Assembly (NCBI GenBank): GCA_004367505.1
Contig: SFCB01000102.1
Location: 1-62,453, forward strand
Length of the DNA: 62,453 nucleotides
Source: Chloroflexi bacterium OHK40
GTDB taxonomy: Bacteria > Chloroflexota > Chloroflexia > Chloroflexales > Chloroflexaceae
Direction of reading: 5' to 3'
Below, one piece after another: positions 1 through 62,453 of this stretch. Numbering within the stretch: the stretch's first letter is position 1; every line of letters starts with the position of its first letter. A program made the translations under genes and the position numbers. Below the pieces are notes generated by a model, which was not told the DNA's origin, did not search any database, and saw only the letters and a program-made list of their open reading frames with translations.

Positions 1-131
1 CCCCGATGGGGCGTCTTTACGCCCGCCCGCGACGCCCTGTCGAGACGCCCCGTCGAGACGCCCCGATGGGGCGTCTTTACGCCCGCCCGCGACGCCCTGT
101 CGAGCCGCCCCGTCGAGACGCCCCGATGGGG
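1..131. repeat. 60-bp tandem repeat, about 2.2 copies, cut by the window edge
   Basis: Positions 1-60 and 61-120 are the same 60-bp unit with one mismatch (A at 45, C at 105). A third partial copy begins at 121 and diverges after about 16 bases. Inside each unit GACGCCC is repeated with small changes, so the array looks built from a shorter motif. The junctions between units form a GACGCCCC-GAT-GGGGCGTC dyad. The array lies directly behind the CBM48 gene on the minus strand and probably continues beyond the window. Confidence 0.9.
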
Positions 132-140
132 CGTCTCGAC
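112..140 (-). terminator. Perfect 13-bp hairpin at the end of the CBM48 gene
   Basis: The arm GTCGAGACGCCCC (112-124) pairs perfectly with GGGGCGTCTCGAC (128-140) around a 3-nt loop. It touches the last base of the CBM48 stop codon. There is no T-run after it on the minus strand, so termination is likely but not certain. The same GAGACGCCCC arm recurs at 25177-25201 behind the sigma factor gene. Confidence 0.6.
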
Positions 141-514
141 TAGCCTGTTGGCACCAGACGCAGGCGGGGCGGGGTAAAGCTGATTACTCGCTCGAGATCT
201 TCAACAGGGGGATGATCGAAGTCGGGGGTGATCACTAGCGAGTTGTCGCCACCGTAGTCGTTGGTGCGGTACCCGTCCGCCTGCCAGTCGTTGTGCCACT
301 CGCTGCCGTTTACCAGATAGCGATAGGCGTAGGTGGCGCCCGCATCGAGCTCCACGGTGGCCATCCAGCCCGCATCCGTGAGGCGCAACGGCGTGGCCTG
401 CTGATCCCACCCGTTGAAGTCGCCGACGACGTGGATACAATCGGCCCAGAGCGTGGCGGGCATAGCGAAGGTGACGCGCACCTTTCCCGGAGCGCCCGGA
501 CGCTTGGTGATCAT
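140..514 (-). CDS. CBM48 / isoamylase early-set domain protein
   Basis: This 124-residue protein is a single glycogen-binding early-set domain of the CBM48 type, as found at the N-terminus of branching enzymes and in the AMPK beta subunit. It shows the typical order V-x-F-x-(M/L)-P near residue 15, the VVGDFNGWD motif near residues 29-37, then a turn with YRYLVNG and W-x-x-D near residues 64-76. There is no catalytic domain, so it probably binds alpha-glucan or acts as a small adaptor. A good Shine-Dalgarno (AAAGGAG, plus-strand positions 518-524) supports the ATG at 514. It lies 72 bases behind the YYY gene in the same direction but has its own extended -10 in the gap. A link to the pullulanase at 38260-41892 is inference. 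Confidence 0.85.
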   Translation of the reverse strand: MITKRPGAPGKVRVTFAMPATLWADCIHVVGDFNGWDQQATPLRLTDAGWMATVELDAGATYAYRYLVNGSEWHNDWQADGYRTNDYGGDNSLVITPDFDHPPVEDLERVISFTPPRLRLVPTG

Positions 515-566
515 GCGATACTCCTTTGTCGCGCGGCGCCGACCTCGTTGTCGGCGTACGGCTGGG

Positions 567-575
567 ATTATAGCA
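567..575 (-). promoter_or_regulatory. Extended -10 promoter (TGCTATAAT) for the CBM48 gene
   Basis: Reading the minus strand, TGC (575-573) is followed directly by TATAAT (572-567), a consensus extended -10. No -35 is seen at 16-18 bp, which extended -10 promoters can do without. Transcription would begin near 560, leaving a leader of about 45 nt. Confidence 0.6.
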
Positions 576-586
576 TGGCGGTCAGG

Positions 587-3196
587 CTAGGGACGTTGCA
601 AGATTGTCACCTCGTCCTGCTCGAAGACCGGCGTGCCGAGCTGGGCAAACTTGGCCAGGCTCTCGGGTGGGTAGAGGCTGCGCTCTAGCCCACCAATATA
701 GACGTAGCGCACTCCGTAGCGCGCCAGCAGGTCGCGGGCCAGATCCAGGTCGGTCGTCCGGTAGATCGTATCCACATCGGCGCAGCGGGCATCGAGCTGG
801 GCCAGGGCTTCCGGGTCGCCCCCACGCCACTGGAGCTCGTGCCCCTTCCAGCCGAGCACCGTGGGCAGGCCCGTGGCCGATGATACGCCACCGAAGCCCT
901 GAGAACGCACGTCGTACGAGCCGCCGCACACCGGACGGGCGCCCGCCGCCACGGCCTCAGGGTTCTCAACGTCTACGGCCTCCAGCACGACGCTGCCGGG
1001 CGCCACGTGGCGCCGCAGCCAGTCGATCGAGTCCTCACCCGCGACCGTCTGCTCCCGTGGCGTACGGCCCTGGAGATCTGTCACCGGGCCTCGGCCGAGC
1101 TCTCGCAGCGTGATCCAGGGATAGGCGAGGGCGCCGGCGAAGAGCGCCAGGGTAACGAGCGCGACGCCGGCGGCCACAGCCCGATCCGCCCCTCGCGTGG
1201 AGCGCAGTGCCCACCAGAGCGCGAAGGGCGCCAGGGTGCCCCAGAGCAGCCAGATCTGGTAGTAGAACTTGAAGATCGTGTTCATCCGGTTGCCGAAGAC
1301 ATCGCGGATGTACACGATCTCGGTACCGAAGAGCACCGCGCATCCCAGGGCCGCCAGCAGGAGGGCGAAACCCTCAGCCGGTCGGTCCCGCAGCTGCCAG
1401 GCCCGTTGGAGCGCCAGCGCCCCCAAGCCTGCGAGCGCCAGCAGCGGAAATCCCACCAGCAGGCCGACGATCAACAGCGCCGGCGGCAGCCAGGGTAGCC
1501 AGCCAGACGCGACGGGCAGCGGCGGGTGGCCAGCCGCCGGCGGCCCCCGCTCGGCCAGGTCGGAGCCCGCCACGATCCCGAGTACGGGGCCGGGCACGCT
1601 CGTCTGCGGAGCCCGATCACGCCGCCGTCCCGCCAGATAGACGAAGGCTACAATTGGCACGGCGAATAGCCCGAAGATGATCAGGAAGGCGTGCAGGCCG
1701 CTGCGCCCCTGCAGGTAAGGCGCGAGTACGCTGGTGAGCCGCCCGATCAGTGGCAGATCGATCAGGGGCGCAGCCGCGCCCACCAGCGAGCGGAAGGTGA
1801 GGTGGAACGGCAGATAGAGCAGGTAGGACGCTACAAGCACCACCGCCAGCCGCTTGCCTGTTTCGAGCCAGGGGCGCGCCACACCGCTGCGGAAGACGAG
1901 CAACCCAAGCGCCGTGCTATAGAGCAGCACGTAGGTCGGCAGGTCCCAGCTGTTGATCGCGTAGAGGCTCCCGAGGATCAGCCCGCCGAGGACCAGCTCC
2001 GCCGGACCACGCCGGCCGGCGAGCGGCGGTGGTTCCGACCGGGCGAGGGTGGCAAACGCCAGTCCTGCCGCCAGCAGGCCAAAGGGCAGGGCCATGACAT
2101 GGGGGTGCATGTCGCCAAGCCGGAAACTGAAGAGCGGGAACTCAGTGATGTTGTAGATCCGCTGCTGGCGTGCCGGTAGGCCCGGCTCCTCCAGGGTATA
2201 CTCGTCCCAGAGCGAGCGTGAGGGCCACCACCAGCTGAAGCCCTCGATCCCGGGACGACGCTCCCAGCCCTCCACGCTGCCGAAGTCGACCGTCGGCGCC
2301 GGGTAGGGCAAGCTGATGCGCTCTGCGCCCTTGAGCGCCTGCCCGAGAGCTGAGGCGAGCTGCGGCCCGTCGAGCGCCACCACCCGCTCGTCGCCGAGCA
2401 CTACCTGCAGCGCACCCGACTGGTTGCCCGCCACAAGGACGAAGAGCACGCCGAGTAGCGGAAAGAAGATCCTGGAAGCGCGCGAGAGCAGCCGGGGCGC
2501 TGGCTGGCCACCCGGAGCGACGCCTGAGGGTGGGGCCACGCCATCTCCGAACTCCCGGCTCCGCTCTGCGATGACCATCAGGTTCCAGATCAGCCCGGCC
2601 ACCCCCTGGGCGGTCATCGCGAAGGTGAGCGCCAGAGCGAGATTGTAGGCGGCAGCCGGGTCGCTCCCCGTGAGCAGGGCCATTGCCCCCATGAGCAGAT
2701 AGCCGAAGTAGTAGTAGTTGATGCTGAACCCGGACAGCCAGGGGTCCTGGGGCGGGAAGAGGCCCGAGCGCTGCACCGCGTTGAAGAAGGCGAAGTCCAT
2801 CGGCCGTTCGGTGCCGAAGGGCGTGGGGTCGTGGGCGCGCATCCAGACGGCGGCCAGCAGCGCGCCGAGGAAGAGGGCCTCGGAGGCGAGCAGACGCGGC
2901 CATTTGTGGGCCAGGCCTGCCCGCGCCGCCCCCAGCGCCGCCCGGGGACCGCCAGAGGCCCACACGCCCGCCGCCGCCACCGCCAGGGCACTGACGCCGA
3001 TCACCGGCGCGGCGAAGGGCGCGAGCCCGAACATCGCCAGGAGCCACGCCAGATAGCCGGAGAGCAGTAGTCCGAGTGGCTTCGCCAGACTGTAGCCGCT
3101 GTCCGGGAGCGAGCCCAGTAACCGGGCGGCCAGGGGAAGGCCCACCAGGCCAATCAACTGGGCTGCCAGCCACCAGGTGAGCACATCGCCGGCCAT
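587..3196 (-). CDS. Single-copy Chlor_Arch_YYY (DUF2298) polytopic membrane protein
   Basis: This 869-residue, very hydrophobic protein has many membrane segments and one copy of the YYY region. Landmarks are ERPMDF near residue 127, the naming motif INYYYFGY near 155, EFPLFSFRLGDMHPH near 352-366, MNTIFKFYYQIW near 637, and a soluble C-terminal part with ATGLPT and the block YVYIGGLERSLYP. Function is unknown; the fold resembles GT-C glycosyltransferases, which use lipid-linked sugar donors, but this is inference. The ATG at 3196 shares its A with the TGA stop of the upstream giant gene (TGATG), which implies translational coupling and argues against the frame's upstream start at 3244. It is a paralogue of the two YYY units in the giant protein. 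Confidence 0.85.
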   Translation of the reverse strand: MAGDVLTWWLAAQLIGLVGLPLAARLLGSLPDSGYSLAKPLGLLLSGYLAWLLAMFGLAPFAAPVIGVSALAVAAAGVWASGGPRAALGAARAGLAHKWPRLLASEALFLGALLAAVWMRAHDPTPFGTERPMDFAFFNAVQRSGLFPPQDPWLSGFSINYYYFGYLLMGAMALLTGSDPAAAYNLALALTFAMTAQGVAGLIWNLMVIAERSREFGDGVAPPSGVAPGGQPAPRLLSRASRIFFPLLGVLFVLVAGNQSGALQVVLGDERVVALDGPQLASALGQALKGAERISLPYPAPTVDFGSVEGWERRPGIEGFSWWWPSRSLWDEYTLEEPGLPARQQRIYNITEFPLFSFRLGDMHPHVMALPFGLLAAGLAFATLARSEPPPLAGRRGPAELVLGGLILGSLYAINSWDLPTYVLLYSTALGLLVFRSGVARPWLETGKRLAVVLVASYLLYLPFHLTFRSLVGAAAPLIDLPLIGRLTSVLAPYLQGRSGLHAFLIIFGLFAVPIVAFVYLAGRRRDRAPQTSVPGPVLGIVAGSDLAERGPPAAGHPPLPVASGWLPWLPPALLIVGLLVGFPLLALAGLGALALQRAWQLRDRPAEGFALLLAALGCAVLFGTEIVYIRDVFGNRMNTIFKFYYQIWLLWGTLAPFALWWALRSTRGADRAVAAGVALVTLALFAGALAYPWITLRELGRGPVTDLQGRTPREQTVAGEDSIDWLRRHVAPGSVVLEAVDVENPEAVAAGARPVCGGSYDVRSQGFGGVSSATGLPTVLGWKGHELQWRGGDPEALAQLDARCADVDTIYRTTDLDLARDLLARYGVRYVYIGGLERSLYPPESLAKFAQLGTPVFEQDEVTILQRP

Positions 3197-6100
3197 CAGG
3201 GCCGCTCCAGCTGATCGAGTAGACGCTGGGCATCTGCGGCCCATGGCCCACTGGGGGCGAGCTCGAGGTAGATCTGCAACTCGGCAATGGCCCGCTCCGT
3301 ATCGCCTGTCTGGGCGAACAGGCGCCCGAGCTGGTAGTACGGGTCAGGCGCCTGTGGATCGGTCGCCACCGCCTGGCTGAGGGCGATCTCGGCCTTATCG
3401 TACTGGCCCCACTCGAGGAGCGCCGCGCCGAGCTTGTTCCAACTCCCAGCCGACGGGTCGGCCCGCGCGGCTAGCAAGTAGGCCTCCTCGGCGTCGGCGT
3501 AGCGTCCAGCCTGGGCAAGGATGTCGCCCCAGAGGTGCAGTACGCCAAGATCGTCGGGGTTGGCGCGGGCGGCGGGCTCCAGCACACGCGCAGCATCGGC
3601 CAGGCGGCCCTGCTCGCGGTAGCGCTCGGCTAACCCGAAGGCCGTAGGGCCGTCGGTAGGGTTGGCCTGGTTGGCACGCTCAAGCCCCTCCAGGTCGGCC
3701 GGAGGCTCACCGTCGGGCAGCACCACCGGCGGGAGCACGGGCTGGTCGGCCGCGAAATCGTAGGGCGCCGGGCGAGCGTAGCTCTCGGGCACCCCCGTCA
3801 CCTGGTAGATCTGTACGCCCCCGGTGTCGTAGACGAGCTGCAAGTAGGTGCCCACCATCTGGGAGAACTTGGCGAGCCCGGAGGCGGGGTAGAAGGCCCG
3901 CTCGACACCGCCGACATAGACGAAGCCCACACGGTAACGCGCGAGGAAGCGCAGGGCGGTCTCGATATCGGTAGTACGATAAAACTCGTCGACGTCACGA
4001 TCGCGCCGGGCGGCCGCCGCCGGGTCGCGCTGCTCGTTGACGTGCAGAGCGCTCACAACCGTAGGCAGGCCGGTATTGGCGGCGATGCGGATGCCGTAGG
4101 CCCGATAGAAGAAAAGGTTACTCTGCACCACCACCGGCGTGCCACGAATCTGCTCGTTCAGCCAGCGGATCGCGGCCCCATCGCCCGAGAGATCGACCGT
4201 CACACGCTCAACGCCCGGCTCACACCCGCCAAAGGCCAGGCAGTCGTAGTCGAAACTGGCCTGGTTCAGGAACGCCAGACCATCCAGGGTCGGCCCGGGA
4301 GCCACCGGGAATCGGTTGGCGATCCGGCTGGGCGTCCCGGCGAGCGGGTAGATCGCGGCGAGCAGCGCCAGGGCGGCGAGCAGCGCCAGACCCACGCGCT
4401 CGGCCAGCGCGCCACCCGCACGCCGCAGCCCCCGCAGCAATGCCGGCAGGCTGGCAGCGGCGGCGAGCGCGAGCAGGACCCAGGCCTGCAGCCCGAACTT
4501 GAAGACGGTGTTCATCCGGTACCAGTCGCCGCCGTCCAGGTGATCGCGGATGTAGACGAGCTCGACGCCAAGCGAGACGGCCCAGCCGACCCAGGCGAGC
4601 AGCAGGGCGTACCAGGCCGGTGCGCCGAGGCCCCGGCGCAGGAGCAGAGCTGTGGCCATCAGCAGGAGGATGGCGAGCACCGCTCGCAGCCCGGCCACAG
4701 GTAGCGCGCCGATCAGCAGCAGCGCGCCGAGGGTCATCACCACGGCGCCAGGCCCACCGGCCAGGGTCGGTGCGCTCCGGATGCCAAGGCTCACCGGTGG
4801 ACGGGCCAGCACCAGCGCGGGCCGGCCAGCCAGCCGCCAGACGGCGCCCACGATGGCGGGGAGCAAGGTCGCGGCAAAGAGCCCATAGATCAACAGATAG
4901 TCGCCCAGGGTGGTGCCGCCGGCCCAGGGCACCACCCCTACGCCGCCCACCGGTGCCCAGTAGCGGTCGAAGAACGGCGCGTAGAGCGCCAGGCCACCCA
5001 GTCCCACTGCGAGGGCCAGGCCGGCGGCCCGTAACAGGGCCGCCCAGGGAACGCCGCCCACCCGCCGCCCACCCGAGCGCCAGGCCGTGCCCAGGAGCGC
5101 CAGCCCCGCCAGCAGCCCGTAGGTGGGGAAGTCCCAGGAGTTGGTTACCGCCAGGCTGCCGAGGGCCAGGGCGAGCAGCAGCAGGGGAGCAGCCCGCTGT
5201 TGCCCCTCCATGCCGCGATCCGCCACCAACGTATACCCGAGCGCGGCAACCAGCAGCGTGATCGGCAGGGCGATCAGATGGGGGTGCAGATCGGCGAAGA
5301 GGAAGCTGAAGGCCGGGAACTCATTGATCGTGTTCGGGATCACCCGGCTCGGGCCGATGTACCAGTCGCCGAGGCGCTCCCCGAGGCCCGCCAGTCCGCC
5401 CTCGCCCAGCGCCTGCGCCACCGCAGGGAAGCCCCGCGACCAGCCGGCCGCGAAGAAGCCCGCGAGATTGCCGAGCACGGCCACGAGGGCCACGCCGAGC
5501 AGGCCAAACCGCGCGCGGCCCGTCATGCGCGCCACCAGGGCGAAGGCGCCCGCCGCAGTGATCCCGAAGATCGTGGCGACGCCAAGGTTGAAGCCTACCG
5601 CCGGGGCGATCCCCGTCGCCTTGATCGGCAGCGACACGAGGAAGAGACCATAGTAGTAGTAGTTGATGTAGCCGCCGCTAAAGAACGGGTCGTAGGGAGG
5701 CATGACGGGGCTGCGCAGGATGGCGTTGAGGAAGCCGAACTCCATCGGCTTCTCGCCGCCCCACACCGGGTGCCAGAGGTCCGGGTTGAGCGCCCGAACC
5801 ACCGCCAGGGCGGCGAAGGCGGCCAGGAAGACGCCCTCGGCCCAGAGCGCCCCACGGCGCTGCGCGCGCAGGCCCGCGCCGAGCAGCCCCGCGCCGCGCC
5901 GCACACGCTCCCAGGCCCCACCGTCACCAGAGGCGCCAAGCCACCAGAGCACAACGCCGTTCAGCGCCAGCACCAGCAGCAGCCCACCCGCCAGCCCCCA
6001 GCGGTCGTAGCGCCAGAGCCCCAGGCTGGTCGGCAGCCAGACGGCGTAGCCCAGCACGAGCAGCCCGATCAGCCGCGCCCACGGCGCCCCGCCGTCGCGC

Positions 6101-9100
6101 CAGCCGTCCCGCCTCCCGCTGTCACGTCCGAAGATCAGGAAGGCCAGTGGGAGACCCAGCAGCGCCAGCCCATAGAGCGCCAGCAGCCAGAGGAGCAGCG
6201 CGAGCCAGGGATGATCCTGCGCCAGCCCGTTCCAGGCATACTCATCCACCACCGGCAACTCACCCACCGGCTGGTCCAGCAGCAGGGGCGGCGGGGTCTC
6301 GACACTGGGCACAACCACCGGCAGATCGCTGGTGAGCATACGCGGGGTGCCGGGCTGCACCACCCGATAGATCCGGGTCGCGCCCCGCTCGAAGACTACC
6401 TCGAGCTCCCCGCTCCGCGCCAGATCGTCGAACTTCGCCAGGCCCGCCGGGTCGTAGGTGGCCCGTTCCACGCCCCCGACGATCAGGTACGCCACGCCGA
6501 AGGCCCGCAGCCGTTCAAGGGCGGTCTGCCCATCGGGGGAGTTGTAAATCTCGGCGATCGTTTGCTGCCGGGCAGCGATGACCGGCCCGGCGCCAACGAC
6601 GCCCCGCTGCTGCACCTGGTGCCACTCCCAGCCCAGAAGCGTTGGCAGGCCAGTGTGAGCGGCCACGCGCCCGGCCCACTGGTAGGAGGGCAGGTGGGCC
6701 TCCAGGATCACCGGGGTGCCAGAGACACTGGCCTGGAGCCAGGCGATCGCCGCCGCGTCCTCGTCGAGCGAGAAGGGCGCGCCGTTGCGGGCCTCGCTCA
6801 CCGCAGCCATGAAGGCCGCCCCGTCGAGGCTCCGGGGCGCATCGGCCACCCAGCGGTCAGCGGCGCGGGCCGGTGTGGCGGTGAGCGGATAGACCAGAGC
6901 CATCAGGCCGAGCAGCACCAGGCCGCCACGGATGGCGTACGTAAGCGGCGAAGGCGTGGCCGACCGGCTGGCGGGCATCGGGGGCTGATTGAGCGACCAG
7001 AGGCGCGGGATCGCCACGGCCACGCCGAGCGCAAAGAGCGCCCAGGCGTGGAGCCCGAACTTGAAGACGGTGTTCATGCGACCGACATCGCCGCGCACAA
7101 CCACCAGCTCCACCAGCACGAGGAGCCCGAGCCCGGCGGTGATCCAGAGGGCCGGGAGGAAGAGCTCCAGGGGAGCCCGCCGCAGCCGCCAGAGCAGCCA
7201 GACCGCCAGCAGGAGCCCCGGGACGAGTGCCACAAGGGCCGGCCAGCCCAGGAGCGCGCCGGCGAGCGCCAGGAGCGCCATGGCGGCAGCCAGCCCCACG
7301 GCCACCGCCGGGCCAGCGAGACGGCGCAGCAGGAGCATCCCGGCGGCGCCCGTCACGAGCAGCCAGTGGCCGTGAAGTTGCAGCAACTCCCAGGTGGTAG
7401 TGCGCTGAGCGAAGAACAACTGGGCAATCGGCCCAGGAGCCAACCCCTCGCGCAACAACTCCACGCCCGATGACTCGGTCGCGAAGCTCGCCGTGAACGG
7501 GGCGAAGAGCAGATTGCCGATCACCACCATCAGCGCGGGCGGGCCCACCACCCACAGCGCCCGCCAGGGCCGGGCCATGCGCCCACGGCTCGCCCGCCAG
7601 CCCGCCAGCGCCATGCTGAGCGCGGCCAGACCCACAAAGCTCGGATAGTCCCAGGTGTTTGTAGCCCGGATCGCCCCCGCCACCAGGCCCATCGCCAGGG
7701 CGTAGAGCACCGCGCGGAGCGGGTAGAACAGCCCGAAGCCGACCGGATGCGCCGCCAGCGAGCGCGCATACGCCACCACAAGCCCGAGGAGCGCGAGGCT
7801 GAGGGGCATCACCAGCATATGGGCGTGCAGATCGCCGAACAGAAAGGTGAAGAAGGGGAACTCATTCACCGTGCCCGGCACGATCCGCGTCGCGTCCCAG
7901 TATGCCCACTCAGGCCGGCCCCGCGCCGCCTGCTCGGTGGCGTAGCCGCCAAGGTACCAGAACGCCTGAGCCAGATTGCCAAGCAGCAGCAACAACGCCG
8001 GTGCCAGAGCCGCCGCGATCAAGGCGCACCGCTCAAGAACGGGCCAGGCCTGCGCTCGCCCCACGGGCACGAGCCCATCCATCCCGGCGGCGCGCGCGAC
8101 ACCCTGCCTGCCGGGCGGTGCGAGCAGGTTGTAGACAGCCCCCCACGCACCGAGCGCCGTCAGCCCGAAGATCGTGGCGACCGCCAGGTTGTAGGCAATG
8201 CTCGGCGGCACCGTGGTGAGGTGCGCCAGAGCGCCCACAAGCACAAAGCCGAAGTAGTAGTAGTTGATATACCCGCCGGCGTGCCATGGGTCGTAGGGTG
8301 GAAAGGCCGACGACTTCAGCACCGCCGTGAAGTAGGCCAGGTCCATCGGCTTTTCGCCGCCGCGAGCGGGGTGCCAGAGGTCGGGGTTGAGCCAGCGAAG
8401 GAAGAGCCCGAGCAGGACGAACCCGAGGAAGATTGCCTCGGCGCCGAGCAGGGCAGCGCGCCGCTCGCGCCAGAAGGCCCGCAACTCCCGGCGGTTACGC
8501 CAGGCGGCATAGGCACCGGCGGCCAGGAGCGGAGCCGCGCAGAGCCAGAGCGTGCCGGGAGCAAAGGGGAGCGGGAAGGGGCCCAGGCCCGTGCCTCCCA
8601 CATTGCCCTGCCCCGGCACACCGGTACGATTCCCCAGGCTACCGGCAAGCCAGGCTGTATAAGCCACCGCGAGCAGCCCGAGCAGCCTGGCCAGGCTGAA
8701 ACCCCGGTCGGGGAGGCGTGGCAACAGGGGAAAGAGCAGCGCAAAGGTGGCCAGGCCGAGCACCTCCAGGGTCACGATCCAGAGTACGGGCGCCAGGGCG
8801 CGCACCATATCTCCGCCGAAGCGGGCACTCCAGGTGCCGCCCTCGCTGTAGCGCGGCCACTGCCCGTCGGTCAGGCGCAACGCCGTCGCGTTGCGGTCGG
8901 CCACGCGCACCGGCGACTTGTACACCTCGGCCCAGAGCACGTCGCCGGTGATCAGCGCCTCGGCTTGCTCGCGCGAGTAGGCGGGCGTCTTCTCAAAAAT
9001 CAGCACCCGGGGGTGATCATAGACGTGGAAGGCCTCCTCGGCTTCCTGGTCAGGGATCGGTATGCCGAGGATCCTCGGATAGGAAGTAATCTCGGCCACA

Positions 9101-11178
9101 AGGCGAAAGCCCAGTTCGCCCGAGAAGAGCGTATGGTAGTAGCGCATGAGCGCCGGGTAGCGCATGCGCAGCCGCGAGGTGCTGTCGTAGATGCGGTTAC
9201 TGGTGAGGGTGATATAGTCAGCGCGGTCGAGCTGGTCGAGCAGGCCCTCCTCGAAGGAGCCATCACCACCCTGGCCACCGAAATACTTGCGCGGCTCATC
9301 CTCGGCGTAGGGGGCCGAGCCAATCCCCTCGAAGGTGACACCCCAGGCGGCGTCGGTGGCCTGGAGCGGCAGCGGGTCGTCCCAGATCTCCGAGAGCACG
9401 TAGGAGCCGGGTGGGGCATTGTCGGCGAGCCACCGGGCGGCCTGTACCCGCGAGTGGGGCACGGTATAGATCCGTGAGAAGGCGTAGGCCCAGGCAAAAG
9501 TGCCGAGCACCACCAGGGCGACGAGGCCATAGCCGATGGCGCGGCGCGCCTCGCGAGGGAGTGAAGGCAGGGAGGGTAGCGCTGGAAGGGAGTGCGCGGG
9601 GGCGCGAGGCGGGGCCTTGCCAGCAACGTGTGACCCCGGCTGTTCACCCCCGATCCGCGCCCCCGTGTCACTCGGGGCACGCCGCGCCCACGCCCAGAGC
9701 CCAACCACGGCCCAGGCCGCAAAGACAATGAGCGCGCCGTAGATCGGCAGGAGATAGCGCAGGGTGATCGCGAACTGGCGACCCTGCCAGGCAAAATAGA
9801 AGCCAACCCAGAAGAAGAGCACCCAGGCCGGGCTCAAGGGCGGGTCGTCGGCCCGGGGCCAGAGAACCCGCCGGAGGCCGAGCAAGGCGAAGGCCGCGAG
9901 CCCGGCCCAGGCGGCCAGGCCGAGCGCCGGGCCCATGCCCCAGCGCACCATATTGACCCAGGGGAAGAGGTAGGCCGTGCGGCCAACCCACTGCTGTGAG
10001 GGGGGATAATCGTACTCGCCGCTCACCAGCGACTGCACCGCCACGAGGTTATCGACAAAACGCGGCTCGGGCCTGATGTCGAGGAAGCCAGCGCCGTGAA
10101 GCCAGGCGGCTCGCTCCTCGCCCCCTGCCGTCACCACCGGCGAGTCGGGCCGGGAGCCGCTGAAGGCATCGGGCGCGAGGGTGCGAAAACTCAGCAGGGT
10201 GAGCGCACCGGCCAGCACGAGCAGGGGTAGCTCCCGAGCGAGGAAACGCTGGATCGCCGCCGTCAGCCAGCCAGCCTTCGCGGGAGGAGCTACGTGCTGG
10301 GCGGAGCGTGCCGCCGCCACCGTCGCAGCCGTGATCCCCACCAGCCCGAGCGTGGCCATGGTGATCCGGCTGGACATCGCGGCGCCGATGCTCAGCCCCA
10401 TCAGGGCGTAGCTGAGCCCACCACCGCCCTGGGCTACCCGCACGGCCCAGTAGAGACTGAGCAGGCAGAAGAAGGTGGAGAGGATCGGATCGACGAAGAA
10501 GTGGCTCTGCTGGATCTGCATCACGGTCAGGGCCGCGAGCAGCGCCGCCAGCAGGCCAGCGCTCACCCCGAAGAGGCGCCGCCCGATCAGGTAGACCAGC
10601 AGGATCGCGCCGAGGTCGAAGATCACCGCCAGGCCACGACCGACCTTCTGGATCTCGCCGTAGCCAGTGAGGTTGCGGCCCTCCGGGTTAAACAGCGCCT
10701 GGAGCAGCGGAATCCGGACGAAGCCCCGCTCCGGGTTGGCCACTGGCGGGCCATAGTCGGTCCGGCGCTCATTAGGGCGCGACGGATCGATCCCGGGCCG
10801 GGGCGGCCCATTGAGACGACGCACCTCGTCGGGCAGGGCCTCGGGCGGGGTGAGGACCACGGCAACGACCCTGGCTGCGATCACCGGGAAGGGGCCGTAG
10901 ACGAAGAGTGGAAACTTATCGTAGTTGCGCGGGTTGAGCGGCGAGCGAGCCGAGTCGTAGAGCTCGCCAGGACTCGCGGGAAGACGCACCGTCGAGGCGA
11001 CGTCGGCAAAGAAGCGCTCGTCGGGGTGCTGGCCCGTGCCCGCATCCCAATCGGCGAGGCTGAGCGTGCGGAAGGCGCCACCAAGCACCAGGATGAGTAC
11101 CAGTAACAGGCGCGGCAGCCACGTTGAGCGCAGCGCGGCATTCCTCCGGCCCGGCGCTGTGAGCTGATCGTTCTCCAA
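3196..11178 (-). CDS. 2660-aa membrane protein: GT-C glycosyltransferase-like + two YYY domains + TPR
   Basis: Residues about 20-745 resemble the PMT/GT-C (family 39-like) glycosyltransferases: an N-terminal membrane helix, then H51-P-D-E54, the acidic pair expected in the first outer loop, and many further helices. Two YYY (DUF2298) units follow, about 785-1600 and 1690-2490. Both carry GGEKPM (near 943 and 1809), INYYY (near 971 and 1838), a FxFLF(G/A)DLH(A/P)H block (near 1112 and 1957), MNTVFKFG (near 1366 and 2221) and a C-terminal VGGVER block. About 2505-2655 is TPR-like, with repeated 34-residue helices such as AGRYADAEEAYLLAARADP. This N-region/YYY/YYY/TPR order is the known long class of the family. 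The likely role is surface glycan or glycoprotein synthesis (inference). It is first in a coupled pair with the 869-aa YYY gene and has a good promoter at 11255-11283. Confidence 0.88.
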   Translation of the reverse strand: MENDQLTAPGRRNAALRSTWLPRLLLVLILVLGGAFRTLSLADWDAGTGQHPDERFFADVASTVRLPASPGELYDSARSPLNPRNYDKFPLFVYGPFPVIAARVVAVVLTPPEALPDEVRRLNGPPRPGIDPSRPNERRTDYGPPVANPERGFVRIPLLQALFNPEGRNLTGYGEIQKVGRGLAVIFDLGAILLVYLIGRRLFGVSAGLLAALLAALTVMQIQQSHFFVDPILSTFFCLLSLYWAVRVAQGGGGLSYALMGLSIGAAMSSRITMATLGLVGITAATVAAARSAQHVAPPAKAGWLTAAIQRFLARELPLLVLAGALTLLSFRTLAPDAFSGSRPDSPVVTAGGEERAAWLHGAGFLDIRPEPRFVDNLVAVQSLVSGEYDYPPSQQWVGRTAYLFPWVNMVRWGMGPALGLAAWAGLAAFALLGLRRVLWPRADDPPLSPAWVLFFWVGFYFAWQGRQFAITLRYLLPIYGALIVFAAWAVVGLWAWARRAPSDTGARIGGEQPGSHVAGKAPPRAPAHSLPALPSLPSLPREARRAIGYGLVALVVLGTFAWAYAFSRIYTVPHSRVQAARWLADNAPPGSYVLSEIWDDPLPLQATDAAWGVTFEGIGSAPYAEDEPRKYFGGQGGDGSFEEGLLDQLDRADYITLTSNRIYDSTSRLRMRYPALMRYYHTLFSGELGFRLVAEITSYPRILGIPIPDQEAEEAFHVYDHPRVLIFEKTPAYSREQAEALITGDVLWAEVYKSPVRVADRNATALRLTDGQWPRYSEGGTWSARFGGDMVRALAPVLWIVTLEVLGLATFALLFPLLPRLPDRGFSLARLLGLLAVAYTAWLAGSLGNRTGVPGQGNVGGTGLGPFPLPFAPGTLWLCAAPLLAAGAYAAWRNRRELRAFWRERRAALLGAEAIFLGFVLLGLFLRWLNPDLWHPARGGEKPMDLAYFTAVLKSSAFPPYDPWHAGGYINYYYFGFVLVGALAHLTTVPPSIAYNLAVATIFGLTALGAWGAVYNLLAPPGRQGVARAAGMDGLVPVGRAQAWPVLERCALIAAALAPALLLLLGNLAQAFWYLGGYATEQAARGRPEWAYWDATRIVPGTVNEFPFFTFLFGDLHAHMLVMPLSLALLGLVVAYARSLAAHPVGFGLFYPLRAVLYALAMGLVAGAIRATNTWDYPSFVGLAALSMALAGWRASRGRMARPWRALWVVGPPALMVVIGNLLFAPFTASFATESSGVELLREGLAPGPIAQLFFAQRTTTWELLQLHGHWLLVTGAAGMLLLRRLAGPAVAVGLAAAMALLALAGALLGWPALVALVPGLLLAVWLLWRLRRAPLELFLPALWITAGLGLLVLVELVVVRGDVGRMNTVFKFGLHAWALFALGVAVAIPRLWSLNQPPMPASRSATPSPLTYAIRGGLVLLGLMALVYPLTATPARAADRWVADAPRSLDGAAFMAAVSEARNGAPFSLDEDAAAIAWLQASVSGTPVILEAHLPSYQWAGRVAAHTGLPTLLGWEWHQVQQRGVVGAGPVIAARQQTIAEIYNSPDGQTALERLRAFGVAYLIVGGVERATYDPAGLAKFDDLARSGELEVVFERGATRIYRVVQPGTPRMLTSDLPVVVPSVETPPPLLLDQPVGELPVVDEYAWNGLAQDHPWLALLLWLLALYGLALLGLPLAFLIFGRDSGRRDGWRDGGAPWARLIGLLVLGYAVWLPTSLGLWRYDRWGLAGGLLLVLALNGVVLWWLGASGDGGAWERVRRGAGLLGAGLRAQRRGALWAEGVFLAAFAALAVVRALNPDLWHPVWGGEKPMEFGFLNAILRSPVMPPYDPFFSGGYINYYYYGLFLVSLPIKATGIAPAVGFNLGVATIFGITAAGAFALVARMTGRARFGLLGVALVAVLGNLAGFFAAGWSRGFPAVAQALGEGGLAGLGERLGDWYIGPSRVIPNTINEFPAFSFLFADLHPHLIALPITLLVAALGYTLVADRGMEGQQRAAPLLLLALALGSLAVTNSWDFPTYGLLAGLALLGTAWRSGGRRVGGVPWAALLRAAGLALAVGLGGLALYAPFFDRYWAPVGGVGVVPWAGGTTLGDYLLIYGLFAATLLPAIVGAVWRLAGRPALVLARPPVSLGIRSAPTLAGGPGAVVMTLGALLLIGALPVAGLRAVLAILLLMATALLLRRGLGAPAWYALLLAWVGWAVSLGVELVYIRDHLDGGDWYRMNTVFKFGLQAWVLLALAAAASLPALLRGLRRAGGALAERVGLALLAALALLAAIYPLAGTPSRIANRFPVAPGPTLDGLAFLNQASFDYDCLAFGGCEPGVERVTVDLSGDGAAIRWLNEQIRGTPVVVQSNLFFYRAYGIRIAANTGLPTVVSALHVNEQRDPAAAARRDRDVDEFYRTTDIETALRFLARYRVGFVYVGGVERAFYPASGLAKFSQMVGTYLQLVYDTGGVQIYQVTGVPESYARPAPYDFAADQPVLPPVVLPDGEPPADLEGLERANQANPTDGPTAFGLAERYREQGRLADAARVLEPAARANPDDLGVLHLWGDILAQAGRYADAEEAYLLAARADPSAGSWNKLGAALLEWGQYDKAEIALSQAVATDPQAPDPYYQLGRLFAQTGDTERAIAELQIYLELAPSGPWAADAQRLLDQLERP

Positions 11179-11254
11179 CCTTGCCGCCTATGCTAAGGCC
11201 GCGCGTCACCGCGCACCGGGAAACACATCACAGGGGCCGGCGGGCCCCCGTGAC

Positions 11255-11283
11255 ATTATACAAACCAGGGGGGTGCCGGGCAA
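11255..11283 (-). promoter_or_regulatory. Promoter for the giant YYY operon
   Basis: On the minus strand TTGCCC (11283-11278) is separated by 17 bp from a perfect TATAAT (11260-11255). Predicted start of transcription is near 11248, about 70 nt before the ATG at 11178. It is divergent from the regulator promoter 35 bp away. Confidence 0.75.
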
Positions 11284-11317
11284 GGCGATGATGCAGCAGC
11301 ACAAACGTCACCTCGCC

Positions 11318-11346
11318 TTGCACAGCGTTTCGGCGCGTGCTATACT
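11318..11346 (+). promoter_or_regulatory. Promoter for the SufR-like regulator gene
   Basis: TTGCAC (11318-11323), a 17-bp spacer and TATACT (11341-11346) form a near-consensus promoter; the -10 is also extended (TGC at 11338-11340). Because the -10 covers the upstream GTG at 11337, that GTG cannot be the start of the regulator. Confidence 0.8.
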
Positions 11347-11393
11347 CCAGGCACTGGCTTACGATAGCAAATCCTAGTGAAACGCCACAGCGG

Positions 11394-12026
11394 ATGACGG
11401 TTGAGCGGAAAGAGCAGGGAGCTACCCGCCAGAGCATCCTCCAGCTGCTGCGCCGCCACGGCGAGATGACGGCGCACGAACTGAGCGAGGCGCTCTGCGT
11501 TGGTGCCGTGGGTGTACGCCAACACCTGGCGCTCCTCGAGCGGGACGGAATGGTGCGGATCTCCGGCCTGCGCCGGAGTATCGGGCGGCCGGCTCACCTC
11601 TACGCGCTCACCGCCGAAGCCGAGGAGCACTTCCCCAAGCGCTACGACCGGCTCGCCCTCGATGTGATCGACTGTATCGCCACAACTGGCGGCCCGCAGG
11701 CAGTCGAGCAGGTGTTCGCCAGGCGCCGCGAGCTGATGCTGGAGGCCCTGGCTCCAGCCCTCGCTGGCAAGAGCCGCGCCGATCAGGTCGCGGCGCTCGC
11801 CGCCATTCTGGCGGAGCAAGGCTATATGTGCGAGTGCTCCCAGGAGGCCGACGGCTCCTTTGCGCTCACCGAGTATAACTGCCCGGTTGACTGTGTTGCT
11901 CGCCGGCATCCGCAGCTCTGCGCTCAGGAGCTGCAGCTCTACGAGAGTCTGCTTGGCGTCCCCATCGAGCGCGAGAGCACCATCGCCGAGGGCGCCCACT
12001 GCTGCCGCTACCGCATCCCGGCCTAG
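11394..12026 (+). CDS. SufR/COG2345-type transcriptional regulator with C-terminal cysteine cluster
   Basis: The 210-residue protein has an N-terminal winged helix-turn-helix (about residues 5-75; TAHELSEALCVGAVGVRQHL) and a C-terminal half rich in cysteine: C146, C148, C163 (NCP), C167, C176 (LC) and C203/C204 (HCCRYRI). In the SufR branch of this ArsR/DeoR-like family, equivalent cysteines hold an Fe-S cluster that senses iron or oxidative stress. The ATG at 11394 is chosen because the upstream GTG (11337) lies inside the promoter. The superoxide dismutase gene follows 119 bp downstream in the same direction, so the regulator probably controls oxidative-stress genes and perhaps itself (inference). 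There is no clear Shine-Dalgarno. Confidence 0.82.
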   Translation: MTVERKEQGATRQSILQLLRRHGEMTAHELSEALCVGAVGVRQHLALLERDGMVRISGLRRSIGRPAHLYALTAEAEEHFPKRYDRLALDVIDCIATTGGPQAVEQVFARRRELMLEALAPALAGKSRADQVAALAAILAEQGYMCECSQEADGSFALTEYNCPVDCVARRHPQLCAQELQLYESLLGVPIERESTIAEGAHCCRYRIPA

Positions 12027-12145
12027 CCGCTGCGGACTGTGATCTTTCCCAGCGGGCCCGACGCCGCGGCCCACCAGTTGCTACGTGGGGCTGCTAGCCC
12101 CTCGTGTTGCGTTCCACGCCGCCCTGAGAGAGTGGAGGTACTGCG

Positions 12146-12751
12146 ATGCCGTTCGAACTGCCCCCCCTGCCGTACGACTACACCGCGCTGGAGCCTCATA
12201 TCGATGAGGCGACGATGCACTTCCACCACGACAACCACCACAACACCTATGTCACCAACCTGAACAACGCCCTCGCCAATTATCCCGACCTGCAAGGCAA
12301 GTCGCTTGAGGAGCTTCTCGGCAACCTCGACGCCGTGCCCGAGGCGATCCGCACGGCGGTACGCAACAATGGCGGCGGCCACTGGAACCATACGCTCTTC
12401 TGGGAGCTGATGGCGCCCAACGCTGGCGGTGAGCCCGAAGGCGCGCTCGCAGAGGCGATCAACGCCGCCTTCGGCAGCTTTGCCGACTTCAAGGAGAAGT
12501 TCAAGGCCGCCGCCCTTGGCCGCTTCGGCTCCGGCTGGGCATGGCTGATCGCCAACCCCGACGGCACCGTCGCCATCACCAGCACCCCCAACCAGGACAA
12601 CCCGCTGATGGAGGGTAAGAAGGCCATCCTCGGGATCGACGTCTGGGAGCACGCCTACTATCTGAAGTATCAGTACAAGCGCCCCGCCTACGTAGATGCC
12701 TGGTGGAACGTGGTGAACTGGGCCCGCGTGAGCGAGCTCTACGGCAAGTAG
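12146..12751 (+). CDS. sodA: Superoxide dismutase, Mn/Fe family (Mn-like residues)
   Basis: The enzyme converts superoxide to oxygen and hydrogen peroxide. The 201-residue length is normal. The four metal ligands are visible: H27, H82 (in HWNHTLFW), D165 and H169 (in DVWEHAYY). Glycine at 77-78 together with Q150 (TPNQDNP) is the pattern of manganese-type rather than iron-type enzymes; metal use still needs measurement. A strong GGAGG precedes the ATG. No signal peptide, so it acts in the cytoplasm. A small GGGGCT/AGCCCC hairpin (12087-12101) lies in the gap after the regulator gene, and a strong terminator follows the stop. No separate promoter was found in the gap, so co-transcription with the regulator is plausible. 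Confidence 0.95.
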
Positions 12752-12775
12752 CGGTCACACGGCCCGGACGGCCCG

Positions 12776-12802
12776 GGGGCGCAGCGTGCTGCGCCCCTTT
12801 TT
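12776..12802 (+). terminator. Intrinsic terminator after sodA
   Basis: GGGGCGCAGC (12776-12785) pairs perfectly with GCTGCGCCCC (12788-12797) and is followed by five T (12798-12802). It sits 25 nt behind the sodA stop codon. Confidence 0.92.
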
Positions 12803-12956
12803 GTGTGCCCGCCAGCACGTTCCAGCCCGGCCCGGGCAAGGCATTCCCGACGGCGCCGGGTGCGCCCTTCGCCGTACCTGGCACTGGCGCCCTGCCCGAA
12901 CCCATGCCACTAGAAGAGCGCACCGCCCCGAGCTAGTGCAATCGTTCGTGGGGGTA

Positions 12957-13901
12957 CTATCCTAGCCTGATGCGCGGATTGAGCGCGGCATAGATCAGGT
13001 CGGCGGCGAGGTTCGCGAGCGCGAAGATCAGCACGGTGATCATCGCCACCGCCTGCAACAGGGGCAGGTCGCGCCGGTCGATCGCGAAGGTGAGCAGACG
13101 CCCGAGGCCCGGGTAGTTAAAGACGTTCTCCACCACAATCAGGCCGCTGATCAGCCAGCCCAGGCTAATGGCGATCACCGTCACCGTCGGGAGCAGGGCA
13201 TTGCGCAACACGTGGCCCACGATCACCCGGTGGGGCGCCAGGCCCTTGAGGGCGGCTGTGCGCACATAGTCCTGGCGCAACTCCTCGATCACGCCAGCGC
13301 GGGTGAGCCGGACGATGTAGGCGAGCAGCACCAGGGTGGCCGTAAGGGCCGGGAGCACCAGCTGGGGCAGCGCCTCCAGAACGCCTGCCCCGGGCGCGAT
13401 CGACGAGTTGGCCGGGAGCCAGCGCAGGCGGAAGGCGAAGATCTCGATCAACACCAGACCCGTCACAAACTCGGGGAGGCCGACGACCGCGAGGGCACCG
13501 ATGCTGATCACCTGGTCGGCCGGACGCTCCTCTCGCAGCCCCGCTAGCACCCCGAGGGCCACCGCCAGCGGCACGGCCATGGCGAGCGTGAGCCCCGCCA
13601 GCATCAGTGAGTTGCCGAGGCGCTCGACAACCACCTCGCGGATCGGCAGGCGGGTGCTGTAGGACTCCCCCCAGTCGCCGCGCACGAAGTCGGCCAGCCA
13701 CGCCAGGTACTGGAGCGGCGCGGGCTGGTTCAGCCCCAACTCCTCACGCAGCGCCTCCAGCGCCGCCTCGCCCGCCTCCCGCCCGAGAATGACGCGCGCC
13801 ACATCGCCCGGCAGGAGCCGCGTCATCCCAAAGATGAGCAGTGAGGTGAGTAGTAGCGTGAGTAGCAGAAAGCCAGTACGGCGGATGAGAAAGCGTGCCA
13901 T
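12957..13901 (-). CDS. Oligopeptide/dipeptide ABC transporter permease, DppB family
   Basis: This 314-residue inner-membrane protein is the DppB/OppB-type permease. It has a first membrane helix at the N-terminus (residues 9-30), the family's LPGD motif near residue 30, the LGLNQP block near residue 56, five further helices, and the EAA coupling loop (DYVRTAALKGLAPHRVIVGH) near residue 216 that contacts the ATPase. It imports peptides or similar solutes together with the other three proteins of the cluster. It is the last gene in the cluster, separated from the fused ATPase gene by 196 bp, whereas DppB usually comes directly before DppC. Confidence 0.9.
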   Translation of the reverse strand: MARFLIRRTGFLLLTLLLTSLLIFGMTRLLPGDVARVILGREAGEAALEALREELGLNQPAPLQYLAWLADFVRGDWGESYSTRLPIREVVVERLGNSLMLAGLTLAMAVPLAVALGVLAGLREERPADQVISIGALAVVGLPEFVTGLVLIEIFAFRLRWLPANSSIAPGAGVLEALPQLVLPALTATLVLLAYIVRLTRAGVIEELRQDYVRTAALKGLAPHRVIVGHVLRNALLPTVTVIAISLGWLISGLIVVENVFNYPGLGRLLTFAIDRRDLPLLQAVAMITVLIFALANLAADLIYAALNPRIRLG

Positions 13902-14097
13902 AAGTTATACCGTATGGGATTGGTGCGCCCGCACAACCTGGAACAACTCGGTAGCCCTGCAATTCACGGCTTCGTCGCGCGATGGCTCGGTGAACTGGCG
14001 GGAGCTGAGCTCGTCAGACATAGCGGTCCGCTCCTTGAAGCTTGCACTGCATCAGCGTGCGGCGGTTCTCGGTGCTGCTCGGGGTACTCCTGCTGTC

Positions 14098-16236
14098 TTA
14101 TCTGCGGTGTGAAGCTGACACTGCGTGGCCGTGGGGCGGTTCCTGGTTCTCAATGCCTGGCGCTGACGGGGTTGGGCTTTGCATTTCCAGCAACTCGTCT
14201 GGGGGGATATGGCACCGAATACGGTGCCCAGTCCCGAGATCCTGGTAGGGCGGCTCCTGCTCTACGCAGACTGCGCCGAGGAAACGTGGGCAACGGGTGT
14301 GAAAACGGCAGCCGCTTGGCACCGCAGCCGGGCTGGGCACCTCCCCCTCCAGCCGAACGCGCGGCCCGGGCCGCGCCGGCGGGAGCTCGGGAATGGCGGC
14401 CAGCAAGGCCTCGGTGTACGGGTGATAAGGTGGCGCCAGGACAGCGTCAACCGGTCCCTCCTCCTGCACCTGCCCGAGGTAGATCACCGCTACATCGTCG
14501 GCCAGGTAGCGCACCACACCCACATCGTGCGTGATCAAGAGATAGGCAGTACCATCGCGGCGGCGCAGGTCGCTCAGCAGATTGAGCACAGCCGCCTGCA
14601 CCGACACATCGAGCGCCGATACCGACTCATCGAGCAAGACGAGGTCGGGCGCGGCGGCGAAGGCGCGGGCGATCGCCACACGCTGCCGCTCGCCACCGCT
14701 GAGCTGCGCGGGGAAGCGGCTCGCGAAACCTGGATCGAGCTTCACGGCATCGAGCAGCCGTTCGGCCCGCCGGCCGGCTTCCTCACGGCTCAGGCCCGCC
14801 AGGCGCATCAGCGGGCGCCGGAGGGCCTCACCCACCGTGAGGAACGGGTTGAGCGCCTCCTGCGGGTTCTGGAAGACCATCTGGATGCGGCGCAGGAGCT
14901 CGGGGGCACGCTCCTCGATCCCGGGGGCGAGCGGCATATCCAGAAGCTGGATGCTGCCGTCGCTTCGCTCGGCCAGGCCAACGATACAGCGGGCCAGGGT
15001 TGTCTTCCCACTACCGCTCTCGCCCACCACACCGAGCGTCCGACCACGACCCACCACCAGATCTACGCCGTCCACGGCGCGGATGACCTGAGCTGGCCGG
15101 CCAGCCAGCAGATCGGCCACACTCCGTCGCAGCGGGATATGTTTCGTCACACCCATCACCCGGAGCAGGGTCTCCTGCGGCTCGGGCGCCACAGGAGCCG
15201 GCTGCACACCCTGTGGCGACGGGCCAGACTGGAGCGCGCCGGCCATCATATCGCGCCAGCGCCAGCAGCGCACACGTCGGTTCACCGCGGGCATCTCCAG
15301 GGGAGGGCGCTCGTGGCGGCAGCGGCCCACGGCGAGGGGGCAGCGGGGAGCGAACACACAGGCTGGCGGCAGGGCATCGAGGCGTGGGATAGCCCCGGGG
15401 ATCGGGCGGAGCGGGCGCGTATCGTGGCGGGAGCCGGGGCGGGGGAGGCTCTCGAGTAGCGCGAAGGTATATGGGTGCAGTGGGGTCGCAAAGAGCGCCC
15501 CGGCAGGCGCTTCCTCCACCAGTTCACCAGCATAGAGTACAGCCACCCTATCGCACACACGGGCCACCACACCGAGGTTATGGGAGATCATAAGGGCGGC
15601 ACGACCACCGGGGGCGGCCACCAGATCCTCCAGCAGGTCGAGGATTGCGGCCTCAGTTGTCACATCGAGGCTCGTGGTTGGCTCATCGAGCACCAGCAGG
15701 GCCGGGTCGCCGTGGAGAGCCATCGCGAGCAGCACACGCTGCTGCATCCCGCCGCTCAACTCGTGAGGATACGCCCGAGCCACCCGCTGAGGGTCGGCCA
15801 GGCGCACCCGTTCGAGCAACTCCAGAGCCAGGGCGCGGGCGGCGGGTGTCGGCGGGCCAGCACTGATCGCCTCGGCTAGCTGCGCGCCGACGCGGATCGC
15901 GGGGTTCAGAGCAGCCAGGGGATTCTGTGGCACCAGGCGCACATCGCGGGCCCAGAGCCTGCGGAGCGCCGCGGGGCTAAGCGTCGCCACATCAACCCCG
16001 CGCAGACGCACCCGTCCCGCCCGCACGGCGCCACCCTCGGCCAGGTAGCGCAGCGCGGCCAGAGCGAGCGTGCTCTTCCCACTCCCGCTCTCTCCAACCA
16101 CGCCCACCGTCTCACCACGGCGCGCGGACAGGCTCACCTCACGCACCGCGTCGCGCCAACCTGCGGGCGTGCGATAGCCGACGGTCAGGTTTTCGATCTC
16201 GAGGATCGCCCCATCCTCGGGCACACTCACGGCCAC
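14098..16236 (-). CDS. Fused oligopeptide ABC ATPases (DppD-DppF in one chain)
   Basis: The 712-residue protein contains two complete ABC ATPase domains. The first (about 10-330) has GESGSGKST (Walker A), LSGGMQQRV (signature) and LLVLDEPT (Walker B). The second (about 350-690) has GESGSGKTT, LSGGERQRVAIARA and LVLLDESVSALD. Each ends with the oligopeptide-transporter C-terminal cysteine motif (CVFAPRCP; RFHTRCP). These are normally two proteins, DppD and DppF; here a roughly 20-residue linker joins them. The start is GTG at 16236 with a well-placed GAGGTGG, and the permease gene lies 49 bp upstream. The second Walker B keeps the catalytic E after D, so both sites look active. Confidence 0.92.
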   Translation of the reverse strand: MAVSVPEDGAILEIENLTVGYRTPAGWRDAVREVSLSARRGETVGVVGESGSGKSTLALAALRYLAEGGAVRAGRVRLRGVDVATLSPAALRRLWARDVRLVPQNPLAALNPAIRVGAQLAEAISAGPPTPAARALALELLERVRLADPQRVARAYPHELSGGMQQRVLLAMALHGDPALLVLDEPTTSLDVTTEAAILDLLEDLVAAPGGRAALMISHNLGVVARVCDRVAVLYAGELVEEAPAGALFATPLHPYTFALLESLPRPGSRHDTRPLRPIPGAIPRLDALPPACVFAPRCPLAVGRCRHERPPLEMPAVNRRVRCWRWRDMMAGALQSGPSPQGVQPAPVAPEPQETLLRVMGVTKHIPLRRSVADLLAGRPAQVIRAVDGVDLVVGRGRTLGVVGESGSGKTTLARCIVGLAERSDGSIQLLDMPLAPGIEERAPELLRRIQMVFQNPQEALNPFLTVGEALRRPLMRLAGLSREEAGRRAERLLDAVKLDPGFASRFPAQLSGGERQRVAIARAFAAAPDLVLLDESVSALDVSVQAAVLNLLSDLRRRDGTAYLLITHDVGVVRYLADDVAVIYLGQVQEEGPVDAVLAPPYHPYTEALLAAIPELPPARPGPRVRLEGEVPSPAAVPSGCRFHTRCPRFLGAVCVEQEPPYQDLGTGHRIRCHIPPDELLEMQSPTPSAPGIENQEPPHGHAVSASHRR

Positions 16237-16285
16237 TCACCACCTCGCCAATCTTCGTCCCTTTCGGAGTTCGCGTCCTTCGCGT

Positions 16286-17167
16286 TCAACCCTGGAGCCC
16301 CCGCCGCAAGCCATCGGCGAGCAGATTCACACCGATTACCAGCAGGGCGATCGCCCCGGCGGGGAAGTAGAGCGCCCAGGGCGTGAGCGCGACATCATTG
16401 CGCGCCTCGAGCACCATCAGGCCCCAATCCGGGGCCGGCGGCTGCACACCCACCCCGAGGAAGCCGAGTGAGGCCACTAGAAAGATCGCGTAGGAGAAGC
16501 GCAGCGCCGCCTCCACCGCCAGCGCCGGCAAAGCCGAGGGCAGGATCTCGCGGCCAAGCACATAGACCAGGCTCTCGCCGCGCATGCGGGCCGCCTCCAC
16601 AAAGCCACGGGGCTTAACGGCCAGCACCACACTGCGCACCACCCGGGCGACGATCGGCGTGTAGACGACAGCGATGACGAGCAGCACACTCTGCCGCGAC
16701 GGTCCAATTGTGCCAAGCAGCATCAGCGCCAGGAGCAGCGCCGGGATGGCCAGCAGAGCATCGAAGCTACGGAAGGTGAGCTCCTCGACCCATCCGCCAC
16801 GGTAGCTCGCCGCCAGGCCGAGCACGGTGCCGAGCAGCACAGCGGTCAGGGTGCCGAGCCCCGCGAGCGCGAAGATATCGCGGGAGCCCAGCACCACCCG
16901 GCTGAAGACATCACGGCCGAGGCGGTCGGTGCCGAAGAGGTGGGTGGCGGAGGGCGGCTGCCGCCGCTCGGCCAGGACCTGCTCATTGGCCTCATAGGGC
17001 GCAATCAGCGGGCCAAGCAGAGCGGTGGCCGCGAAGAGCAGCACGATCGCCAGCCCGGTCGCGGAAGTAGGCCGCCCCAGCACAGCCCGCAGCACCCGCC
17101 GCCATGCGCCGGGTGCGCGCTCAACTGGCGCGAGGTCGCCCCGGCGATCGATCGTTTCGAGCGCCAT
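16286..17167 (-). CDS. Oligopeptide/dipeptide ABC transporter permease, DppC family
   Basis: The 293-residue protein has the DppC layout: a cytoplasmic N-terminus, a first helix near residues 38-57, the family motif HLFGTDRLGRDVFSR near residues 95-110, and five more helices with the EAA loop (FVEAARMRGESLVYVLGREI) near residue 190. It pairs with the DppB-type permease at 12957-13901 to form the membrane channel. It starts 9 bp after the stop of the substrate-binding protein, so the two genes are surely in one transcript. Confidence 0.92.
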   Translation of the reverse strand: MALETIDRRGDLAPVERAPGAWRRVLRAVLGRPTSATGLAIVLLFAATALLGPLIAPYEANEQVLAERRQPPSATHLFGTDRLGRDVFSRVVLGSRDIFALAGLGTLTAVLLGTVLGLAASYRGGWVEELTFRSFDALLAIPALLLALMLLGTIGPSRQSVLLVIAVVYTPIVARVVRSVVLAVKPRGFVEAARMRGESLVYVLGREILPSALPALAVEAALRFSYAIFLVASLGFLGVGVQPPAPDWGLMVLEARNDVALTPWALYFPAGAIALLVIGVNLLADGLRRGLQG

Positions 17168-17176
17168 TGGGGTGGC

Positions 17177-18817
17177 CTACACGCTCGCTCGCACGGCGGC
17201 CAGATCGGTACGCCCAGGGAAGGCTCGCAGCTCGAAGCCCTCGAAGCCCTCGCGCACGGCGCCGAGCGACGCGAAGAAGTAAGGAATGATCACCGGGCCG
17301 CGCTCGATGAGGATGCGCTGGATCTCCTTGTAGGCCGCGACCCGCTCAGCCTCATCGAGCGAGGTGCCCGCCGTCTGGGCCAGCTGATCAAACTCCGGGT
17401 CGGAGAACTTGCTCTCATTCCACACCGCGCCCGTCACCAGCATGGTGTCGAGGTAAAACTGCGGGTAGGGCCGCGAGCCCCAGCCGGTGATCCCGAGATC
17501 CACCTCCAGCCAGCCATTCTCGCCATAGTAGACGCTCTCAGGCTCGACGATCACATTCACCGTGATCCCGGCCTCGGCCCACTGCTCCTTCAGCACCACC
17601 GCCAGATCAGGGCGGTCACCCGAGTCGGGCACGTGGAAATCCAGAGTCAGCCCATCGGCGAAACCAGCCTCGGCGAGCAGTTCACGGGCGCGGGCAGGGT
17701 CGCGGGGCGGGATCGGCGTCTCCTCATTGTAATAGGCCGCGTAGAGCGGGCCGATCGGGCTATCGCGGCCCACGGCGCCAAGCCCGAGCGTCACGGTCTC
17801 GAAGATCGCCTGGCGGTCGGTGGCCAGCTTAAAGGCCTGGATCACCTGGGGCAGGCTCCCGGGCTCACGGTCGGAGCGCAGGCGCACCAGGTCGAAGCCA
17901 TTCGTCGGCACCTGCTCGGTGACGATTCCGGGCTCCTGCTGGAGCGCCTCGAAGAGCGGGGTTGGCATGCGCAGCACCGCGTCCACCTGGCCACCGCGCA
18001 GCGCGTCCACGGCGGCGGTCTGGTCGGCGAAGAAGATCAGCTCGAGGCTACTCACGCCGGGCTTCCCCGCGATGAAGTACTCCGGGTTCGCCTCAAGCGC
18101 CATCCGGTTCTCCGGGCTATAGTCCACCACCTTGAAGGGACCACTCCCGTTGAAACGGGTGCCGGCGTCGCTCGTCTCGGCCTTGAGCACCAGGGCGTGA
18201 TTATCGCTGAGATCGTAGAGGAAGAAGGGGTTCGGCTCGCCGAGGGTAAAGACAACCACCGTCGCGCCATCGGCCTGGATATCGCGCACGTTGGCGTACA
18301 CATCCTTTGTCGGCAGCTCGAGAGCCGGGTCGCGTAGGCGGTTAAACGTCCAGACGACATCGGCCGCCGTGAGCGGGGAGCCATCGTGGAAGGTCACGCC
18401 CTGGGCGAGTTGCAGGGTGTAGGTGAGGCCATCGTCGCTGACGTTCCACGCCGTCGCGAGGCGGGGAATAACGGCATTTGCGGCGTCAATATCCACCAGG
18501 TAGTCGTAGATCGAGTGAAGGATGAGGATCTCGGCGTCCGCCGAGGCTTGAGCCGGGTCGAGCTGTACCGGGATCTCGGTGGCCACACGGAATCTTCCTC
18601 CGGCGGAGGTGGCCCCGGCTGGCGCGGAGGTGGCCCCGGCTGGCGCGGAGGTCGGGCTGGCGCCCGAGGGAGCGCCACAGGCAGCGAGGGCGGCGGCGCC
18701 AGCCGAGAAGCCGAGGGCGCCCATCAGGCGCACAAAGCCGCGGCGGCTCAGGCGGCCAGCAAAGACATCGCGGCGGGCGGCCTGGATCAGGCGGTCGAGC
18801 TCATCGTGAGCGGCCAT
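17177..18817 (-). CDS. Extracellular solute-binding lipoprotein, SBP_bac_5 (peptide/nickel) family
   Basis: A 546-residue substrate-binding protein. The N-terminus shows SRRGFVRLMG, a twin-arginine-like stretch near residue 24, then a hydrophobic segment ending in the lipobox LAAC near residues 40-43; the mature protein would be lipid-anchored. A Ser/Thr/Ala/Pro linker follows, then the SBP_bac_5 domain with the family signature region DGLTYTLQLAQGVTFHDGSP. It captures the solute for the permease pair encoded downstream. Start chosen at 18817, which has AAGGAG 9 nt upstream; the longer frame to 19051 has no support. The linker is encoded by two perfect 21-bp repeats. Confidence 0.9.
   Translation of the reverse strand: MAAHDELDRLIQAARRDVFAGRLSRRGFVRLMGALGFSAGAAALAACGAPSGASPTSAPAGATSAPAGATSAGGRFRVATEIPVQLDPAQASADAEILILHSIYDYLVDIDAANAVIPRLATAWNVSDDGLTYTLQLAQGVTFHDGSPLTAADVVWTFNRLRDPALELPTKDVYANVRDIQADGATVVVFTLGEPNPFFLYDLSDNHALVLKAETSDAGTRFNGSGPFKVVDYSPENRMALEANPEYFIAGKPGVSSLELIFFADQTAAVDALRGGQVDAVLRMPTPLFEALQQEPGIVTEQVPTNGFDLVRLRSDREPGSLPQVIQAFKLATDRQAIFETVTLGLGAVGRDSPIGPLYAAYYNEETPIPPRDPARARELLAEAGFADGLTLDFHVPDSGDRPDLAVVLKEQWAEAGITVNVIVEPESVYYGENGWLEVDLGITGWGSRPYPQFYLDTMLVTGAVWNESKFSDPEFDQLAQTAGTSLDEAERVAAYKEIQRILIERGPVIIPYFFASLGAVREGFEGFELRAFPGRTDLAAVRASV
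18605..18646 (-). repeat. Two perfect 21-bp tandem repeats in the lipoprotein linker
   Basis: 18605-18625 and 18626-18646 are identical, and six bases of a third copy follow. They encode two copies of a seven-residue Ala/Gly/Ser/Thr/Pro unit in the spacer between the lipid anchor and the binding domain. Copy number may vary between strains (inference). Confidence 0.9.
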
Positions 18818-18914
18818 CGAGACAGACTCCTTCCAGTACGGCATGCCCGTCCCACCTGGAAGAGCATGTGGGCGGCGAGCAGCCTGAAGCGCGCGCACCA
18901 AGCGCGGCGCTGGC

Positions 18915-18923
18915 GGTATAGCA
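18915..18923 (-). promoter_or_regulatory. Possible extended -10 (TGCTATACC) before the solute-binding gene
   Basis: On the minus strand TGC (18923-18921) precedes TATACC (18920-18915). No -35 is visible. It would give a leader of about 90 nt before the ATG at 18817. Confidence 0.35.
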
Positions 18924-18947
18924 ATAGTCTGGCCAGGGGGCGATTCG

Positions 18948-19439
18948 TTACCAGCCGCGGGTGCCGGGGCCACCTTTGAAGGGACCGACGATATCAGCCG
19001 TGATCCAGCCGCCGTAGAAGCCGCCCGGCTGTGGCTCAGCCAGCTCCCCATCCACGTAGCAGGCGTCCATCAGCGCAGGGTAGAAGGCCACCGCGCCAGC
19101 GATCGCCTCAAACCCGGGGGCCGGGCTGGGGTAATACCAGGCGGCATTCTCAGCGCGCCGGTCACCGGCTGCGACCGTATAGTAGGCGGCGCGTCCCTTA
19201 AACTCGCAGAAACTGCTGCCGGCCGCAGGCGTGAGGTACTCCATGCGAATATCGGCGGGCGGGATATAGTAGACAGGAGGGTGGCTCGTCTCCAGCACAC
19301 GGTGGGCGCGGCGTGTATCAGCGATCACAACGCCCCCGAAGATCACACGGAGATGGCGGCTCGTCGGCTCCACACGGGGCGGGCGCGGATAGTCCCAGAC
19401 CGATTCCTGGCCGGGGCCAGGGATGACACGCTGGATCAT
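18948..19439 (-). CDS. DUF427 family protein
   Basis: The 163-residue protein matches the DUF427 family (small beta-barrel proteins, function unknown). Typical features are the segment FGGVVIADTRRAHRVLETSHPP near residues 34-55, YYIPPADI near 58, SFCEFKGRAAYY near 76-87, and AWYYPSP near 99. It has no signal peptide or membrane segment. A very good Shine-Dalgarno (GGAAGGAG) lies 7 nt before the ATG. An extended -10 (TGGTATAGT) lies just upstream. It is divergent from recA; no functional link is evident. Confidence 0.88.
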   Translation of the reverse strand: MIQRVIPGPGQESVWDYPRPPRVEPTSRHLRVIFGGVVIADTRRAHRVLETSHPPVYYIPPADIRMEYLTPAAGSSFCEFKGRAAYYTVAAGDRRAENAAWYYPSPAPGFEAIAGAVAFYPALMDACYVDGELAEPQPGGFYGGWITADIVGPFKGGPGTRGW

Positions 19440-19462
19440 TTGTTCGCTCCTTCCGTATGGTC

Positions 19463-19471
19463 ACTATACCA
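19463..19471 (-). promoter_or_regulatory. Possible extended -10 (TGGTATAGT) for the DUF427 gene
   Basis: On the minus strand TGG (19471-19469) precedes TATAGT (19468-19463). No matching -35 at 16-18 bp. The start site would be near 19456, 17 nt before the ATG, leaving room for the Shine-Dalgarno. Confidence 0.5.
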
Positions 19472-19603
19472 CAGGCTGGGGAGTTCTGCCCCTCGGGCCA
19501 GAGGCGTATCCTGCCGCCCTGCTGCGACGGTATAGAAGGTAGAAGATCGAAGGGGCGCGAGGGCGGCCCGTGCAAGCCGCCGCTCCCCCGCGCACCGAGC
19601 GGC

Positions 19604-19632
19604 TTGCCGGGAGCGCACGCATGTGCTATACT
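19604..19632 (+). promoter_or_regulatory. recA distal promoter, overlapped by a palindrome
   Basis: TTGCCG (19604-19609), 17 bp, then an extended -10 TGCTATACT (19624-19632). The -10 sits in the centre of the 27-bp dyad at 19617-19643, so a protein bound there would block this promoter. Confidence 0.6.
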
Positions 19633-19643
19633 AGCACATGCGT
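19617..19643. promoter_or_regulatory. 27-bp perfect palindrome upstream of recA (candidate operator)
   Basis: The arm ACGCATGTGCTA (19617-19628) is the exact reverse complement of TAGCACATGCGT (19632-19643), with TAC between them. The dyad covers the -10 of one recA promoter and ends 17 bp before the -35 of the second. Its position suggests an SOS-type repressor site (LexA or an analogue), but it matches neither the E. coli nor the Bacillus LexA box, so the binding protein is unknown. Confidence 0.65.
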
Positions 19644-19660
19644 ACGGGCGGCCTGTTGCG

Positions 19661-19689
19661 TTGACAGGGCCCCTCCCCTATAGTAGAGT
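19661..19689 (+). promoter_or_regulatory. recA proximal promoter
   Basis: A perfect TTGACA (19661-19666), a 17-bp spacer and TAGAGT (19684-19689). Transcription would begin near 19696, only 12 nt before the upstream GTG and 42 nt before the ATG at 19738. This favours the ATG as the start. Confidence 0.65.
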
Positions 19690-19737
19690 TTAGCGAGGAG
19701 AGCACGAGTGAGCACGAGCAACGGAGGAGCGCCCACG

Positions 19738-20796
19738 ATGGCCATCTCGCCGGAAAAAGAGAAGGCGCTGGCCGCGGCGATGAGCCAGATCGACCGCAAG
19801 TTCGGCAAAGGCTCGATCATGAAGATGGGCGAGGCCAGCTCCCGGCTCGCGATCGAGGTCATCCCAACGGGCGCCATCGCGCTCGATATCGCGCTCGGGG
19901 TAGGGGGTGTACCACGCGGCCGCGTCGTGGAGATCTACGGTCCAGAGAGCAGCGGCAAGACGACGCTGGCCCAGCATATCGTGGCCGAGGCCCAGAAGAT
20001 GGGCGGCGTCTGCGCCTTCATCGACGCCGAGCACGCCTTCGATCCGATCTACGCGGCGAACTGCGGCGTGAACATCGACGATCTGCTCGTCTCCCAGCCC
20101 GACACGGGGGAGCAGGCCCTGGAGATCTGCGAAACGCTGGTGCGCTCGAACGCGATCGACGTGATCGTCATCGACTCGGTGGCGGCGCTGGTACCACGGG
20201 CCGAGATCGAGGGCGACATGGGCGACTCGCTGCCGGGCCTGCAGGCCCGCCTGATGAGCCAGGCCCTGCGCAAACTTTCAGGGGCGATCAACAAGAGCCG
20301 CACGGTTGTGATCTTCCTCAACCAGCTACGCATGAAGATCGGCGTGATGTTTGGCTCCCCGGAGACGACCACCGGCGGTCAGGCCCTGAAGTTCTACGCC
20401 TCGGTCCGCCTGGACATTCGGCGCATCGAGACGTTGAAGAACGGCCAGGAAGCGATCGGCTCGCGGGCCCGGGTGAAGGTGATCAAGAACAAAGTCGCCC
20501 CACCCTTCCGCCAGGCCGAGTTCGACATTCTCGCCAACGAGGGGATCTCCCGCGAGGGTAACATCATCGACGTCGGCGTCGAGATGAATATCATCCGCAA
20601 GAGCGGCGCCTGGTTCTACCTGGGCGAGGATCGGCTGGGGCAGGGCCGCGAGAACGTGCGGGCCTTTTTGAAGGAGAACCCGGCCCTGGCGAGCGAGATC
20701 GAGGCCCTGATCAAGGCCCAGGCGCTCACGAACCCCACCGCCGTACCCGTTGCCGCCCCTGTGGCCGACGACGACGACGGTCTGTTCGAGGAGTAA
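19738..20796 (+). CDS. recA: RecA recombinase
   Basis: RecA forms filaments on single-stranded DNA, drives strand exchange and triggers SOS repressor cleavage. The 352-residue length is typical. The ATP site GPESSGKT is at residues 68-75, the second nucleotide motif [13 protein letters not shown] lies near residues 142-154, and the DNA-binding loop [19 protein letters not shown] near 196. The C-terminus is acidic (DDDDGLFEE) as in most RecAs. Two starts are possible: GTG at 19708 with AGGAG, or ATG at 19738 with the stronger GGAGGAG. I chose the ATG because it gives the usual N-terminus. recX follows 71 bp downstream behind a hairpin. Confidence 0.97.
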
Positions 20797-20827
20797 GCGC
20801 CCCTGGCGCCACCGCTGTGGGGAGCGT

Positions 20828-20861
20828 GCGGGGAGGGCCTGGCCCTCCCCGCGCCCCTTTT
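20828..20861 (+). terminator. Hairpin terminator between recA and recX
   Basis: GCGGGGAGGGCC (20828-20839) pairs perfectly with GGCCCTCCCCGC (20841-20852), followed by GCCCC and four T (20858-20861). It ends 6 nt before the recX start codon, so recX would be expressed mainly by read-through, and the hairpin may also hide the recX ribosome-binding region. Confidence 0.8.
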
Positions 20862-20867
20862 CCACCC

Positions 20868-21536
20868 ATGCCTACCGGCACGATCACCGCTATTGCCGCC
20901 CAGGCCCACGACAGTCAGCGCGTCAACATCTTCATCGATGGCGCCTTCGCCATCGGCATCAGCCTCGCCACCCTGGCCCGTGAGCAACTCGCCGTCGGCC
21001 AGCAGCTCGACGAGGCTGCCTGGAACCGGCTGGAAGCCGCCGCGCATGCCGACCGGGCCCTGCACGCCGCCGGCCGCTTGCTCGAGATCCGCCCCCGCTC
21101 CAGCGCCGAGCTGCGCGAGCGCCTGAGGCGCAAGCAGTTCCCCCCGGAGGCCATCGACCAGGCCCTCGCACGGCTCGAAGCGCTCGGTCTGGTGGACGAC
21201 GCCGCCTTCAGCCGCTACTGGGTCGAGAGCCGCCAGCACCTGCGCCCCCGGGGCCGGCTCGCCCTGCGGGACGAACTGCGCCGCAAGGGCGTGGCGCGCG
21301 AGGTGATCGACGCCTCCCTGGCCGAATACGCCGACGACCCCGCAGAAGAGCAGGCCCGCGCCATGGAGCTCGCCCGCCGCGTCGCAGGCCGCTATGCCAA
21401 CGCCGACCGCTCCGGCTTCCAGCGCCGCCTCGGCGGATTCCTCCAGCGCCGTGGCTATAGCCAGGAGATCATTCGCCCGATTCTTGGTACACTATGGGAG
21501 GAGCTCCGCGCCCGGCAGAGCGACCACCCTGAGTAG
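20868..21536 (+). CDS. recX: RecX regulatory protein
   Basis: RecX binds RecA filaments and limits their activity. This 222-residue protein is made of the three-helix RecX repeats, visible as RSSAELRERLRRKQFPPEAI (near 80), LGLVDDAAFSRYWVESRQ (near 108) and LRDELRRKGVAREVIDASL (near 137), with the last repeat ending at FLQRRGYSQEIIRPIL. A beta-rich N-terminal extension of about 70 residues is common in longer RecX proteins. The ATG at 20868 gives an N-terminus beginning MPTGTITAI; the upstream ATG-less extension to 20817 crosses the terminator hairpin and is rejected. No Shine-Dalgarno is seen because the terminator occupies that place. Confidence 0.92.
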   Translation: MPTGTITAIAAQAHDSQRVNIFIDGAFAIGISLATLAREQLAVGQQLDEAAWNRLEAAAHADRALHAAGRLLEIRPRSSAELRERLRRKQFPPEAIDQALARLEALGLVDDAAFSRYWVESRQHLRPRGRLALRDELRRKGVAREVIDASLAEYADDPAEEQARAMELARRVAGRYANADRSGFQRRLGGFLQRRGYSQEIIRPILGTLWEELRARQSDHPE

Positions 21537-21545
21537 GAGCGCCCA

Positions 21546-22214
21546 ATGCCCGATGTCCAGTTCCTCGGCCACGCCTGCGTCCGCATCCGCGGCCGCGATG
21601 GGATCGTGCTCTGCGATCCCTTCAGCCGCTCGATCGGCCTCGACATCGGCCGGCCCACGGCCCATATCGTCACGGTGAGCCACGACCACCCCGACCATAA
21701 CAATGTCGCCGCCGTCAGGCCGATGCGCGACCGCGTGTTTACCATCGACGGCCCCGGTGAGTACGAAGTGAGCGGCATCCTGATCACTGGTGTGCGCACC
21801 TTCCACGACAAGGTCAGGGGCGCCGAGCGGGGCTTTAATATCGTCTATGTCATCCACCTCGACGATGTTACATTCTGCCACCTTGGCGATCTCGGCCACG
21901 AACTGAGCCAGGGCCAGATCGAAGCGATCGGTGACGTGGACGTGCTCTTTGTACCGGTCGGTGGTGGTGAGACGATCGGCCCCGCCGAGGCCAGCAATGT
22001 GATCAGCCAGATCGAGCCGCGCGTCGTGGTGCCAATCCACTACGCCACGGCTCAACTCTCCTTTGAGCACGAGCTCGCGCCACTCGATAAATTCACCCAC
22101 GAGATGGGCCTGAAGGAGGTGCACGCCGAAGACAAGCTGACGATCAGCGCTTCCAGCCTGCCGCCCGAAAGCGAAGAGACGCGGGTAATCGTGCTGCGCG
22201 CCGTCCGTGATTAG
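21546..22214 (+). CDS. Metallo-beta-lactamase-fold hydrolase (COG2220/UlaG-like)
   Basis: The 222-residue protein has the metal-binding motif of the fold, SHDHPDHNN near residues 44-52, an N-terminal FLGHACVRI typical of the COG2220 branch (UPF0173/UlaG-like), a later histidine-aspartate pair (CHLGDLGHEL, near 109) and a final histidine (VVPIHYAT, near 160). The substrate cannot be told from sequence; family members include sugar-lactone hydrolases and nucleases. It starts 9 bp after recX with GAGTAGGAGCG as ribosome-binding site, so it is probably co-transcribed with recA-recX, which may hint at a repair-linked role (inference). Confidence 0.88.
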   Translation: MPDVQFLGHACVRIRGRDGIVLCDPFSRSIGLDIGRPTAHIVTVSHDHPDHNNVAAVRPMRDRVFTIDGPGEYEVSGILITGVRTFHDKVRGAERGFNIVYVIHLDDVTFCHLGDLGHELSQGQIEAIGDVDVLFVPVGGGETIGPAEASNVISQIEPRVVVPIHYATAQLSFEHELAPLDKFTHEMGLKEVHAEDKLTISASSLPPESEETRVIVLRAVRD

Positions 22215-24309
<2,095 letters not shown>

Positions 24310-24347
24310 GCGCCGGGGCGGCGCCTGTAGCAAGAGCCGTGCCAGGA

Positions 24348-24377
24348 TGAAAACTCTCCCGATTGGGAGAGTTTTCA
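24348..24377. terminator. Perfect 13-bp hairpin after pyrG
   Basis: TGAAAACTCTCCC (24348-24360) pairs perfectly with GGGAGAGTTTTCA (24365-24377) around the loop GATT. The A-run on one arm and T-run on the other make it a good terminator shape, 38 nt after the pyrG stop. Confidence 0.85.
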
Positions 24378-24438
24378 CTTTCTCTGCGAGGTAGCCACCC
24401 TATTCGGCTTCAGGGCGCCCTAAAAGTGCAAGGGGGTA

Positions 24439-24466
24439 TTGCGCCAACGTAAAAAGCGCTTATAAT
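24439..24466 (+). promoter_or_regulatory. Promoter for the zinc-ribbon gene
   Basis: TTGCGC (24439-24444), 16-bp spacer, then a perfect TATAAT (24461-24466) in an AT-rich patch. Transcription would begin near 24473, giving a rather long leader of about 130 nt. Confidence 0.7.
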
Positions 24467-24603
24467 AAAATCTTAATGGAACGGCTTTGGCGCGCGACGG
24501 CATAGCCACCCCCTTTCCCCACGGGACCACAAGGGCGAACCTGCTCGCTGACCCAGGCGCGGACCAACCTCGGCAATGGCCCATCGGTAAGGAGTGGCGA
24601 GCG

Positions 24604-24951
24604 ATGAGCTTCGCGGACAAGACCATCACGTGTCGGGATTGTGGGATGGACTTCGTGTTTACGGCGGGGGAGCAGGAGTTCTACGCCTCCAAGGGCTTCG
24701 TGAACGAGCCGACACGCTGCCCGTCGTGCCGCCAGGCGCGCAAGGCCTCGATGAATGCCGGTGCAGGGCGCGACGAGCGGGCCCCCCGCCCCGCGATGGC
24801 GAGCGCTGGCCCACGCGAGCGGGTGGCCTACCAGACCACCTGTGCCAACTGTGGCCAGGAGACAACCGTGCCATTCGTACCCCGTGGTACCAAGCCAGTC
24901 TACTGCAGCAACTGCTTCGACCAGATGCGCGGCCGCGAGACACGCTACTGA
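24604..24951 (+). CDS. Small protein with two zinc ribbons
   Basis: A 115-residue protein with two CxxC...CxxC zinc ribbons. The first, about residues 10-41 (CRDCGMDF...CPSC), resembles the 'probable zinc-ribbon' (zf-trcl) family. The second, about residues 80-107 (CANCGQET...CSNC), is of the CxxC-x(n)-CxxC type. The linker between them is Ala/Arg-rich. Such proteins are widespread in Chloroflexi, and their function is unknown; nucleic-acid or protein binding is a guess. The ATG at 24604 has AAGGAG 9-10 nt upstream, and the longer frame from 24487 is rejected. It is a single-gene unit with its own promoter and a downstream hairpin. Confidence 0.85.
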   Translation: MSFADKTITCRDCGMDFVFTAGEQEFYASKGFVNEPTRCPSCRQARKASMNAGAGRDERAPRPAMASAGPRERVAYQTTCANCGQETTVPFVPRGTKPVYCSNCFDQMRGRETRY

Positions 24952-24972
24952 TTGAAACCTCGATGCTCCTCC

Positions 24973-25018
24973 GGCGCCTGCGAAGAGATGTACCGCACTG
25001 CGCCCCTTCGCAGGCGCC
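24973..25018 (+). terminator. Long-loop hairpin after the zinc-ribbon gene
   Basis: GGCGCCTGCGAAG (24973-24985) is the exact reverse complement of CTTCGCAGGCGCC (25006-25018); the loop is 20 nt. It begins 22 nt after the stop codon and has no T-run. It may end transcription or stabilise the 3' end. Confidence 0.5.
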
Positions 25019-25176
25019 AAACGCTGATGGTGGCTCCGTTGGCCGGGGGGCTTCTCCGGTGTGAACGACGCCATGCACGAGGCGCACGAAGGGCGTGGCT
25101 GCAACTGCCCAATGTGCGCACTCTGAATCCCCCTGCGGCACACCTTTCGCAGCGTGCAAGTCGCCCGGACATGCAA

Positions 25177-25201
25177 GAGACGCCCCACCCGGGGGCGTCT
25201 C
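25177..25201 (-). terminator. Hairpin after the sigma factor gene
   Basis: GAGACGCCCC (25177-25186) pairs with GGGGCGTCTC (25192-25201). It lies 25 nt behind the stop codon of the minus-strand sigma gene. There is no strong T-run. The arm is identical to that of the hairpin at 112-140. Confidence 0.6.
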
Positions 25202-25226
25202 CGCGTGTGCCGAGAGAAGGCCGGGC

Positions 25227-26258
25227 CTACTCCAGATAGTCGCGCAGGTGCTGGCCCACATCGGGGCTGCGCAGGCGACGCAGCGCCTCGGCCTCGATCT
25301 GCCGGGCACGCTCACGAGTCATCCCCAGGGCGCGCCCCACCTCTTCGAGAGTGCGGCGGCGGCCATCCACCAGGCCGTAGCGCAAGTCGATAATGCGGCG
25401 CTCGCGCTCGCTGAGGTGCCCGAGCGCGGCCGACAGATCGCTGCGGAGCATCTGGGCAGAGGCAAACTCCGTCGGCGAGGGAAGCTCGTCGTCGGGGAGA
25501 AAGTCGCCCAGCGTGTGCTCACCCTCATCGCCCACCGGCGTTTCCAGCGAGACGGGGCGGCGCGCCGCCTCGAGCACACGCTGGATGCGCTCCACCGGCT
25601 GGCCGAGGGCAATGGCGATCTCCTCGGCGGTTGGCTGGCGCTCAAGCGACTGGGCGAGCCGCTCGGAGGTTCGCTTCACCTGGCCAACCGACTCGCTCAT
25701 ATGGACGGGCAGGCGGATGGTGCGGCCCTGTTCGGCGATCGCCCGGGTGACGGCCTGGCGGATCCACCAGGTGGCGTAGGTGCTAAAGCGGTTCCCCTTG
25801 GTATAGTCGAACTTCTCGACCGCCCGCATCAGACCGATATTGCCCTCCTGGATCAGGTCGAGCAGGGAGAGGCCGCGGCCGACATACTTCTTGGCGATGC
25901 TTACCACGAGCCGCAGATTCGCCTGGATCAGATGGCGCCGGGCTTCGTTGCCGAGAGCAGTGTCGTGCTCCAGGGAGCGCCGCGCGGCCAGGCTCAACTC
26001 CATCGGTTCAGCGAGGCGCGCCTGAGCGGCGTTGCCGCGCTCGATTCGCTCGGCCAGTTCAACCTCCTCGCGGGCCGTCAGCAGCGAGACACGACCGATC
26101 TCCTGGAGGTAGTGCTGCACCGGATCGAGGGCGGGCTCGTTGTTCTTCGGGCTCTCCTGGATCAGATCCTCAACTTCGGCGATCGGCTCCATCTCCGGGT
26201 CGTGCTCCAGTGCGTGCGAGTCGTTAAGCTCCCAGATGGGTGTCGTCCGCTTGAGCAT
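25227..26258 (-). CDS. RNA polymerase sigma factor, SigA/RpoD family without region 1.1
   Basis: The 343-residue protein has sigma region 1.2 ([21 protein letters not shown], about 45-65), region 2 with the core-binding and -10 recognition helices ([16 protein letters not shown] and [13 protein letters not shown], about 113-170), region 3, and region 4 with the -35 helix ([20 protein letters not shown], about 302-321). It lacks region 1.1, as many sigma factors of this phylum do. It is either the primary sigma or a close group 2 relative; I cannot tell which from one copy. Its promoter is the closest to consensus in the window. The gene stands alone, with a leader of about 160 nt that contains a hairpin. 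Confidence 0.92.
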
Positions 26259-26298
26259 CGATCTGTGCTCCTAGCCTAGGGATGAGGGACACAAGGCT

Positions 26299-26321
26299 GC
26301 TCCTTCCCGGCGGGAAGGAGC
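26299..26321 (-). promoter_or_regulatory. Hairpin in the leader of the sigma factor mRNA
   Basis: GCTCCTTCCC (26299-26308) pairs with GGGAAGGAGC (26312-26321) around a 3-nt loop. It lies about 40 nt before the sigma ATG and in mRNA sense contains GGAAGGAG, a Shine-Dalgarno-like sequence held in the stem. No T-run follows, so a role in translation or mRNA stability is more likely than termination. Confidence 0.5.
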
Positions 26322-26426
26322 TTTAAATCCCATGCCGTTCTTCACTTGCACTCAACGGGGCGGGGTTAAGCGCGGGTTTTGCTTGAGGGTGCGCGCCAGC
26401 AAGTTGGTCTGATGAACGCATTGGAA

Positions 26427-26455
26427 AGTATAGAAGCGATAATGCAAGTTGTCAA
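26427..26455 (-). promoter_or_regulatory. Near-consensus promoter for the sigma factor gene
   Basis: On the minus strand a perfect TTGACA (26455-26450) and TATACT (26432-26427) are separated by 17 bp. Transcription would begin near 26420. Confidence 0.85.
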
Positions 26456-26501
26456 GTCCTTTTCCCTTGTGAAGGGGGTCGCGGCCAGGCTTTAGGCACG
26501 C

Positions 26502-26530
26502 AGCGGCCCGCCAGGAAGGGCCGGGCCGCT
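26502..26530 (-). terminator. Hairpin at the end of psuG
   Basis: AGCGGCCCG (26502-26510) pairs with CGGGCCGCT (26522-26530) with an 11-nt loop, touching the psuG stop codon. No T-run follows; a possible end of the uvrC-to-psuG transcript. Confidence 0.45.
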
Positions 26531-27450
26531 CAACGTGGGAGGCCGGCGAGCGCCACGGCCACCTCGGCGGCCACGCGGGCGTTCTGGCGCAAGAGGGCCA
26601 GGTTGGTGCCCACACTCTCGCCGTGCGTCTCCTCGGCCATAGCGGCGAGCAGATAGGGCGTCACGGCGGGGCCGCGCACATTGGCGGCCTCTGCCCGGGC
26701 CAGCGCCCGCGCGATGGCAGCCTCGACGTCGTCGCGCGGCAGCGCGACCTCAGCCGGAGGTGGGACGCAGAGCAGCAGGCCGCCTGGCGCGGCGACAGCA
26801 GCAAGGGTTCGCTGGGCCCGCCAGAGGCGAGCCGCTTCGCGAGCGCCCGCCACCTCGGCGGGGAGCGGCAGCCCACTGCTGCGGCTGTAGAATGCCGGGA
26901 GCTCACCAACACCATAGCCCACCACCGGCACCCCCAGGGTCTCCAGGTACTCCAGCGTCGCCGGCAGATCGAGGATGGCCTTGGCGCCAGCACAGACGAC
27001 CAGCACCGGCGTGCGGGCCAGTTCGGTCAGGTCGGCGGAGACATCCCAGCTGCGCGCGGCGCCACGATGCACCCCACCGATCCCCCCTGTGGCAAAGACC
27101 TCCACCCCGGCCGCCGCCGCGAGGGCCATGGTGGCAGCGACGGTGGTGGCGCCGTCTGCGCCCTGGGCGGCCGCCACAGCGATATCGCGCCGGCTCAGCT
27201 TGCGTACTGCCCCGCCCGCCGTGGCGAATCGCTCCAGGTCGGTTGCGCTGAGACCCACGGTTGGCACACCTCTGGCAACACCAACCGTGGCGGGCACGGC
27301 GCCCGCCGCCCGAACCTCGGCCTCCAGCGCCCGAGCCGCCTGAAGGTTCTCCGGGAAGGGCAGACCGTGGCTGATCAGGGTACTCTCCAGGGCCACCACA
27401 GGGCGGCTTTCATCCAGGGCGGCGGCGACTTCAGCCGAGAGGCGGAGCAT
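26530..27450 (-). CDS. psuG: Pseudouridine-5'-phosphate glycosidase
   Basis: This enzyme cleaves the C-C bond of pseudouridine 5'-phosphate to uracil and ribose 5-phosphate, recycling the modified base from RNA. The 306-residue length fits the PsuG/IndA family. Family motifs seen are VALESTLISHGLP near residues 18-30, ATVGVARGVPTVG near 54, KLSRRDIAVAAAQGADGATTVAATM near 84-108, FATGGIGGVHRGA near 119, and TPYLLA...THGESVGTNLALL near the C-terminus. The usual partner, PsuK (pseudouridine kinase), is not in the window. It is the last gene of a compact minus-strand run that begins with uvrC. Confidence 0.95.
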   Translation of the reverse strand: MLRLSAEVAAALDESRPVVALESTLISHGLPFPENLQAARALEAEVRAAGAVPATVGVARGVPTVGLSATDLERFATAGGAVRKLSRRDIAVAAAQGADGATTVAATMALAAAAGVEVFATGGIGGVHRGAARSWDVSADLTELARTPVLVVCAGAKAILDLPATLEYLETLGVPVVGYGVGELPAFYSRSSGLPLPAEVAGAREAARLWRAQRTLAAVAAPGGLLLCVPPPAEVALPRDDVEAAIARALARAEAANVRGPAVTPYLLAAMAEETHGESVGTNLALLRQNARVAAEVAVALAGLPR

Positions 27451-27479
27451 GCGAACGCCTTTCTACACGCAGGGTGCTG

Positions 27480-28643
27480 CTATCCCTCCACGGGCGCGCC
27501 GGCCCGATCGACCAGGTAGGCAGCGATCTGGTGGCGCCGGGCGAGGGTCAGGTCGGCGGCGGAACCCTCAACGAGCACGAGAGCCAGGCGCAGGCCACGG
27601 CGCCGCAGCGGGAGCAGGCGCTCCAGCAGCGCGGGGACCCCGCCGGCGGCAACGACAACCACGGTGCTGCCCCAGCCAAGCCCGGACGCGGCCCGAACCA
27701 AGACGGCGCTGATATCACCGGTGCCAGCGGGCTCCAGGCACCCGAGCAGGCGGAGGATGGCGATCAGGTGCGGGCGTCCGTGGCCAGGGGCGATCGGGGC
27801 AGCCGGCGCTCCGGCGAGCGGATCGAGGCCGCTGGTGCAGAGCGCCACCGGCTGGCCCCGGCTCACCAGGTCGGCGGCGATCGACGCCGTCGCCACGACG
27901 GCCCGCTCCAGGTTGTCGTAGGTATAGCGGCCGGGATACTCGGCACGGCTAAAGGCAAGTGCCAGGAGCGTCTCACGGGCGATGGCGGGCTCATGGCGCC
28001 GCACCTCGAGTGTGCCGGTGCGGGCGCTACTCTTCCAATCGATCTGGCGCACACTGTCACCCGGGGCGTAGGGCCGCACCCCGATCGGCCGTGCCGGATC
28101 GTTGAAGAGGCTGCCGGGGGCCGGGCGGGCTCCGTAGGGCAGGGCCGCTGGGAGACCGAGCTCGCGGAGCGGCAAGACCTGTGGATAGATCACCAGGTGG
28201 TCGGTGGCCAAGCCCTCTAGCGGCTGTTCGAAGAGACCGAGCACATCACCGGTGCGCATCTGGAGCGGGCCAAGCTGGTAGAGGCCGCGCTGGCGCCCTT
28301 CGAGCGTATAACCCACCAGGCGCTCTTCGCGGGCGCCGAGGGCGATCACCCGCCGCACTGATGGCGCGCTGCGCAGCGCGGACGGCAGGCTCTCGTGCAG
28401 CGCCAGCCAGGGGATCGGTACAATACCCGCGTTGCGCACAACGATTGTGATCGCGATCGGCTCGCCGGGAAAGGCCGCCTGCGGTGCCACGCGGGACCAG
28501 CGAACCGAGCGAGCGGCGGTACGCACCCACACCCAGGCCACGAACTGCACACCGACGAGCACATAGAGCAGGTAGAAAAAGAGCTCGGCCCGCAGCCCGG
28601 CGGCGAGGACAAGGATGAGGAGGGTAAGGAGGCGCAGTTCCAT
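27480..28643 (-). CDS. DUF58 domain protein
   Basis: The 387-residue protein has two membrane helices in the first 45 residues, an Ig-like/beta segment up to about 160, and the DUF58 signature RPYAPGDSVRQIDWKSSART near residues 188-207, followed by a von Willebrand factor A-like fold. DUF58 proteins usually stand beside a MoxR AAA ATPase and a transglutaminase-like protein and are linked to cell-envelope or complex assembly; neither partner is present here. The start is only 6 bp after the carboxylase stop, and psuG follows 29 bp later, so it is co-transcribed with unrelated genes. Its function in this organism is open. Confidence 0.88.
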   Translation of the reverse strand: MELRLLTLLILVLAAGLRAELFFYLLYVLVGVQFVAWVWVRTAARSVRWSRVAPQAAFPGEPIAITIVVRNAGIVPIPWLALHESLPSALRSAPSVRRVIALGAREERLVGYTLEGRQRGLYQLGPLQMRTGDVLGLFEQPLEGLATDHLVIYPQVLPLRELGLPAALPYGARPAPGSLFNDPARPIGVRPYAPGDSVRQIDWKSSARTGTLEVRRHEPAIARETLLALAFSRAEYPGRYTYDNLERAVVATASIAADLVSRGQPVALCTSGLDPLAGAPAAPIAPGHGRPHLIAILRLLGCLEPAGTGDISAVLVRAASGLGWGSTVVVVAAGGVPALLERLLPLRRRGLRLALVLVEGSAADLTLARRHQIAAYLVDRAGAPVEG

Positions 28644-28649
28644 CCTGGC

Positions 28650-30257
28650 TCACATCCGAAACACCCCGAATACCGTCGGCGCCACCGGCGCATTGGCGGC
28701 CGCCGCCAGTCCGAGCGCCAGAGCCTTGCGGGTGTCCACCGGATCGAGCACGCCATCGTCCCAGAGACGGGCGGTCGAGTAGTAGGGGCTCCCCTCGCGC
28801 TCATACTTCTCGAGGATGGGCGCCTTAAACTGCTCCTGCTCCGCCGGCGTTAGATCCTGACCACGGGCGAGCAGGTTCTCGCGTCGCACCGTCAGCAGAA
28901 CGGTGGCCGCCTGGGGCCCACCCATCACGCTGATCCGGGCGTTGGGCCACATCCAGAGCTGGCGTGGCTGGTAGGCCCGACCGCACATACCGTAGTTCCC
29001 GGCCCCAAAGGAGCCGCCCACCACTACGGTGAACTTGGGCACATTCGCGCAACTCACCGCCGTCACCAGCTTCGCGCCGTCTTTGGCGATGCCACCATTC
29101 TCATACTGCTTGCCAACCATAAAGCCGGTGATATTCTGAAGGAAGAGCAGCGGCACGCCGCGCGCGCAGCAAAGCTCGATGAAGTGGGCGCCCTTGAGCG
29201 CGCTCTCGCTGAAGAGGATACCGTTGTTTGCCAGAATGCCAACCGGAATGCCCTCGATATGGGCGAAGCCGCACACCAGAGTGGTGCCGTAGCGAGTCTT
29301 GAACTCGTGGAGCCGGCTGCCATCCACCAGGCGAGCGATGATCTCGCGGATGTCGTAGCTCTTGCGGGTATCGCGGGGGAGGATGCCATAGAGCTCCTCC
29401 GGGTCGTAGGCTGGTGGCTCGGGGGCTTGCAGCGGCCAGGGCGCCCGCCGGCGCGGGCCGAGGGTAGCGACGATGTCGCGCACGATCCCGAGGGCCTCCC
29501 GGTCGTTCTCCGCGTAGTGGTCGGCCACGCCCGAGAGGCGCGTATGCACGTCGGCGCCGCCGAGTTCCTCCGCGCTCACCTCTTCGCCGGTCGCGGCCTT
29601 CACCAGGGGCGGGCCACCAAGAAAGATCGTGCCGGTGCCCTTGACGATCACCACCTCGTCGCTCATGGCGGGCACGTAGGCGCCGCCCGCCGTGCACGAG
29701 CCCATCACGGCGGCGATCTGGGGGATGCCCCGGGCCGACATCTGGGCCTGGTTGTAGAAGATCCGCCCAAAGTGGTCGCGGTCGGGGAAGACGTCGGCCT
29801 GCAGCGGCAAGAAGGCGCCGCCGCTGTCCACCAGGTAGATGCAGGGCAGGTGGTTCTCCTGGGCGATCTCCTGGGCCCGCAGGTGTTTCTTGACAGTGAG
29901 GGGGTAGTAGGTGCCACCCTTAACGGTGGCATCGTTGGCCACGATCACCACCTCGCGGCCGCTCACCCGGCCGATCCCCGTGACGATCCCGGCGCCGGGC
30001 ACATCGTCGCCGTAGACCTCGTAGGCGGCCAGGGGGCTGAACTCCAGGAAGGCGGTACCCTCATCCAGCAGCACATCCACCCGTTCGCGCACCAGCAGCT
30101 TGCCGCGCTCGGTGTGGCGCCGGCGGGCCTCCTCACTGCCGCCCCGGGCCGCAGCGGCCACCCGTTCGCGCAACTCGGCGGCCAGGGCCCGGTGGAAGGC
30201 GGCGTTGGCCTGAAACTCTTCGCTCCGGGTGCTGATGTGGGAGTGAATGCGGGACAT
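28650..30257 (-). CDS. Acyl-CoA carboxylase beta (carboxyltransferase) subunit, MccB-like
   Basis: The 535-residue protein is a biotin-dependent carboxyltransferase, closest in length and motifs to the methylcrotonyl-CoA carboxylase beta subunit (leucine degradation), though propionyl- or geranyl-CoA carboxylases remain possible. Visible motifs are the N-terminal crotonase-like half with [19 protein letters not shown] (near 114) and [18 protein letters not shown] (near 186), and the C-terminal half with [20 protein letters not shown] (near 342) and [19 protein letters not shown] (near 415). The start is set at 30257; the extension to 30302 overlaps the upstream gene. The biotin carboxylase/BCCP alpha subunit is not in the window. 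Confidence 0.9.
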
Positions 30258-30270
30258 AGGGTCTCGTCCG

Positions 30271-31251
30271 TCACAGGCCCACGCGCTCGCGGAATCCCGC
30301 AAGCTCGGCCAGACTGATGCTTGCGCCGCAGAGGATGATCACCAGGTGAGCAGCGGGATCGAGCCGCCCGGCAAGCCGGCGGGCCGCGCTGAGCGTACAG
30401 GCAGCGGCCGGTTCCACCAGCAGGTGGCAATGGTCGAGGATCCAGAGCAGGTCGGCCACGGCGCCGTGGTCGGGCACCACCAGCACCTCCTCGACATGGC
30501 GCTGCACGAGCTCCATCGTCAGCGCGCAGACGGCGGGCGCGCCGAGGGTTGCGGCGAGAGAGGTGATGGCGGGCAACGGCACCACCTTACCGGCCGCCAG
30601 CGCCTGGCTCATCGCGTCGGCGCCTTCGGTCTCCACACCCCAGACGCGCACTTCCGGGCGCAGCGCTCTGGCGGCAAGCGCCACGCCACCGATCATGCCG
30701 CCACCGCCGATACTGGCGATGATGTCGGTGACGTCGGGCGCGTCGGCGATCAACTCCAGGCCAAGGGTGCCCTGGCCGGCAACCACCTCCGGGTCGTCGA
30801 AGGGGTGAACATAGGTGAGCCCCTCGCGCTCGAGCGCCTCGGCCCGGGCGAAGCCCTCAGCCGGGGTGGGCAAGAGCTCGACCTCGGCGCCGTAGGCGCG
30901 AGCAGCGGCAACGGCCGAGGGCGCCGTAGACTGGAACATCACAATCCTGGCCCGCAGCCCGAGCCTGCTGGCGGCGAAGGCCACCGCCTTTCCGTGATTG
31001 CCGCCGCTGACGGCCACCAGCCCCCGCTCGCGCTGGGCGGGAGTGAGGCTGAGCAGCTTGTTGAAGGCGCCCCGGGGCTTGAACGAGGCCGTCTCCTGGA
31101 GAAACTCGTACTTCAGCGAGACGCGGACACCAAGCAACTCGCTGAGCGCCCGGCTGGGGAGCAGCGGCGTGCGCAGTACGTAGGGGGCGATCCGCGTGGC
31201 TGCCGCCTCGATCCGAGCAAGCGTGACGGCGCCGGCACTCGGGCTATGCAT
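30271..31251 (-). CDS. PLP-dependent threonine/serine dehydratase-like protein
   Basis: This 326-residue fold-type II PLP enzyme resembles catabolic threonine/serine dehydratases and serine racemases. The PLP lysine is in TASFKPRGA (near residues 55-63), the usual SFK-x-RGA; the substrate loop is [10 protein letters not shown] (near 82) and the phosphate cup GGGGMIGG (near 178). The final GAS in LCGASISL takes the place of the usual SGGN. It lacks the C-terminal ACT domain of biosynthetic IlvA, so a catabolic or racemase role is more likely. Its start overlaps the end of the Uma2 relic by 8 bp, and the carboxylase gene follows after 13 bp. Confidence 0.88.
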
Positions 31252-31654
31252 CGGCAGTGGCCTCCTGGCCAGTGGGCGGCAGATCTACGCAGCGCGCGGC
31301 GACATGGCAGGCGAACCCTGGCAACAGCGGCGCGGTCAGCGTCTCGACCAGCGCGCCCGTGGCTACCAGGGTATGACAGGGGCCAACCGACCGATCGACC
31401 TGTACCACCCGGGCGACACGGCTCAGCAGCCATTCCTCGCGCACACCCTGGAAGGCATCGCGGGCCAGGTTGCGCTCGCGGTCGCGCTGCTCGTTCCGGG
31501 CACCTCTGGAGGGTACCTCCGAGACAAGCTGATGCTCAAGGGTTGGCTGCGTCATCACCTGTAGATCGCCTTCGATCCGCTCATAGCGCTTCCCATCACC
31601 CTCAGTCAAGGCGTCGAGCGCCGCAACTGTGAGACGGGCCGGGATGGTAGTCAT
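31244..31654 (-). pseudogene. Uma2 (DUF820) endonuclease-fold relic with a central deletion
   Basis: The frame encodes 136 residues instead of the usual 180-200 of Uma2-family proteins. The beginning (MTTIPARLTVAALDALTEGD, then KRYERIEGDLQVM) and the end (GVREEWLLSRVARVVQVDRS; LTAPLLPGFACHV) match the family well. The middle, which normally carries the catalytic aspartate and the D-L-V-V-E-V-L-S-P-S segment, is missing: after TLEHQLVSEV the reading continues PSRGARNEQRD. The loss kept the frame, so a shortened protein could still be made, but it lacks the full nuclease site. Uma2 genes are abundant and recently duplicated in Chloroflexi and cyanobacteria, so decayed copies are expected. It starts 9 bp after uvrC. 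Confidence 0.7.
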
Positions 31655-31663
31655 GGCCTTCTC

Positions 31664-33643
31664 CTACAGCATGCCCTTGAGCTGCTCGGCGGCCTTGCGG
31701 GTCATCCCCGGCACGGCGGCGATCTCCTCCACGCTGGCCCGGCGCAGCGCATCAAGCGAGCCGAAGGCCTTGAGCAGGGCCTTCTTGCGCTTGGGGCCAA
31801 TGCCGGCGATCTCCTCAAGCGGCGAAGCGAGGGCGGCCCTGGAGCGCAACTTGCGGTGGTAGCTGATCGCGAAGCGGTGGGCCTCCTCGTCCACGCGCTG
31901 CACGAGGTTCAACGCGCGGCTGGTGCGGTCGAGCACGATCACCTCCGGCTGATCGGGGCGCACCAGATCGAAGCGGTTGCGGTCGGGGCCCTTGGCCACA
32001 CCGACCACCGGAATGCGCTCGAAGCCAAGCGCGGCCAGGGCAGCCACGGCGGCGTTCACCTGGGCACGGCCCCCATCGATCAGCACCAGGTCGGGGAGCT
32101 CGGCCCACTTCTCGATCGCCTCGGCCCGCTGATCGGGGGGCAGGTCTGCGCGCTGCTCAGCCTCATCGGTCGCGGAGCGACGCTCGGCGGCCGGATCGTC
32201 CGGCTCCTCGGTGGAGAGCGCCTCGGCGGCGCGCTTGAAGCGGCGAGTGATCACCTCGGCGATCGAGGCGACATCGTTGGCACCCTGGACCGTCCGGATC
32301 TTGAAGCGGCGATAGGCGGAGGGCCTGGGCTCGCCGCGCTCGAAGACGACCATGCTAGCCACCGACTGCTGGCCCTGGGTGTTGGAGATGTCGTAACACT
32401 CGATGCGCCGGGGCATATCGGGCAGGTCCAGCAGATCACGCAGTTCGGCCAGCCCGGCTACGGCGCGCTGTTCGGAGTTGAGCCACTGCTGACGCAGCTC
32501 CTCCAGCTTCTGGCGGGCGTTGTTGGCGGCGAACTCCACGAGCTGTTTCTTCTCGCCACGGCGGGGCACCACGAGCTCCACCCGCTGGCCGGCCTTCTGC
32601 TGGAGCCAGGCAGCGATCATCATGGGCTCGTCAACATGCTCGGCGAGCAGCAGGTTGGGCGGGATGTTCGGGGCGCTATCGTAGAACTGGGTGATGAACG
32701 AGCTCAGCAAGGCCTGGTCGCTCTCGCCCTCGGAGCCCTGGAGCGGGAACGTCTCGGCGTTGATCAGCTTACCGCCGCGCACAAAGAGCACCTGCACCAC
32801 AGCGGAGCCCTCCTCGCGAGCGAAGGCGATCACGTCCTGGTCGGTCTCAACAGTACGTAGCACCTGCTGGCGCTCGGAGATCTTCTCGATCGCCGTGATC
32901 CGATCGCGCAGGTAGGCGGCGCGCTCAAAGTTCAACTCCTCGGCGGCGGCCTCCATCTGGGCGCGGATCGAACGAACGACTGCCTCGGTCCGGCCCTCCA
33001 GGAACTGGCAGACCTGCTCGATCGCGGCGCGGTACTCCTCTTTGCTCACGAGTCCGGGCACGCAGGGGCCGAGGCAGCGACGCATCTGGTAGTAGGTGCA
33101 GGGCCGGCCCTTACGGCGATGCTCCTTGAACCAGCTCTCGGAGCAAGTAAAGGTGGGGCGGAAGGCAAAGAGCTTGTTGAGCGTATCAAGGGCCTTATAG
33201 GCCGAGCCGGCGCTGGCATAGGGGCCGAAGTAGCGGGCGCCGTCCTTGTCCACCCGGCGCACCCAGGCCACACGGGGCCACTCCTCCTGCACCGTCACTT
33301 TAATATAGGGGTAGGACTTGTCGTCCTTGAGCAGAATGTTGTACGGGGGGCGATGCTGCTTGATCAGGTTCATCTCAAGCAGCAGAGCCTCCAACTCGCT
33401 CTGCGTAACGATCACATCGAAATCGGCGATCCGGCTGACGAGGCGGCGGGTCTTCTCGTTCAGGCCACGAGGCGCGCCAAAGTAGGAGCGCATCCGATCG
33501 CGCAGGCGCTTGCTCTTGCCGACGTAGAGCAGCTTGCCCTGGGCGTCCTTCCAGAGGTAGACGCCGGGGGCCTCGGGGACGCGACGGAGGCGCTCGTCGA
33601 AGCCTTCGCGGTCGACAATGGCGGTAGCGGAGAAGTCGGGCAT
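31664..33643 (-). CDS. uvrC: Excinuclease ABC subunit C
   Basis: UvrC makes both incisions in nucleotide excision repair together with UvrA and UvrB. The 659-residue protein has the GIY-YIG nuclease first (GVYLWKDAQGKLLYVGKSKR, about 27-46, for the 3' cut), a cysteine-containing segment (CTYYQMRRCLGPC, near 183-195), the UVR domain (about 220-245, binds UvrB), the RNase H-like endonuclease domain with IECYDISN (near 417) and LVLIDGGRAQVNAA (near 524) for the 5' cut, and paired helix-hairpin-helix motifs at the C-terminus (EIAGIGPKRKKALL; EIAAVPGMTRKAAEQL). An unusual acidic stretch between about 470 and 510 is a small insertion. It leads a compact minus-strand run of six frames. Confidence 0.96.
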   Translation of the reverse strand: MPDFSATAIVDREGFDERLRRVPEAPGVYLWKDAQGKLLYVGKSKRLRDRMRSYFGAPRGLNEKTRRLVSRIADFDVIVTQSELEALLLEMNLIKQHRPPYNILLKDDKSYPYIKVTVQEEWPRVAWVRRVDKDGARYFGPYASAGSAYKALDTLNKLFAFRPTFTCSESWFKEHRRKGRPCTYYQMRRCLGPCVPGLVSKEEYRAAIEQVCQFLEGRTEAVVRSIRAQMEAAAEELNFERAAYLRDRITAIEKISERQQVLRTVETDQDVIAFAREEGSAVVQVLFVRGGKLINAETFPLQGSEGESDQALLSSFITQFYDSAPNIPPNLLLAEHVDEPMMIAAWLQQKAGQRVELVVPRRGEKKQLVEFAANNARQKLEELRQQWLNSEQRAVAGLAELRDLLDLPDMPRRIECYDISNTQGQQSVASMVVFERGEPRPSAYRRFKIRTVQGANDVASIAEVITRRFKRAAEALSTEEPDDPAAERRSATDEAEQRADLPPDQRAEAIEKWAELPDLVLIDGGRAQVNAAVAALAALGFERIPVVGVAKGPDRNRFDLVRPDQPEVIVLDRTSRALNLVQRVDEEAHRFAISYHRKLRSRAALASPLEEIAGIGPKRKKALLKAFGSLDALRRASVEEIAAVPGMTRKAAEQLKGML

Positions 33644-33686
33644 AGAACCATTGTACCACCTTCATCCGTTTGTCATCTCGCTAGAG

Positions 33687-33692
33687 TATACT
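33687..33692 (+). promoter_or_regulatory. Possible -10 (TATACT) for the phosphoesterase gene
   Basis: TATACT lies about 80 nt before the ATG at 33774 in the divergent gap with uvrC. No proper -35 is seen 16-18 bp upstream and it lacks the TG extension. Confidence 0.35.
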
Positions 33693-33773
33693 GGCAGCAA
33701 GGCGCGACGTGGCGGCAGGAAGCTCGGCGCGCCTTTGTATGCACACAACAGGAACGATAAGGAGCGAGCCGGA

Positions 33774-34727
33774 ATGGCGACTACGACACCGCAGCAGCGC
33801 GCCCACAGCGCCGGGCCGCGCTTTGATCCGCGGCCAGGCAAACTCCGCTACTCCCTGCGCTGGCTGAGCGCCCTGGCAGGCGGAGGCACCCTGGCGACGC
33901 TGGCGTTTGCCATGGGCGGGACAGGTGCGGCAGCGGCCCTGGGCGCGCTCGGAGCCACGGGGGTGGCCTATGCGACCATGCACGAGCCACGGCGGCCCCG
34001 GATCGAGCGCGTCACGCTCCACCACCGGGCGCTACCGGCAGATCTGGACGGACTGCGGATCGGTCATCTCAGCGATCTCCACCTCGGGATGCGCTTCACC
34101 GCCGCCAACAGCCGCTGGGCGGCCGAGCGAATGCTGGAGGAAGCGCCCGATCTGCTGGCCCTGACGGGTGATTTCGTAAGTTACGCGCGGGCCATTCCCA
34201 CGCTCGCGCACGTGCTGGCGCCCCTGGCCCGGCTGACGCCTCGCCTGGGGATCTACGCGGTACCGGGGAATCACGACTACTGGGAGGGTGTCGCGGCGAT
34301 CAGGCGGGCGCTGGCGCCCCTGGGGGTGCGCTTCCTGCTCAATGAGCACGTCCTGCTGGAGCGGGGCGGCGCCAGGCTGCTGGTGGCCGGGGTCGATGAC
34401 CAGTGGTCCGGGCGGCCCGACCTGGGCGCGGCCCTGGCCGGCGGGCCGGATGGCGCCTTCCGGGTGCTCCTGGCCCACTGCCCGGACATCGCCGACGAGG
34501 CAGCGGCACGTGGGGTGCACGTACAGCTTTCCGGCCACACCCACGGCGGGCATGTGCGCGCGCCGGGCCTTGGGGCGCTCTGCCTGCCCCGGCACGGCTG
34601 GCGCTACACCATCGGCCACGAACGGATCGGCGCCATGCAGCTCTATGTCAGCCGGGGCCTCGGCGGGGTGCCCCTGCGCTTTGGCTGCCCACCTGAAGCG
34701 ACGGTGATCACCCTCCGGCGGGGGTAG
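33774..34727 (+). CDS. Membrane-anchored calcineurin-type metallophosphoesterase (YkuE/YaeI-like)
   Basis: The 317-residue protein has one or two membrane helices near residues 28-68, then a calcineurin-like phosphoesterase domain with all metal motifs: DLHLG (near 101), TGDF (near 135), GNHDYW (near 164), the AHCPD histidine (near 238) and SGHTHGG (near 256). Relatives such as YkuE and YaeI act on lipid-linked or UDP-linked phosphates at the membrane; the true substrate is unknown. The ATG at 33774 has AAGGAG 10 nt upstream; the longer frame to 33618 overlaps uvrC and is rejected. It is divergent from uvrC and precedes purB. Confidence 0.88.
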   Translation: MATTTPQQRAHSAGPRFDPRPGKLRYSLRWLSALAGGGTLATLAFAMGGTGAAAALGALGATGVAYATMHEPRRPRIERVTLHHRALPADLDGLRIGHLSDLHLGMRFTAANSRWAAERMLEEAPDLLALTGDFVSYARAIPTLAHVLAPLARLTPRLGIYAVPGNHDYWEGVAAIRRALAPLGVRFLLNEHVLLERGGARLLVAGVDDQWSGRPDLGAALAGGPDGAFRVLLAHCPDIADEAAARGVHVQLSGHTHGGHVRAPGLGALCLPRHGWRYTIGHERIGAMQLYVSRGLGGVPLRFGCPPEATVITLRRG

Positions 34728-34851
34728 GGCTCAGGCGCCGCGCTCGAGCCCGAACATCCCGAGCCGCGAAGCACCTGCCAGCAGGCTCATCGCTGCTCCC
34801 ATGTATGGTACTCTCAGCGTAGACTGACGAGAGCTACGAGGAGCGTATTCC

Positions 34852-36246
34852 ATGACAGACGACATGCCACGGCTGGCCGCCCTCTCACCGCTGGATGGGC
34901 GCTACCGGAGCGACGTGGCCGAACTGGCCGGCTACTTCAGTGAGGCGGCCCTCTTCCGCTACCGCGTCCGCGTCGAAGTCGAGTACCTGATCTTCCTCGC
35001 CCGCGCCCCGAGCGTAGGCTTCGTCCCACCCTTCGACGCCGCTCAACAGGCAGCGCTGCGGGCGCTCTACCGCCAGTTCAGCGACGCCGATGCGCTCGCG
35101 ATTGCCGCGTGGGACCGCCGGGTGAACCACGATGTGAAGGCGGTGGAGTACTGGCTGCGCGAGCAACTCGACACGCTCGGGCTTGGCGCCTGGAAGGAGG
35201 CGCTCCACTTCGCGCTCACCTCGGAGGACGTGAACAACCTGGCCTACGGGCTGATGCTGCGCGAGGCGCGCGACCTGGTACTGCTGCCCGCTCTGAGCCG
35301 CCTGCTGGAGCGCCTGCGCGAGCTCGCCGATGGCGAGGCTGCAACGGCCATGCTCGCCCGCACCCATGGCCAGCCAGCCACACCCACCACCTTCGGCAAG
35401 GAGATGAACGTCTTCTTCATGCGCCTGCGCCGCGCCACCGCCGACGTCGCGGCGATCCGGCTCACGGGGAAGCTCAACGGCGCCACGGGCACCTTTGCCG
35501 CGCAGGCCGCCGCCCTGCCAAGGGTTGACTGGCTGAAGTTCTCGAAAGCCTTCGTGCGCTCGCTGGATCTGGAGCCGGTGCTGCTCACAACCCAGATCGA
35601 ACCCCACGATACGCTGGCGGCGCTCTGCGATGCGCTGAAGCGGGCCAACACCGTGCTGATCGATCTCTGCCAGGATCTGTGGCGCTACATCAGCGACGGC
35701 TACCTGGCCCAGGCCCCCAGGCCCGGTGAGGTGGGCTCGTCCACCATGCCCCACAAGGTCAACCCGATCGACTTTGAGAACGCCGAGGGGAACCTGGGGC
35801 TCGCCGGGGCGCTCCTGGAGCACCTGAGCCGCAAGTTGCCGATCTCGCGGCTGCAGCGCGATCTGTCCGACAGCACGGTGCTGCGCAGCCTCGGCGTGGC
35901 CCTCGGCTACAGCCTGCTCGGTTACCAGCGCACCCTCCGTGGCCTCGGCAAGGTCGCCGTGCGCCACCAGGCCCTGCTCGACGATCTCCGCGCCCACCCT
36001 GAAGTGCTGGCCGAGGCCGTGCAGACTATCCTCCGCCGTGAGGGCTACCCCGAGCCTTACGAGGCCCTGAAGGCGCTGACCAGAGGCCGGCCACTGACGC
36101 TGGAGACGCTACGGGCCTTTGTGGAGGGGCTCGAGGTGTCCGAGCCGGTAAAGGCCGAACTGCGCGCCCTGGCGCCGGAGCGCTACACCGGGCTCGCTGC
36201 CGAGCTCGCCCGCCTGCGCGATGAGCAGGCCTTCAGTGGCTGGTAA
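34852..36246 (+). CDS. purB: Adenylosuccinate lyase
   Basis: PurB acts twice in purine synthesis, splitting SAICAR and adenylosuccinate with release of fumarate. The 464-residue protein belongs to the longer, E. coli-like branch: N-terminal LAALSPLDGRY, ARTHGQPATPTTFGKEM (near 166) with the catalytic histidine, and the fumarase/aspartase superfamily signature GSSTMPHKVNPIDFENAEGN (near 294-313) with the mobile catalytic serine loop. A GAGGAG lies about 9 nt before the ATG. It lies 124 bp behind the phosphoesterase gene. No good promoter was found in the gap, so it may be read from upstream. Confidence 0.96.
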   Translation: MTDDMPRLAALSPLDGRYRSDVAELAGYFSEAALFRYRVRVEVEYLIFLARAPSVGFVPPFDAAQQAALRALYRQFSDADALAIAAWDRRVNHDVKAVEYWLREQLDTLGLGAWKEALHFALTSEDVNNLAYGLMLREARDLVLLPALSRLLERLRELADGEAATAMLARTHGQPATPTTFGKEMNVFFMRLRRATADVAAIRLTGKLNGATGTFAAQAAALPRVDWLKFSKAFVRSLDLEPVLLTTQIEPHDTLAALCDALKRANTVLIDLCQDLWRYISDGYLAQAPRPGEVGSSTMPHKVNPIDFENAEGNLGLAGALLEHLSRKLPISRLQRDLSDSTVLRSLGVALGYSLLGYQRTLRGLGKVAVRHQALLDDLRAHPEVLAEAVQTILRREGYPEPYEALKALTRGRPLTLETLRAFVEGLEVSEPVKAELRALAPERYTGLAAELARLRDEQAFSGW

Positions 36247-36308
36247 CGACGGCACTTGACAGAGAAAGGCTCCTTCAACCGATCAGAGCGCGGTACAACC
36301 CCGGCGCG

Positions 36309-36407
36309 TGTAATCGATTATGCGTAAAGAATAAAACGTATGTGCGCATTTTTCCATGGCGTCCTGATGCGCTAAACACGCTGTGGAAAATCTGAAATGC
36401 GTTTCAG
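36309..36407. promoter_or_regulatory. AT-rich upstream region of the HU gene with two dyads
   Basis: Positions about 36305-36415 form the most AT-rich patch of the window. It contains TAATCGATTA (36309-36318), a perfect 10-bp palindrome, and CTGAAA (36392-36397) with TTTCAG (36402-36407). ATGCG occurs four times between 36318 and 36422. These may be protein-binding sites or a curved UP-like element. Confidence 0.4.
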
Positions 36408-36443
36408 GGCATAGAGATGCGCCAGGGGTCTTGACAAGCGCGG

Positions 36444-36449
36444 TATACT
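36444..36449 (+). promoter_or_regulatory. Possible -10 (TATACT) for the HU gene
   Basis: TATACT lies 57 nt before the ATG. A perfect TTGACA is present at 36431-36436, but only 7 bp away, which is too close for a normal sigma-70 pair; no other -35 is at the right distance. Confidence 0.4.
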
Positions 36450-36506
36450 GCTTCCCAAAGGCTTATAGCCTGAATGCTACCATCTCGTTTAAGGAGGACT
36501 GCACCG

Positions 36507-36785
36507 ATGCAGAAGACTGACTTCATCAAGGCCGTGGCGGAGAAGGCGGGCGTGTCGCAGAAGGAGACCAAGCTCGTCGTCGACTCGGCGCTGATGGTCA
36601 TCACGGAGGCGCTGGCCAAGGGTGAGAAGGTCACGCTGACCGGCTTCGGCACGTTCGAGGTGCGCTCGCGCCAGGCGCGCGAGGGTGTAAACCCCCAGAC
36701 GCGCGACAAGATCCAGATTCCGGCGACCAAGACGCCAGGCTTCAGCGCTAGCAGCACCCTGAAGGAAGCGGTCAAGTCCCACTAG
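36507..36785 (+). CDS. hup: HU-family DNA-binding protein
   Basis: This 92-residue protein is a histone-like HU/IHF-family protein that bends and compacts DNA as a dimer. It begins with KTDFIKAVAEKAGVSQKET (dimer helices) and has the family signature around GFGTFEVRSRQAREGVNPQT (residues 47-66), including the proline-containing beta arm, then IQIPATKTPGFSASSTLK. A strong AAGGAGGA stands 9 nt before the ATG. It is a single gene; a hairpin terminator follows, and an unusual AT-rich region precedes it. Confidence 0.95.
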   Translation: MQKTDFIKAVAEKAGVSQKETKLVVDSALMVITEALAKGEKVTLTGFGTFEVRSRQAREGVNPQTRDKIQIPATKTPGFSASSTLKEAVKSH

Positions 36786-36815
36786 CGTGGGGCAGGGCGG
36801 CGGATGTTGATGAAC

Positions 36816-36838
36816 GGCCCGCGCCGCTGGCGCGGGCC
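36816..36838 (+). terminator. Terminator after the HU gene
   Basis: GGCCCGCGCC (36816-36825) pairs perfectly with GGCGCGGGCC (36829-36838) around loop GCT, followed by TGTCTGTG. It lies between two convergent genes and may serve both. Confidence 0.75.
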
Positions 36839-36855
36839 TGTCTGTGCCCGGGATC

Positions 36856-38226
36856 TCAGGAGTGCTGGAGCGTCCCCAGGTGAGTGAGGATGGCCGCCCC
36901 GGCCTTGATCCCGCCGTAAAAGCGCTCCAGTTCGAGATTTTCGTTCGGGGCGTGGTTGGCCTCGTCGGCGTTGGCGTAGGGCACCACGAACGCCGGCACC
37001 CCCAGCGTCCGCGTCCAGACATACTCGGGCAGGCTGCCACCCATGGCCGGCACGAGCAGGGGCTCCTGGCCGTGGGCCTGCGTAAGCCCGGCAACGATCG
37101 GCGCGGCGTAGGGCGAGTCGAGCGGCGTCTTGCTTGGATCCATCGCTCCCTGCCAGACGAGCTCGACTTCGGGCGCATGGCGCCGCACGTGCTCGCGCAG
37201 CCGCTCGAAGATCGTTGCAGCCGACTGGTCGGCCACCAGGCGGATGTCGCACCTGGCGGTCGCCTCAGCCGGCAGGACGGTCTTCGAGCCGGGGCCGCCA
37301 TAGCCGCCGTGGAGGCCGTTGATAGTGAGCGTGGGCCAGAGCGCGAGGCGCTCGTAGTAGCCCCGCCCGGCCGGCGCGTCCAGCCGCCGCAGGCCGAGCT
37401 CGGCCTTGACCGCCTCCACATCCACGGGCAGGCGCGCGAGGGCCTCACGCTCCAGATGGGTGGGCGGCCGCACGTCATCGTAGAAACCCTCGATCAAGAT
37501 CTCGCCCGCCTCATTCTTCATCGACGCCAGCAGGTGCACAAGCGTCCAGAGCGGATTGGGCGCCACTCCGCCAAAGTTGCCCGAGTGCAGGTCGCGGTTG
37601 GCGCCACGGGCGCGCAGTTCGAAGCTGAGCACGCCGCGCACGCCAAAGTGGACCGCAGCGCGGCCGCTCGGGTCGATGTGGCCGTCGGCCGTGATCACCA
37701 GGTTGGCCCGCAGCCGCTCGCGGTGGGCCGCCACGAAGTCGGGCATCTGGGGGCTGCCTACCTCCTCCTCGCCCTCCAGTAGCAGCTTGACATTGCAGGG
37801 CAGCCTGCCCCGGCAGGCCAGCAGTGCCTCGATCGCGAGGATCTGGGCGAGGTGCTGGCCCTTATTGTCGCCGGCACCCCGGCCATAGAGGCGCCCATTG
37901 CGCACCTGCGGCTCGAAGGGCGGCGAAACCCAGGCCTCAAGCGGGTCGGGCGGCTGCACGTCGTAGTGGCCGTAGAGGAGCACCGTCGGCGCCTCCGGCG
38001 CGTCGTGGCGCTCGCCGAAGACCATGGGCCAGCCGGCGGTGGGCAGTACCACCGCGCCCATGCCGAGCCGATCGATCACCCCGGCGATGTAGGCGGCCGT
38101 CTCAGCGATGCCGACGCCGTGGGCGCTGATGCTCGGCCGACGCACGTAGTCGATCAGCCGGGCCAGGTATTCGTCGCGGTGGGCGTCGATGTAGGCGAAG
38201 ACGTCGGTCAGGTCGGGTGATGTCAT
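36856..38226 (-). CDS. M20-family metallodipeptidase
   Basis: The 456-residue enzyme belongs to the M20 dizinc peptidases, closest to the PepV/CNDP-type dipeptidases (about 450 residues). Metal-site motifs are LLYGHYDVQPP (near 83-93), GRGAGDNKGQ (near 114) with the bridging aspartate, LLEGEEEVGSP (near 148) with the catalytic glutamate pair, the ITADG aspartate (near 177) and NHAPNENL (near 427). A dimerisation lid domain lies between about 195 and 330. No signal peptide, so it works in the cytoplasm, perhaps on peptides brought in by transporters (inference). The pullulanase gene lies 33 bp upstream in the same direction. Confidence 0.93.
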   Translation of the reverse strand: MTSPDLTDVFAYIDAHRDEYLARLIDYVRRPSISAHGVGIAETAAYIAGVIDRLGMGAVVLPTAGWPMVFGERHDAPEAPTVLLYGHYDVQPPDPLEAWVSPPFEPQVRNGRLYGRGAGDNKGQHLAQILAIEALLACRGRLPCNVKLLLEGEEEVGSPQMPDFVAAHRERLRANLVITADGHIDPSGRAAVHFGVRGVLSFELRARGANRDLHSGNFGGVAPNPLWTLVHLLASMKNEAGEILIEGFYDDVRPPTHLEREALARLPVDVEAVKAELGLRRLDAPAGRGYYERLALWPTLTINGLHGGYGGPGSKTVLPAEATARCDIRLVADQSAATIFERLREHVRRHAPEVELVWQGAMDPSKTPLDSPYAAPIVAGLTQAHGQEPLLVPAMGGSLPEYVWTRTLGVPAFVVPYANADEANHAPNENLELERFYGGIKAGAAILTHLGTLQHS

Positions 38227-38259
38227 CGGCGATACCTCCTTGGTCGTAGCAGGGGAGCC

Positions 38260-41200
38260 TTACCCGCGCCTGCGACGAGACCAGAGCGCCAGGAAGGCAG
38301 CGGCAATTCCGGCGGCGACAGCAATCCAGATCGCCGGGTTGGTGCCGGCGGCCGGCGGTGGTGGGTTCGCCACCGCTGTGGCAGCAGGCGGCGTGACGGT
38401 GGGTGGTGCTGGAGCCGTCGCACCCTGCGCGGGCGGCGCCTCCGGGATCGCGGTTGGTGGCGGCAGCGCCGTTGCCGTAGCCCCGGCCAGCTCATCGGGC
38501 GCCGGAACGACCGGCTCGGCCCCCACGAACACGGCCGTGGTACGAGCGGGAACCGTGAAGCTCCCGGCTGAACGATCGAAGCTCGCCCGGGGCGCCCGCT
38601 CGTCCTCCGAGCTCACGAGCACATCATGGAGGCTCAGGGCGGCACCCAGGAAGAGCGGGTCACCCCAGGTGAGCTCAGCGGGCGTGGCGTTAAAGAGCAC
38701 CACCACCTGGCCGATGCTCTCGTCCAGCCGCCGGGGCCCGGTGTCGCTGATGCTCATCACGATCAGGCCAGGCACCTGCTCCGGCCCTCCGTTGAAGAAG
38801 CGAACCATCCGCCGCACCTGCTCGGCGTCGCGCAGGCGGAAGAGCGGTGTGCTCCGGCGGATGCGCAGCATCTCCTCCAGGTGGCTAAGGCTGGCGCCCA
38901 TCTCCGCCGGCCCAGGCTTGAGGGCAGGGTTGGCCAGCAGTGGCGCCATGATCGGCCAACTGGCCTCGTTGTCGCCGGCAGGCGGCAACCCGGAGCCGAA
39001 GGTGTGCTCCTGGCCTGTCCAGTCGATGCGGCTGAACCAGTCGGAAGAGTTGTAGCTATTGCGGTCGAGCGACTTGGAGCGCAGCAACTCGTCGCCGGCA
39101 TGGAAGAAGGGGATCCCCTGGGAGAGAGCCACCAGGCTCAAGCCAAGGTTGTGCATGCGCACCCGCTCGGCCAGGCTGGCACCCGTGGGAGCCTTCAGTT
39201 GCACGGCGTCGAAGAGCGTCTCGTTGTCGTGAGCTGAGACATAGACGATCTGCTCCTGGGGGTCGCTGGTGTACCCGGCCGGAGCGCCGTTGTAGAGGAT
39301 CCGCTCGCCCGGCACCTCGCGCCCCACGGCATTGAGCAGGCGGTAGTCACGCAGGTTACCGGCCAGGCCCAGCTTGATCCAGTCGGTGTACGTGAGCAGC
39401 CTGGCGCGCTGAGTCTCCGCGTCGCCCTGATCGTAGGCGCTCGGGTCGGTGAAGAGGCCAGTGATGAACCCCTGGAGGCGCGGGTCGTCGAAGGGGCCGC
39501 CGCCCCTGGCCCCATCGCGCAGCCGGTCGGAGAAGGTGCCGATGCCGGTGCCGGCCATGTTCAGCTGAGTGGCATTCTCCCCCCGGGCGTTGCCAGCCAC
39601 CTCGCCGAAATCCCAGCCCTCACCATAGACGTAGATGCGCTTCCCGTCCACACCATCCGCCTCCAGGGTGAGAGCATCGAGGGCGGCGCGCACGGCGAGC
39701 ATGTTCCGCCGCATGTGGTGGCCCATCAGGTCGAAGCGAAAGCCGTCCACCTTGTATGCGCGGGCCCAGGTCACGACCGAGTCGACCATGAGCTTTTCCA
39801 TCATGGCGTGCTCGGTGGCGGTGTTGGCACAGCAGGTGGAGTTTGCCACCGCACCCTCGCCGTCCAGGCGGTGATAGTAGCCCGGCACGATCCGGTCGAG
39901 CACAGAGCGAGGGCTCTGCCCGGCAGCGTTGGTGTGGTTGTAGACCACGTCCATCACCACGCGCAAGCCCCGCTGGTTGAGGCTCTGAACCATCTCGCGG
40001 AACTCCAGCGTTCGGCGCGCGCCCTCAGGATCGGTGCTGTAGCTCCCCTCGGGCACCGTGTAGTGCAGCGGGTCGTAGCCCCAGTTGAAGCCGTCGAGGT
40101 CGCGCAGCGGGGCGAGCAGCGCCTGCTGCTCGGGCGAATCGGGGGGGAGCGCGGCGAGCTGCTCCAGGGGGATCGGCACACGTTTGCTCGCGTCCTCCTC
40201 AATCGTGGCGATGTCGAAGACAGGCAGCAGATGGACGTGCGTCACACCAGCCTCGGCGAGCGCGCCCAGGTGGGCCATGCCCGCCGACTCGCCCACGGTG
40301 AAGGCGCGGAAGGTCCCACGCAGCGCCTCGGGCACACTGTCATCGCCGATACTGAAGTCCCGTACGTGGAGCTCGTAAAGCACAATCTCCTCGGGCGCCT
40401 CCAGGGGTGGCTTCTCTAGCGTGTCCCAGCCGGCGGGAGCCAGGCCGGGATCGTCCAGGTTCACGATCTGGCTGCGAGCCGAGTTGGTGCTCAGCGCCAG
40501 GGAGTAGGGGTCAGTCACACGGTTGGTGACCACCTGGCCCTCGGCGGGCACGTAGAGCTCAACGTCGTAGAGGTAGTACTGGCCCGCCCAATCCGCGCCG
40601 CCAGAGATCTGCCAGACGCCGGTTGCCTGGTCGAAGACCATGGGCAGGGCTTCGACGGGCGCACCGTCGGGCTCGCCACTGGTATAGCGCAGCAGAGTCA
40701 CGGTGCGGGCGGTCGGTGCCCAGAGGCGGAAGACTGGCGTGAGCACCGCGTCGGCGACGTTGGGGTCCTGCTCCCAACTGACGCCAAGGGGGCCAGCGTA
40801 GGGGAAGAGCGCGTCGAGAGCGCCGGGGATCTGCAGACCGGCGGCATCGACGAGGCGGCCCTGGTTGTCGCGGGCGGCCACGGCTACCTGGCCACGCAAG
40901 ATCTCGGGGGCCGCCGCGCGGCCAGCCGGGCTCAACTTGAACGCCGAGAAGCCGGCCAGGTGAGGGAAGCGCTCGAGGGCGGGGCCTGGGCCGGCGATGG
41001 AGAAGCTGAGGGGGAGCATCTGGCCGCCGCTGATGCCATCGGGGCCGAGGCTCAAGCCGCCATTGGGGCTATAGTGGAGCTCGTAGCTGTAGGTGGGCGA
41101 TCCGAGCACATTCCACACGATCGTCTCGGCATCGATCCAGTAGGCCCGTGGCCGGGCGATGTTGCCCCGTGGGGCGCCCCGGGTGGAGAGGGTGATCTGG

Positions 41201-41892
41201 CCGCTGTTCACGTCGTACCCGATATAGATCTCATCACCGTCCTTCGCGACGGTGAAGGGGATCGGTGGACCACCTGGCGTGCCGCCCTCGCCGATCACAC
41301 CGCTGGCGCCGGCGGCGATCCCGGCGCGATAGTCCCCGGCGGGCAGCGCCGTCGTGACGAAGGCATAGACACCATCACCGTCGGGGTCCTGCATCAGCGA
41401 GCCGAGGCACTCCGGATCATCGGCGGCAGGGCAGCCGAGGGCGGGCTGGAAGTCGCCCACGGCCACGATCGGCGGCTGGTTGACGCTATCGGCGACCCAC
41501 TTCGTCTCGTGGTCGTAGACGAAGAGCACGGAGGTGGGAGCGTCGAGCACGAGCGGAATGTTGGGGCCGTTCTGCACGCCGCCGAGCCCGTAATTCTCGG
41601 ACCAGCTATCATTGAGCGCCACCTTGTACTCATAGCTGCCGGCGGGCAGATCGAAGCGGGCGCTCCAGAGGCCGAAGGCTTGGTTGTAGCTGAGGTAGGT
41701 ATTGGCACAGGCCGGCTGCCAATCAGCAGGGCAGCCAAGCACGCTCTGGATGGTGCCGGGAATGGTGACGGTAGCGGGGTTGGGGGACGGCTCCTGGGTG
41801 GAGGGGCGGGCGGTAGCTGTCGGGAGCAGCGCGGCTCCAAGGGCGAGGGTGAGCAGGAGCGGCGCTACAGGGCTCCAACGGTGGAGGTGCAT
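38260..41892 (-). CDS. Surface-anchored type I pullulanase (GH13)
   Basis: The 1210-residue enzyme hydrolyses alpha-1,6 branches of pullulan, starch or glycogen. Order: signal peptide (1-28), two small beta domains resembling starch-binding/early-set modules (about 40-130 and 150-240), an N2/CBM48-like part (about 290-500), then a GH13 barrel with DVVYNHTN (near 645), the nucleophile in GFRFDLMGHH (near 715), the acid/base in YVYGEGWDFG (near 752) and SAHDNETL (near 885). A Pro/Thr/Ala linker (1145-1180), one membrane helix (1183-1203) and RRRRG follow, so it is tethered to the cell surface. The start is set at 41892 because the promoter lies at 42087-42095 and the signal peptide begins there; the frame's extension to 42333 is rejected. 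Confidence 0.92.
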   Translation of the reverse strand: MHLHRWSPVAPLLLTLALGAALLPTATARPSTQEPSPNPATVTIPGTIQSVLGCPADWQPACANTYLSYNQAFGLWSARFDLPAGSYEYKVALNDSWSENYGLGGVQNGPNIPLVLDAPTSVLFVYDHETKWVADSVNQPPIVAVGDFQPALGCPAADDPECLGSLMQDPDGDGVYAFVTTALPAGDYRAGIAAGASGVIGEGGTPGGPPIPFTVAKDGDEIYIGYDVNSGQITLSTRGAPRGNIARPRAYWIDAETIVWNVLGSPTYSYELHYSPNGGLSLGPDGISGGQMLPLSFSIAGPGPALERFPHLAGFSAFKLSPAGRAAAPEILRGQVAVAARDNQGRLVDAAGLQIPGALDALFPYAGPLGVSWEQDPNVADAVLTPVFRLWAPTARTVTLLRYTSGEPDGAPVEALPMVFDQATGVWQISGGADWAGQYYLYDVELYVPAEGQVVTNRVTDPYSLALSTNSARSQIVNLDDPGLAPAGWDTLEKPPLEAPEEIVLYELHVRDFSIGDDSVPEALRGTFRAFTVGESAGMAHLGALAEAGVTHVHLLPVFDIATIEEDASKRVPIPLEQLAALPPDSPEQQALLAPLRDLDGFNWGYDPLHYTVPEGSYSTDPEGARRTLEFREMVQSLNQRGLRVVMDVVYNHTNAAGQSPRSVLDRIVPGYYHRLDGEGAVANSTCCANTATEHAMMEKLMVDSVVTWARAYKVDGFRFDLMGHHMRRNMLAVRAALDALTLEADGVDGKRIYVYGEGWDFGEVAGNARGENATQLNMAGTGIGTFSDRLRDGARGGGPFDDPRLQGFITGLFTDPSAYDQGDAETQRARLLTYTDWIKLGLAGNLRDYRLLNAVGREVPGERILYNGAPAGYTSDPQEQIVYVSAHDNETLFDAVQLKAPTGASLAERVRMHNLGLSLVALSQGIPFFHAGDELLRSKSLDRNSYNSSDWFSRIDWTGQEHTFGSGLPPAGDNEASWPIMAPLLANPALKPGPAEMGASLSHLEEMLRIRRSTPLFRLRDAEQVRRMVRFFNGGPEQVPGLIVMSISDTGPRRLDESIGQVVVLFNATPAELTWGDPLFLGAALSLHDVLVSSEDERAPRASFDRSAGSFTVPARTTAVFVGAEPVVPAPDELAGATATALPPPTAIPEAPPAQGATAPAPPTVTPPAATAVANPPPPAAGTNPAIWIAVAAGIAAAFLALWSRRRRG

Positions 41893-42086
41893 GGGTGTAT
41901 CTTTCCAGGATCGGCCCGCTCGCGACCGAATGCGACCGATGACCAGGGGCTCCCTCCGCCACTGCACCGCCGGGCGGAAGCGAGAGCCACGCCAGAACCG
42001 GGCAAAACCCAGAGGGCCGGCGGAGCCATGGGGCTGCCGGAAGTAATCTGCTGCAACCGTGCCATCGCGACTGGATGGATTGGGGA

Positions 42087-42095
42087 AGTATAGCA
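42087..42095 (-). promoter_or_regulatory. Extended -10 promoter (TGCTATACT) for the pullulanase gene
   Basis: On the minus strand TGC (42095-42093) precedes TATACT (42092-42087). No -35 match. Transcription would begin near 42080. Confidence 0.6.
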
Positions 42096-42220
42096 GAAGG
42101 GCGGCGTGCGCGTGAGCGGCAAGCCGTGTACGGGTGTGCCGGATGAGCGCCCCCCAGTCCCCTGTCTCCTGTCCCCTTGTGCCGTGGCGCTCAAGCGCGC
42201 GGCGATGGGGAGGAGAAGCC

Positions 42221-42288
42221 CGCCTGCGCGGGCGTGACCCAAGCGCGCCCAGGTGTCGTTCCCGCGCACGCGGGAACCCGGCGCCCCC
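42221..42288. repeat. REP-like palindromic repeat, copy 1
   Basis: Begins with GCCTGCGCGGGCGTGACCC and contains the dyad GTTCCCGC (42258-42265) / GCGGGAAC (42270-42277) with a GCAC loop, ending CCGGCGCCCC. It resembles the TTCCCGCG...CGCGGGAA class of REP elements. Confidence 0.8.
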
Positions 42289-42311
42289 TCGTGCGCACGG
42301 GCGGGCGCAGG

Positions 42312-42396
42312 CAGGCTCGCGGGCGTGACCCAAGCGCGCCAGGGTGTCGTTCCCGCGAAAGCGGGAACCCAGCGCACGCGGGAACCCGGCGCCCCC
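42312..42396. repeat. REP-like palindromic repeat, copy 2 (with extra dyad half)
   Basis: Same order as copy 1, with GTTCCCGC and GCGGGAAC around GAAA, then a 17-bp duplication adding a second CGCGGGAACCC arm before GGCGCCCC. The duplication suggests local rearrangement. Confidence 0.8.
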
Positions 42397-42439
42397 ACGT
42401 CCGCAGGGGCTGGCCCGTGGGCGTCACGCCCTGGCCGCC

Positions 42440-42506
42440 CGCCTGCGCGGGCGTGACCCAAACGCGCCCAGGTGTCGTTCCCGCGAAGCGGGAACCCGGC
42501 GCCCCC
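42440..42506. repeat. REP-like palindromic repeat, copy 3
   Basis: CGCCTGCGCGGGCGTGACCC, then GTTCCCGC / GCGGGAAC separated by only GAA, then CCGGCGCCCCC. All three copies have the same orientation. Confidence 0.8.
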
Positions 42507-42603
42507 ACATCCGCAGAGACTGGCCCTCACGTCCGCGAGAGAGACGGCTATGGCGCGGCAGGCTGTTCGTGCAGCAGATGCGGCACACCGCCGTACACGC
42601 AAC

Positions 42604-43941
42604 CTACCGCCCGGCGATCACCCGTTCGGCGGCGGCTTCGCCGCTGACGATCGCCCCCTCGATAAAGGGACCACCGAGGTAATCGCCGGCGAAGGCGAGG
42701 CCAGGCTGCTCGATCGTGCCCCGGGTGAAGAGATCGAGGCGGTGGAAGTGGCCCACATCGAACTCGGGTAGCGCCTCCGGCACCCGGTACAGGCGGTGGA
42801 AGTGCATCTGGGGGGCGGGATCATAGTGGGGCGCGAGGCGCCGCAGGTCCGCGAGCATCAGCCGGCCGAGCGCCTCGTCGTCCGAGTCGCGAAGGGCGGC
42901 GGCGGCGGGGCCGCTGAGGTGCAGGCAGATCGTGTCGTGGCCATGCGGGGCGGCCTCAGGGTCCTTCACGGTCTGCACAGTCGCCGAGGCGAGAAACGGC
43001 GTCTCGCGGCGGGGGAAGAGCAGCCCGTAGCAACTGCGGGGCAGGCGCGTCCGGGTACCAACGGCGAGCAGCGCGGTAGAGGAGTAGGCAACCGCATCGA
43101 AGAAGTGGCGGCGCCGCTCGTCGAGCCAGGGCAGCAGACGCGGCACAACGGTGGCAGTGGTGGCGACAACCACCTTGCCGGCCGGAAGGGTGAGCTCGGT
43201 GCCTCCCACGCGGGCACGCACACAGAACCCGCCATCGCCACAGGGATCGACCGCCAGGGCCTCCACGCCCCGGCGCAGGTCGAGCCCGGCTGCGAGCGCA
43301 TCGGAGAGGCGTCCGAGGCCCTGACGCAGCGTGAAGAGCTGCAGGCCCTGCGGGCGGCCGAGGCCGGCGCGCAATACCAGCAGTAGCAGGGCCCGCGAGG
43401 TGCGCTCGGGCGTCCAGTAGAAGATCCCGGAGAGGGGTGGCTGAAGCACATACTCCAGCAGATCGGTGGAAAGGTGGGCCCGGGCGTAGGCGCTCACCGA
43501 AATATCGTCGATCGGGTGGGCCTTGTGGAAGGCGTGGGTGTCGAGCAGCGGCGCGTAGCGTACCAGGGAGCCGAGCAGGTAGGAGAGGGACAGTTTATGG
43601 CGGGAGCTTACCAGGCGCGTGAGCGCCAGCCCGATGTTGGGCCAGAGCGCGTAGAGCCGCCCATCGCGCAGAATGGCGCTGCTACGCGGGATGCGCCGCA
43701 ACTCCCCCTCCAGACCCAGTTCACGGATCAGCGCGAAGGTGCGGACGTAGAAACTGGCGAGGAACTCGGCGCCGAGCTCGAACTGGCAGCCCTCCACCGT
43801 CGCTGTGCGTACGCGCCCACCCGCCACCTGCTCCCGCTCCAGCACCGTGACTGCATACCCGGCGCCGTGCAGGCGCCGCGCGGCGGCGAGGCCCGCCACT
43901 CCACCTCCGATCACCACTACCTGTCGGGCACCCGTTGCCAT
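42604..43941 (-). CDS. FAD-dependent amine oxidase / protoporphyrinogen oxidase-like protein
   Basis: The 445-residue flavoprotein starts with the FAD-binding Rossmann motif VVVIGGGVAGLAAARRL (residues 7-23), followed by E at the ribose position (VLERE) and GGRVRT (near 42), typical of the amine oxidase/PPOX/desaturase superfamily. The C-terminal FAD motif is GLAFAGDYLGGPFIEGAIVSGEAAA (near 415-439). Relatives include HemG/HemY-type protoporphyrinogen oxidase and carotenoid desaturases; I cannot choose between them, and no heme or carotenoid genes are nearby. The ATG at 43941 gives the standard N-terminus; the extension to 43974 is rejected. Confidence 0.82.
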   Translation of the reverse strand: MATGARQVVVIGGGVAGLAAARRLHGAGYAVTVLEREQVAGGRVRTATVEGCQFELGAEFLASFYVRTFALIRELGLEGELRRIPRSSAILRDGRLYALWPNIGLALTRLVSSRHKLSLSYLLGSLVRYAPLLDTHAFHKAHPIDDISVSAYARAHLSTDLLEYVLQPPLSGIFYWTPERTSRALLLLVLRAGLGRPQGLQLFTLRQGLGRLSDALAAGLDLRRGVEALAVDPCGDGGFCVRARVGGTELTLPAGKVVVATTATVVPRLLPWLDERRRHFFDAVAYSSTALLAVGTRTRLPRSCYGLLFPRRETPFLASATVQTVKDPEAAPHGHDTICLHLSGPAAAALRDSDDEALGRLMLADLRRLAPHYDPAPQMHFHRLYRVPEALPEFDVGHFHRLDLFTRGTIEQPGLAFAGDYLGGPFIEGAIVSGEAAAERVIAGR

Positions 43942-44135
43942 GGACGCTTGAACGGCCCTGCTAGGCGAAACCACCGATGCTCAGTATGGGCATGCCGGCG
44001 CCGAGCGCCGCAGCGCATCCCCGAACCAGCTACGCTTCGTGATTCACCGGAGACACTTCTGGAGGGGCGCCGGTAGACAGGTTCAGCTTTTATCCCTGCC
44101 ACGCCCGGGCGGCCCGCCACGCAAGCGTACGGCGT

Positions 44136-44144
44136 ATCATAGCA
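44136..44144 (-). promoter_or_regulatory. Possible extended -10 (TGCTATGAT) for the PPOX-like gene
   Basis: On the minus strand TGC (44144-44142) precedes TATGAT (44141-44136). No -35. It would give a leader of about 190 nt. Confidence 0.45.
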
Positions 44145-44354
44145 TGGCGCCGCCGTACGATGATAGAACGCGCGCCCTGGCGCGCTCTGGGACACCAGGC
44201 CCGCCGTGAGAATGTGGCGCACCGTGGCATACTCCCACCGAGCGAGCGGTGCCACCACGCTCGCTTTAACTTCGGCCTAACGACCGATGCTTCGCCGTAA
44301 ACGGGTATGCTACCCTGCCAGAAGCATCAGCTACACTCGCCGGAAAGTTGAACG

Positions 44355-44441
44355 ATGAACACGTCGCGGCCAGATCCCGTGCGCCTCTCCCGCTCCACAG
44401 CGGAGCGGATCCGCGCGCCCCTTGGCCGCCCACACCCCTGA
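44355..44441 (+). CDS. Possible 28-aa leader peptide upstream of the ABC exporter
   Basis: ATG at 44355 with GGAAAG about 9 nt upstream opens a 28-codon frame ending in TGA at 44439-44441. It is arginine- and proline-rich and has no recognisable domain. Its value lies in its position: its stop codon is 14 nt before an antiterminator-like stem and 24 nt before a terminator-like stem that share bases. Bacillus BmrCD, another heterodimeric ABC exporter, is controlled by a leader peptide in this way. There is no direct evidence that this frame is translated, and no clear promoter was found before it. Confidence 0.3.
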   Translation: MNTSRPDPVRLSRSTAERIRAPLGRPHP

Positions 44442-44454
44442 GCAGCGGCCAGGC

Positions 44455-44496
44455 CAGCCAGCAGGCTGCGGGCGCGATGGCGACCGCAGCTTTTTT
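44455..44496 (+). promoter_or_regulatory. Attenuator-like hairpins before the ABC exporter
   Basis: Stem A: CAGCC (44455-44459) with GGCTG (44464-44468). Stem B: GCTGCGG (44465-44471) with CCGCAGC (44484-44490), followed by six T (44491-44496). The stems share GCTG and cannot form together. Stem B with its T-run is a classic intrinsic terminator, but it stands 117 nt in front of a gene and not behind one. Confidence 0.55.
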
Positions 44497-44612
44497 GTGC
44501 CCTCCGGCGCGCTGCACCCGTTCCCGGCGCCACCCGACAGACGATTCGCTCCGATCCGGACCCCGAACCTGGCAAACCATCCTCTGGCCTGAAGGACGAA
44601 GGGAGCACCACC

Positions 44613-46565
44613 GTGGCCCTGCGCAGCGAGTTTTCGATCGAGAACGCTTACCCCTACGACCGGCGCGGTGTCTGGCGCTGGGTACGCTCACACGTCCTGC
44701 GCTACTGGCGCTTCGTCCTGGGCTTCTACATCTTCTTTCTGGTCGCCTGGAGCTGCTACGCCGGCTCGCAGGTACTGATCGGCCGGGCCGCCGACGAGAT
44801 CCTCAACCCGAGCCGCCCCAATGGCCTGCTGATCGTCACCCTCGCCGTCCTGGCCGTGCTGGTGGGTGACGCTATCTCCGCCCTGATCGGCCTGCTCTCC
44901 GCCGAGACCCTGGCAGCCCGCTTCGAGGCCGACGCCCGCCAGGAGCTCTACGAGAGCTTGCTCGGGAAGAGCACGGCCTTCCACGACCGGCAGCGGGCGG
45001 GCGATATGATGGCCCGCGCCACCGACGACACCCGGGCCCTCGGCGATATGATCGTCCCCGGTGGCCTGCTCGCCACCGAGACGGTGATGGGCATCGTCGT
45101 GCCGCTCTTCTTCATTGGCCTCACGCGCCTGGAGCTGCTCCTGGTGCCGCTTGCCTTCGTGGCGCTCTATATCGTCACCGCGCGGCGCTACCTGCGCCGG
45201 CTCGACCCGGTGATCACCGCACAGCGGGAGCAGTATGGCCACCTGAACGCCGGGCTCGAGGAGACGATCTCCGGGATCGAGGTGGTGAAGGCGAGCGCCC
45301 GCGAGCCCTTCGAGCGCGAGAAGTACCGCCGCAATGCCCGCCTCTTCCGCGACTTCTTCGTGCGCCAGGGCTACATCGAGGCCCGCTACTTGCCCCTGCT
45401 GATCTACGGCGTTGCCATGGGCCTCACCTTCTTCCACGCCATGTGGCTCTATGGCCAGGGCACGATCAGCGTGGGCCAGGTGGTGAGCACCATGGGCCTG
45501 ATGAACGTGCTGCGCTTCCCGACCTTCATCTCGATCTTCGCCTTCTCGGTGATCCAGGCCGGCGTGGCCAGCGCCCGCCGCATTTTGCGGATTGTGACCG
45601 CCGAGACCGACCTCGGCGAAAATAGCGCGGGCTACCGCGCCGAGATGCAGGGCGCGATCACCTTTGAGGGGGTGCATTTTACTTATGAGGAGAAGGAGGC
45701 AGAGGCCCAGGAGGACAGGGGGGTGCCTGCCGGCGCAGCCATGCTTCCTGCCCCCCCTCCTCGCCCGCCTTCGTCCTCCTCAGCCGTACTGCACGACCTG
45801 AGCTTCCACATTCCCGCCGGAGCTACGGTGGCGATCGTCGGCCAGACGGGCAGCGGCAAGAGCGCCCTGACCCTGCTGGTCAACCGCACCTACGATGTGA
45901 GCGCAGGCCGCGTGCTGATCGACGGCGTGGATGTGCGCGATTGGAGCCTTGATGCCCTGCGCTCACAGATCGGCAAGATCGAACAGGATATCTTTCTCTT
46001 CTCGCGGAGTATCGGCGAGAATATCGCCTTCGGCGCACCGGGCGCCACCCGCGAGCAGATCGAGGCGGCCGCCCGCGCCGCCCAGGCCCACGACTTTATT
46101 ATGGCCTTCCCCGATGGCTACAACACCGTGGTCGGCGAGCGCGGCACCACCCTCTCCGGCGGCCAGCGCCAGCGCATCGCCCTGGCCCGGGCCTTCCTGA
46201 GCAACCCGCGCATCCTGATCCTCGACGACTCGACCAGCGCGATCGACAGCGCCACCGAGGACCAGATCCAGCAGGCGATCCGGAAAGCCCAGGAGGGCCG
46301 CACCGTCCTGCTGATCACCCACCGGATCTCCCAGATCCGCTGGGCCGACCTGATCCTCGTGCTCGACGCCGGGCGTCTGGTGGCTGCCGGCACCCACGAC
46401 GACCTGCTGCGCCGTTCGCCCCACTACCGCCGCATCTTCGCCCGGTACGAGATGGAGCTGCCACCCCTGGAGGGCTCAGGAGACGGGGGAGCGGGGACAG
46501 GGGAAGCGGTGGGTGGCGAGCATGAGGGAGCAGCCCGCGCGCTGCTGCCAACCATCGGCAACTGA
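44613..46565 (+). CDS. ABC exporter half-transporter with degenerate catalytic site
   Basis: The 650-residue protein has six membrane helices (about 30-320) and a C-terminal ATPase. Walker A is GQTGSGKS (near 410), the signature LSGGQRQRI (near 515), and Walker B reads LILDDSTSAID with D539 where catalytic glutamate is normal. This D is the mark of the degenerate subunit in heterodimeric exporters such as TM287/288 and BmrCD. An unusual insert of about 35 residues, rich in E/A then P/S, lies between the first beta strand (HFTYEEKE) and LHDLSFHIP, around 360-395. The start is GTG at 44613 with GAAGGGAG upstream. The canonical partner gene follows after 75 bp. Substrate unknown; multidrug or lipid export is likely. 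Confidence 0.92.
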   Translation: MALRSEFSIENAYPYDRRGVWRWVRSHVLRYWRFVLGFYIFFLVAWSCYAGSQVLIGRAADEILNPSRPNGLLIVTLAVLAVLVGDAISALIGLLSAETLAARFEADARQELYESLLGKSTAFHDRQRAGDMMARATDDTRALGDMIVPGGLLATETVMGIVVPLFFIGLTRLELLLVPLAFVALYIVTARRYLRRLDPVITAQREQYGHLNAGLEETISGIEVVKASAREPFEREKYRRNARLFRDFFVRQGYIEARYLPLLIYGVAMGLTFFHAMWLYGQGTISVGQVVSTMGLMNVLRFPTFISIFAFSVIQAGVASARRILRIVTAETDLGENSAGYRAEMQGAITFEGVHFTYEEKEAEAQEDRGVPAGAAMLPAPPPRPPSSSSAVLHDLSFHIPAGATVAIVGQTGSGKSALTLLVNRTYDVSAGRVLIDGVDVRDWSLDALRSQIGKIEQDIFLFSRSIGENIAFGAPGATREQIEAAARAAQAHDFIMAFPDGYNTVVGERGTTLSGGQRQRIALARAFLSNPRILILDDSTSAIDSATEDQIQQAIRKAQEGRTVLLITHRISQIRWADLILVLDAGRLVAAGTHDDLLRRSPHYRRIFARYEMELPPLEGSGDGGAGTGEAVGGEHEGAARALLPTIGN

Positions 46566-46640
46566 CGTGGCGAATCACGGGCGGGTTATCCGGCGCCATG
46601 TGCCCGGCCCCCTGGGCCCGCTACCCTACGGAGCATATCC

Positions 46641-48452
46641 ATGGGCTTCCTATTTGACGGACTCGACGCCGAGGAGTACGACCGCACCTACAGCGACGGC
46701 GCCCTGGTGCGCCGGATCCTGGGCTACTTCCGCCCTCAGGCCCGCAAGATGCTGATCGCCGCCGCCATGATCGCCGGCACCGCCGCCCTCGATGCCGGCA
46801 TCCCGATCTTCGTCGCCCACAGCCTCGATTGGGTTGATGCAGACCGGAGCCTGCGCCTGATCGTCTTGCTCGCCATCGGCCTGGCCGCGCTCGGCTCACT
46901 CTCGTGGGTGCTCAACCTCGTGCGCCAGACGCTCTCGTCGCAGGCGGTGGGCGACGTGGTGCTACAGATGCGCCAGGACGCGGTCGACTCGGTGCTCCAG
47001 CGGGATCTCTCGTTCTACGACCAGTTCCCATCGGGCAAGATCGTCAGCCGGGTCAACTCCGACACGGCGGCCTTCTCCCAGGTGATGACGCTGACGATGG
47101 AGCTCGTGAGCCGTGTGCTGCTGGTCGTCTTTATCGTCGGCTATCTGGCGACGATCAGCCTGGCGCTGACGGCCATCCTGCTGCTGCTGGCGCCTTTCAT
47201 CGTAGGGACGGCCCTGGCCTTCCGGGCGATCGCCCGGCGCACGATCACCGCGTCGCGGCGTATGAATGCCGAGGTGAGCGCCCACATCGCCGAGACGGTG
47301 AGCGGGATCGGGGTGGCCAAGACGTTCCGCCAGGAGCCGGCGATCTACGCCGAGTTCCTCGATGTGAACCGCCGCTCGCTGCTCGTGAACCGCCGCACCC
47401 GCTACACCTTCAGCAGTATCTTCCCGCTGCTCAACCTGATGGCCGGTATCGGCACGGCCGCCCTCGTCTACAGCGGCGGGTTGCAGGTGCGCGGCGGCGG
47501 CCTGACGGCCGGCGAGTGGTTCCTCTTCCTGCAGGGCCTGGCGAGCTTCTGGTTTCCGCTCACTAGCATCGCCTCGTTCTGGAGCCAGTTCCAGCTCGGC
47601 CTCGCCGCCGGCGAGCGCGTGTTTGCGCTGATCGATGCTGAGCCACGGGTGGTGCAGACCGACAACGTGCGCTTGCCGGCCATCAGTGGCGCGATCGCCT
47701 TCCAGGACGTGAACTTCGCGTACCGCGAGGGCGAGCCGGTGCTGAGCAACTTCACGCTGCACATCCGCCCCGGCGAGACGGTAGCGCTGGTGGGCCATAC
47801 GGGCTCGGGCAAGAGCAGCATCGCCAAGCTGGTGGCGCGCTTCTACGAGTTTCAGGCCGGGCGAATCACGATCGACGGCGTTGACATCCGCGCCCTCGAC
47901 CTGGCCGACTATCGCGCACGGCTCGGGATCGTCACCCAGGCGCCCTTCCTCTTCGACGGCACCGTGCGGGAGAACATCCGCTACGGCCGCCCCGAGGCCA
48001 GCGACGATGAGGTGCTGGCGGCCGCGCGGCGCGTGGGGGGCGGCGACTGGATCGCCAGCCTGCCGCAGGGCCTCGATAGCACGGTGGGCGAGCGGGGCGC
48101 CAGCCTCTCGATGGGCCAGCGCCAACTCGTGGCCCTGGCGCGGGTGCTGCTGCAGGACCCGGCGATCTGCATCCTGGATGAGGCCACCGCCAGCATCGAT
48201 CCGCTCACTGAGACGCTCATCCAGGAGGGGCTGGACGAAGTGCTGGCTGGCCGCACCAGCATCGTCATCGCCCACCGGCTCTCCACCGTGCGCAACGCCG
48301 ACCGGATCATCGTGCTGCGGAAGGGCGCGATCATCGAGGAGGGCGACCACGAGACGCTGATGGCCCGCGGTGGCCACTACGCCGAGCTCTACAACACCTA
48401 CTTCCGCCACCAGTCACTCGATTATATCGAGGGTGGGCGGCGAGCAGCCTGA
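46641..48452 (+). CDS. ABC exporter half-transporter with canonical catalytic site
   Basis: The 603-residue partner of the preceding gene has the six-helix membrane domain (about 30-330) and an ATPase with GHTGSGKSS (near 385), Walker B ILDEATASID with catalytic E514, and the altered signature LSMGQRQLV (near 491), in which methionine replaces the usual second-position glycine. In heterodimeric exporters the subunit with the intact Walker B glutamate carries the altered signature, and the two NBDs form one active and one weak site. That pattern fits here. Adjacent and co-oriented with the other subunit, so one transporter. It is followed by a small lipoprotein gene with its own promoter. Confidence 0.94.
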   Translation: MGFLFDGLDAEEYDRTYSDGALVRRILGYFRPQARKMLIAAAMIAGTAALDAGIPIFVAHSLDWVDADRSLRLIVLLAIGLAALGSLSWVLNLVRQTLSSQAVGDVVLQMRQDAVDSVLQRDLSFYDQFPSGKIVSRVNSDTAAFSQVMTLTMELVSRVLLVVFIVGYLATISLALTAILLLLAPFIVGTALAFRAIARRTITASRRMNAEVSAHIAETVSGIGVAKTFRQEPAIYAEFLDVNRRSLLVNRRTRYTFSSIFPLLNLMAGIGTAALVYSGGLQVRGGGLTAGEWFLFLQGLASFWFPLTSIASFWSQFQLGLAAGERVFALIDAEPRVVQTDNVRLPAISGAIAFQDVNFAYREGEPVLSNFTLHIRPGETVALVGHTGSGKSSIAKLVARFYEFQAGRITIDGVDIRALDLADYRARLGIVTQAPFLFDGTVRENIRYGRPEASDDEVLAAARRVGGGDWIASLPQGLDSTVGERGASLSMGQRQLVALARVLLQDPAICILDEATASIDPLTETLIQEGLDEVLAGRTSIVIAHRLSTVRNADRIIVLRKGAIIEEGDHETLMARGGHYAELYNTYFRHQSLDYIEGGRRAA

Positions 48453-48465
48453 CGGCGATCCCGCG

Positions 48466-48474
48466 TGCTATACT
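48466..48474 (+). promoter_or_regulatory. Extended -10 promoter (TGCTATACT) for the lipoprotein gene
   Basis: TGC (48466-48468) precedes TATACT (48469-48474), 14 bp after the exporter stop codon. No -35. The leader would be about 150 nt. Confidence 0.55.
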
Positions 48475-48631
48475 TGCGCTCATACTCCGCCGCCCGCGAA
48501 GCGGCAAAGCTACACGCAACACCGGCACGCGGGAGGCAGGGCCGCAACACGGTCCCGGTGCCGCGACACCCACCCGGTGACGACGTGTGCACGGCATTGT
48601 AAGCATTGGAGGGCGGCGCTCCCCCGCCGCG

Positions 48632-49066
48632 ATGCGTATGGCTCGCGTTCTCACAGCGTACCTGGTGCTCCTGCTGGCCGCCTGTGGCGGCGCACGCCCA
48701 CCCCAGACCATGGATGCGCTCCCGGTTTTCCCCGAGGCCAGCGAGCTTCCCGCGGGCGCCAACCCACTCGCTGAGCAGGTTTCCGAGGCGATGCTCGCCG
48801 CCATCGGCGCGAATCTCAGTGCAGAGGTGCGGCTGCTGCAACTCCCCGCCGGGAGCGACTGGGCGAGCGTCGAGCAGTTCTACCGGGAGGAACTGGCCGA
48901 CACCGACTGGCAGATCGCCGAGGAGCTCACGAGCGCCGAGGGATCCCTGACAACGGCTGGCTGGCAGCGTGGCGCCCTGGCCGGCGAGCAGGTGCTCATG
49001 CTGGGCTACCTGCCGGCGAGCCCCGACGCCGCGCCGGTGTTGATCGTGGCACTGTTCAGCGAGTAG
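48632..49066 (+). CDS. Small predicted lipoprotein of unknown function
   Basis: The 144-residue protein has a short signal peptide with the lipobox LLAAC at about residues 14-18, followed by a soluble region without recognisable domain: an N-terminal part (ALPVFPEASELPAGANPLAEQV), then VEQFYREELADTDWQIAEEL, a pattern seen in small lipoproteins that bind or sense something at the surface. ATG at 48632 or 48638 is the start; the GTG at 48587 would put 15 residues before the signal peptide. A GGAGGG lies 18 nt upstream, rather far. I do not recognise the family. Position after the ABC exporter is probably coincidental, since it has its own promoter. Confidence 0.75.
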   Translation: MRMARVLTAYLVLLLAACGGARPPQTMDALPVFPEASELPAGANPLAEQVSEAMLAAIGANLSAEVRLLQLPAGSDWASVEQFYREELADTDWQIAEELTSAEGSLTTAGWQRGALAGEQVLMLGYLPASPDAAPVLIVALFSE

Positions 49067-49159
49067 CCATTCGCCAACGGGCGCGACGGACACCAGTCGT
49101 CCGGCACCCTGCCTGGCCGCGCCCTCACAGGCAGGGGCCGGCGCGCGCGCGATCGCAAA

Positions 49160-49168
49160 TGGTATAAT
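49160..49168 (+). promoter_or_regulatory. Extended -10 promoter (TGGTATAAT) for dinG
   Basis: TGG (49160-49162) precedes a perfect TATAAT (49163-49168). The start of transcription would be near 49175, leaving about 39 nt to the ATG at 49214. Confidence 0.7.
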
Positions 49169-49213
49169 TGCCCGCGTTGGCGTGGGGTGGCCCGCGCCCC
49201 TGCGGAGCGACCC

Positions 49214-52063
49214 ATGAGTGAGCGCGTCTACGTCGCCATCGATGTCGAGTCGACTGGCCTCGTGGCCGGCACCGATGAGATCATCGAGGTGGCGGCGGTC
49301 AAGTTTCGCGGCGACGAACTGCTGGAGACCTACAGCCAGCTCGTGCGCCCCCGGCAGTCGCTCCCCCTCAAGATTACCCGCCTCACGGGGATCACCCCCG
49401 AACAACTCGCCGGCGCGCCTCGCTTCAATGAGATCGGCGCCGACGTTGCCCGGTTCATCAAGAGCTACCCGATCGTCGGCCACTCCGTCGGCTTCGACCT
49501 CGGCATGCTGCGCGCCCAGGGCATGAACTTCGCCCAGCCGATCTACGACACCTTCGAGCTGGCGACCCTGCTCATGCCCCAGGCGCCGATCTACAAGCTC
49601 GGTGCTCTCGCTGAGCGGCTGGGCATCCCCCACCCCGACGACCACCGCGCCCTCAACGACGCGATCGTCGCCGCGCGGATCTTCGCCCACCTGCTCGGCC
49701 TGATCAACGGGCTGGACATCCAGCAGCTCTCCGAGATCGCGCGCCTCACGCAGCGGATCGCCTTCCCCATGCGCGATCTCTTTGATGAGGCGCTGCGTGC
49801 GCGGGCCAGAAATGTTTTCGTCGAGAGTCCCCCGGCACCGCTCCGGCCCGCCGTGGCAGAGCGCTTCGGTGCTGAGATCACGCCGCTCAAGCCCACCGGC
49901 GACACGCGCCCGCTCGATCTGGACGCGGTGAGCCAGTTCTTTGCGCCCGATGGCCCCCTCGGCCAGGCCTTCCCCGGCTACGAGCCCCGCGAGCCCCAGG
50001 TGGCCATGGCCCGCGCCGTGGCCCGTGCCTTCAACCAGAGCGATCCGCTGTTGGTTGAGGCCGGCACCGGCACCGGAAAATCGCTGGCATACCTGGTTCC
50101 AGCCGCCATCTACGCCGCCCGCCGTGGCGAGCGGGTGGTCGTCTCGACCAATACGATCAATCTGCAGGACCAGCTCTTCTTCAAGGATATCCCCGCCCTG
50201 CAGCGGATTATGGCGGAGCAAACAGGAGCCGCCGATGGCGTCGCGGGGGCAGGGGAACACGGGCAACCCGCCGCGCCTCCCTTCACCGCCGCACTGCTCA
50301 AAGGCCGGGGCAACTACCTCTGCCTGAAGCGCTACCACGAGCTCCGACGCCAGGAGAACCTCACCCCCGACGAGGTGCGCACGCTGCTGAAAGTGCAGCT
50401 CTGGCTCCCCACCACCGCCGGCGGCGACAAGGCCGAACTCCTGCTCTTGGACCGCGAGAACGCCGCCTGGTCGCGGATCAATGTCACCCCCGAAACCTGC
50501 ACCGGCCCCCGCTGCCCCCACTTCCGCGAGTGCTTCTTCTTCAAGGCCCGCCGCGAGGCCGAGGCCGCTCACCTCCTGGTGGTCAACCACGCCCTGCTGA
50601 TCGCCGACCTCGCCGCCCAATCACATGTGCTCCCGCCCTACGAGCACGTGATCATCGACGAGGCCCACAACCTCGAGGATGTGGCCACCGATCAGCTGAG
50701 CTTCGCCGTGGACCAGGGGGCCCTGCTGAAGTTCCTCGACGATCTCTACCAGCAGGGTGGGGTGCAGGTGGTGAGCGGGGTGCTGGCCGAGTTGCCGGCC
50801 TACCTACGCGAGAGCGCCGCCGAAGAGGCCGCCCGCGAGCGGGCCGAGCAGATCGGCGTGCAGATGCGCCCGGCCATCGAGCGGGCCCGCACTGCCGTCT
50901 ACGACTGCTTCAATCGCCTGACGGCCTTTGTGGCCCGCGAGGTGAGCGATGGCCAGTACGATCCGCGCCTGCGCCTCACCCCCGCCATCCGTGGCAAGCC
51001 CGCGTGGCAGGAGATCGTCTCCGCATGGGCGAACCTTACCGACAGCCTGACGACGCTCGGCGATGGCCTCGGGAAGCTCGAAAGCCTGCTCCGCGAACTC
51101 GAAGACGCGGCAGTTCCCGGGTACGACGAGCTGCTGCTGCGGGTGGAGTACCTGCGCCGCTTCGCCACCGAGGTGCGCGTACACACCGGCCATATCATCA
51201 ACGGCGATGAGGCGAGCATCTGCTGGCTCACCCAGGAGCGCTCGCGCGATCTGCTCACGCTGGTTGCCGCGCCCCTCAGCGTGGCCGAGATCCTCCAGGC
51301 GCAGCTCTTCGCCCAGAAGCAGACGAGCGTGCTCGCCTCGGCCACCCTCGCGATCGAGGGCGGGTTCGCCTTCGTGAAGAACCGTCTGGGCCTCCCCGAG
51401 GCCGAGGAACTGCTGCTGGAGTCGCCCTTCGACTACGAGCGCCAGGCCCTCGTCTTCATTCCCAGCGACATCCCGGAGCCCAATCAGCGCGGCTACCAGC
51501 AGGCCGTCGAGGAGACGCTGGTGGAGCTCTGCACGGCGACGGGCGGGCGTACCCTGGCTCTCTTCACCGCCAACAGTGCCCTCAGGCAGACCTACAACGC
51601 CATTCAGGAGCCGCTCGAAGAGCAGGAGATCGCCGTGCTGGCCCAGGGGATCGACGGCAGCCGCCGGGCCCTGCTCGAGCGCTTCCGGGAGTTTCCGCGC
51701 ACCGTACTGCTCGGCACGAACAGCTTCTGGGAGGGCGTCGATGTGGTGGGCGACGCGCTCTCGGTGCTGGTGATTGCCAAGCTGCCCTTCAGCGTGCCGA
51801 CGGACCCGATCTTCGCTGCCCGGAGCGAGCAGTTCCAGGACCCCTTCGCCGACTTCTCTGTGCCGCTGAGCATCCTGCGCTTCAAGCAGGGCTTCGGCCG
51901 GCTCATTCGGAGCCGCGAGGACCGGGGCGTAGTTGTCTGCCTGGATAAGCGCTTGCTCAGCAAGAAGTATGGCCAGCAGTTCCTGGCCTCTCTGCCCCAC
52001 ACTCGCGTGCGCACTGCCCCCCTGCGCCAGTTGCCGATGCTCGCGGCGCGCTTTCTGGTGTAG
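49214..52063 (+). CDS. dinG: DnaQ-like exonuclease fused to a DinG-family Fe-S helicase
   Basis: The 949-residue protein has an N-terminal DEDDh 3'-5' exonuclease (DVESTGL near 10, FDLGML near 93, HRALNDAIVAA near 143: all catalytic residues present) and a C-terminal XPD/DinG-type helicase. Helicase motifs are EAGTGTGKS (motif I, near 285), DEAH (near 488), SATLAI (near 711) and the final GFGRLIRSREDRG (near 893). Four cysteines for a 4Fe-4S cluster are visible: CLKRY (near 371), and CTGPRCPHFREC (near 432-443). This DnaQ-DinG fusion is known from Bacillus and related phyla. An Ala/Gly-rich insert (AADGVAGAGEHGQPAAPP) stands between motif Ia and the first cluster cysteine. Acts in replication/repair. 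Confidence 0.95.
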   Translation: MSERVYVAIDVESTGLVAGTDEIIEVAAVKFRGDELLETYSQLVRPRQSLPLKITRLTGITPEQLAGAPRFNEIGADVARFIKSYPIVGHSVGFDLGMLRAQGMNFAQPIYDTFELATLLMPQAPIYKLGALAERLGIPHPDDHRALNDAIVAARIFAHLLGLINGLDIQQLSEIARLTQRIAFPMRDLFDEALRARARNVFVESPPAPLRPAVAERFGAEITPLKPTGDTRPLDLDAVSQFFAPDGPLGQAFPGYEPREPQVAMARAVARAFNQSDPLLVEAGTGTGKSLAYLVPAAIYAARRGERVVVSTNTINLQDQLFFKDIPALQRIMAEQTGAADGVAGAGEHGQPAAPPFTAALLKGRGNYLCLKRYHELRRQENLTPDEVRTLLKVQLWLPTTAGGDKAELLLLDRENAAWSRINVTPETCTGPRCPHFRECFFFKARREAEAAHLLVVNHALLIADLAAQSHVLPPYEHVIIDEAHNLEDVATDQLSFAVDQGALLKFLDDLYQQGGVQVVSGVLAELPAYLRESAAEEAARERAEQIGVQMRPAIERARTAVYDCFNRLTAFVAREVSDGQYDPRLRLTPAIRGKPAWQEIVSAWANLTDSLTTLGDGLGKLESLLRELEDAAVPGYDELLLRVEYLRRFATEVRVHTGHIINGDEASICWLTQERSRDLLTLVAAPLSVAEILQAQLFAQKQTSVLASATLAIEGGFAFVKNRLGLPEAEELLLESPFDYERQALVFIPSDIPEPNQRGYQQAVEETLVELCTATGGRTLALFTANSALRQTYNAIQEPLEEQEIAVLAQGIDGSRRALLERFREFPRTVLLGTNSFWEGVDVVGDALSVLVIAKLPFSVPTDPIFAARSEQFQDPFADFSVPLSILRFKQGFGRLIRSREDRGVVVCLDKRLLSKKYGQQFLASLPHTRVRTAPLRQLPMLAARFLV

Positions 52064-52081
52064 GGGTACGCGATATAAACG

Positions 52082-52107
52082 GCACGCCGCCCCACGGGGC
52101 GGCGTGC
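52082..52107. terminator. Hairpin between dinG and the convergent 90-aa gene
   Basis: GCACGCCGCCCC (52082-52093) pairs perfectly with GGGGCGGCGTGC (52096-52107) around two bases. No T-run on either side. It starts 19 nt after the dinG stop. Confidence 0.6.
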
Positions 52108-52153
52108 GCCATGGCTCGCTGGGAAACAGGGGCGACGCGCGAGGCGCCGGCTC

Positions 52154-52426
52154 CTACCGCAACTCCTCCCGGACTCGCCGCAGGATGGCGTCCACGTCGA
52201 GGCCAGCCTCTTTGGCAAGCCGGATCTGCTCCAGCAGACGGGCCTCGGCCTCCGTCTGACGGGCCTGCGCATCGCTCAGGCGACGCCGGTCGTACTCGGC
52301 GTCGAGCTGCCGGTCCTCAGCGGCCCGCTCTTCCGCCCATTTGAACGCCTGCTCCCAGAAGAGCCCCGCCTCGCGGAAGAACAACGAGAAAATGCCCGGC
52401 TTGGACCCAACCGGCTGATTGCTCAT
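52154..52426 (-). CDS. Small helical (coiled-coil) protein of unknown function
   Basis: The 90-residue protein is almost wholly helical and charged (EERAAEDRQLDAEYDRRR, near 32-49; ending LRRVREELR), with an aromatic N-terminal patch (FSLFFREAGLFWEQAFKW, near 13-30) that could pack on a membrane or partner. I do not recognise a family. Evidence that it is a real gene: an excellent AAGGAG 8 nt before the ATG and a near-consensus promoter just upstream (52459-52487). It is divergent from the DUF1997 gene, which also has a good promoter, and convergent with dinG. It may act as a small regulator or assembly factor, but there is no direct clue. Confidence 0.75.
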   Translation of the reverse strand: MSNQPVGSKPGIFSLFFREAGLFWEQAFKWAEERAAEDRQLDAEYDRRRLSDAQARQTEAEARLLEQIRLAKEAGLDVDAILRRVREELR

Positions 52427-52458
52427 GACGCGCTCCTTCGTCCTGCCGCTCTGTCTGT

Positions 52459-52487
52459 ATTCTATGACGTAGGAGGCAAAAAGTCAA
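52459..52487 (-). promoter_or_regulatory. Near-consensus promoter for the 90-aa gene
   Basis: On the minus strand TTGACT (52487-52482), 17 bp and TAGAAT (52464-52459). The start would be near 52453. Confidence 0.75.
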
Positions 52488-52505
52488 CGCTGCTCGTTGC
52501 TTATG

Positions 52506-52534
52506 TTGCATGTTGACGCCTGAGGTGCTATAAT
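52506..52534 (+). promoter_or_regulatory. Promoter for the DUF1997 gene
   Basis: TTGCAT (52506-52511), 17 bp, then an extended consensus -10 TGCTATAAT (52526-52534). Divergent from the promoter of the 90-aa gene, 19 bp apart. Confidence 0.78.
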
Positions 52535-52591
52535 TCGCGCAGCACTCCGTTGCATATATGAAATGGCGGGAACGGTCAGGAAGGAGCCCCC

Positions 52592-53161
52592 ATGTCGGCA
52601 CCGCGCCTTATGCCCACGGCTGCGGCAGCTCGCGGGCGCTGCATCGAGCTAGGCGGGGAGGCCCTCCACACCTTCCGCTTTGCCGCGCCGCTCAACGTGG
52701 CCTACGAGTACTTCCTCGATATTCCCGCCGTCTTCCGGCTGCTGCCCGACGCCCTCGATGTGCGGGCCTACGGGCCCGACCGCTACCGCCTCACCGTGGG
52801 CGCCACCGATGGCCACGGCCACAGTATGTGCGCCGTCTTCGACCTGCGCGCGTCGCTGGAGCCCGGTCGCGCTATCCGCGTAGTCCCCGCAGACGACGGC
52901 CCGCCAATCGCGCTGGACGGTATGGTCTTCAGCGGCGCCCTGGCCGCCGAGGCGCTCTTCCGGCCCGAGCGGGGCGGCACCACGATCGAGTACGCCGTCG
53001 CGATCGAGATGAGCATTCCCATTCCGGGAGTACTCCGCCTGATGCCCATGAGCTTCCTGCAGAGCCTTGGCGAGCACGCCATGGAATACAAGATGACCCA
53101 GATGATCAACGGGTTTACCCGGGCCATCACCGCAGACTTTGCGGAGTGGGTCCAGAGCTAA
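52592..53161 (+). CDS. DUF1997 family protein (SRPBCC-like fold)
   Basis: The 189-residue protein matches DUF1997, a family found in cyanobacteria, plastids and Chloroflexi; the likely fold is SRPBCC (a hydrophobic ligand-binding cavity). Typical segments are LDIPAVFRLLPDALDV (near 42-57), which resembles the LxDPxxLxxLP pattern of that fold, and a C-terminal long helix with MPMSFLQSLGEHAMEYKMTQM. AAGGAG stands 5-6 nt before the ATG. No signal peptide. Function is unknown; in phototrophs a pigment or lipid role has been considered, but this is speculation. A good promoter precedes it. Confidence 0.8.
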   Translation: MSAPRLMPTAAAARGRCIELGGEALHTFRFAAPLNVAYEYFLDIPAVFRLLPDALDVRAYGPDRYRLTVGATDGHGHSMCAVFDLRASLEPGRAIRVVPADDGPPIALDGMVFSGALAAEALFRPERGGTTIEYAVAIEMSIPIPGVLRLMPMSFLQSLGEHAMEYKMTQMINGFTRAITADFAEWVQS

Positions 53162-53327
53162 GCCGAGGGTTGAGGCTGGGCAGCATCAGGATGCTACGGT
53201 GGGGCCACCCCGCCGTAACGCCCGGTGTCTTCGTTGCCTGATACGCAGATCCGTGGTGTGGGGCTGCCTGCCGAATCAACGCCAGGCCGTCTGCCGCGCG
53301 CCCCGGTCGATCAGCCCCACGAACTGC

Positions 53328-53696
53328 TTAATCGCGCCAGTCGACGTCTGCGCTCGGCGCTTGTTCCCGGGAACGAGCGCCCACCGCGCGCTCAGCTTCG
53401 CCGATTGTCGCCTTGAAGGTGGCCGAGCCGATCGTCACGAGGTCGCCCTCGGAAATACGCTGCTGCCCCGTAACCGGCTGGCCATTGACGAAGATCGTCG
53501 CCTTCGGGTCCAGCGGCAGGATGAACCAGCGGTCCAGGGCCACCCGCACCTCGGCATGCCGGGGCAGCACGAGCCGGTCGGTCAGCACTACAGAACATGC
53601 CGGGTCGGAGCCGACGACGCTGCTGCGCTCGCTGAAAACGGTCGACTGGCCGACACGAGAGCCGGAGATCCCGATCAGTGACAGCGCCTTCGCCAT
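53328..53696 (-). CDS. FHA-domain protein
   Basis: The 122-residue protein is essentially one forkhead-associated domain, which binds phosphothreonine peptides. The core is SSVVGSDPACSVVLTDRLVLPRHAEV (about 25-50), with the G-x-x-(N/S)-V and S/P-R-H signatures, followed by IFVNGQPVTGQQRISEGDLVTIG (about 68-90). The usual serine of the SRxH motif is changed to P (LPRHAE), so phosphopeptide binding may be altered. The ATG has GGAGGGGAG upstream. No kinase is in the window; FHA partners of Ser/Thr kinases are common in Chloroflexi. It has its own promoter with a long leader (about 145 nt). Confidence 0.85.
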   Translation of the reverse strand: MAKALSLIGISGSRVGQSTVFSERSSVVGSDPACSVVLTDRLVLPRHAEVRVALDRWFILPLDPKATIFVNGQPVTGQQRISEGDLVTIGSATFKATIGEAERAVGARSREQAPSADVDWRD

Positions 53697-53849
53697 AGGT
53701 CAACTCCCCTCCAGGATGGGCCCGGCGTCCCGGTCGCCCGGGCATATCGGACGAAAGACGACAACGCAGGCTCCGAAGGCCGGACACCCAGCGCGCCCAT
53801 CAGGGCACGCGCATTGTGGTTGCTGATTCGCCGTGAAACGTGTTGCACA

Positions 53850-53878
53850 GTTGTAGCACCGCAGGGAGGGCCTGTCAA
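53850..53878 (-). promoter_or_regulatory. Promoter for the FHA gene
   Basis: On the minus strand a perfect TTGACA (53878-53873), 17 bp and TACAAC (53855-53850) preceded by TGC. The start would be near 53843. Confidence 0.65.
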
Positions 53879-53990
53879 GGACGGCACAGTGGGAGGGTGT
53901 GCCGTGGGTTCCTGCACCCCCGCGTGCCGTAGCGCGGCAGCGCGCGGCGCGGGTGAGGGGCAACACCCGCAATGAGCGGGTGATGTGCAG

Positions 53991-54010
53991 GGTGTTCTCG
54001 CGAGCACACC
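53991..54010. promoter_or_regulatory. Near-perfect 20-bp palindrome (candidate operator)
   Basis: GGTGTTCTCG (53991-54000) and CGAGCACACC (54001-54010) are reverse complements except for one base pair. It lies just upstream of the promoter of the DUF190-CBS gene, in a place where a regulator could bind. Confidence 0.4.
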
Positions 54011-54046
54011 AGGGGCACCCCCGCGCGGGTGAGAGCCACCCCACGA

Positions 54047-54055
54047 TGGTATAAT
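54047..54055 (+). promoter_or_regulatory. Extended -10 promoter (TGGTATAAT) for the DUF190-CBS gene
   Basis: TGG (54047-54049) precedes TATAAT (54050-54055). Transcription would begin near 54062, right at the AGGAGG of the ATG at 54073, so the leader is very short. Confidence 0.65.
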
Positions 54056-54072
54056 GCCCCTCAGGAGGACCC

Positions 54073-55338
54073 ATGCCGCCAGCCGACAACGTCCAGCGCG
54101 TGCGGATCTACCTCAGCCGCGACGACCGGTGGGAGGGCGGCCCTCTCTTCCTCGCTATCCTCGAGCGCCTTCGCAGATCGGGCGCTACCGGCGCCACCGC
54201 GCTCCAGGGGCTCGCTGGATTCGGGCCGGGCCAGCGCTCGCGGCCCGGCACCCTCGACCGCCCCGACCAGCACCAGCCCGTCGTGGTTGAGTGGGTTGAC
54301 CGTACCGAGCGTGTGGCCCGCCTGCTCCCCCTCCTCGATGAGCTCGTCGGCGATGCGCTGATCACCGTCGAGGATGTGCCCGTGTACCGCGCCCTACTGC
54401 GCGCCCGTGGCCCCTTCGCCGCCGACCGCAGTGTGGGCGATGTGATGCGTCACACACCACCCACCGCCGCCACCTCCACCCCTCTCAGCGAGGTGCTGGC
54501 CCTGTTGCAAGCCGAGCGCCTGGGCGTGCTCCCTATCACCGACGACGATGGCCGCCTCGCCGGGCTGATCGGCCCCGACGACCTGGCCTGGCGCGCCGGA
54601 TTGCGCCTCGCCCCCGGGCTGATCGATCTACTCAGCCCCGCCGAGCGCGATGCCGCCCTCGCCCCGCTCGCCGGCCGCACCGCCCACGAGGTGATGAGCG
54701 CCGAGCCCCGCAGTGTGAGCCCTACATCCACGCTCCCTCAGGCCCTCGTCACCATGATTGAGTGGGGCTACCCCGAGCTCCCGGTGGTTGACCGCGATGG
54801 CCGGCTCGTTGGCCTGCTCGGCCAGGATGATGTGCTGCGCGCCGCAGTGGAGCAGGCCACCGCCGAGAGTGGCCCCGTGCGGGACGCCGAGCCACCGGCG
54901 ACGGTCGGCCTGATTATGCAGGCGGCCACCCACCAGGTCGCCGCCACCCGCCCCCTCAATCAGGCCCTTGCCCAGCTGCTTGCCACCCCCGGTCAGCGCC
55001 TACTCGTGGTGGATGGCGCTGGCCGGCTCGTGGGCGCCCTCGATCTCGCCGCCACCCTGGAAGGCCTGACTGCCGATGAGCGGGCCGGCCTGCTGGACGC
55101 ACTCCAGCGCCCGCAGCCCCCACCCGCCGCCGCCCTGCCCGGCGCGGACCGTAGCCTGGAGGGGTTGCTCCTGCACGATGTGCCGACGATCGGTCCGGAA
55201 GCGGCCGCGCTTGGCGCAGCCCGCCGTCTGCTTGAGCTCGGCATCGCTCAGCTCGCCGTCGTTGATCCCGACAGACGATTGTTGGGTATAATAGCGCGCG
55301 GCGGGCTCGTACGAGCCCTGATGCAACAGAGCGAGTAG
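54073..55338 (+). CDS. DUF190 (PII-like) protein with four CBS domains
   Basis: The 421-residue protein begins with a DUF190 domain (about 8-110; RVRIYLSRDDRWEG, PLFLAILERLRRSGATGATALQGLAGFG, VEWVDRTERV, LLDELVGDALITVEDVPVYR), which is related to PII signal proteins. It is followed by four CBS modules, about 118-175 (VGDVMRH), 200-260 (AHEVMSAEP), 272-330 (VGLIMQA) and 350-415 (LEGLLLHDV). CBS pairs bind adenine nucleotides. The protein probably senses nucleotides and adjusts a partner, perhaps a transporter or enzyme; no partner is adjacent. A strong AGGAGG lies 4-5 nt before the ATG. It is not linked by spacing to the downstream epimerase (184 bp gap). Confidence 0.88.
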   Translation: MPPADNVQRVRIYLSRDDRWEGGPLFLAILERLRRSGATGATALQGLAGFGPGQRSRPGTLDRPDQHQPVVVEWVDRTERVARLLPLLDELVGDALITVEDVPVYRALLRARGPFAADRSVGDVMRHTPPTAATSTPLSEVLALLQAERLGVLPITDDDGRLAGLIGPDDLAWRAGLRLAPGLIDLLSPAERDAALAPLAGRTAHEVMSAEPRSVSPTSTLPQALVTMIEWGYPELPVVDRDGRLVGLLGQDDVLRAAVEQATAESGPVRDAEPPATVGLIMQAATHQVAATRPLNQALAQLLATPGQRLLVVDGAGRLVGALDLAATLEGLTADERAGLLDALQRPQPPPAAALPGADRSLEGLLLHDVPTIGPEAAALGAARRLLELGIAQLAVVDPDRRLLGIIARGGLVRALMQQSE

Positions 55339-55522
55339 GGCCTGGTCACACAGCACGCCATCGCCGGCCCACCCGGCGGCGCGCGACGCCCCTGGCCCGC
55401 CCGCGCCAGGCACGTGCGTCGTACGACGCTGTGGGCGCCACGGGTCGGCTCAAGGCACGGCATTCCATCCATCAGGGCGCCCGGCGCAACCCAGGCAAGC
55501 GCCAGCGCCGCCAGGCAGAGCT

Positions 55523-56563
55523 ATGCAACAGACCTTCTTGATTACCGGCGGGGCCGGCTTTCTCGGTATTAACCTCACCCGCTATCTTCTCGCTCGCGGC
55601 CACCGCGTGCGCTCACTGGATATCGCGCCGTTCGACTATCCCGAACGCGGCCAGATCGAGGTTCATACCGGCGACATCCGCGACCGACATGCGGTTGACC
55701 GCGCGATGGACGGTGTGAACCAGGTGGTCCACACCGCGGCCGCCCTGCCGCTCTACAAGCCGGCGGATATCTTCTCCACCGACATCGATGGCACGCGCAA
55801 TGTGATCCAGTCAGCGTTCGAGCGCGGCGTCGAGCGATTCATTCACATCTCCACCACCGCCGTCTACGGCATCCCCGACCACCACCCGCTCCTGGAGAGC
55901 GACCCGGTGAGTGGCGTGGGACCCTACGGCGAGGCCAAGGTGCAGGCCGAGGAGATCTGCCTGAGCTACCGGGCAAAGGGCATGTGCGTGCCGATCATCC
56001 GCCCGAAGTCCTTCATCGGGCCTGAGCGCCTCGGCATCTTCGCCATGCTCTACGACTGGGCGAAGGACGGGAAGAACTTTCCGCTGCCGGGCAGTGGCCT
56101 GAACCGCTACCAACTGCTCGATGTAGAGGATCTCTGTGAGGCGATCTACCTCTGCGCTACCCTGGAGCGCGAGCGGGTGAATGACACCTTCAACATCGGC
56201 GCCCGGGAGTTCACCACGATCAAGGAGGATTTCCAGGCCGTGCTCGACGCTGCGGGCTTCGGCAAGCGGATCGTGACCTTCCCCGCCGCCCCGATGACGT
56301 TTGCTCTGGCGGTGCTCGAGCGGCTCAAACTCTCGCCCGTCTACAAATGGGCCTACGGTACCGTCACCGAGGACTCGTTTGTGTCCGTCGAGAAGGCCGA
56401 ACGTGTGCTTGGCTTCCAGCCCCGATACTCGAATAAGCAGGCCCTGGTGCGCAACTACCAGTGGTACATCGAGCACCTGAGCGACTTCCAGGGCGCCACC
56501 GGCGTCTCTCACCGCGTCCCCTGGAACCAGGGCATCCTGAAGCTGGCAAAAGTTTTCTTCTAG
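55523..56563 (+). CDS. NAD-dependent epimerase/dehydratase (extended SDR)
   Basis: The 346-residue protein has the extended-SDR NAD(P)-binding motif TGGAGFLG (residues 8-15), D at the ribose position (LDIAPFD), the GDIRDR segment, the ISTTAVYG catalytic serine region (near 110-118), and the YGEAK catalytic tyrosine and lysine (near 134-138). It resembles UDP-sugar epimerases and 3-beta-hydroxysteroid dehydrogenase/isomerases; the C-terminal half (FPAAPMTFALAVLERL, near 253) is closer to the latter group. Substrate unknown. Weak ribosome-binding site. It is convergent with the RfaE2-like gene, which also handles sugar nucleotides, but they are not co-transcribed. Confidence 0.88.
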   Translation: MQQTFLITGGAGFLGINLTRYLLARGHRVRSLDIAPFDYPERGQIEVHTGDIRDRHAVDRAMDGVNQVVHTAAALPLYKPADIFSTDIDGTRNVIQSAFERGVERFIHISTTAVYGIPDHHPLLESDPVSGVGPYGEAKVQAEEICLSYRAKGMCVPIIRPKSFIGPERLGIFAMLYDWAKDGKNFPLPGSGLNRYQLLDVEDLCEAIYLCATLERERVNDTFNIGAREFTTIKEDFQAVLDAAGFGKRIVTFPAAPMTFALAVLERLKLSPVYKWAYGTVTEDSFVSVEKAERVLGFQPRYSNKQALVRNYQWYIEHLSDFQGATGVSHRVPWNQGILKLAKVFF

Positions 56564-56595
56564 CCGCAGACGCGCGGCCCCTCTGCGTGCCGCCG

Positions 56596-57090
56596 CTACG
56601 GCTCGCCCCTGATCCGCGCGATCAGCGTGCTCGTCGAGCGCCCTGGGGCGTAGGGGAGAAGCGCCACCTGGCCACCGTAGCTGGCCACGATCCTGGCCTC
56701 CGGGAGGCGCGCAACGTCCGGCCCCCCACTACCGGCGCTCGCGTAGTCGCCGCCTTTTACGTACACCTCAGGCCGGACGGCTGCTACCACCCGCTCGGCG
56801 GTCGGCTCTTCGAAGATCGTCACCACATCCACGCAGCGCAGCGCATCAAGCACGGCGGCGCGGTCGGCCTCGGGCACAATCGGTCGCCCGGGGCCTTTGA
56901 TGGCGCGGGTCGAGGCGTCGGAGTTGAGCGCCACGACGAGCAGATCGCCGAGGGCGCGGGCCTGCCCCAGGTACCCCACGTGGCCTGCGTGCAGCAGATC
57001 GAAGACCCCGTTGGTCAGCACGATCCGCCGCCCCTCGGCCCGCCATATCGCGCAGCGCGCGAGGAGCTCCTCAAGCGTTAGCACAGCCAT
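56596..57090 (-). CDS. RfaE2-like (HldE C-domain) nucleotidyltransferase
   Basis: The 164-residue protein is a cytidylyltransferase-fold enzyme of the RfaE2 type (ADP-heptose synthesis step): residues 1-20 helix, the signature VLTNGVFDLLHAGHVGYL (near 24-41) with the HxGH nucleotide motif, SDASTRAIKGPGRP (near 57-70), YVKGGDY (near 110-116) and RSTSTLIARI at the end. In most Gram-negative bacteria it is fused to a kinase (HldE) or partnered by HldA; here it stands alone. As Chloroflexota are not known for heptose lipopolysaccharide, it probably makes another sugar nucleotide (inference). It follows two small unknown genes in the same orientation with a 144-bp gap. Confidence 0.88.
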   Translation of the reverse strand: MAVLTLEELLARCAIWRAEGRRIVLTNGVFDLLHAGHVGYLGQARALGDLLVVALNSDASTRAIKGPGRPIVPEADRAAVLDALRCVDVVTIFEEPTAERVVAAVRPEVYVKGGDYASAGSGGPDVARLPEARIVASYGGQVALLPYAPGRSTSTLIARIRGEP

Positions 57091-57234
57091 ATCCGCCCCT
57101 CAGCCATGCCTCCCCGCCATCACGCCCGCATCAGTTGGCACCCTGGAGCGAGCCGCTAGCGCACGTACCAAGCACCAGGAACCAGAGCACCGCCAGCGGA
57201 TGGCGTTCTGGCACGCTCCACCCATCGCACACCC

Positions 57235-57735
57235 TCACTTGCGCTCACCCGCTCCACTTCCAGTCCTGTCCTCGCCCGCGCGCCCCTGTGCGCCTGCCCG
57301 CGCCCCTTTGTGAGCAGACCAGGGCGAGGTGAGCACGCCGAGCGCGCCCACGGACAAGCCCACGACGAGCGTGCAGCCGTAGAGCACCGGGACGGCGGCA
57401 AACAGCCCTCGGGCGCCAGCCACAGCCGCCGCAAGCACAAAGACCGTCGTCAGAGGGAAACTCTGGGTGAGGGCGAGCCGCATGCCGTGGCGCCAATTGC
57501 CACGCCGCACCCGCTCACCGGCAAAGCGCCCGATCGTTGTGCCTGCGGCAGCGATCAACGTCCAGAGGAAGGCGGCGGTCAGGATATTCCAGGCCTGCTC
57601 GGGCCCTGCCCAGCGGAAGGCCATCCCCCCGGCCACGCCCAGAACCGCGCTAACGCCGAGAGGAATGAGGAAGGCGGGTGACACCGTCACAGGCTCCGCC
57701 GGCCGATCATCAGCCGGTCTCCTGCTTCCGCCCAT
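57235..57735 (-). CDS. Small polytopic membrane protein of unknown function
   Basis: The 166-residue protein has four predicted membrane helices at about 20-40 (PAFLIPLGVSAVLGVAGGMA), 48-68 (ILTAAFLWTLIAAAGTTIG), 88-108 and 113-135, and hydrophilic ends; the C-terminus is Gly/Ala/Arg-rich. I do not recognise a family. Its start (57735) overlaps by 26 bp the end of the upstream small zinc-type protein gene, indicating an operon. No Shine-Dalgarno is obvious. Codon composition matches neighbours, so a real gene is likely but not certain. Confidence 0.6.
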   Translation of the reverse strand: MGGSRRPADDRPAEPVTVSPAFLIPLGVSAVLGVAGGMAFRWAGPEQAWNILTAAFLWTLIAAAGTTIGRFAGERVRRGNWRHGMRLALTQSFPLTTVFVLAAAVAGARGLFAAVPVLYGCTLVVGLSVGALGVLTSPWSAHKGARAGAQGRAGEDRTGSGAGERK

Positions 57736-58057
57736 TGGCCTCCTGGCTCAGCCGCCCATACTCCTCCGCGCTGATGAACTCGCCCCCCTCGATCGAGCGC
57801 TGGATCTCGCGGCGGTTACGGTCGAAGGTAATATCGGCATACATCAGGCGAAAACAGCGCGAGTCCATAATCTCCTTGCGCAACCAGTAGCCCGAGACGT
57901 TCTCGTTATCGTCGTAGTCTACAGCCAGATCGTTGTAGAGGTGCACGCGCACGTGAACCAGAGCTCCGCAGCGGCTGCAGCGGACGTACAGGTGCAGCCC
58001 GTTATCGGGCGGGCCGTGCTGGCGCTGGCCGCCAAACAGGCGTCGTAGGAAGTCCAT
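57710..58057 (-). CDS. Small conserved-looking protein with a CxxC motif
   Basis: The 115-residue protein starts with MDFLRRLFGG and has a CSRC motif near 28-31, suggesting half a zinc ribbon, then YVRCSRCGALVHVRVHLYND (near 24-43), DYDDNENVSGYWLRKEIMDS (near 48-67), FRLMYADITFDRNRREI (near 70-86) and EFISAEEYGRL near the end. Function unknown; proteins of this type occur in other Chloroflexi. The start at 58057 is chosen because the longer frame to 58246 would begin upstream of the promoter at 58095-58123. It overlaps the downstream gene by 26 bp. A weak GGGAA precedes the ATG. Confidence 0.65.
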   Translation of the reverse strand: MDFLRRLFGGQRQHGPPDNGLHLYVRCSRCGALVHVRVHLYNDLAVDYDDNENVSGYWLRKEIMDSRCFRLMYADITFDRNRREIQRSIEGGEFISAEEYGRLSQEANGRKQETG

Positions 58058-58094
58058 CAGTGGTTCCCTATGCTCGTGGGTGGGGCGCACGCGC

Positions 58095-58123
58095 ATCATA
58101 CAGGAAGCGCGGCCAGACCGCAA
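58095..58123 (-). promoter_or_regulatory. Promoter for the small-gene operon (58057 to 57235)
   Basis: On the minus strand TTGCGG (58123-58118), 17 bp, then TATGAT (58100-58095). Transcription would begin near 58088, about 30 nt before the ATG at 58057. Confidence 0.65.
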
Positions 58124-58280
58124 GGGGCGCCCCCACCTGCGTTCATTCGATCGGGACGCTCGGTGTTCGCACCGTATGCTACTATACAGATCCCTGTCCC
58201 CGTGGCAGTGCTGCCAGGCCGCCAGCGCGCCTGATCTCCGCGCCAATATCGGCAGCCTCGCTGGAGCTCACGGCACCACC

Positions 58281-61200
58281 ATGGAGCACCCGGCCACCTA
58301 CATCCCCATCGACCGGCGACACGCCCTCGCTAGCGGTGTGCCCATCCCCGACCGTGGCCACGGCGCGGCGCTCTTTGCCGATATCTCCGGCTTCACACCG
58401 CTCACCGAGGCGCTCGCTCGGGCCCTCGGCCCGCGCCGTGGCGCCGAGGAGCTCACCGCCCAGCTTAACCGGCTCTTCGACGCGCTGATCGCCCCCGTCG
58501 ATACGTACGGAGGCACCGTGGTCGGCTTTAGCGGCGATGCGATCACCTGCTGGTTCGCCGGTGAGGCTACCTCCGCTGGCCGCCGGGCCGTCGCCGCCGC
58601 CCTGGCGATGCAGGACGCGATGCGTAGCTTCGCCGGCCTCCCTCTCCCCGGTGGCACCACGGTGACCCTCGCCATGAAGACCGCCGTCGCCACCGGGGCC
58701 GCGCGCCGCTTCGTCGTCGGTGATCCGGAGTTGCACGTGATCGATGTGCTCGCCGGTACAACCCTCGAGCGCCTGGCCGCCACCGAACACGTGGCCCGCA
58801 GTGGCGAGGTGCTTATCTGCGCCGTCACCGCCGCCGCCCTGCACGACGATCTGCTGCCCGCCGAACGCCGCGTCGATGATCACGGCAACCCCGTGCTGGT
58901 GGTGCGTGCCCTGCGGTCCTACGTGGCGCCAATTCCCTGGCCCGAGTTACCCCCCGGCGTACTCTCCGAGACGCTCACCCGTCCCTGGCTGCTCCCGGGC
59001 CTCTCAGAACGCCTGCGGGGCGGGGGCGGTGCCTTCCTCGCCGAGCTACGGCCGGTGGTGGTGCTCTTCCTCCGCTTCGGCGGCATCGACTATGATGGCG
59101 ATGACTCCGCAGGGGAGCGTCTGGATGCCTTTATCCGCTGGGTGCAGCACGTGCTGGCCCGCTACGAGGGCTCACTCGTCCAGCTCACCATGGGCGACAA
59201 GGGCAGCTACATGGTCGCCGCCTTCGGCGCGCTCGTCGCCCACCCCGACGACGCCGCCCGCGCCGTGAGCGCGGCCCTGGAGCTCCGCGCGCTCCCGGAT
59301 CGGCTGGCCTGGGTCGGGCCGGTGCAGATCGGCCTGAGCCGAGGGATGGTGCGCTGTGGCCCCTACGGAGGGGTTACCCGCCGCACCTACGGTGTCCTCG
59401 GCGACGAGGTGAACCTTGCCGCCCGCCTGATGCAGCTCGCCGCCCCGGGCCAGGTGCTCGCCAGCGAGCACGTGCAGCTCGCCGCCCGAGAACTCTACGA
59501 GTGGGAGAGCCTTCCTGCCGTCCGGGTGAAGGGTAAATCCACACCGATCGCGATCTTTGAGCCCCTCGCCCCCCGCCCGCACATACGGCAGGCCAGGGGC
59601 GAGCTTGTTGGCCGCGAACCCGAGCGTGCCACCCTCGCCGAGCTCCTTCGCCAGCTCACCCACGGTCGCAGCAGTCAGGCGCTGATCGAGGGTGAGCCCG
59701 GTATCGGCAAGTCCCGCCTGCTGGCCGAACTGCTCAGCGATGCCCGGGCCGCCGGGGTGAACATCCTGGCCAGCGGCGCCGACCCGGTGGAGCAGTCGAC
59801 GCCTTACCACGCCTGGCGCGCCATCTTCGCAACGGCCTGCGGTAGCGCGACCGCCGAGGGGGGGGGCTGGCGCGAGACGCTCCTCACCCAGATCGCCACC
59901 GACCCTGAGCTCGCGCGGGTGGCGCCGCTCCTGAACGTGGTGCTGCCTCTCGACCTGCCCGATACCGAGCTTACCGCGCAGATGAGCGGCCAGGTGCGCG
60001 CCGATAATACCCGCGCCGCGCTCATCCGCCTGCTGCGCCACTGCGCCGGCGGCGCCCCGCTCTTGCTGGTGATCGAGGACGCCCACTGGCTCGACTCTTC
60101 CTCGTGGGCGCTGCTCGATCAGGTACGCACCGAACACGCCCCCCTGCTCCTCGCCGTTACCACCCGGCCCTTTGCGACACCACCGCCAGAGTACAGGCGC
60201 CTCGCCAGCTCGCCCGGCTGCCACCACCTCCACCTGGGCCAACTGAATCCCCAGCAGGTCGAGCGCCTTGTGTGTCAGACCCTCGGGGTTGCCCGGGTGC
60301 CGCCCGAAGTCGTGGAGCTGATCCACGCCAGGGCCGAGGGCCAGCCCTTCTTCATCGAAGAGCTCGCCCACGCCCTACGCGACACCGGCGTGATCCGTGT
60401 TATCGATGGGATCTGCCAGGTGGCCCCCCGCGTCAACCTGGAGAGCGTCAGCTTCCCAGATACGATCCAGGGCACGATCAGCAGCCGCATCGACCGCCTG
60501 AGTGGCGAGCGCCAGCTGGTGCTCAAGGTGGCCAGCGTGATCGGCCGCGTCTTCGCCGCCACCACCCTCGCCGATGTCCACCCCGTGCCAGATGAGCGCC
60601 GGCACATCCCACTCTACCTGGACGATCTCGGCCGCCTGGAGATCACGGCCCGCGTGGCCTCCGACCCGGAGCTCGCCTACATCTTTCGCCATGTGATCAC
60701 CCAGGAGGTGGTCTACAATCAGATGCTCTTCGCCCAGCGGGGCGATCTGCACCGGCGTGTGGCGGAGTGGTACGAGGGCGCCTACCACGAGGACATCGAG
60801 TCGCACTTCGGGCTGCTGGCCCACCACTGGGAGAAGGCCGAGCGGCCCGACCGGGCAGCCTACTACCTGGAGCGGGCCGGTGAGCAGGCCATGCGCGGCG
60901 GCGCCTATCAGGAGGCCATCCGCCTCTACACCCGGCTGATCAACCTGGAGCCTGAGCCCCACGGCGAAGCCGAACAGATCCGCCGCGCCGCGATCGAGCG
61001 GCAACTCGGCGAGGCCAGCATGGGCCTCGGCCTCTTCGACGAGGGTCGCCGCTACTTCTGCGTCGCGCTGGCCCGCCTCGGGCGCCCCCTCCCCGAGCGC
61101 TCTGCTGGGGTGGCCCTTGGCATCCTCCAGGCCATGGTCGTGCAGGTCCTTCACCGTGCGTGGCCCGCCCGCTTCATCAGCCAATCGCGACGCCCGGCGG

Positions 61201-62369
61201 CTGACCGCGAATGCTCCCGGATCTATATCAAGGTGGCTCAGATCGATTACATGCGCGCCAAGACCGCGCTCATGCTCTACGAGGCCCTCCACAATCTCAA
61301 TACCGCAGAAGGCCTTGAGCGCTCGCTGGAACTGGCCGGCGCCTACAGCAGCGTCGGCCTGATCTGCGCCTTCATCCCCATCCACGGGCTTGCCGCCCCG
61401 TACATCGGGCGGGCCCGGGCCACGGTCGAGGCCCTTGGCCGCCCCACCGATACCGCCGAGATCTATGAACTCGTCTCGGTCTATCTTTCGGGCATTGGCC
61501 GCCTGAACGAATCGGCGGCGCTACTGGAGCGCATTCTGCCGCTCTTTGAGCAGATCGGCCACCGGCGGCTCTGGGACGAGAGCAGCATCCTGCTGGGGAT
61601 GACCCTCCTGCCCCTCGGCGAGGTCGAACGCGCCGAGCGGATCTATCGCGCGCTCAGCGAGCGGAGCAAGCACTACGGGAATGAGAATGTGCGCTGCTCC
61701 TCAACCCTGGGGCTGGCCGAGATCGCGCTGCTGCAGGGCCAGGCTGCCGAGGCGATCGCCGCCCTGGAGCCGATAGAGGAACTGGCCCGGCGCATCGGCA
61801 TGGGGGAGCAGATCTGGCGCGCTGGTGTGCTCGCCCAGGCACTGCTCTATGCTGGCCAGGCCGAAGCTGCCGACAGCGTAGTTGCTACGGGCGCCACACT
61901 CACCGCCAGGGCCGCCCCGGTGAACTACTATGCGCTGCCCGGCTACGCAGGCCTCGCCGAGGTGAGCCTCAGACGCTGGGCGCAGGCCCACGGTACGCCC
62001 GAGGCTCCGGCGCGGCGGCGCGCAGCCGAGCAGGCCGTGCGCGCCCTGGGGCGCTTCGCGCATACCTTCCCCCTTGGCAAGGCCCGCCTGCTCCTCTGCC
62101 AGGGCCAGGCCCGCTGGCTCGCCGGACGCCCGGTCGAGGCCATGGTGCTCTGGCAGGAGGCCCTTACTGTGGCGGCGCGCACCCGCCTGCCCTACGAGGA
62201 GGGGCTCGCCCACCTGGCGATCGGCAGTCGGCTCCCCGCCGATCACCCTGGCCGCGCCCAGCACCTCGCCCGGGCCGACGAGCACTTCGCGCGCCTCGGC
62301 GCCTACTACGCCGCCGCTGAGGTCGATCGGGCGCTGGCCGCCGGGGGGCCTGGTGGGTCACTACGGTGA
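58281..62369 (+). CDS. sAC-like protein: two cyclase domains + AAA-type ATPase + TPR
   Basis: The 1362-residue protein has two class III nucleotide cyclase domains (about 25-200 and 255-440), an AAA-type/STAND ATPase with GEPGIGKSR (471-479) and LLVIEDAHWLD (near 595), and a long helical TPR-like region from about 860. This is the layout of animal soluble adenylyl cyclase. C1 has both metal aspartates (DISGFT near 33, GDAI near 85) but lacks the transition-state Asn/Arg pair (it reads GTTLERLA). C2 has NLAAR (near 377) but a changed first metal position (LRFGGID, near 265). The active site is therefore probably shared, one full site per pair. Start set at the ATG 58281; upstream extension to 58080 is not domain-like. 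ATP or GTP preference is not clear. Confidence 0.88.
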   Translation: MEHPATYIPIDRRHALASGVPIPDRGHGAALFADISGFTPLTEALARALGPRRGAEELTAQLNRLFDALIAPVDTYGGTVVGFSGDAITCWFAGEATSAGRRAVAAALAMQDAMRSFAGLPLPGGTTVTLAMKTAVATGAARRFVVGDPELHVIDVLAGTTLERLAATEHVARSGEVLICAVTAAALHDDLLPAERRVDDHGNPVLVVRALRSYVAPIPWPELPPGVLSETLTRPWLLPGLSERLRGGGGAFLAELRPVVVLFLRFGGIDYDGDDSAGERLDAFIRWVQHVLARYEGSLVQLTMGDKGSYMVAAFGALVAHPDDAARAVSAALELRALPDRLAWVGPVQIGLSRGMVRCGPYGGVTRRTYGVLGDEVNLAARLMQLAAPGQVLASEHVQLAARELYEWESLPAVRVKGKSTPIAIFEPLAPRPHIRQARGELVGREPERATLAELLRQLTHGRSSQALIEGEPGIGKSRLLAELLSDARAAGVNILASGADPVEQSTPYHAWRAIFATACGSATAEGGGWRETLLTQIATDPELARVAPLLNVVLPLDLPDTELTAQMSGQVRADNTRAALIRLLRHCAGGAPLLLVIEDAHWLDSSSWALLDQVRTEHAPLLLAVTTRPFATPPPEYRRLASSPGCHHLHLGQLNPQQVERLVCQTLGVARVPPEVVELIHARAEGQPFFIEELAHALRDTGVIRVIDGICQVAPRVNLESVSFPDTIQGTISSRIDRLSGERQLVLKVASVIGRVFAATTLADVHPVPDERRHIPLYLDDLGRLEITARVASDPELAYIFRHVITQEVVYNQMLFAQRGDLHRRVAEWYEGAYHEDIESHFGLLAHHWEKAERPDRAAYYLERAGEQAMRGGAYQEAIRLYTRLINLEPEPHGEAEQIRRAAIERQLGEASMGLGLFDEGRRYFCVALARLGRPLPERSAGVALGILQAMVVQVLHRAWPARFISQSRRPAADRECSRIYIKVAQIDYMRAKTALMLYEALHNLNTAEGLERSLELAGAYSSVGLICAFIPIHGLAAPYIGRARATVEALGRPTDTAEIYELVSVYLSGIGRLNESAALLERILPLFEQIGHRRLWDESSILLGMTLLPLGEVERAERIYRALSERSKHYGNENVRCSSTLGLAEIALLQGQAAEAIAALEPIEELARRIGMGEQIWRAGVLAQALLYAGQAEAADSVVATGATLTARAAPVNYYALPGYAGLAEVSLRRWAQAHGTPEAPARRRAAEQAVRALGRFAHTFPLGKARLLLCQGQARWLAGRPVEAMVLWQEALTVAARTRLPYEEGLAHLAIGSRLPADHPGRAQHLARADEHFARLGAYYAAAEVDRALAAGGPGGSLR

Positions 62370-62389
62370 TGTCACCGCGCCGCGATCCC

Positions 62390-62453
62390 ACCGCCCCCGC
62401 CCCACCGGGCATCGTCGCACCCCGGAAACCGGTTGGTACCGCCCCCGCCCCAC
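62390..62453. repeat. 16-bp direct repeat at the right edge
   Basis: ACCGCCCCCGCCCCAC occurs at 62390-62405 and again at 62438-62453, just after the cyclase gene and at the window end. Between them is no gene. It may be the start of a GC-rich repeat that continues beyond the window. Confidence 0.7.

Follow-up and report, generated by a model that had tools for sequence, protein, structure and literature searches.

What kind of element is the long palindrome in front of recA? In the window (the whole stretch of 62,453 nucleotides that was analysed), a 27-bp perfect dyad (ACGCATGTGCTATACTAGCACATGCGT) with 12-bp arms and a 3-bp loop lies exactly where the first-pass annotation had placed it, at 19617-19643, spanning the -10 of the distal recA promoter. 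That annotation had taken the palindrome for a repressor site, and possibly for a new SOS operator of this lineage.

The palindrome and the two recA promoters

The gene behind the dyad is a clear recA (19708..20796, + strand, 362 aa; TIGR02012, 558 bits against a cut-off of 325), and two promoters precede it on the same strand. The distal promoter P1 (19604..19632) reads TTGCCG-17-TATACT, with its -35 at 19604-19609 and a TG before the -10 hexamer that gives an extended -10, TGC-TATACT (19624-19632). The proximal promoter P2 (19661..19689) reads TTGACA-17-TAGAGT and carries no LexA box; 17 bp separate its -35 from the end of the dyad. The hexamers, both 17-bp spacers and this distance agree with the earlier reading, and the promoters are supported by conservation: a TTGNNN-17-TANNNT promoter is found at the position of P1 in all 30 aligned box-bearing genomes, P2 is kept in 19 other genomes, and the shuffled recA upstream region yielded 0.0 promoter-like sites. 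The conservation around P2 extends beyond its hexamers (19661-19705; GCG-TTGACA-GCG ... TAGTAGAGTA), which may reflect either constraint on the promoter alone or the action of a further regulator.

The perfect arms had been called far beyond chance, which is too strong for their length alone. A search of the window with ACGCATGTGCTATACTAGCACATGCGT, allowing up to 3 mismatches, returned only the dyad itself (0 matches expected), and the window also holds other perfect dyads of 12-13 bp (I10, I11, I12, I16, I18, I19, I21 and I25); since such dyads are not rare in a G+C-rich window, arm length by itself is weak evidence. What does stand beyond chance is the conserved content of the site, as a matrix built from relatives ranks two parts of it first and third in the window. 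These parts are two predicted LexA boxes on the + strand: box 1, GCAC-GCAT-GTGC (19615..19626), lies within the P1 spacer and abuts the -10, and box 2, GCAC-ATGC-GTAC (19634..19645), lies just past it, starting 19 bp downstream of the start of box 1 with TATACT between them. The register of box 1 is 2 bp off from that of the dyad. Because the boxes mirror each other on either side of a 7-bp stretch with the -10, together they produce the long dyad at 19617..19643, a feature without strand. From these comparisons, we consider that the predicted regulatory unit is the pair of adjoining LexA-type boxes and not the 27-bp dyad.

Conservation of the boxes in Chloroflexales

Relatives' recA regions had been proposed as a test of the dyad, and they divide the two descriptions of the site. 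Perfect arms of at least 12 bp occur at recA in only 2 of 40 Chloroflexales genomes (this one, G000, and G019, where the arms reach 14 bp), but box 1, in the form [G/A]NAC-N4-GT[G/T]C immediately 5' of the -10, occurs in 39 of the 40, being absent from G007. Across the order, the TTG of the -35, the -10 and the 17 bp between them are kept along with it. Information content is close to 1.9 bits for the A and the C of its left half and for every base of GTGC, and about 0 in most flanking positions. The TG of the extended -10 of P1 comes from the GTGC half, so that operator and promoter overlap in these letters. At recA in families f2-f4, GAAC is always the left half and no clear second box is seen; since these families keep box 1 without a downstream arm, the ancestral unit was not the dyad.

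Box 2 belongs to a clade of 14 genomes of family f1, this genome included, and 12 of the 14 have it at the 19-bp spacing (in G020 it lies at 21 bp, and G022 lacks it). On a tree of RecA plus LexA, the trait requires only two changes, for which a gain and a loss are the simplest account, so that box 2 would have been gained about once, in this clade. Box 2 is associated with an altered left half in box 1 (Fisher p 0.0025), but this was dropped as evidence, as the tree gives two changes per trait and one independent pair; given that box 2 was gained about once, its coupling to a weakened left half of box 1 counts as a single event. As a separate observation on this clade's recA genes, that of G020 (L319) contains a long in-frame insert that splits RecA into residues 2-217 and 213-362 within one 732-aa frame, probably an intein, and the recA on contig C797 of G024 may resemble it.

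For an assessment of specificity, the matrix was trained on relatives only and used to scan the window together with about 298 kb of other DNA from this genome. Box 1 is the top site of the window and box 2 the third; in the ~298 kb, a single site (upstream of mutS) scores as high as box 1, and one more (at this genome's own lexA) equals the score of box 2. The commonest half-site here is GCAC. The second-best matrix site of the window, AAAC-GTAT-GTGC at 36334-36345, lies upstream of an HU-like gene at a distance of about 170 bp, outside the evident promoter of that gene, and is possibly due to chance.

The motif at lexA and other genes, and the LexA protein

The same motif recurs at lexA. In this genome and nearly all family members, the lexA promoter reads TTGACA-GCACAAGTGTTT-N-TATAAT, with a box of the form GCAC-AAGT-GTTT between -35 and -10. 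This box stands apart from the -10, has GTTT in place of GTGC, and occurs without a dyad. The lexA promoters of families f2-f4 have mostly GAAC forms, and outside the order the classic GAAC-N4-GTTC precedes lexA in many named Chloroflexota.

Genome-wide, GNAC-N4-GTGYTATA has 15 sites here, whereas N5 gives 2, N3 gives 2 and the reversed motif 1; in 41 genomes together it has 248 (a count that takes in recA itself), against 80, 63 and 88 in the controls. By the spacing controls, the share of matches expected by chance ranges from about 1/8 in this genome to about 1/3 in the 41. The genes 3' of the sites in this genome include recA, mutS, a DNA-repair radical SAM gene (called TIGR03916-like, because its match falls below the family's curated cut-off), a TrlF-like gene and a Sak4-like AAA ATPase. 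In relatives, sites also precede uvrC, nfo and ligA, genes identified from a reading of their sequences, and the matrix found further ones at uvrA and mutS. This genome's own uvrA has a degenerate box, GAAG-ATGT-GTGC, within a TTGCCC-17-TACCAT promoter. The predicted set is rich in repair functions, although for several of its members no link to repair is apparent. The earlier suggestion to look at other SOS genes was thus borne out in part, with a LexA-type box at lexA, mutS and uvrA; imuB and dnaE2, which it had named as test genes, were of less use: Y-family polymerases were found in just 6 of 31 genomes, and this genome's own dinB lacks a box.

Two families of small or phage-like proteins also appeared among the genes behind boxes. 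One, of about 54 aa (MYEKAIIYDPETRDFAMYLDGELVGFARTFQEAE...), was found 3' of a LexA-type box in 12 genomes, a number exceeded among the genes seen only by recA and lexA; its members are L078 (G000 C145:40793), L286, L272, L275, L251, L225, L231, L262, L249, L260, L268 and L291. No match was found in Pfam, NCBIfam or PHROG, and we regard the family as a candidate new SOS small protein. The other, of 225 aa, matches phage RecT-like annealing proteins weakly and is found behind a box in 7 genomes (L085 at G000 C266:33544, and six relatives). Together with the Sak4-like AAA ATPase (L084, G000 C262:49000), it suggests that phage-style recombination genes are apparently under SOS control. Separately, two mutS frames (G003 C181 and G032 C265) are 1416 and 1283 aa long with a gap at profile position 614, and possibly contain inteins.

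A candidate repressor for these sites is encoded in the genome, which has one clear LexA (TIGR00498 above cut-off, with the PF01726 DNA-binding and PF00717 S24 peptidase domains); its closest named relatives are from Chloroflexales (Oscillochloris, Chloroflexaceae). Outside the order, the core of the recognition helix is SSTSVVDYNL in nearly all Chloroflexota, with D at position 47 in 29 of 30 and N in one. In Chloroflexales it is SSTSVVAYNL, and position 47 is A in nearly all, S in G009 and G021, and V in G027, the latter with a classic box (GAACTTTTGTTC) at recA. By alignment, position 47 corresponds to E. coli Glu44, which is among the residues listed as contacting DNA in PMC3091678. The helix change and the drift of the box fit a change of specificity, without proving one.

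A proposed diverged LexA operator and its alternatives

Taking these observations together, we predict that the dyad at 19617-19643 is a double LexA operator of diverged form, to which we assign a probability of about 0.86. As the half-sites in the window are not GAAC/GTTC, the link to LexA rests on the conservation of the boxes and on the lexA promoter. From the sequence, we infer LexA binding, repression, cooperativity of the two boxes and induction by damage as follows: one LexA dimer would sit on box 1, overlapping the P1 spacer and the extended -10, and a second on box 2, so that the -10 hexamer would lie between the two dimers and RNA polymerase would be blocked at P1. Upon DNA damage, RecA filaments would trigger self-cleavage of LexA and P1 would open, while the box-free P2 would supply basal RecA. 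The earlier call of a repressor site would then hold as to place, predicted control of P1 and, with LexA, the most likely repressor; it does not hold as to the 27-bp dyad being the unit.

Were the dyad instead a single operator centred on the -10 and bound by a dimeric repressor other than LexA, its symmetry would be easier to understand: the arms, perfect over 12 bp here and over 14 bp in G019, are more symmetrical than two free boxes need to be, and the inner halves TGTGCTA...TAGCACA are retained in several family members. We nevertheless consider this improbable, given that families f2-f4 have box 1 without the downstream arm and that the motif at the lexA promoter is the box and not the dyad. 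Moreover, a whole-dyad search of this genome gave one near copy, on contig C271 with 1 mismatch, which lacks the GNAC half and has no recognised repair gene beside it. A stem-loop in RNA or a cruciform in DNA, to which perfect arms around a 3-bp loop would be suited, seems the least credible reading of all: a transcript starting about 7 bp past TATACT would leave most of the dyad untranscribed from P1, relatives retain the boxes without intact arms, and an Rfam search of the recA upstream region gave no match.

It could also be argued that box 1 is just a strong extended -10 element (GTGC-TATAMT) to which no regulator binds, since the extended -10 shares bases with its right half, and TGN-TATAAT is common to promoters in general. 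This, too, we hold to be very unlikely. The GNAC left half occurs at a fixed N4, and most of the excess is lost with N3 or N5 although the -10 part is the same; at lexA, furthermore, the box lies away from the -10 and ends in GTTT rather than GTGC.

Compared with known LexA boxes, the predicted double operator belongs to a familiar type in an altered form. The E. coli box, CTGT-N8-ACAG, is absent from 19604-19689 by reading. The Fibrobacter box, TGCNC-N4-GTGCA, has similar GCNC/GTGC half-sites, but it comes from an unrelated phylum and is a lead only, the likeness probably being convergent. The closest counterpart is the Gram-positive SOS box (DinR/LexA box) of B. subtilis, CGAAC-N4-GTTCG (quoted in PMC3091678), which shares the 12-bp core, the inverted 4-bp half-sites, the N4 spacing and the position over the recA and lexA promoters. 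Unlike in that box, the second base of the half-site is relaxed here (GCAC/GTGC and GTAC against GAAC/GTTC), and at recA the right half and the extended -10 have merged. Against a strict GAAC-N4-GTTC, the N4 spacing is found and the half-sites are not (GCAC/GTGC in box 1, GCAC/GTAC in box 2), each being one base away from GAAC/GTTC. The strict form occurs at recA only in G027, and intermediate GAAC-N4-GTGC boxes are found in Chloroflexales too. We therefore filed the site as a diverged variant; it shows the general features of a LexA operator, namely an inverted repeat over a recA promoter, the motif at lexA and at repair genes, and an encoded LexA. The statement that the site matches neither known box accordingly holds for E. 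coli, while the site is one base per half-site away from the Bacillus box, and the supposed new SOS operator is better described as a LexA form special to the lineage, a variant of a familiar switch rather than a new kind. The cyanobacterial LexA box, RGTACNNNDGTWCB (PMC3091678), has the same N4 geometry, and GTAC half-sites are also present in G004, G009, G011 and G021, but the commonest half-site here is not GTAC. Mycobacterial recA likewise has two promoters with a LexA box on one; its LexA-independent promoter has the motif tTGTCRgtg-8nt-TannnT (PMC5656591), outside of which P2 falls as an ordinary TTGACA-17-TAGAGT promoter.

The boxes would thus descend from the Gram-positive SOS box, the right half at recA having turned into GTGC in Chloroflexales. 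A fuller scenario, which we offer tentatively and at somewhat less than even odds, is that the change of Asp to Ala at LexA position 47 relaxed the second base of the half-site and let GTGC become part of the extended -10 in SOS promoters, after which one clade added the mirror-image box 2 across the recA -10 and so made the long palindrome. Among the open papers searched, none was found to give an experimental LexA box for Chloroflexales; the Chloroflexi collection of RegPrecise 3.0 may include a predicted LexA motif. The analysis provides a usable definition of the box and a first sketch of the regulon, including conserved genes of unknown function, and the boxes form a natural series, with GAAC-N4-GTTC at one end and GCAC-N4-GTGC at the other, that is paralleled by a change in the protein and offers a clean setting in which to study how repressor and site change together. 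Elsewhere in the window, the very end of the contig (1-136) carries a 60-bp tandem repeat in 2.3 copies with GGGGCGTCT inverted repeats.
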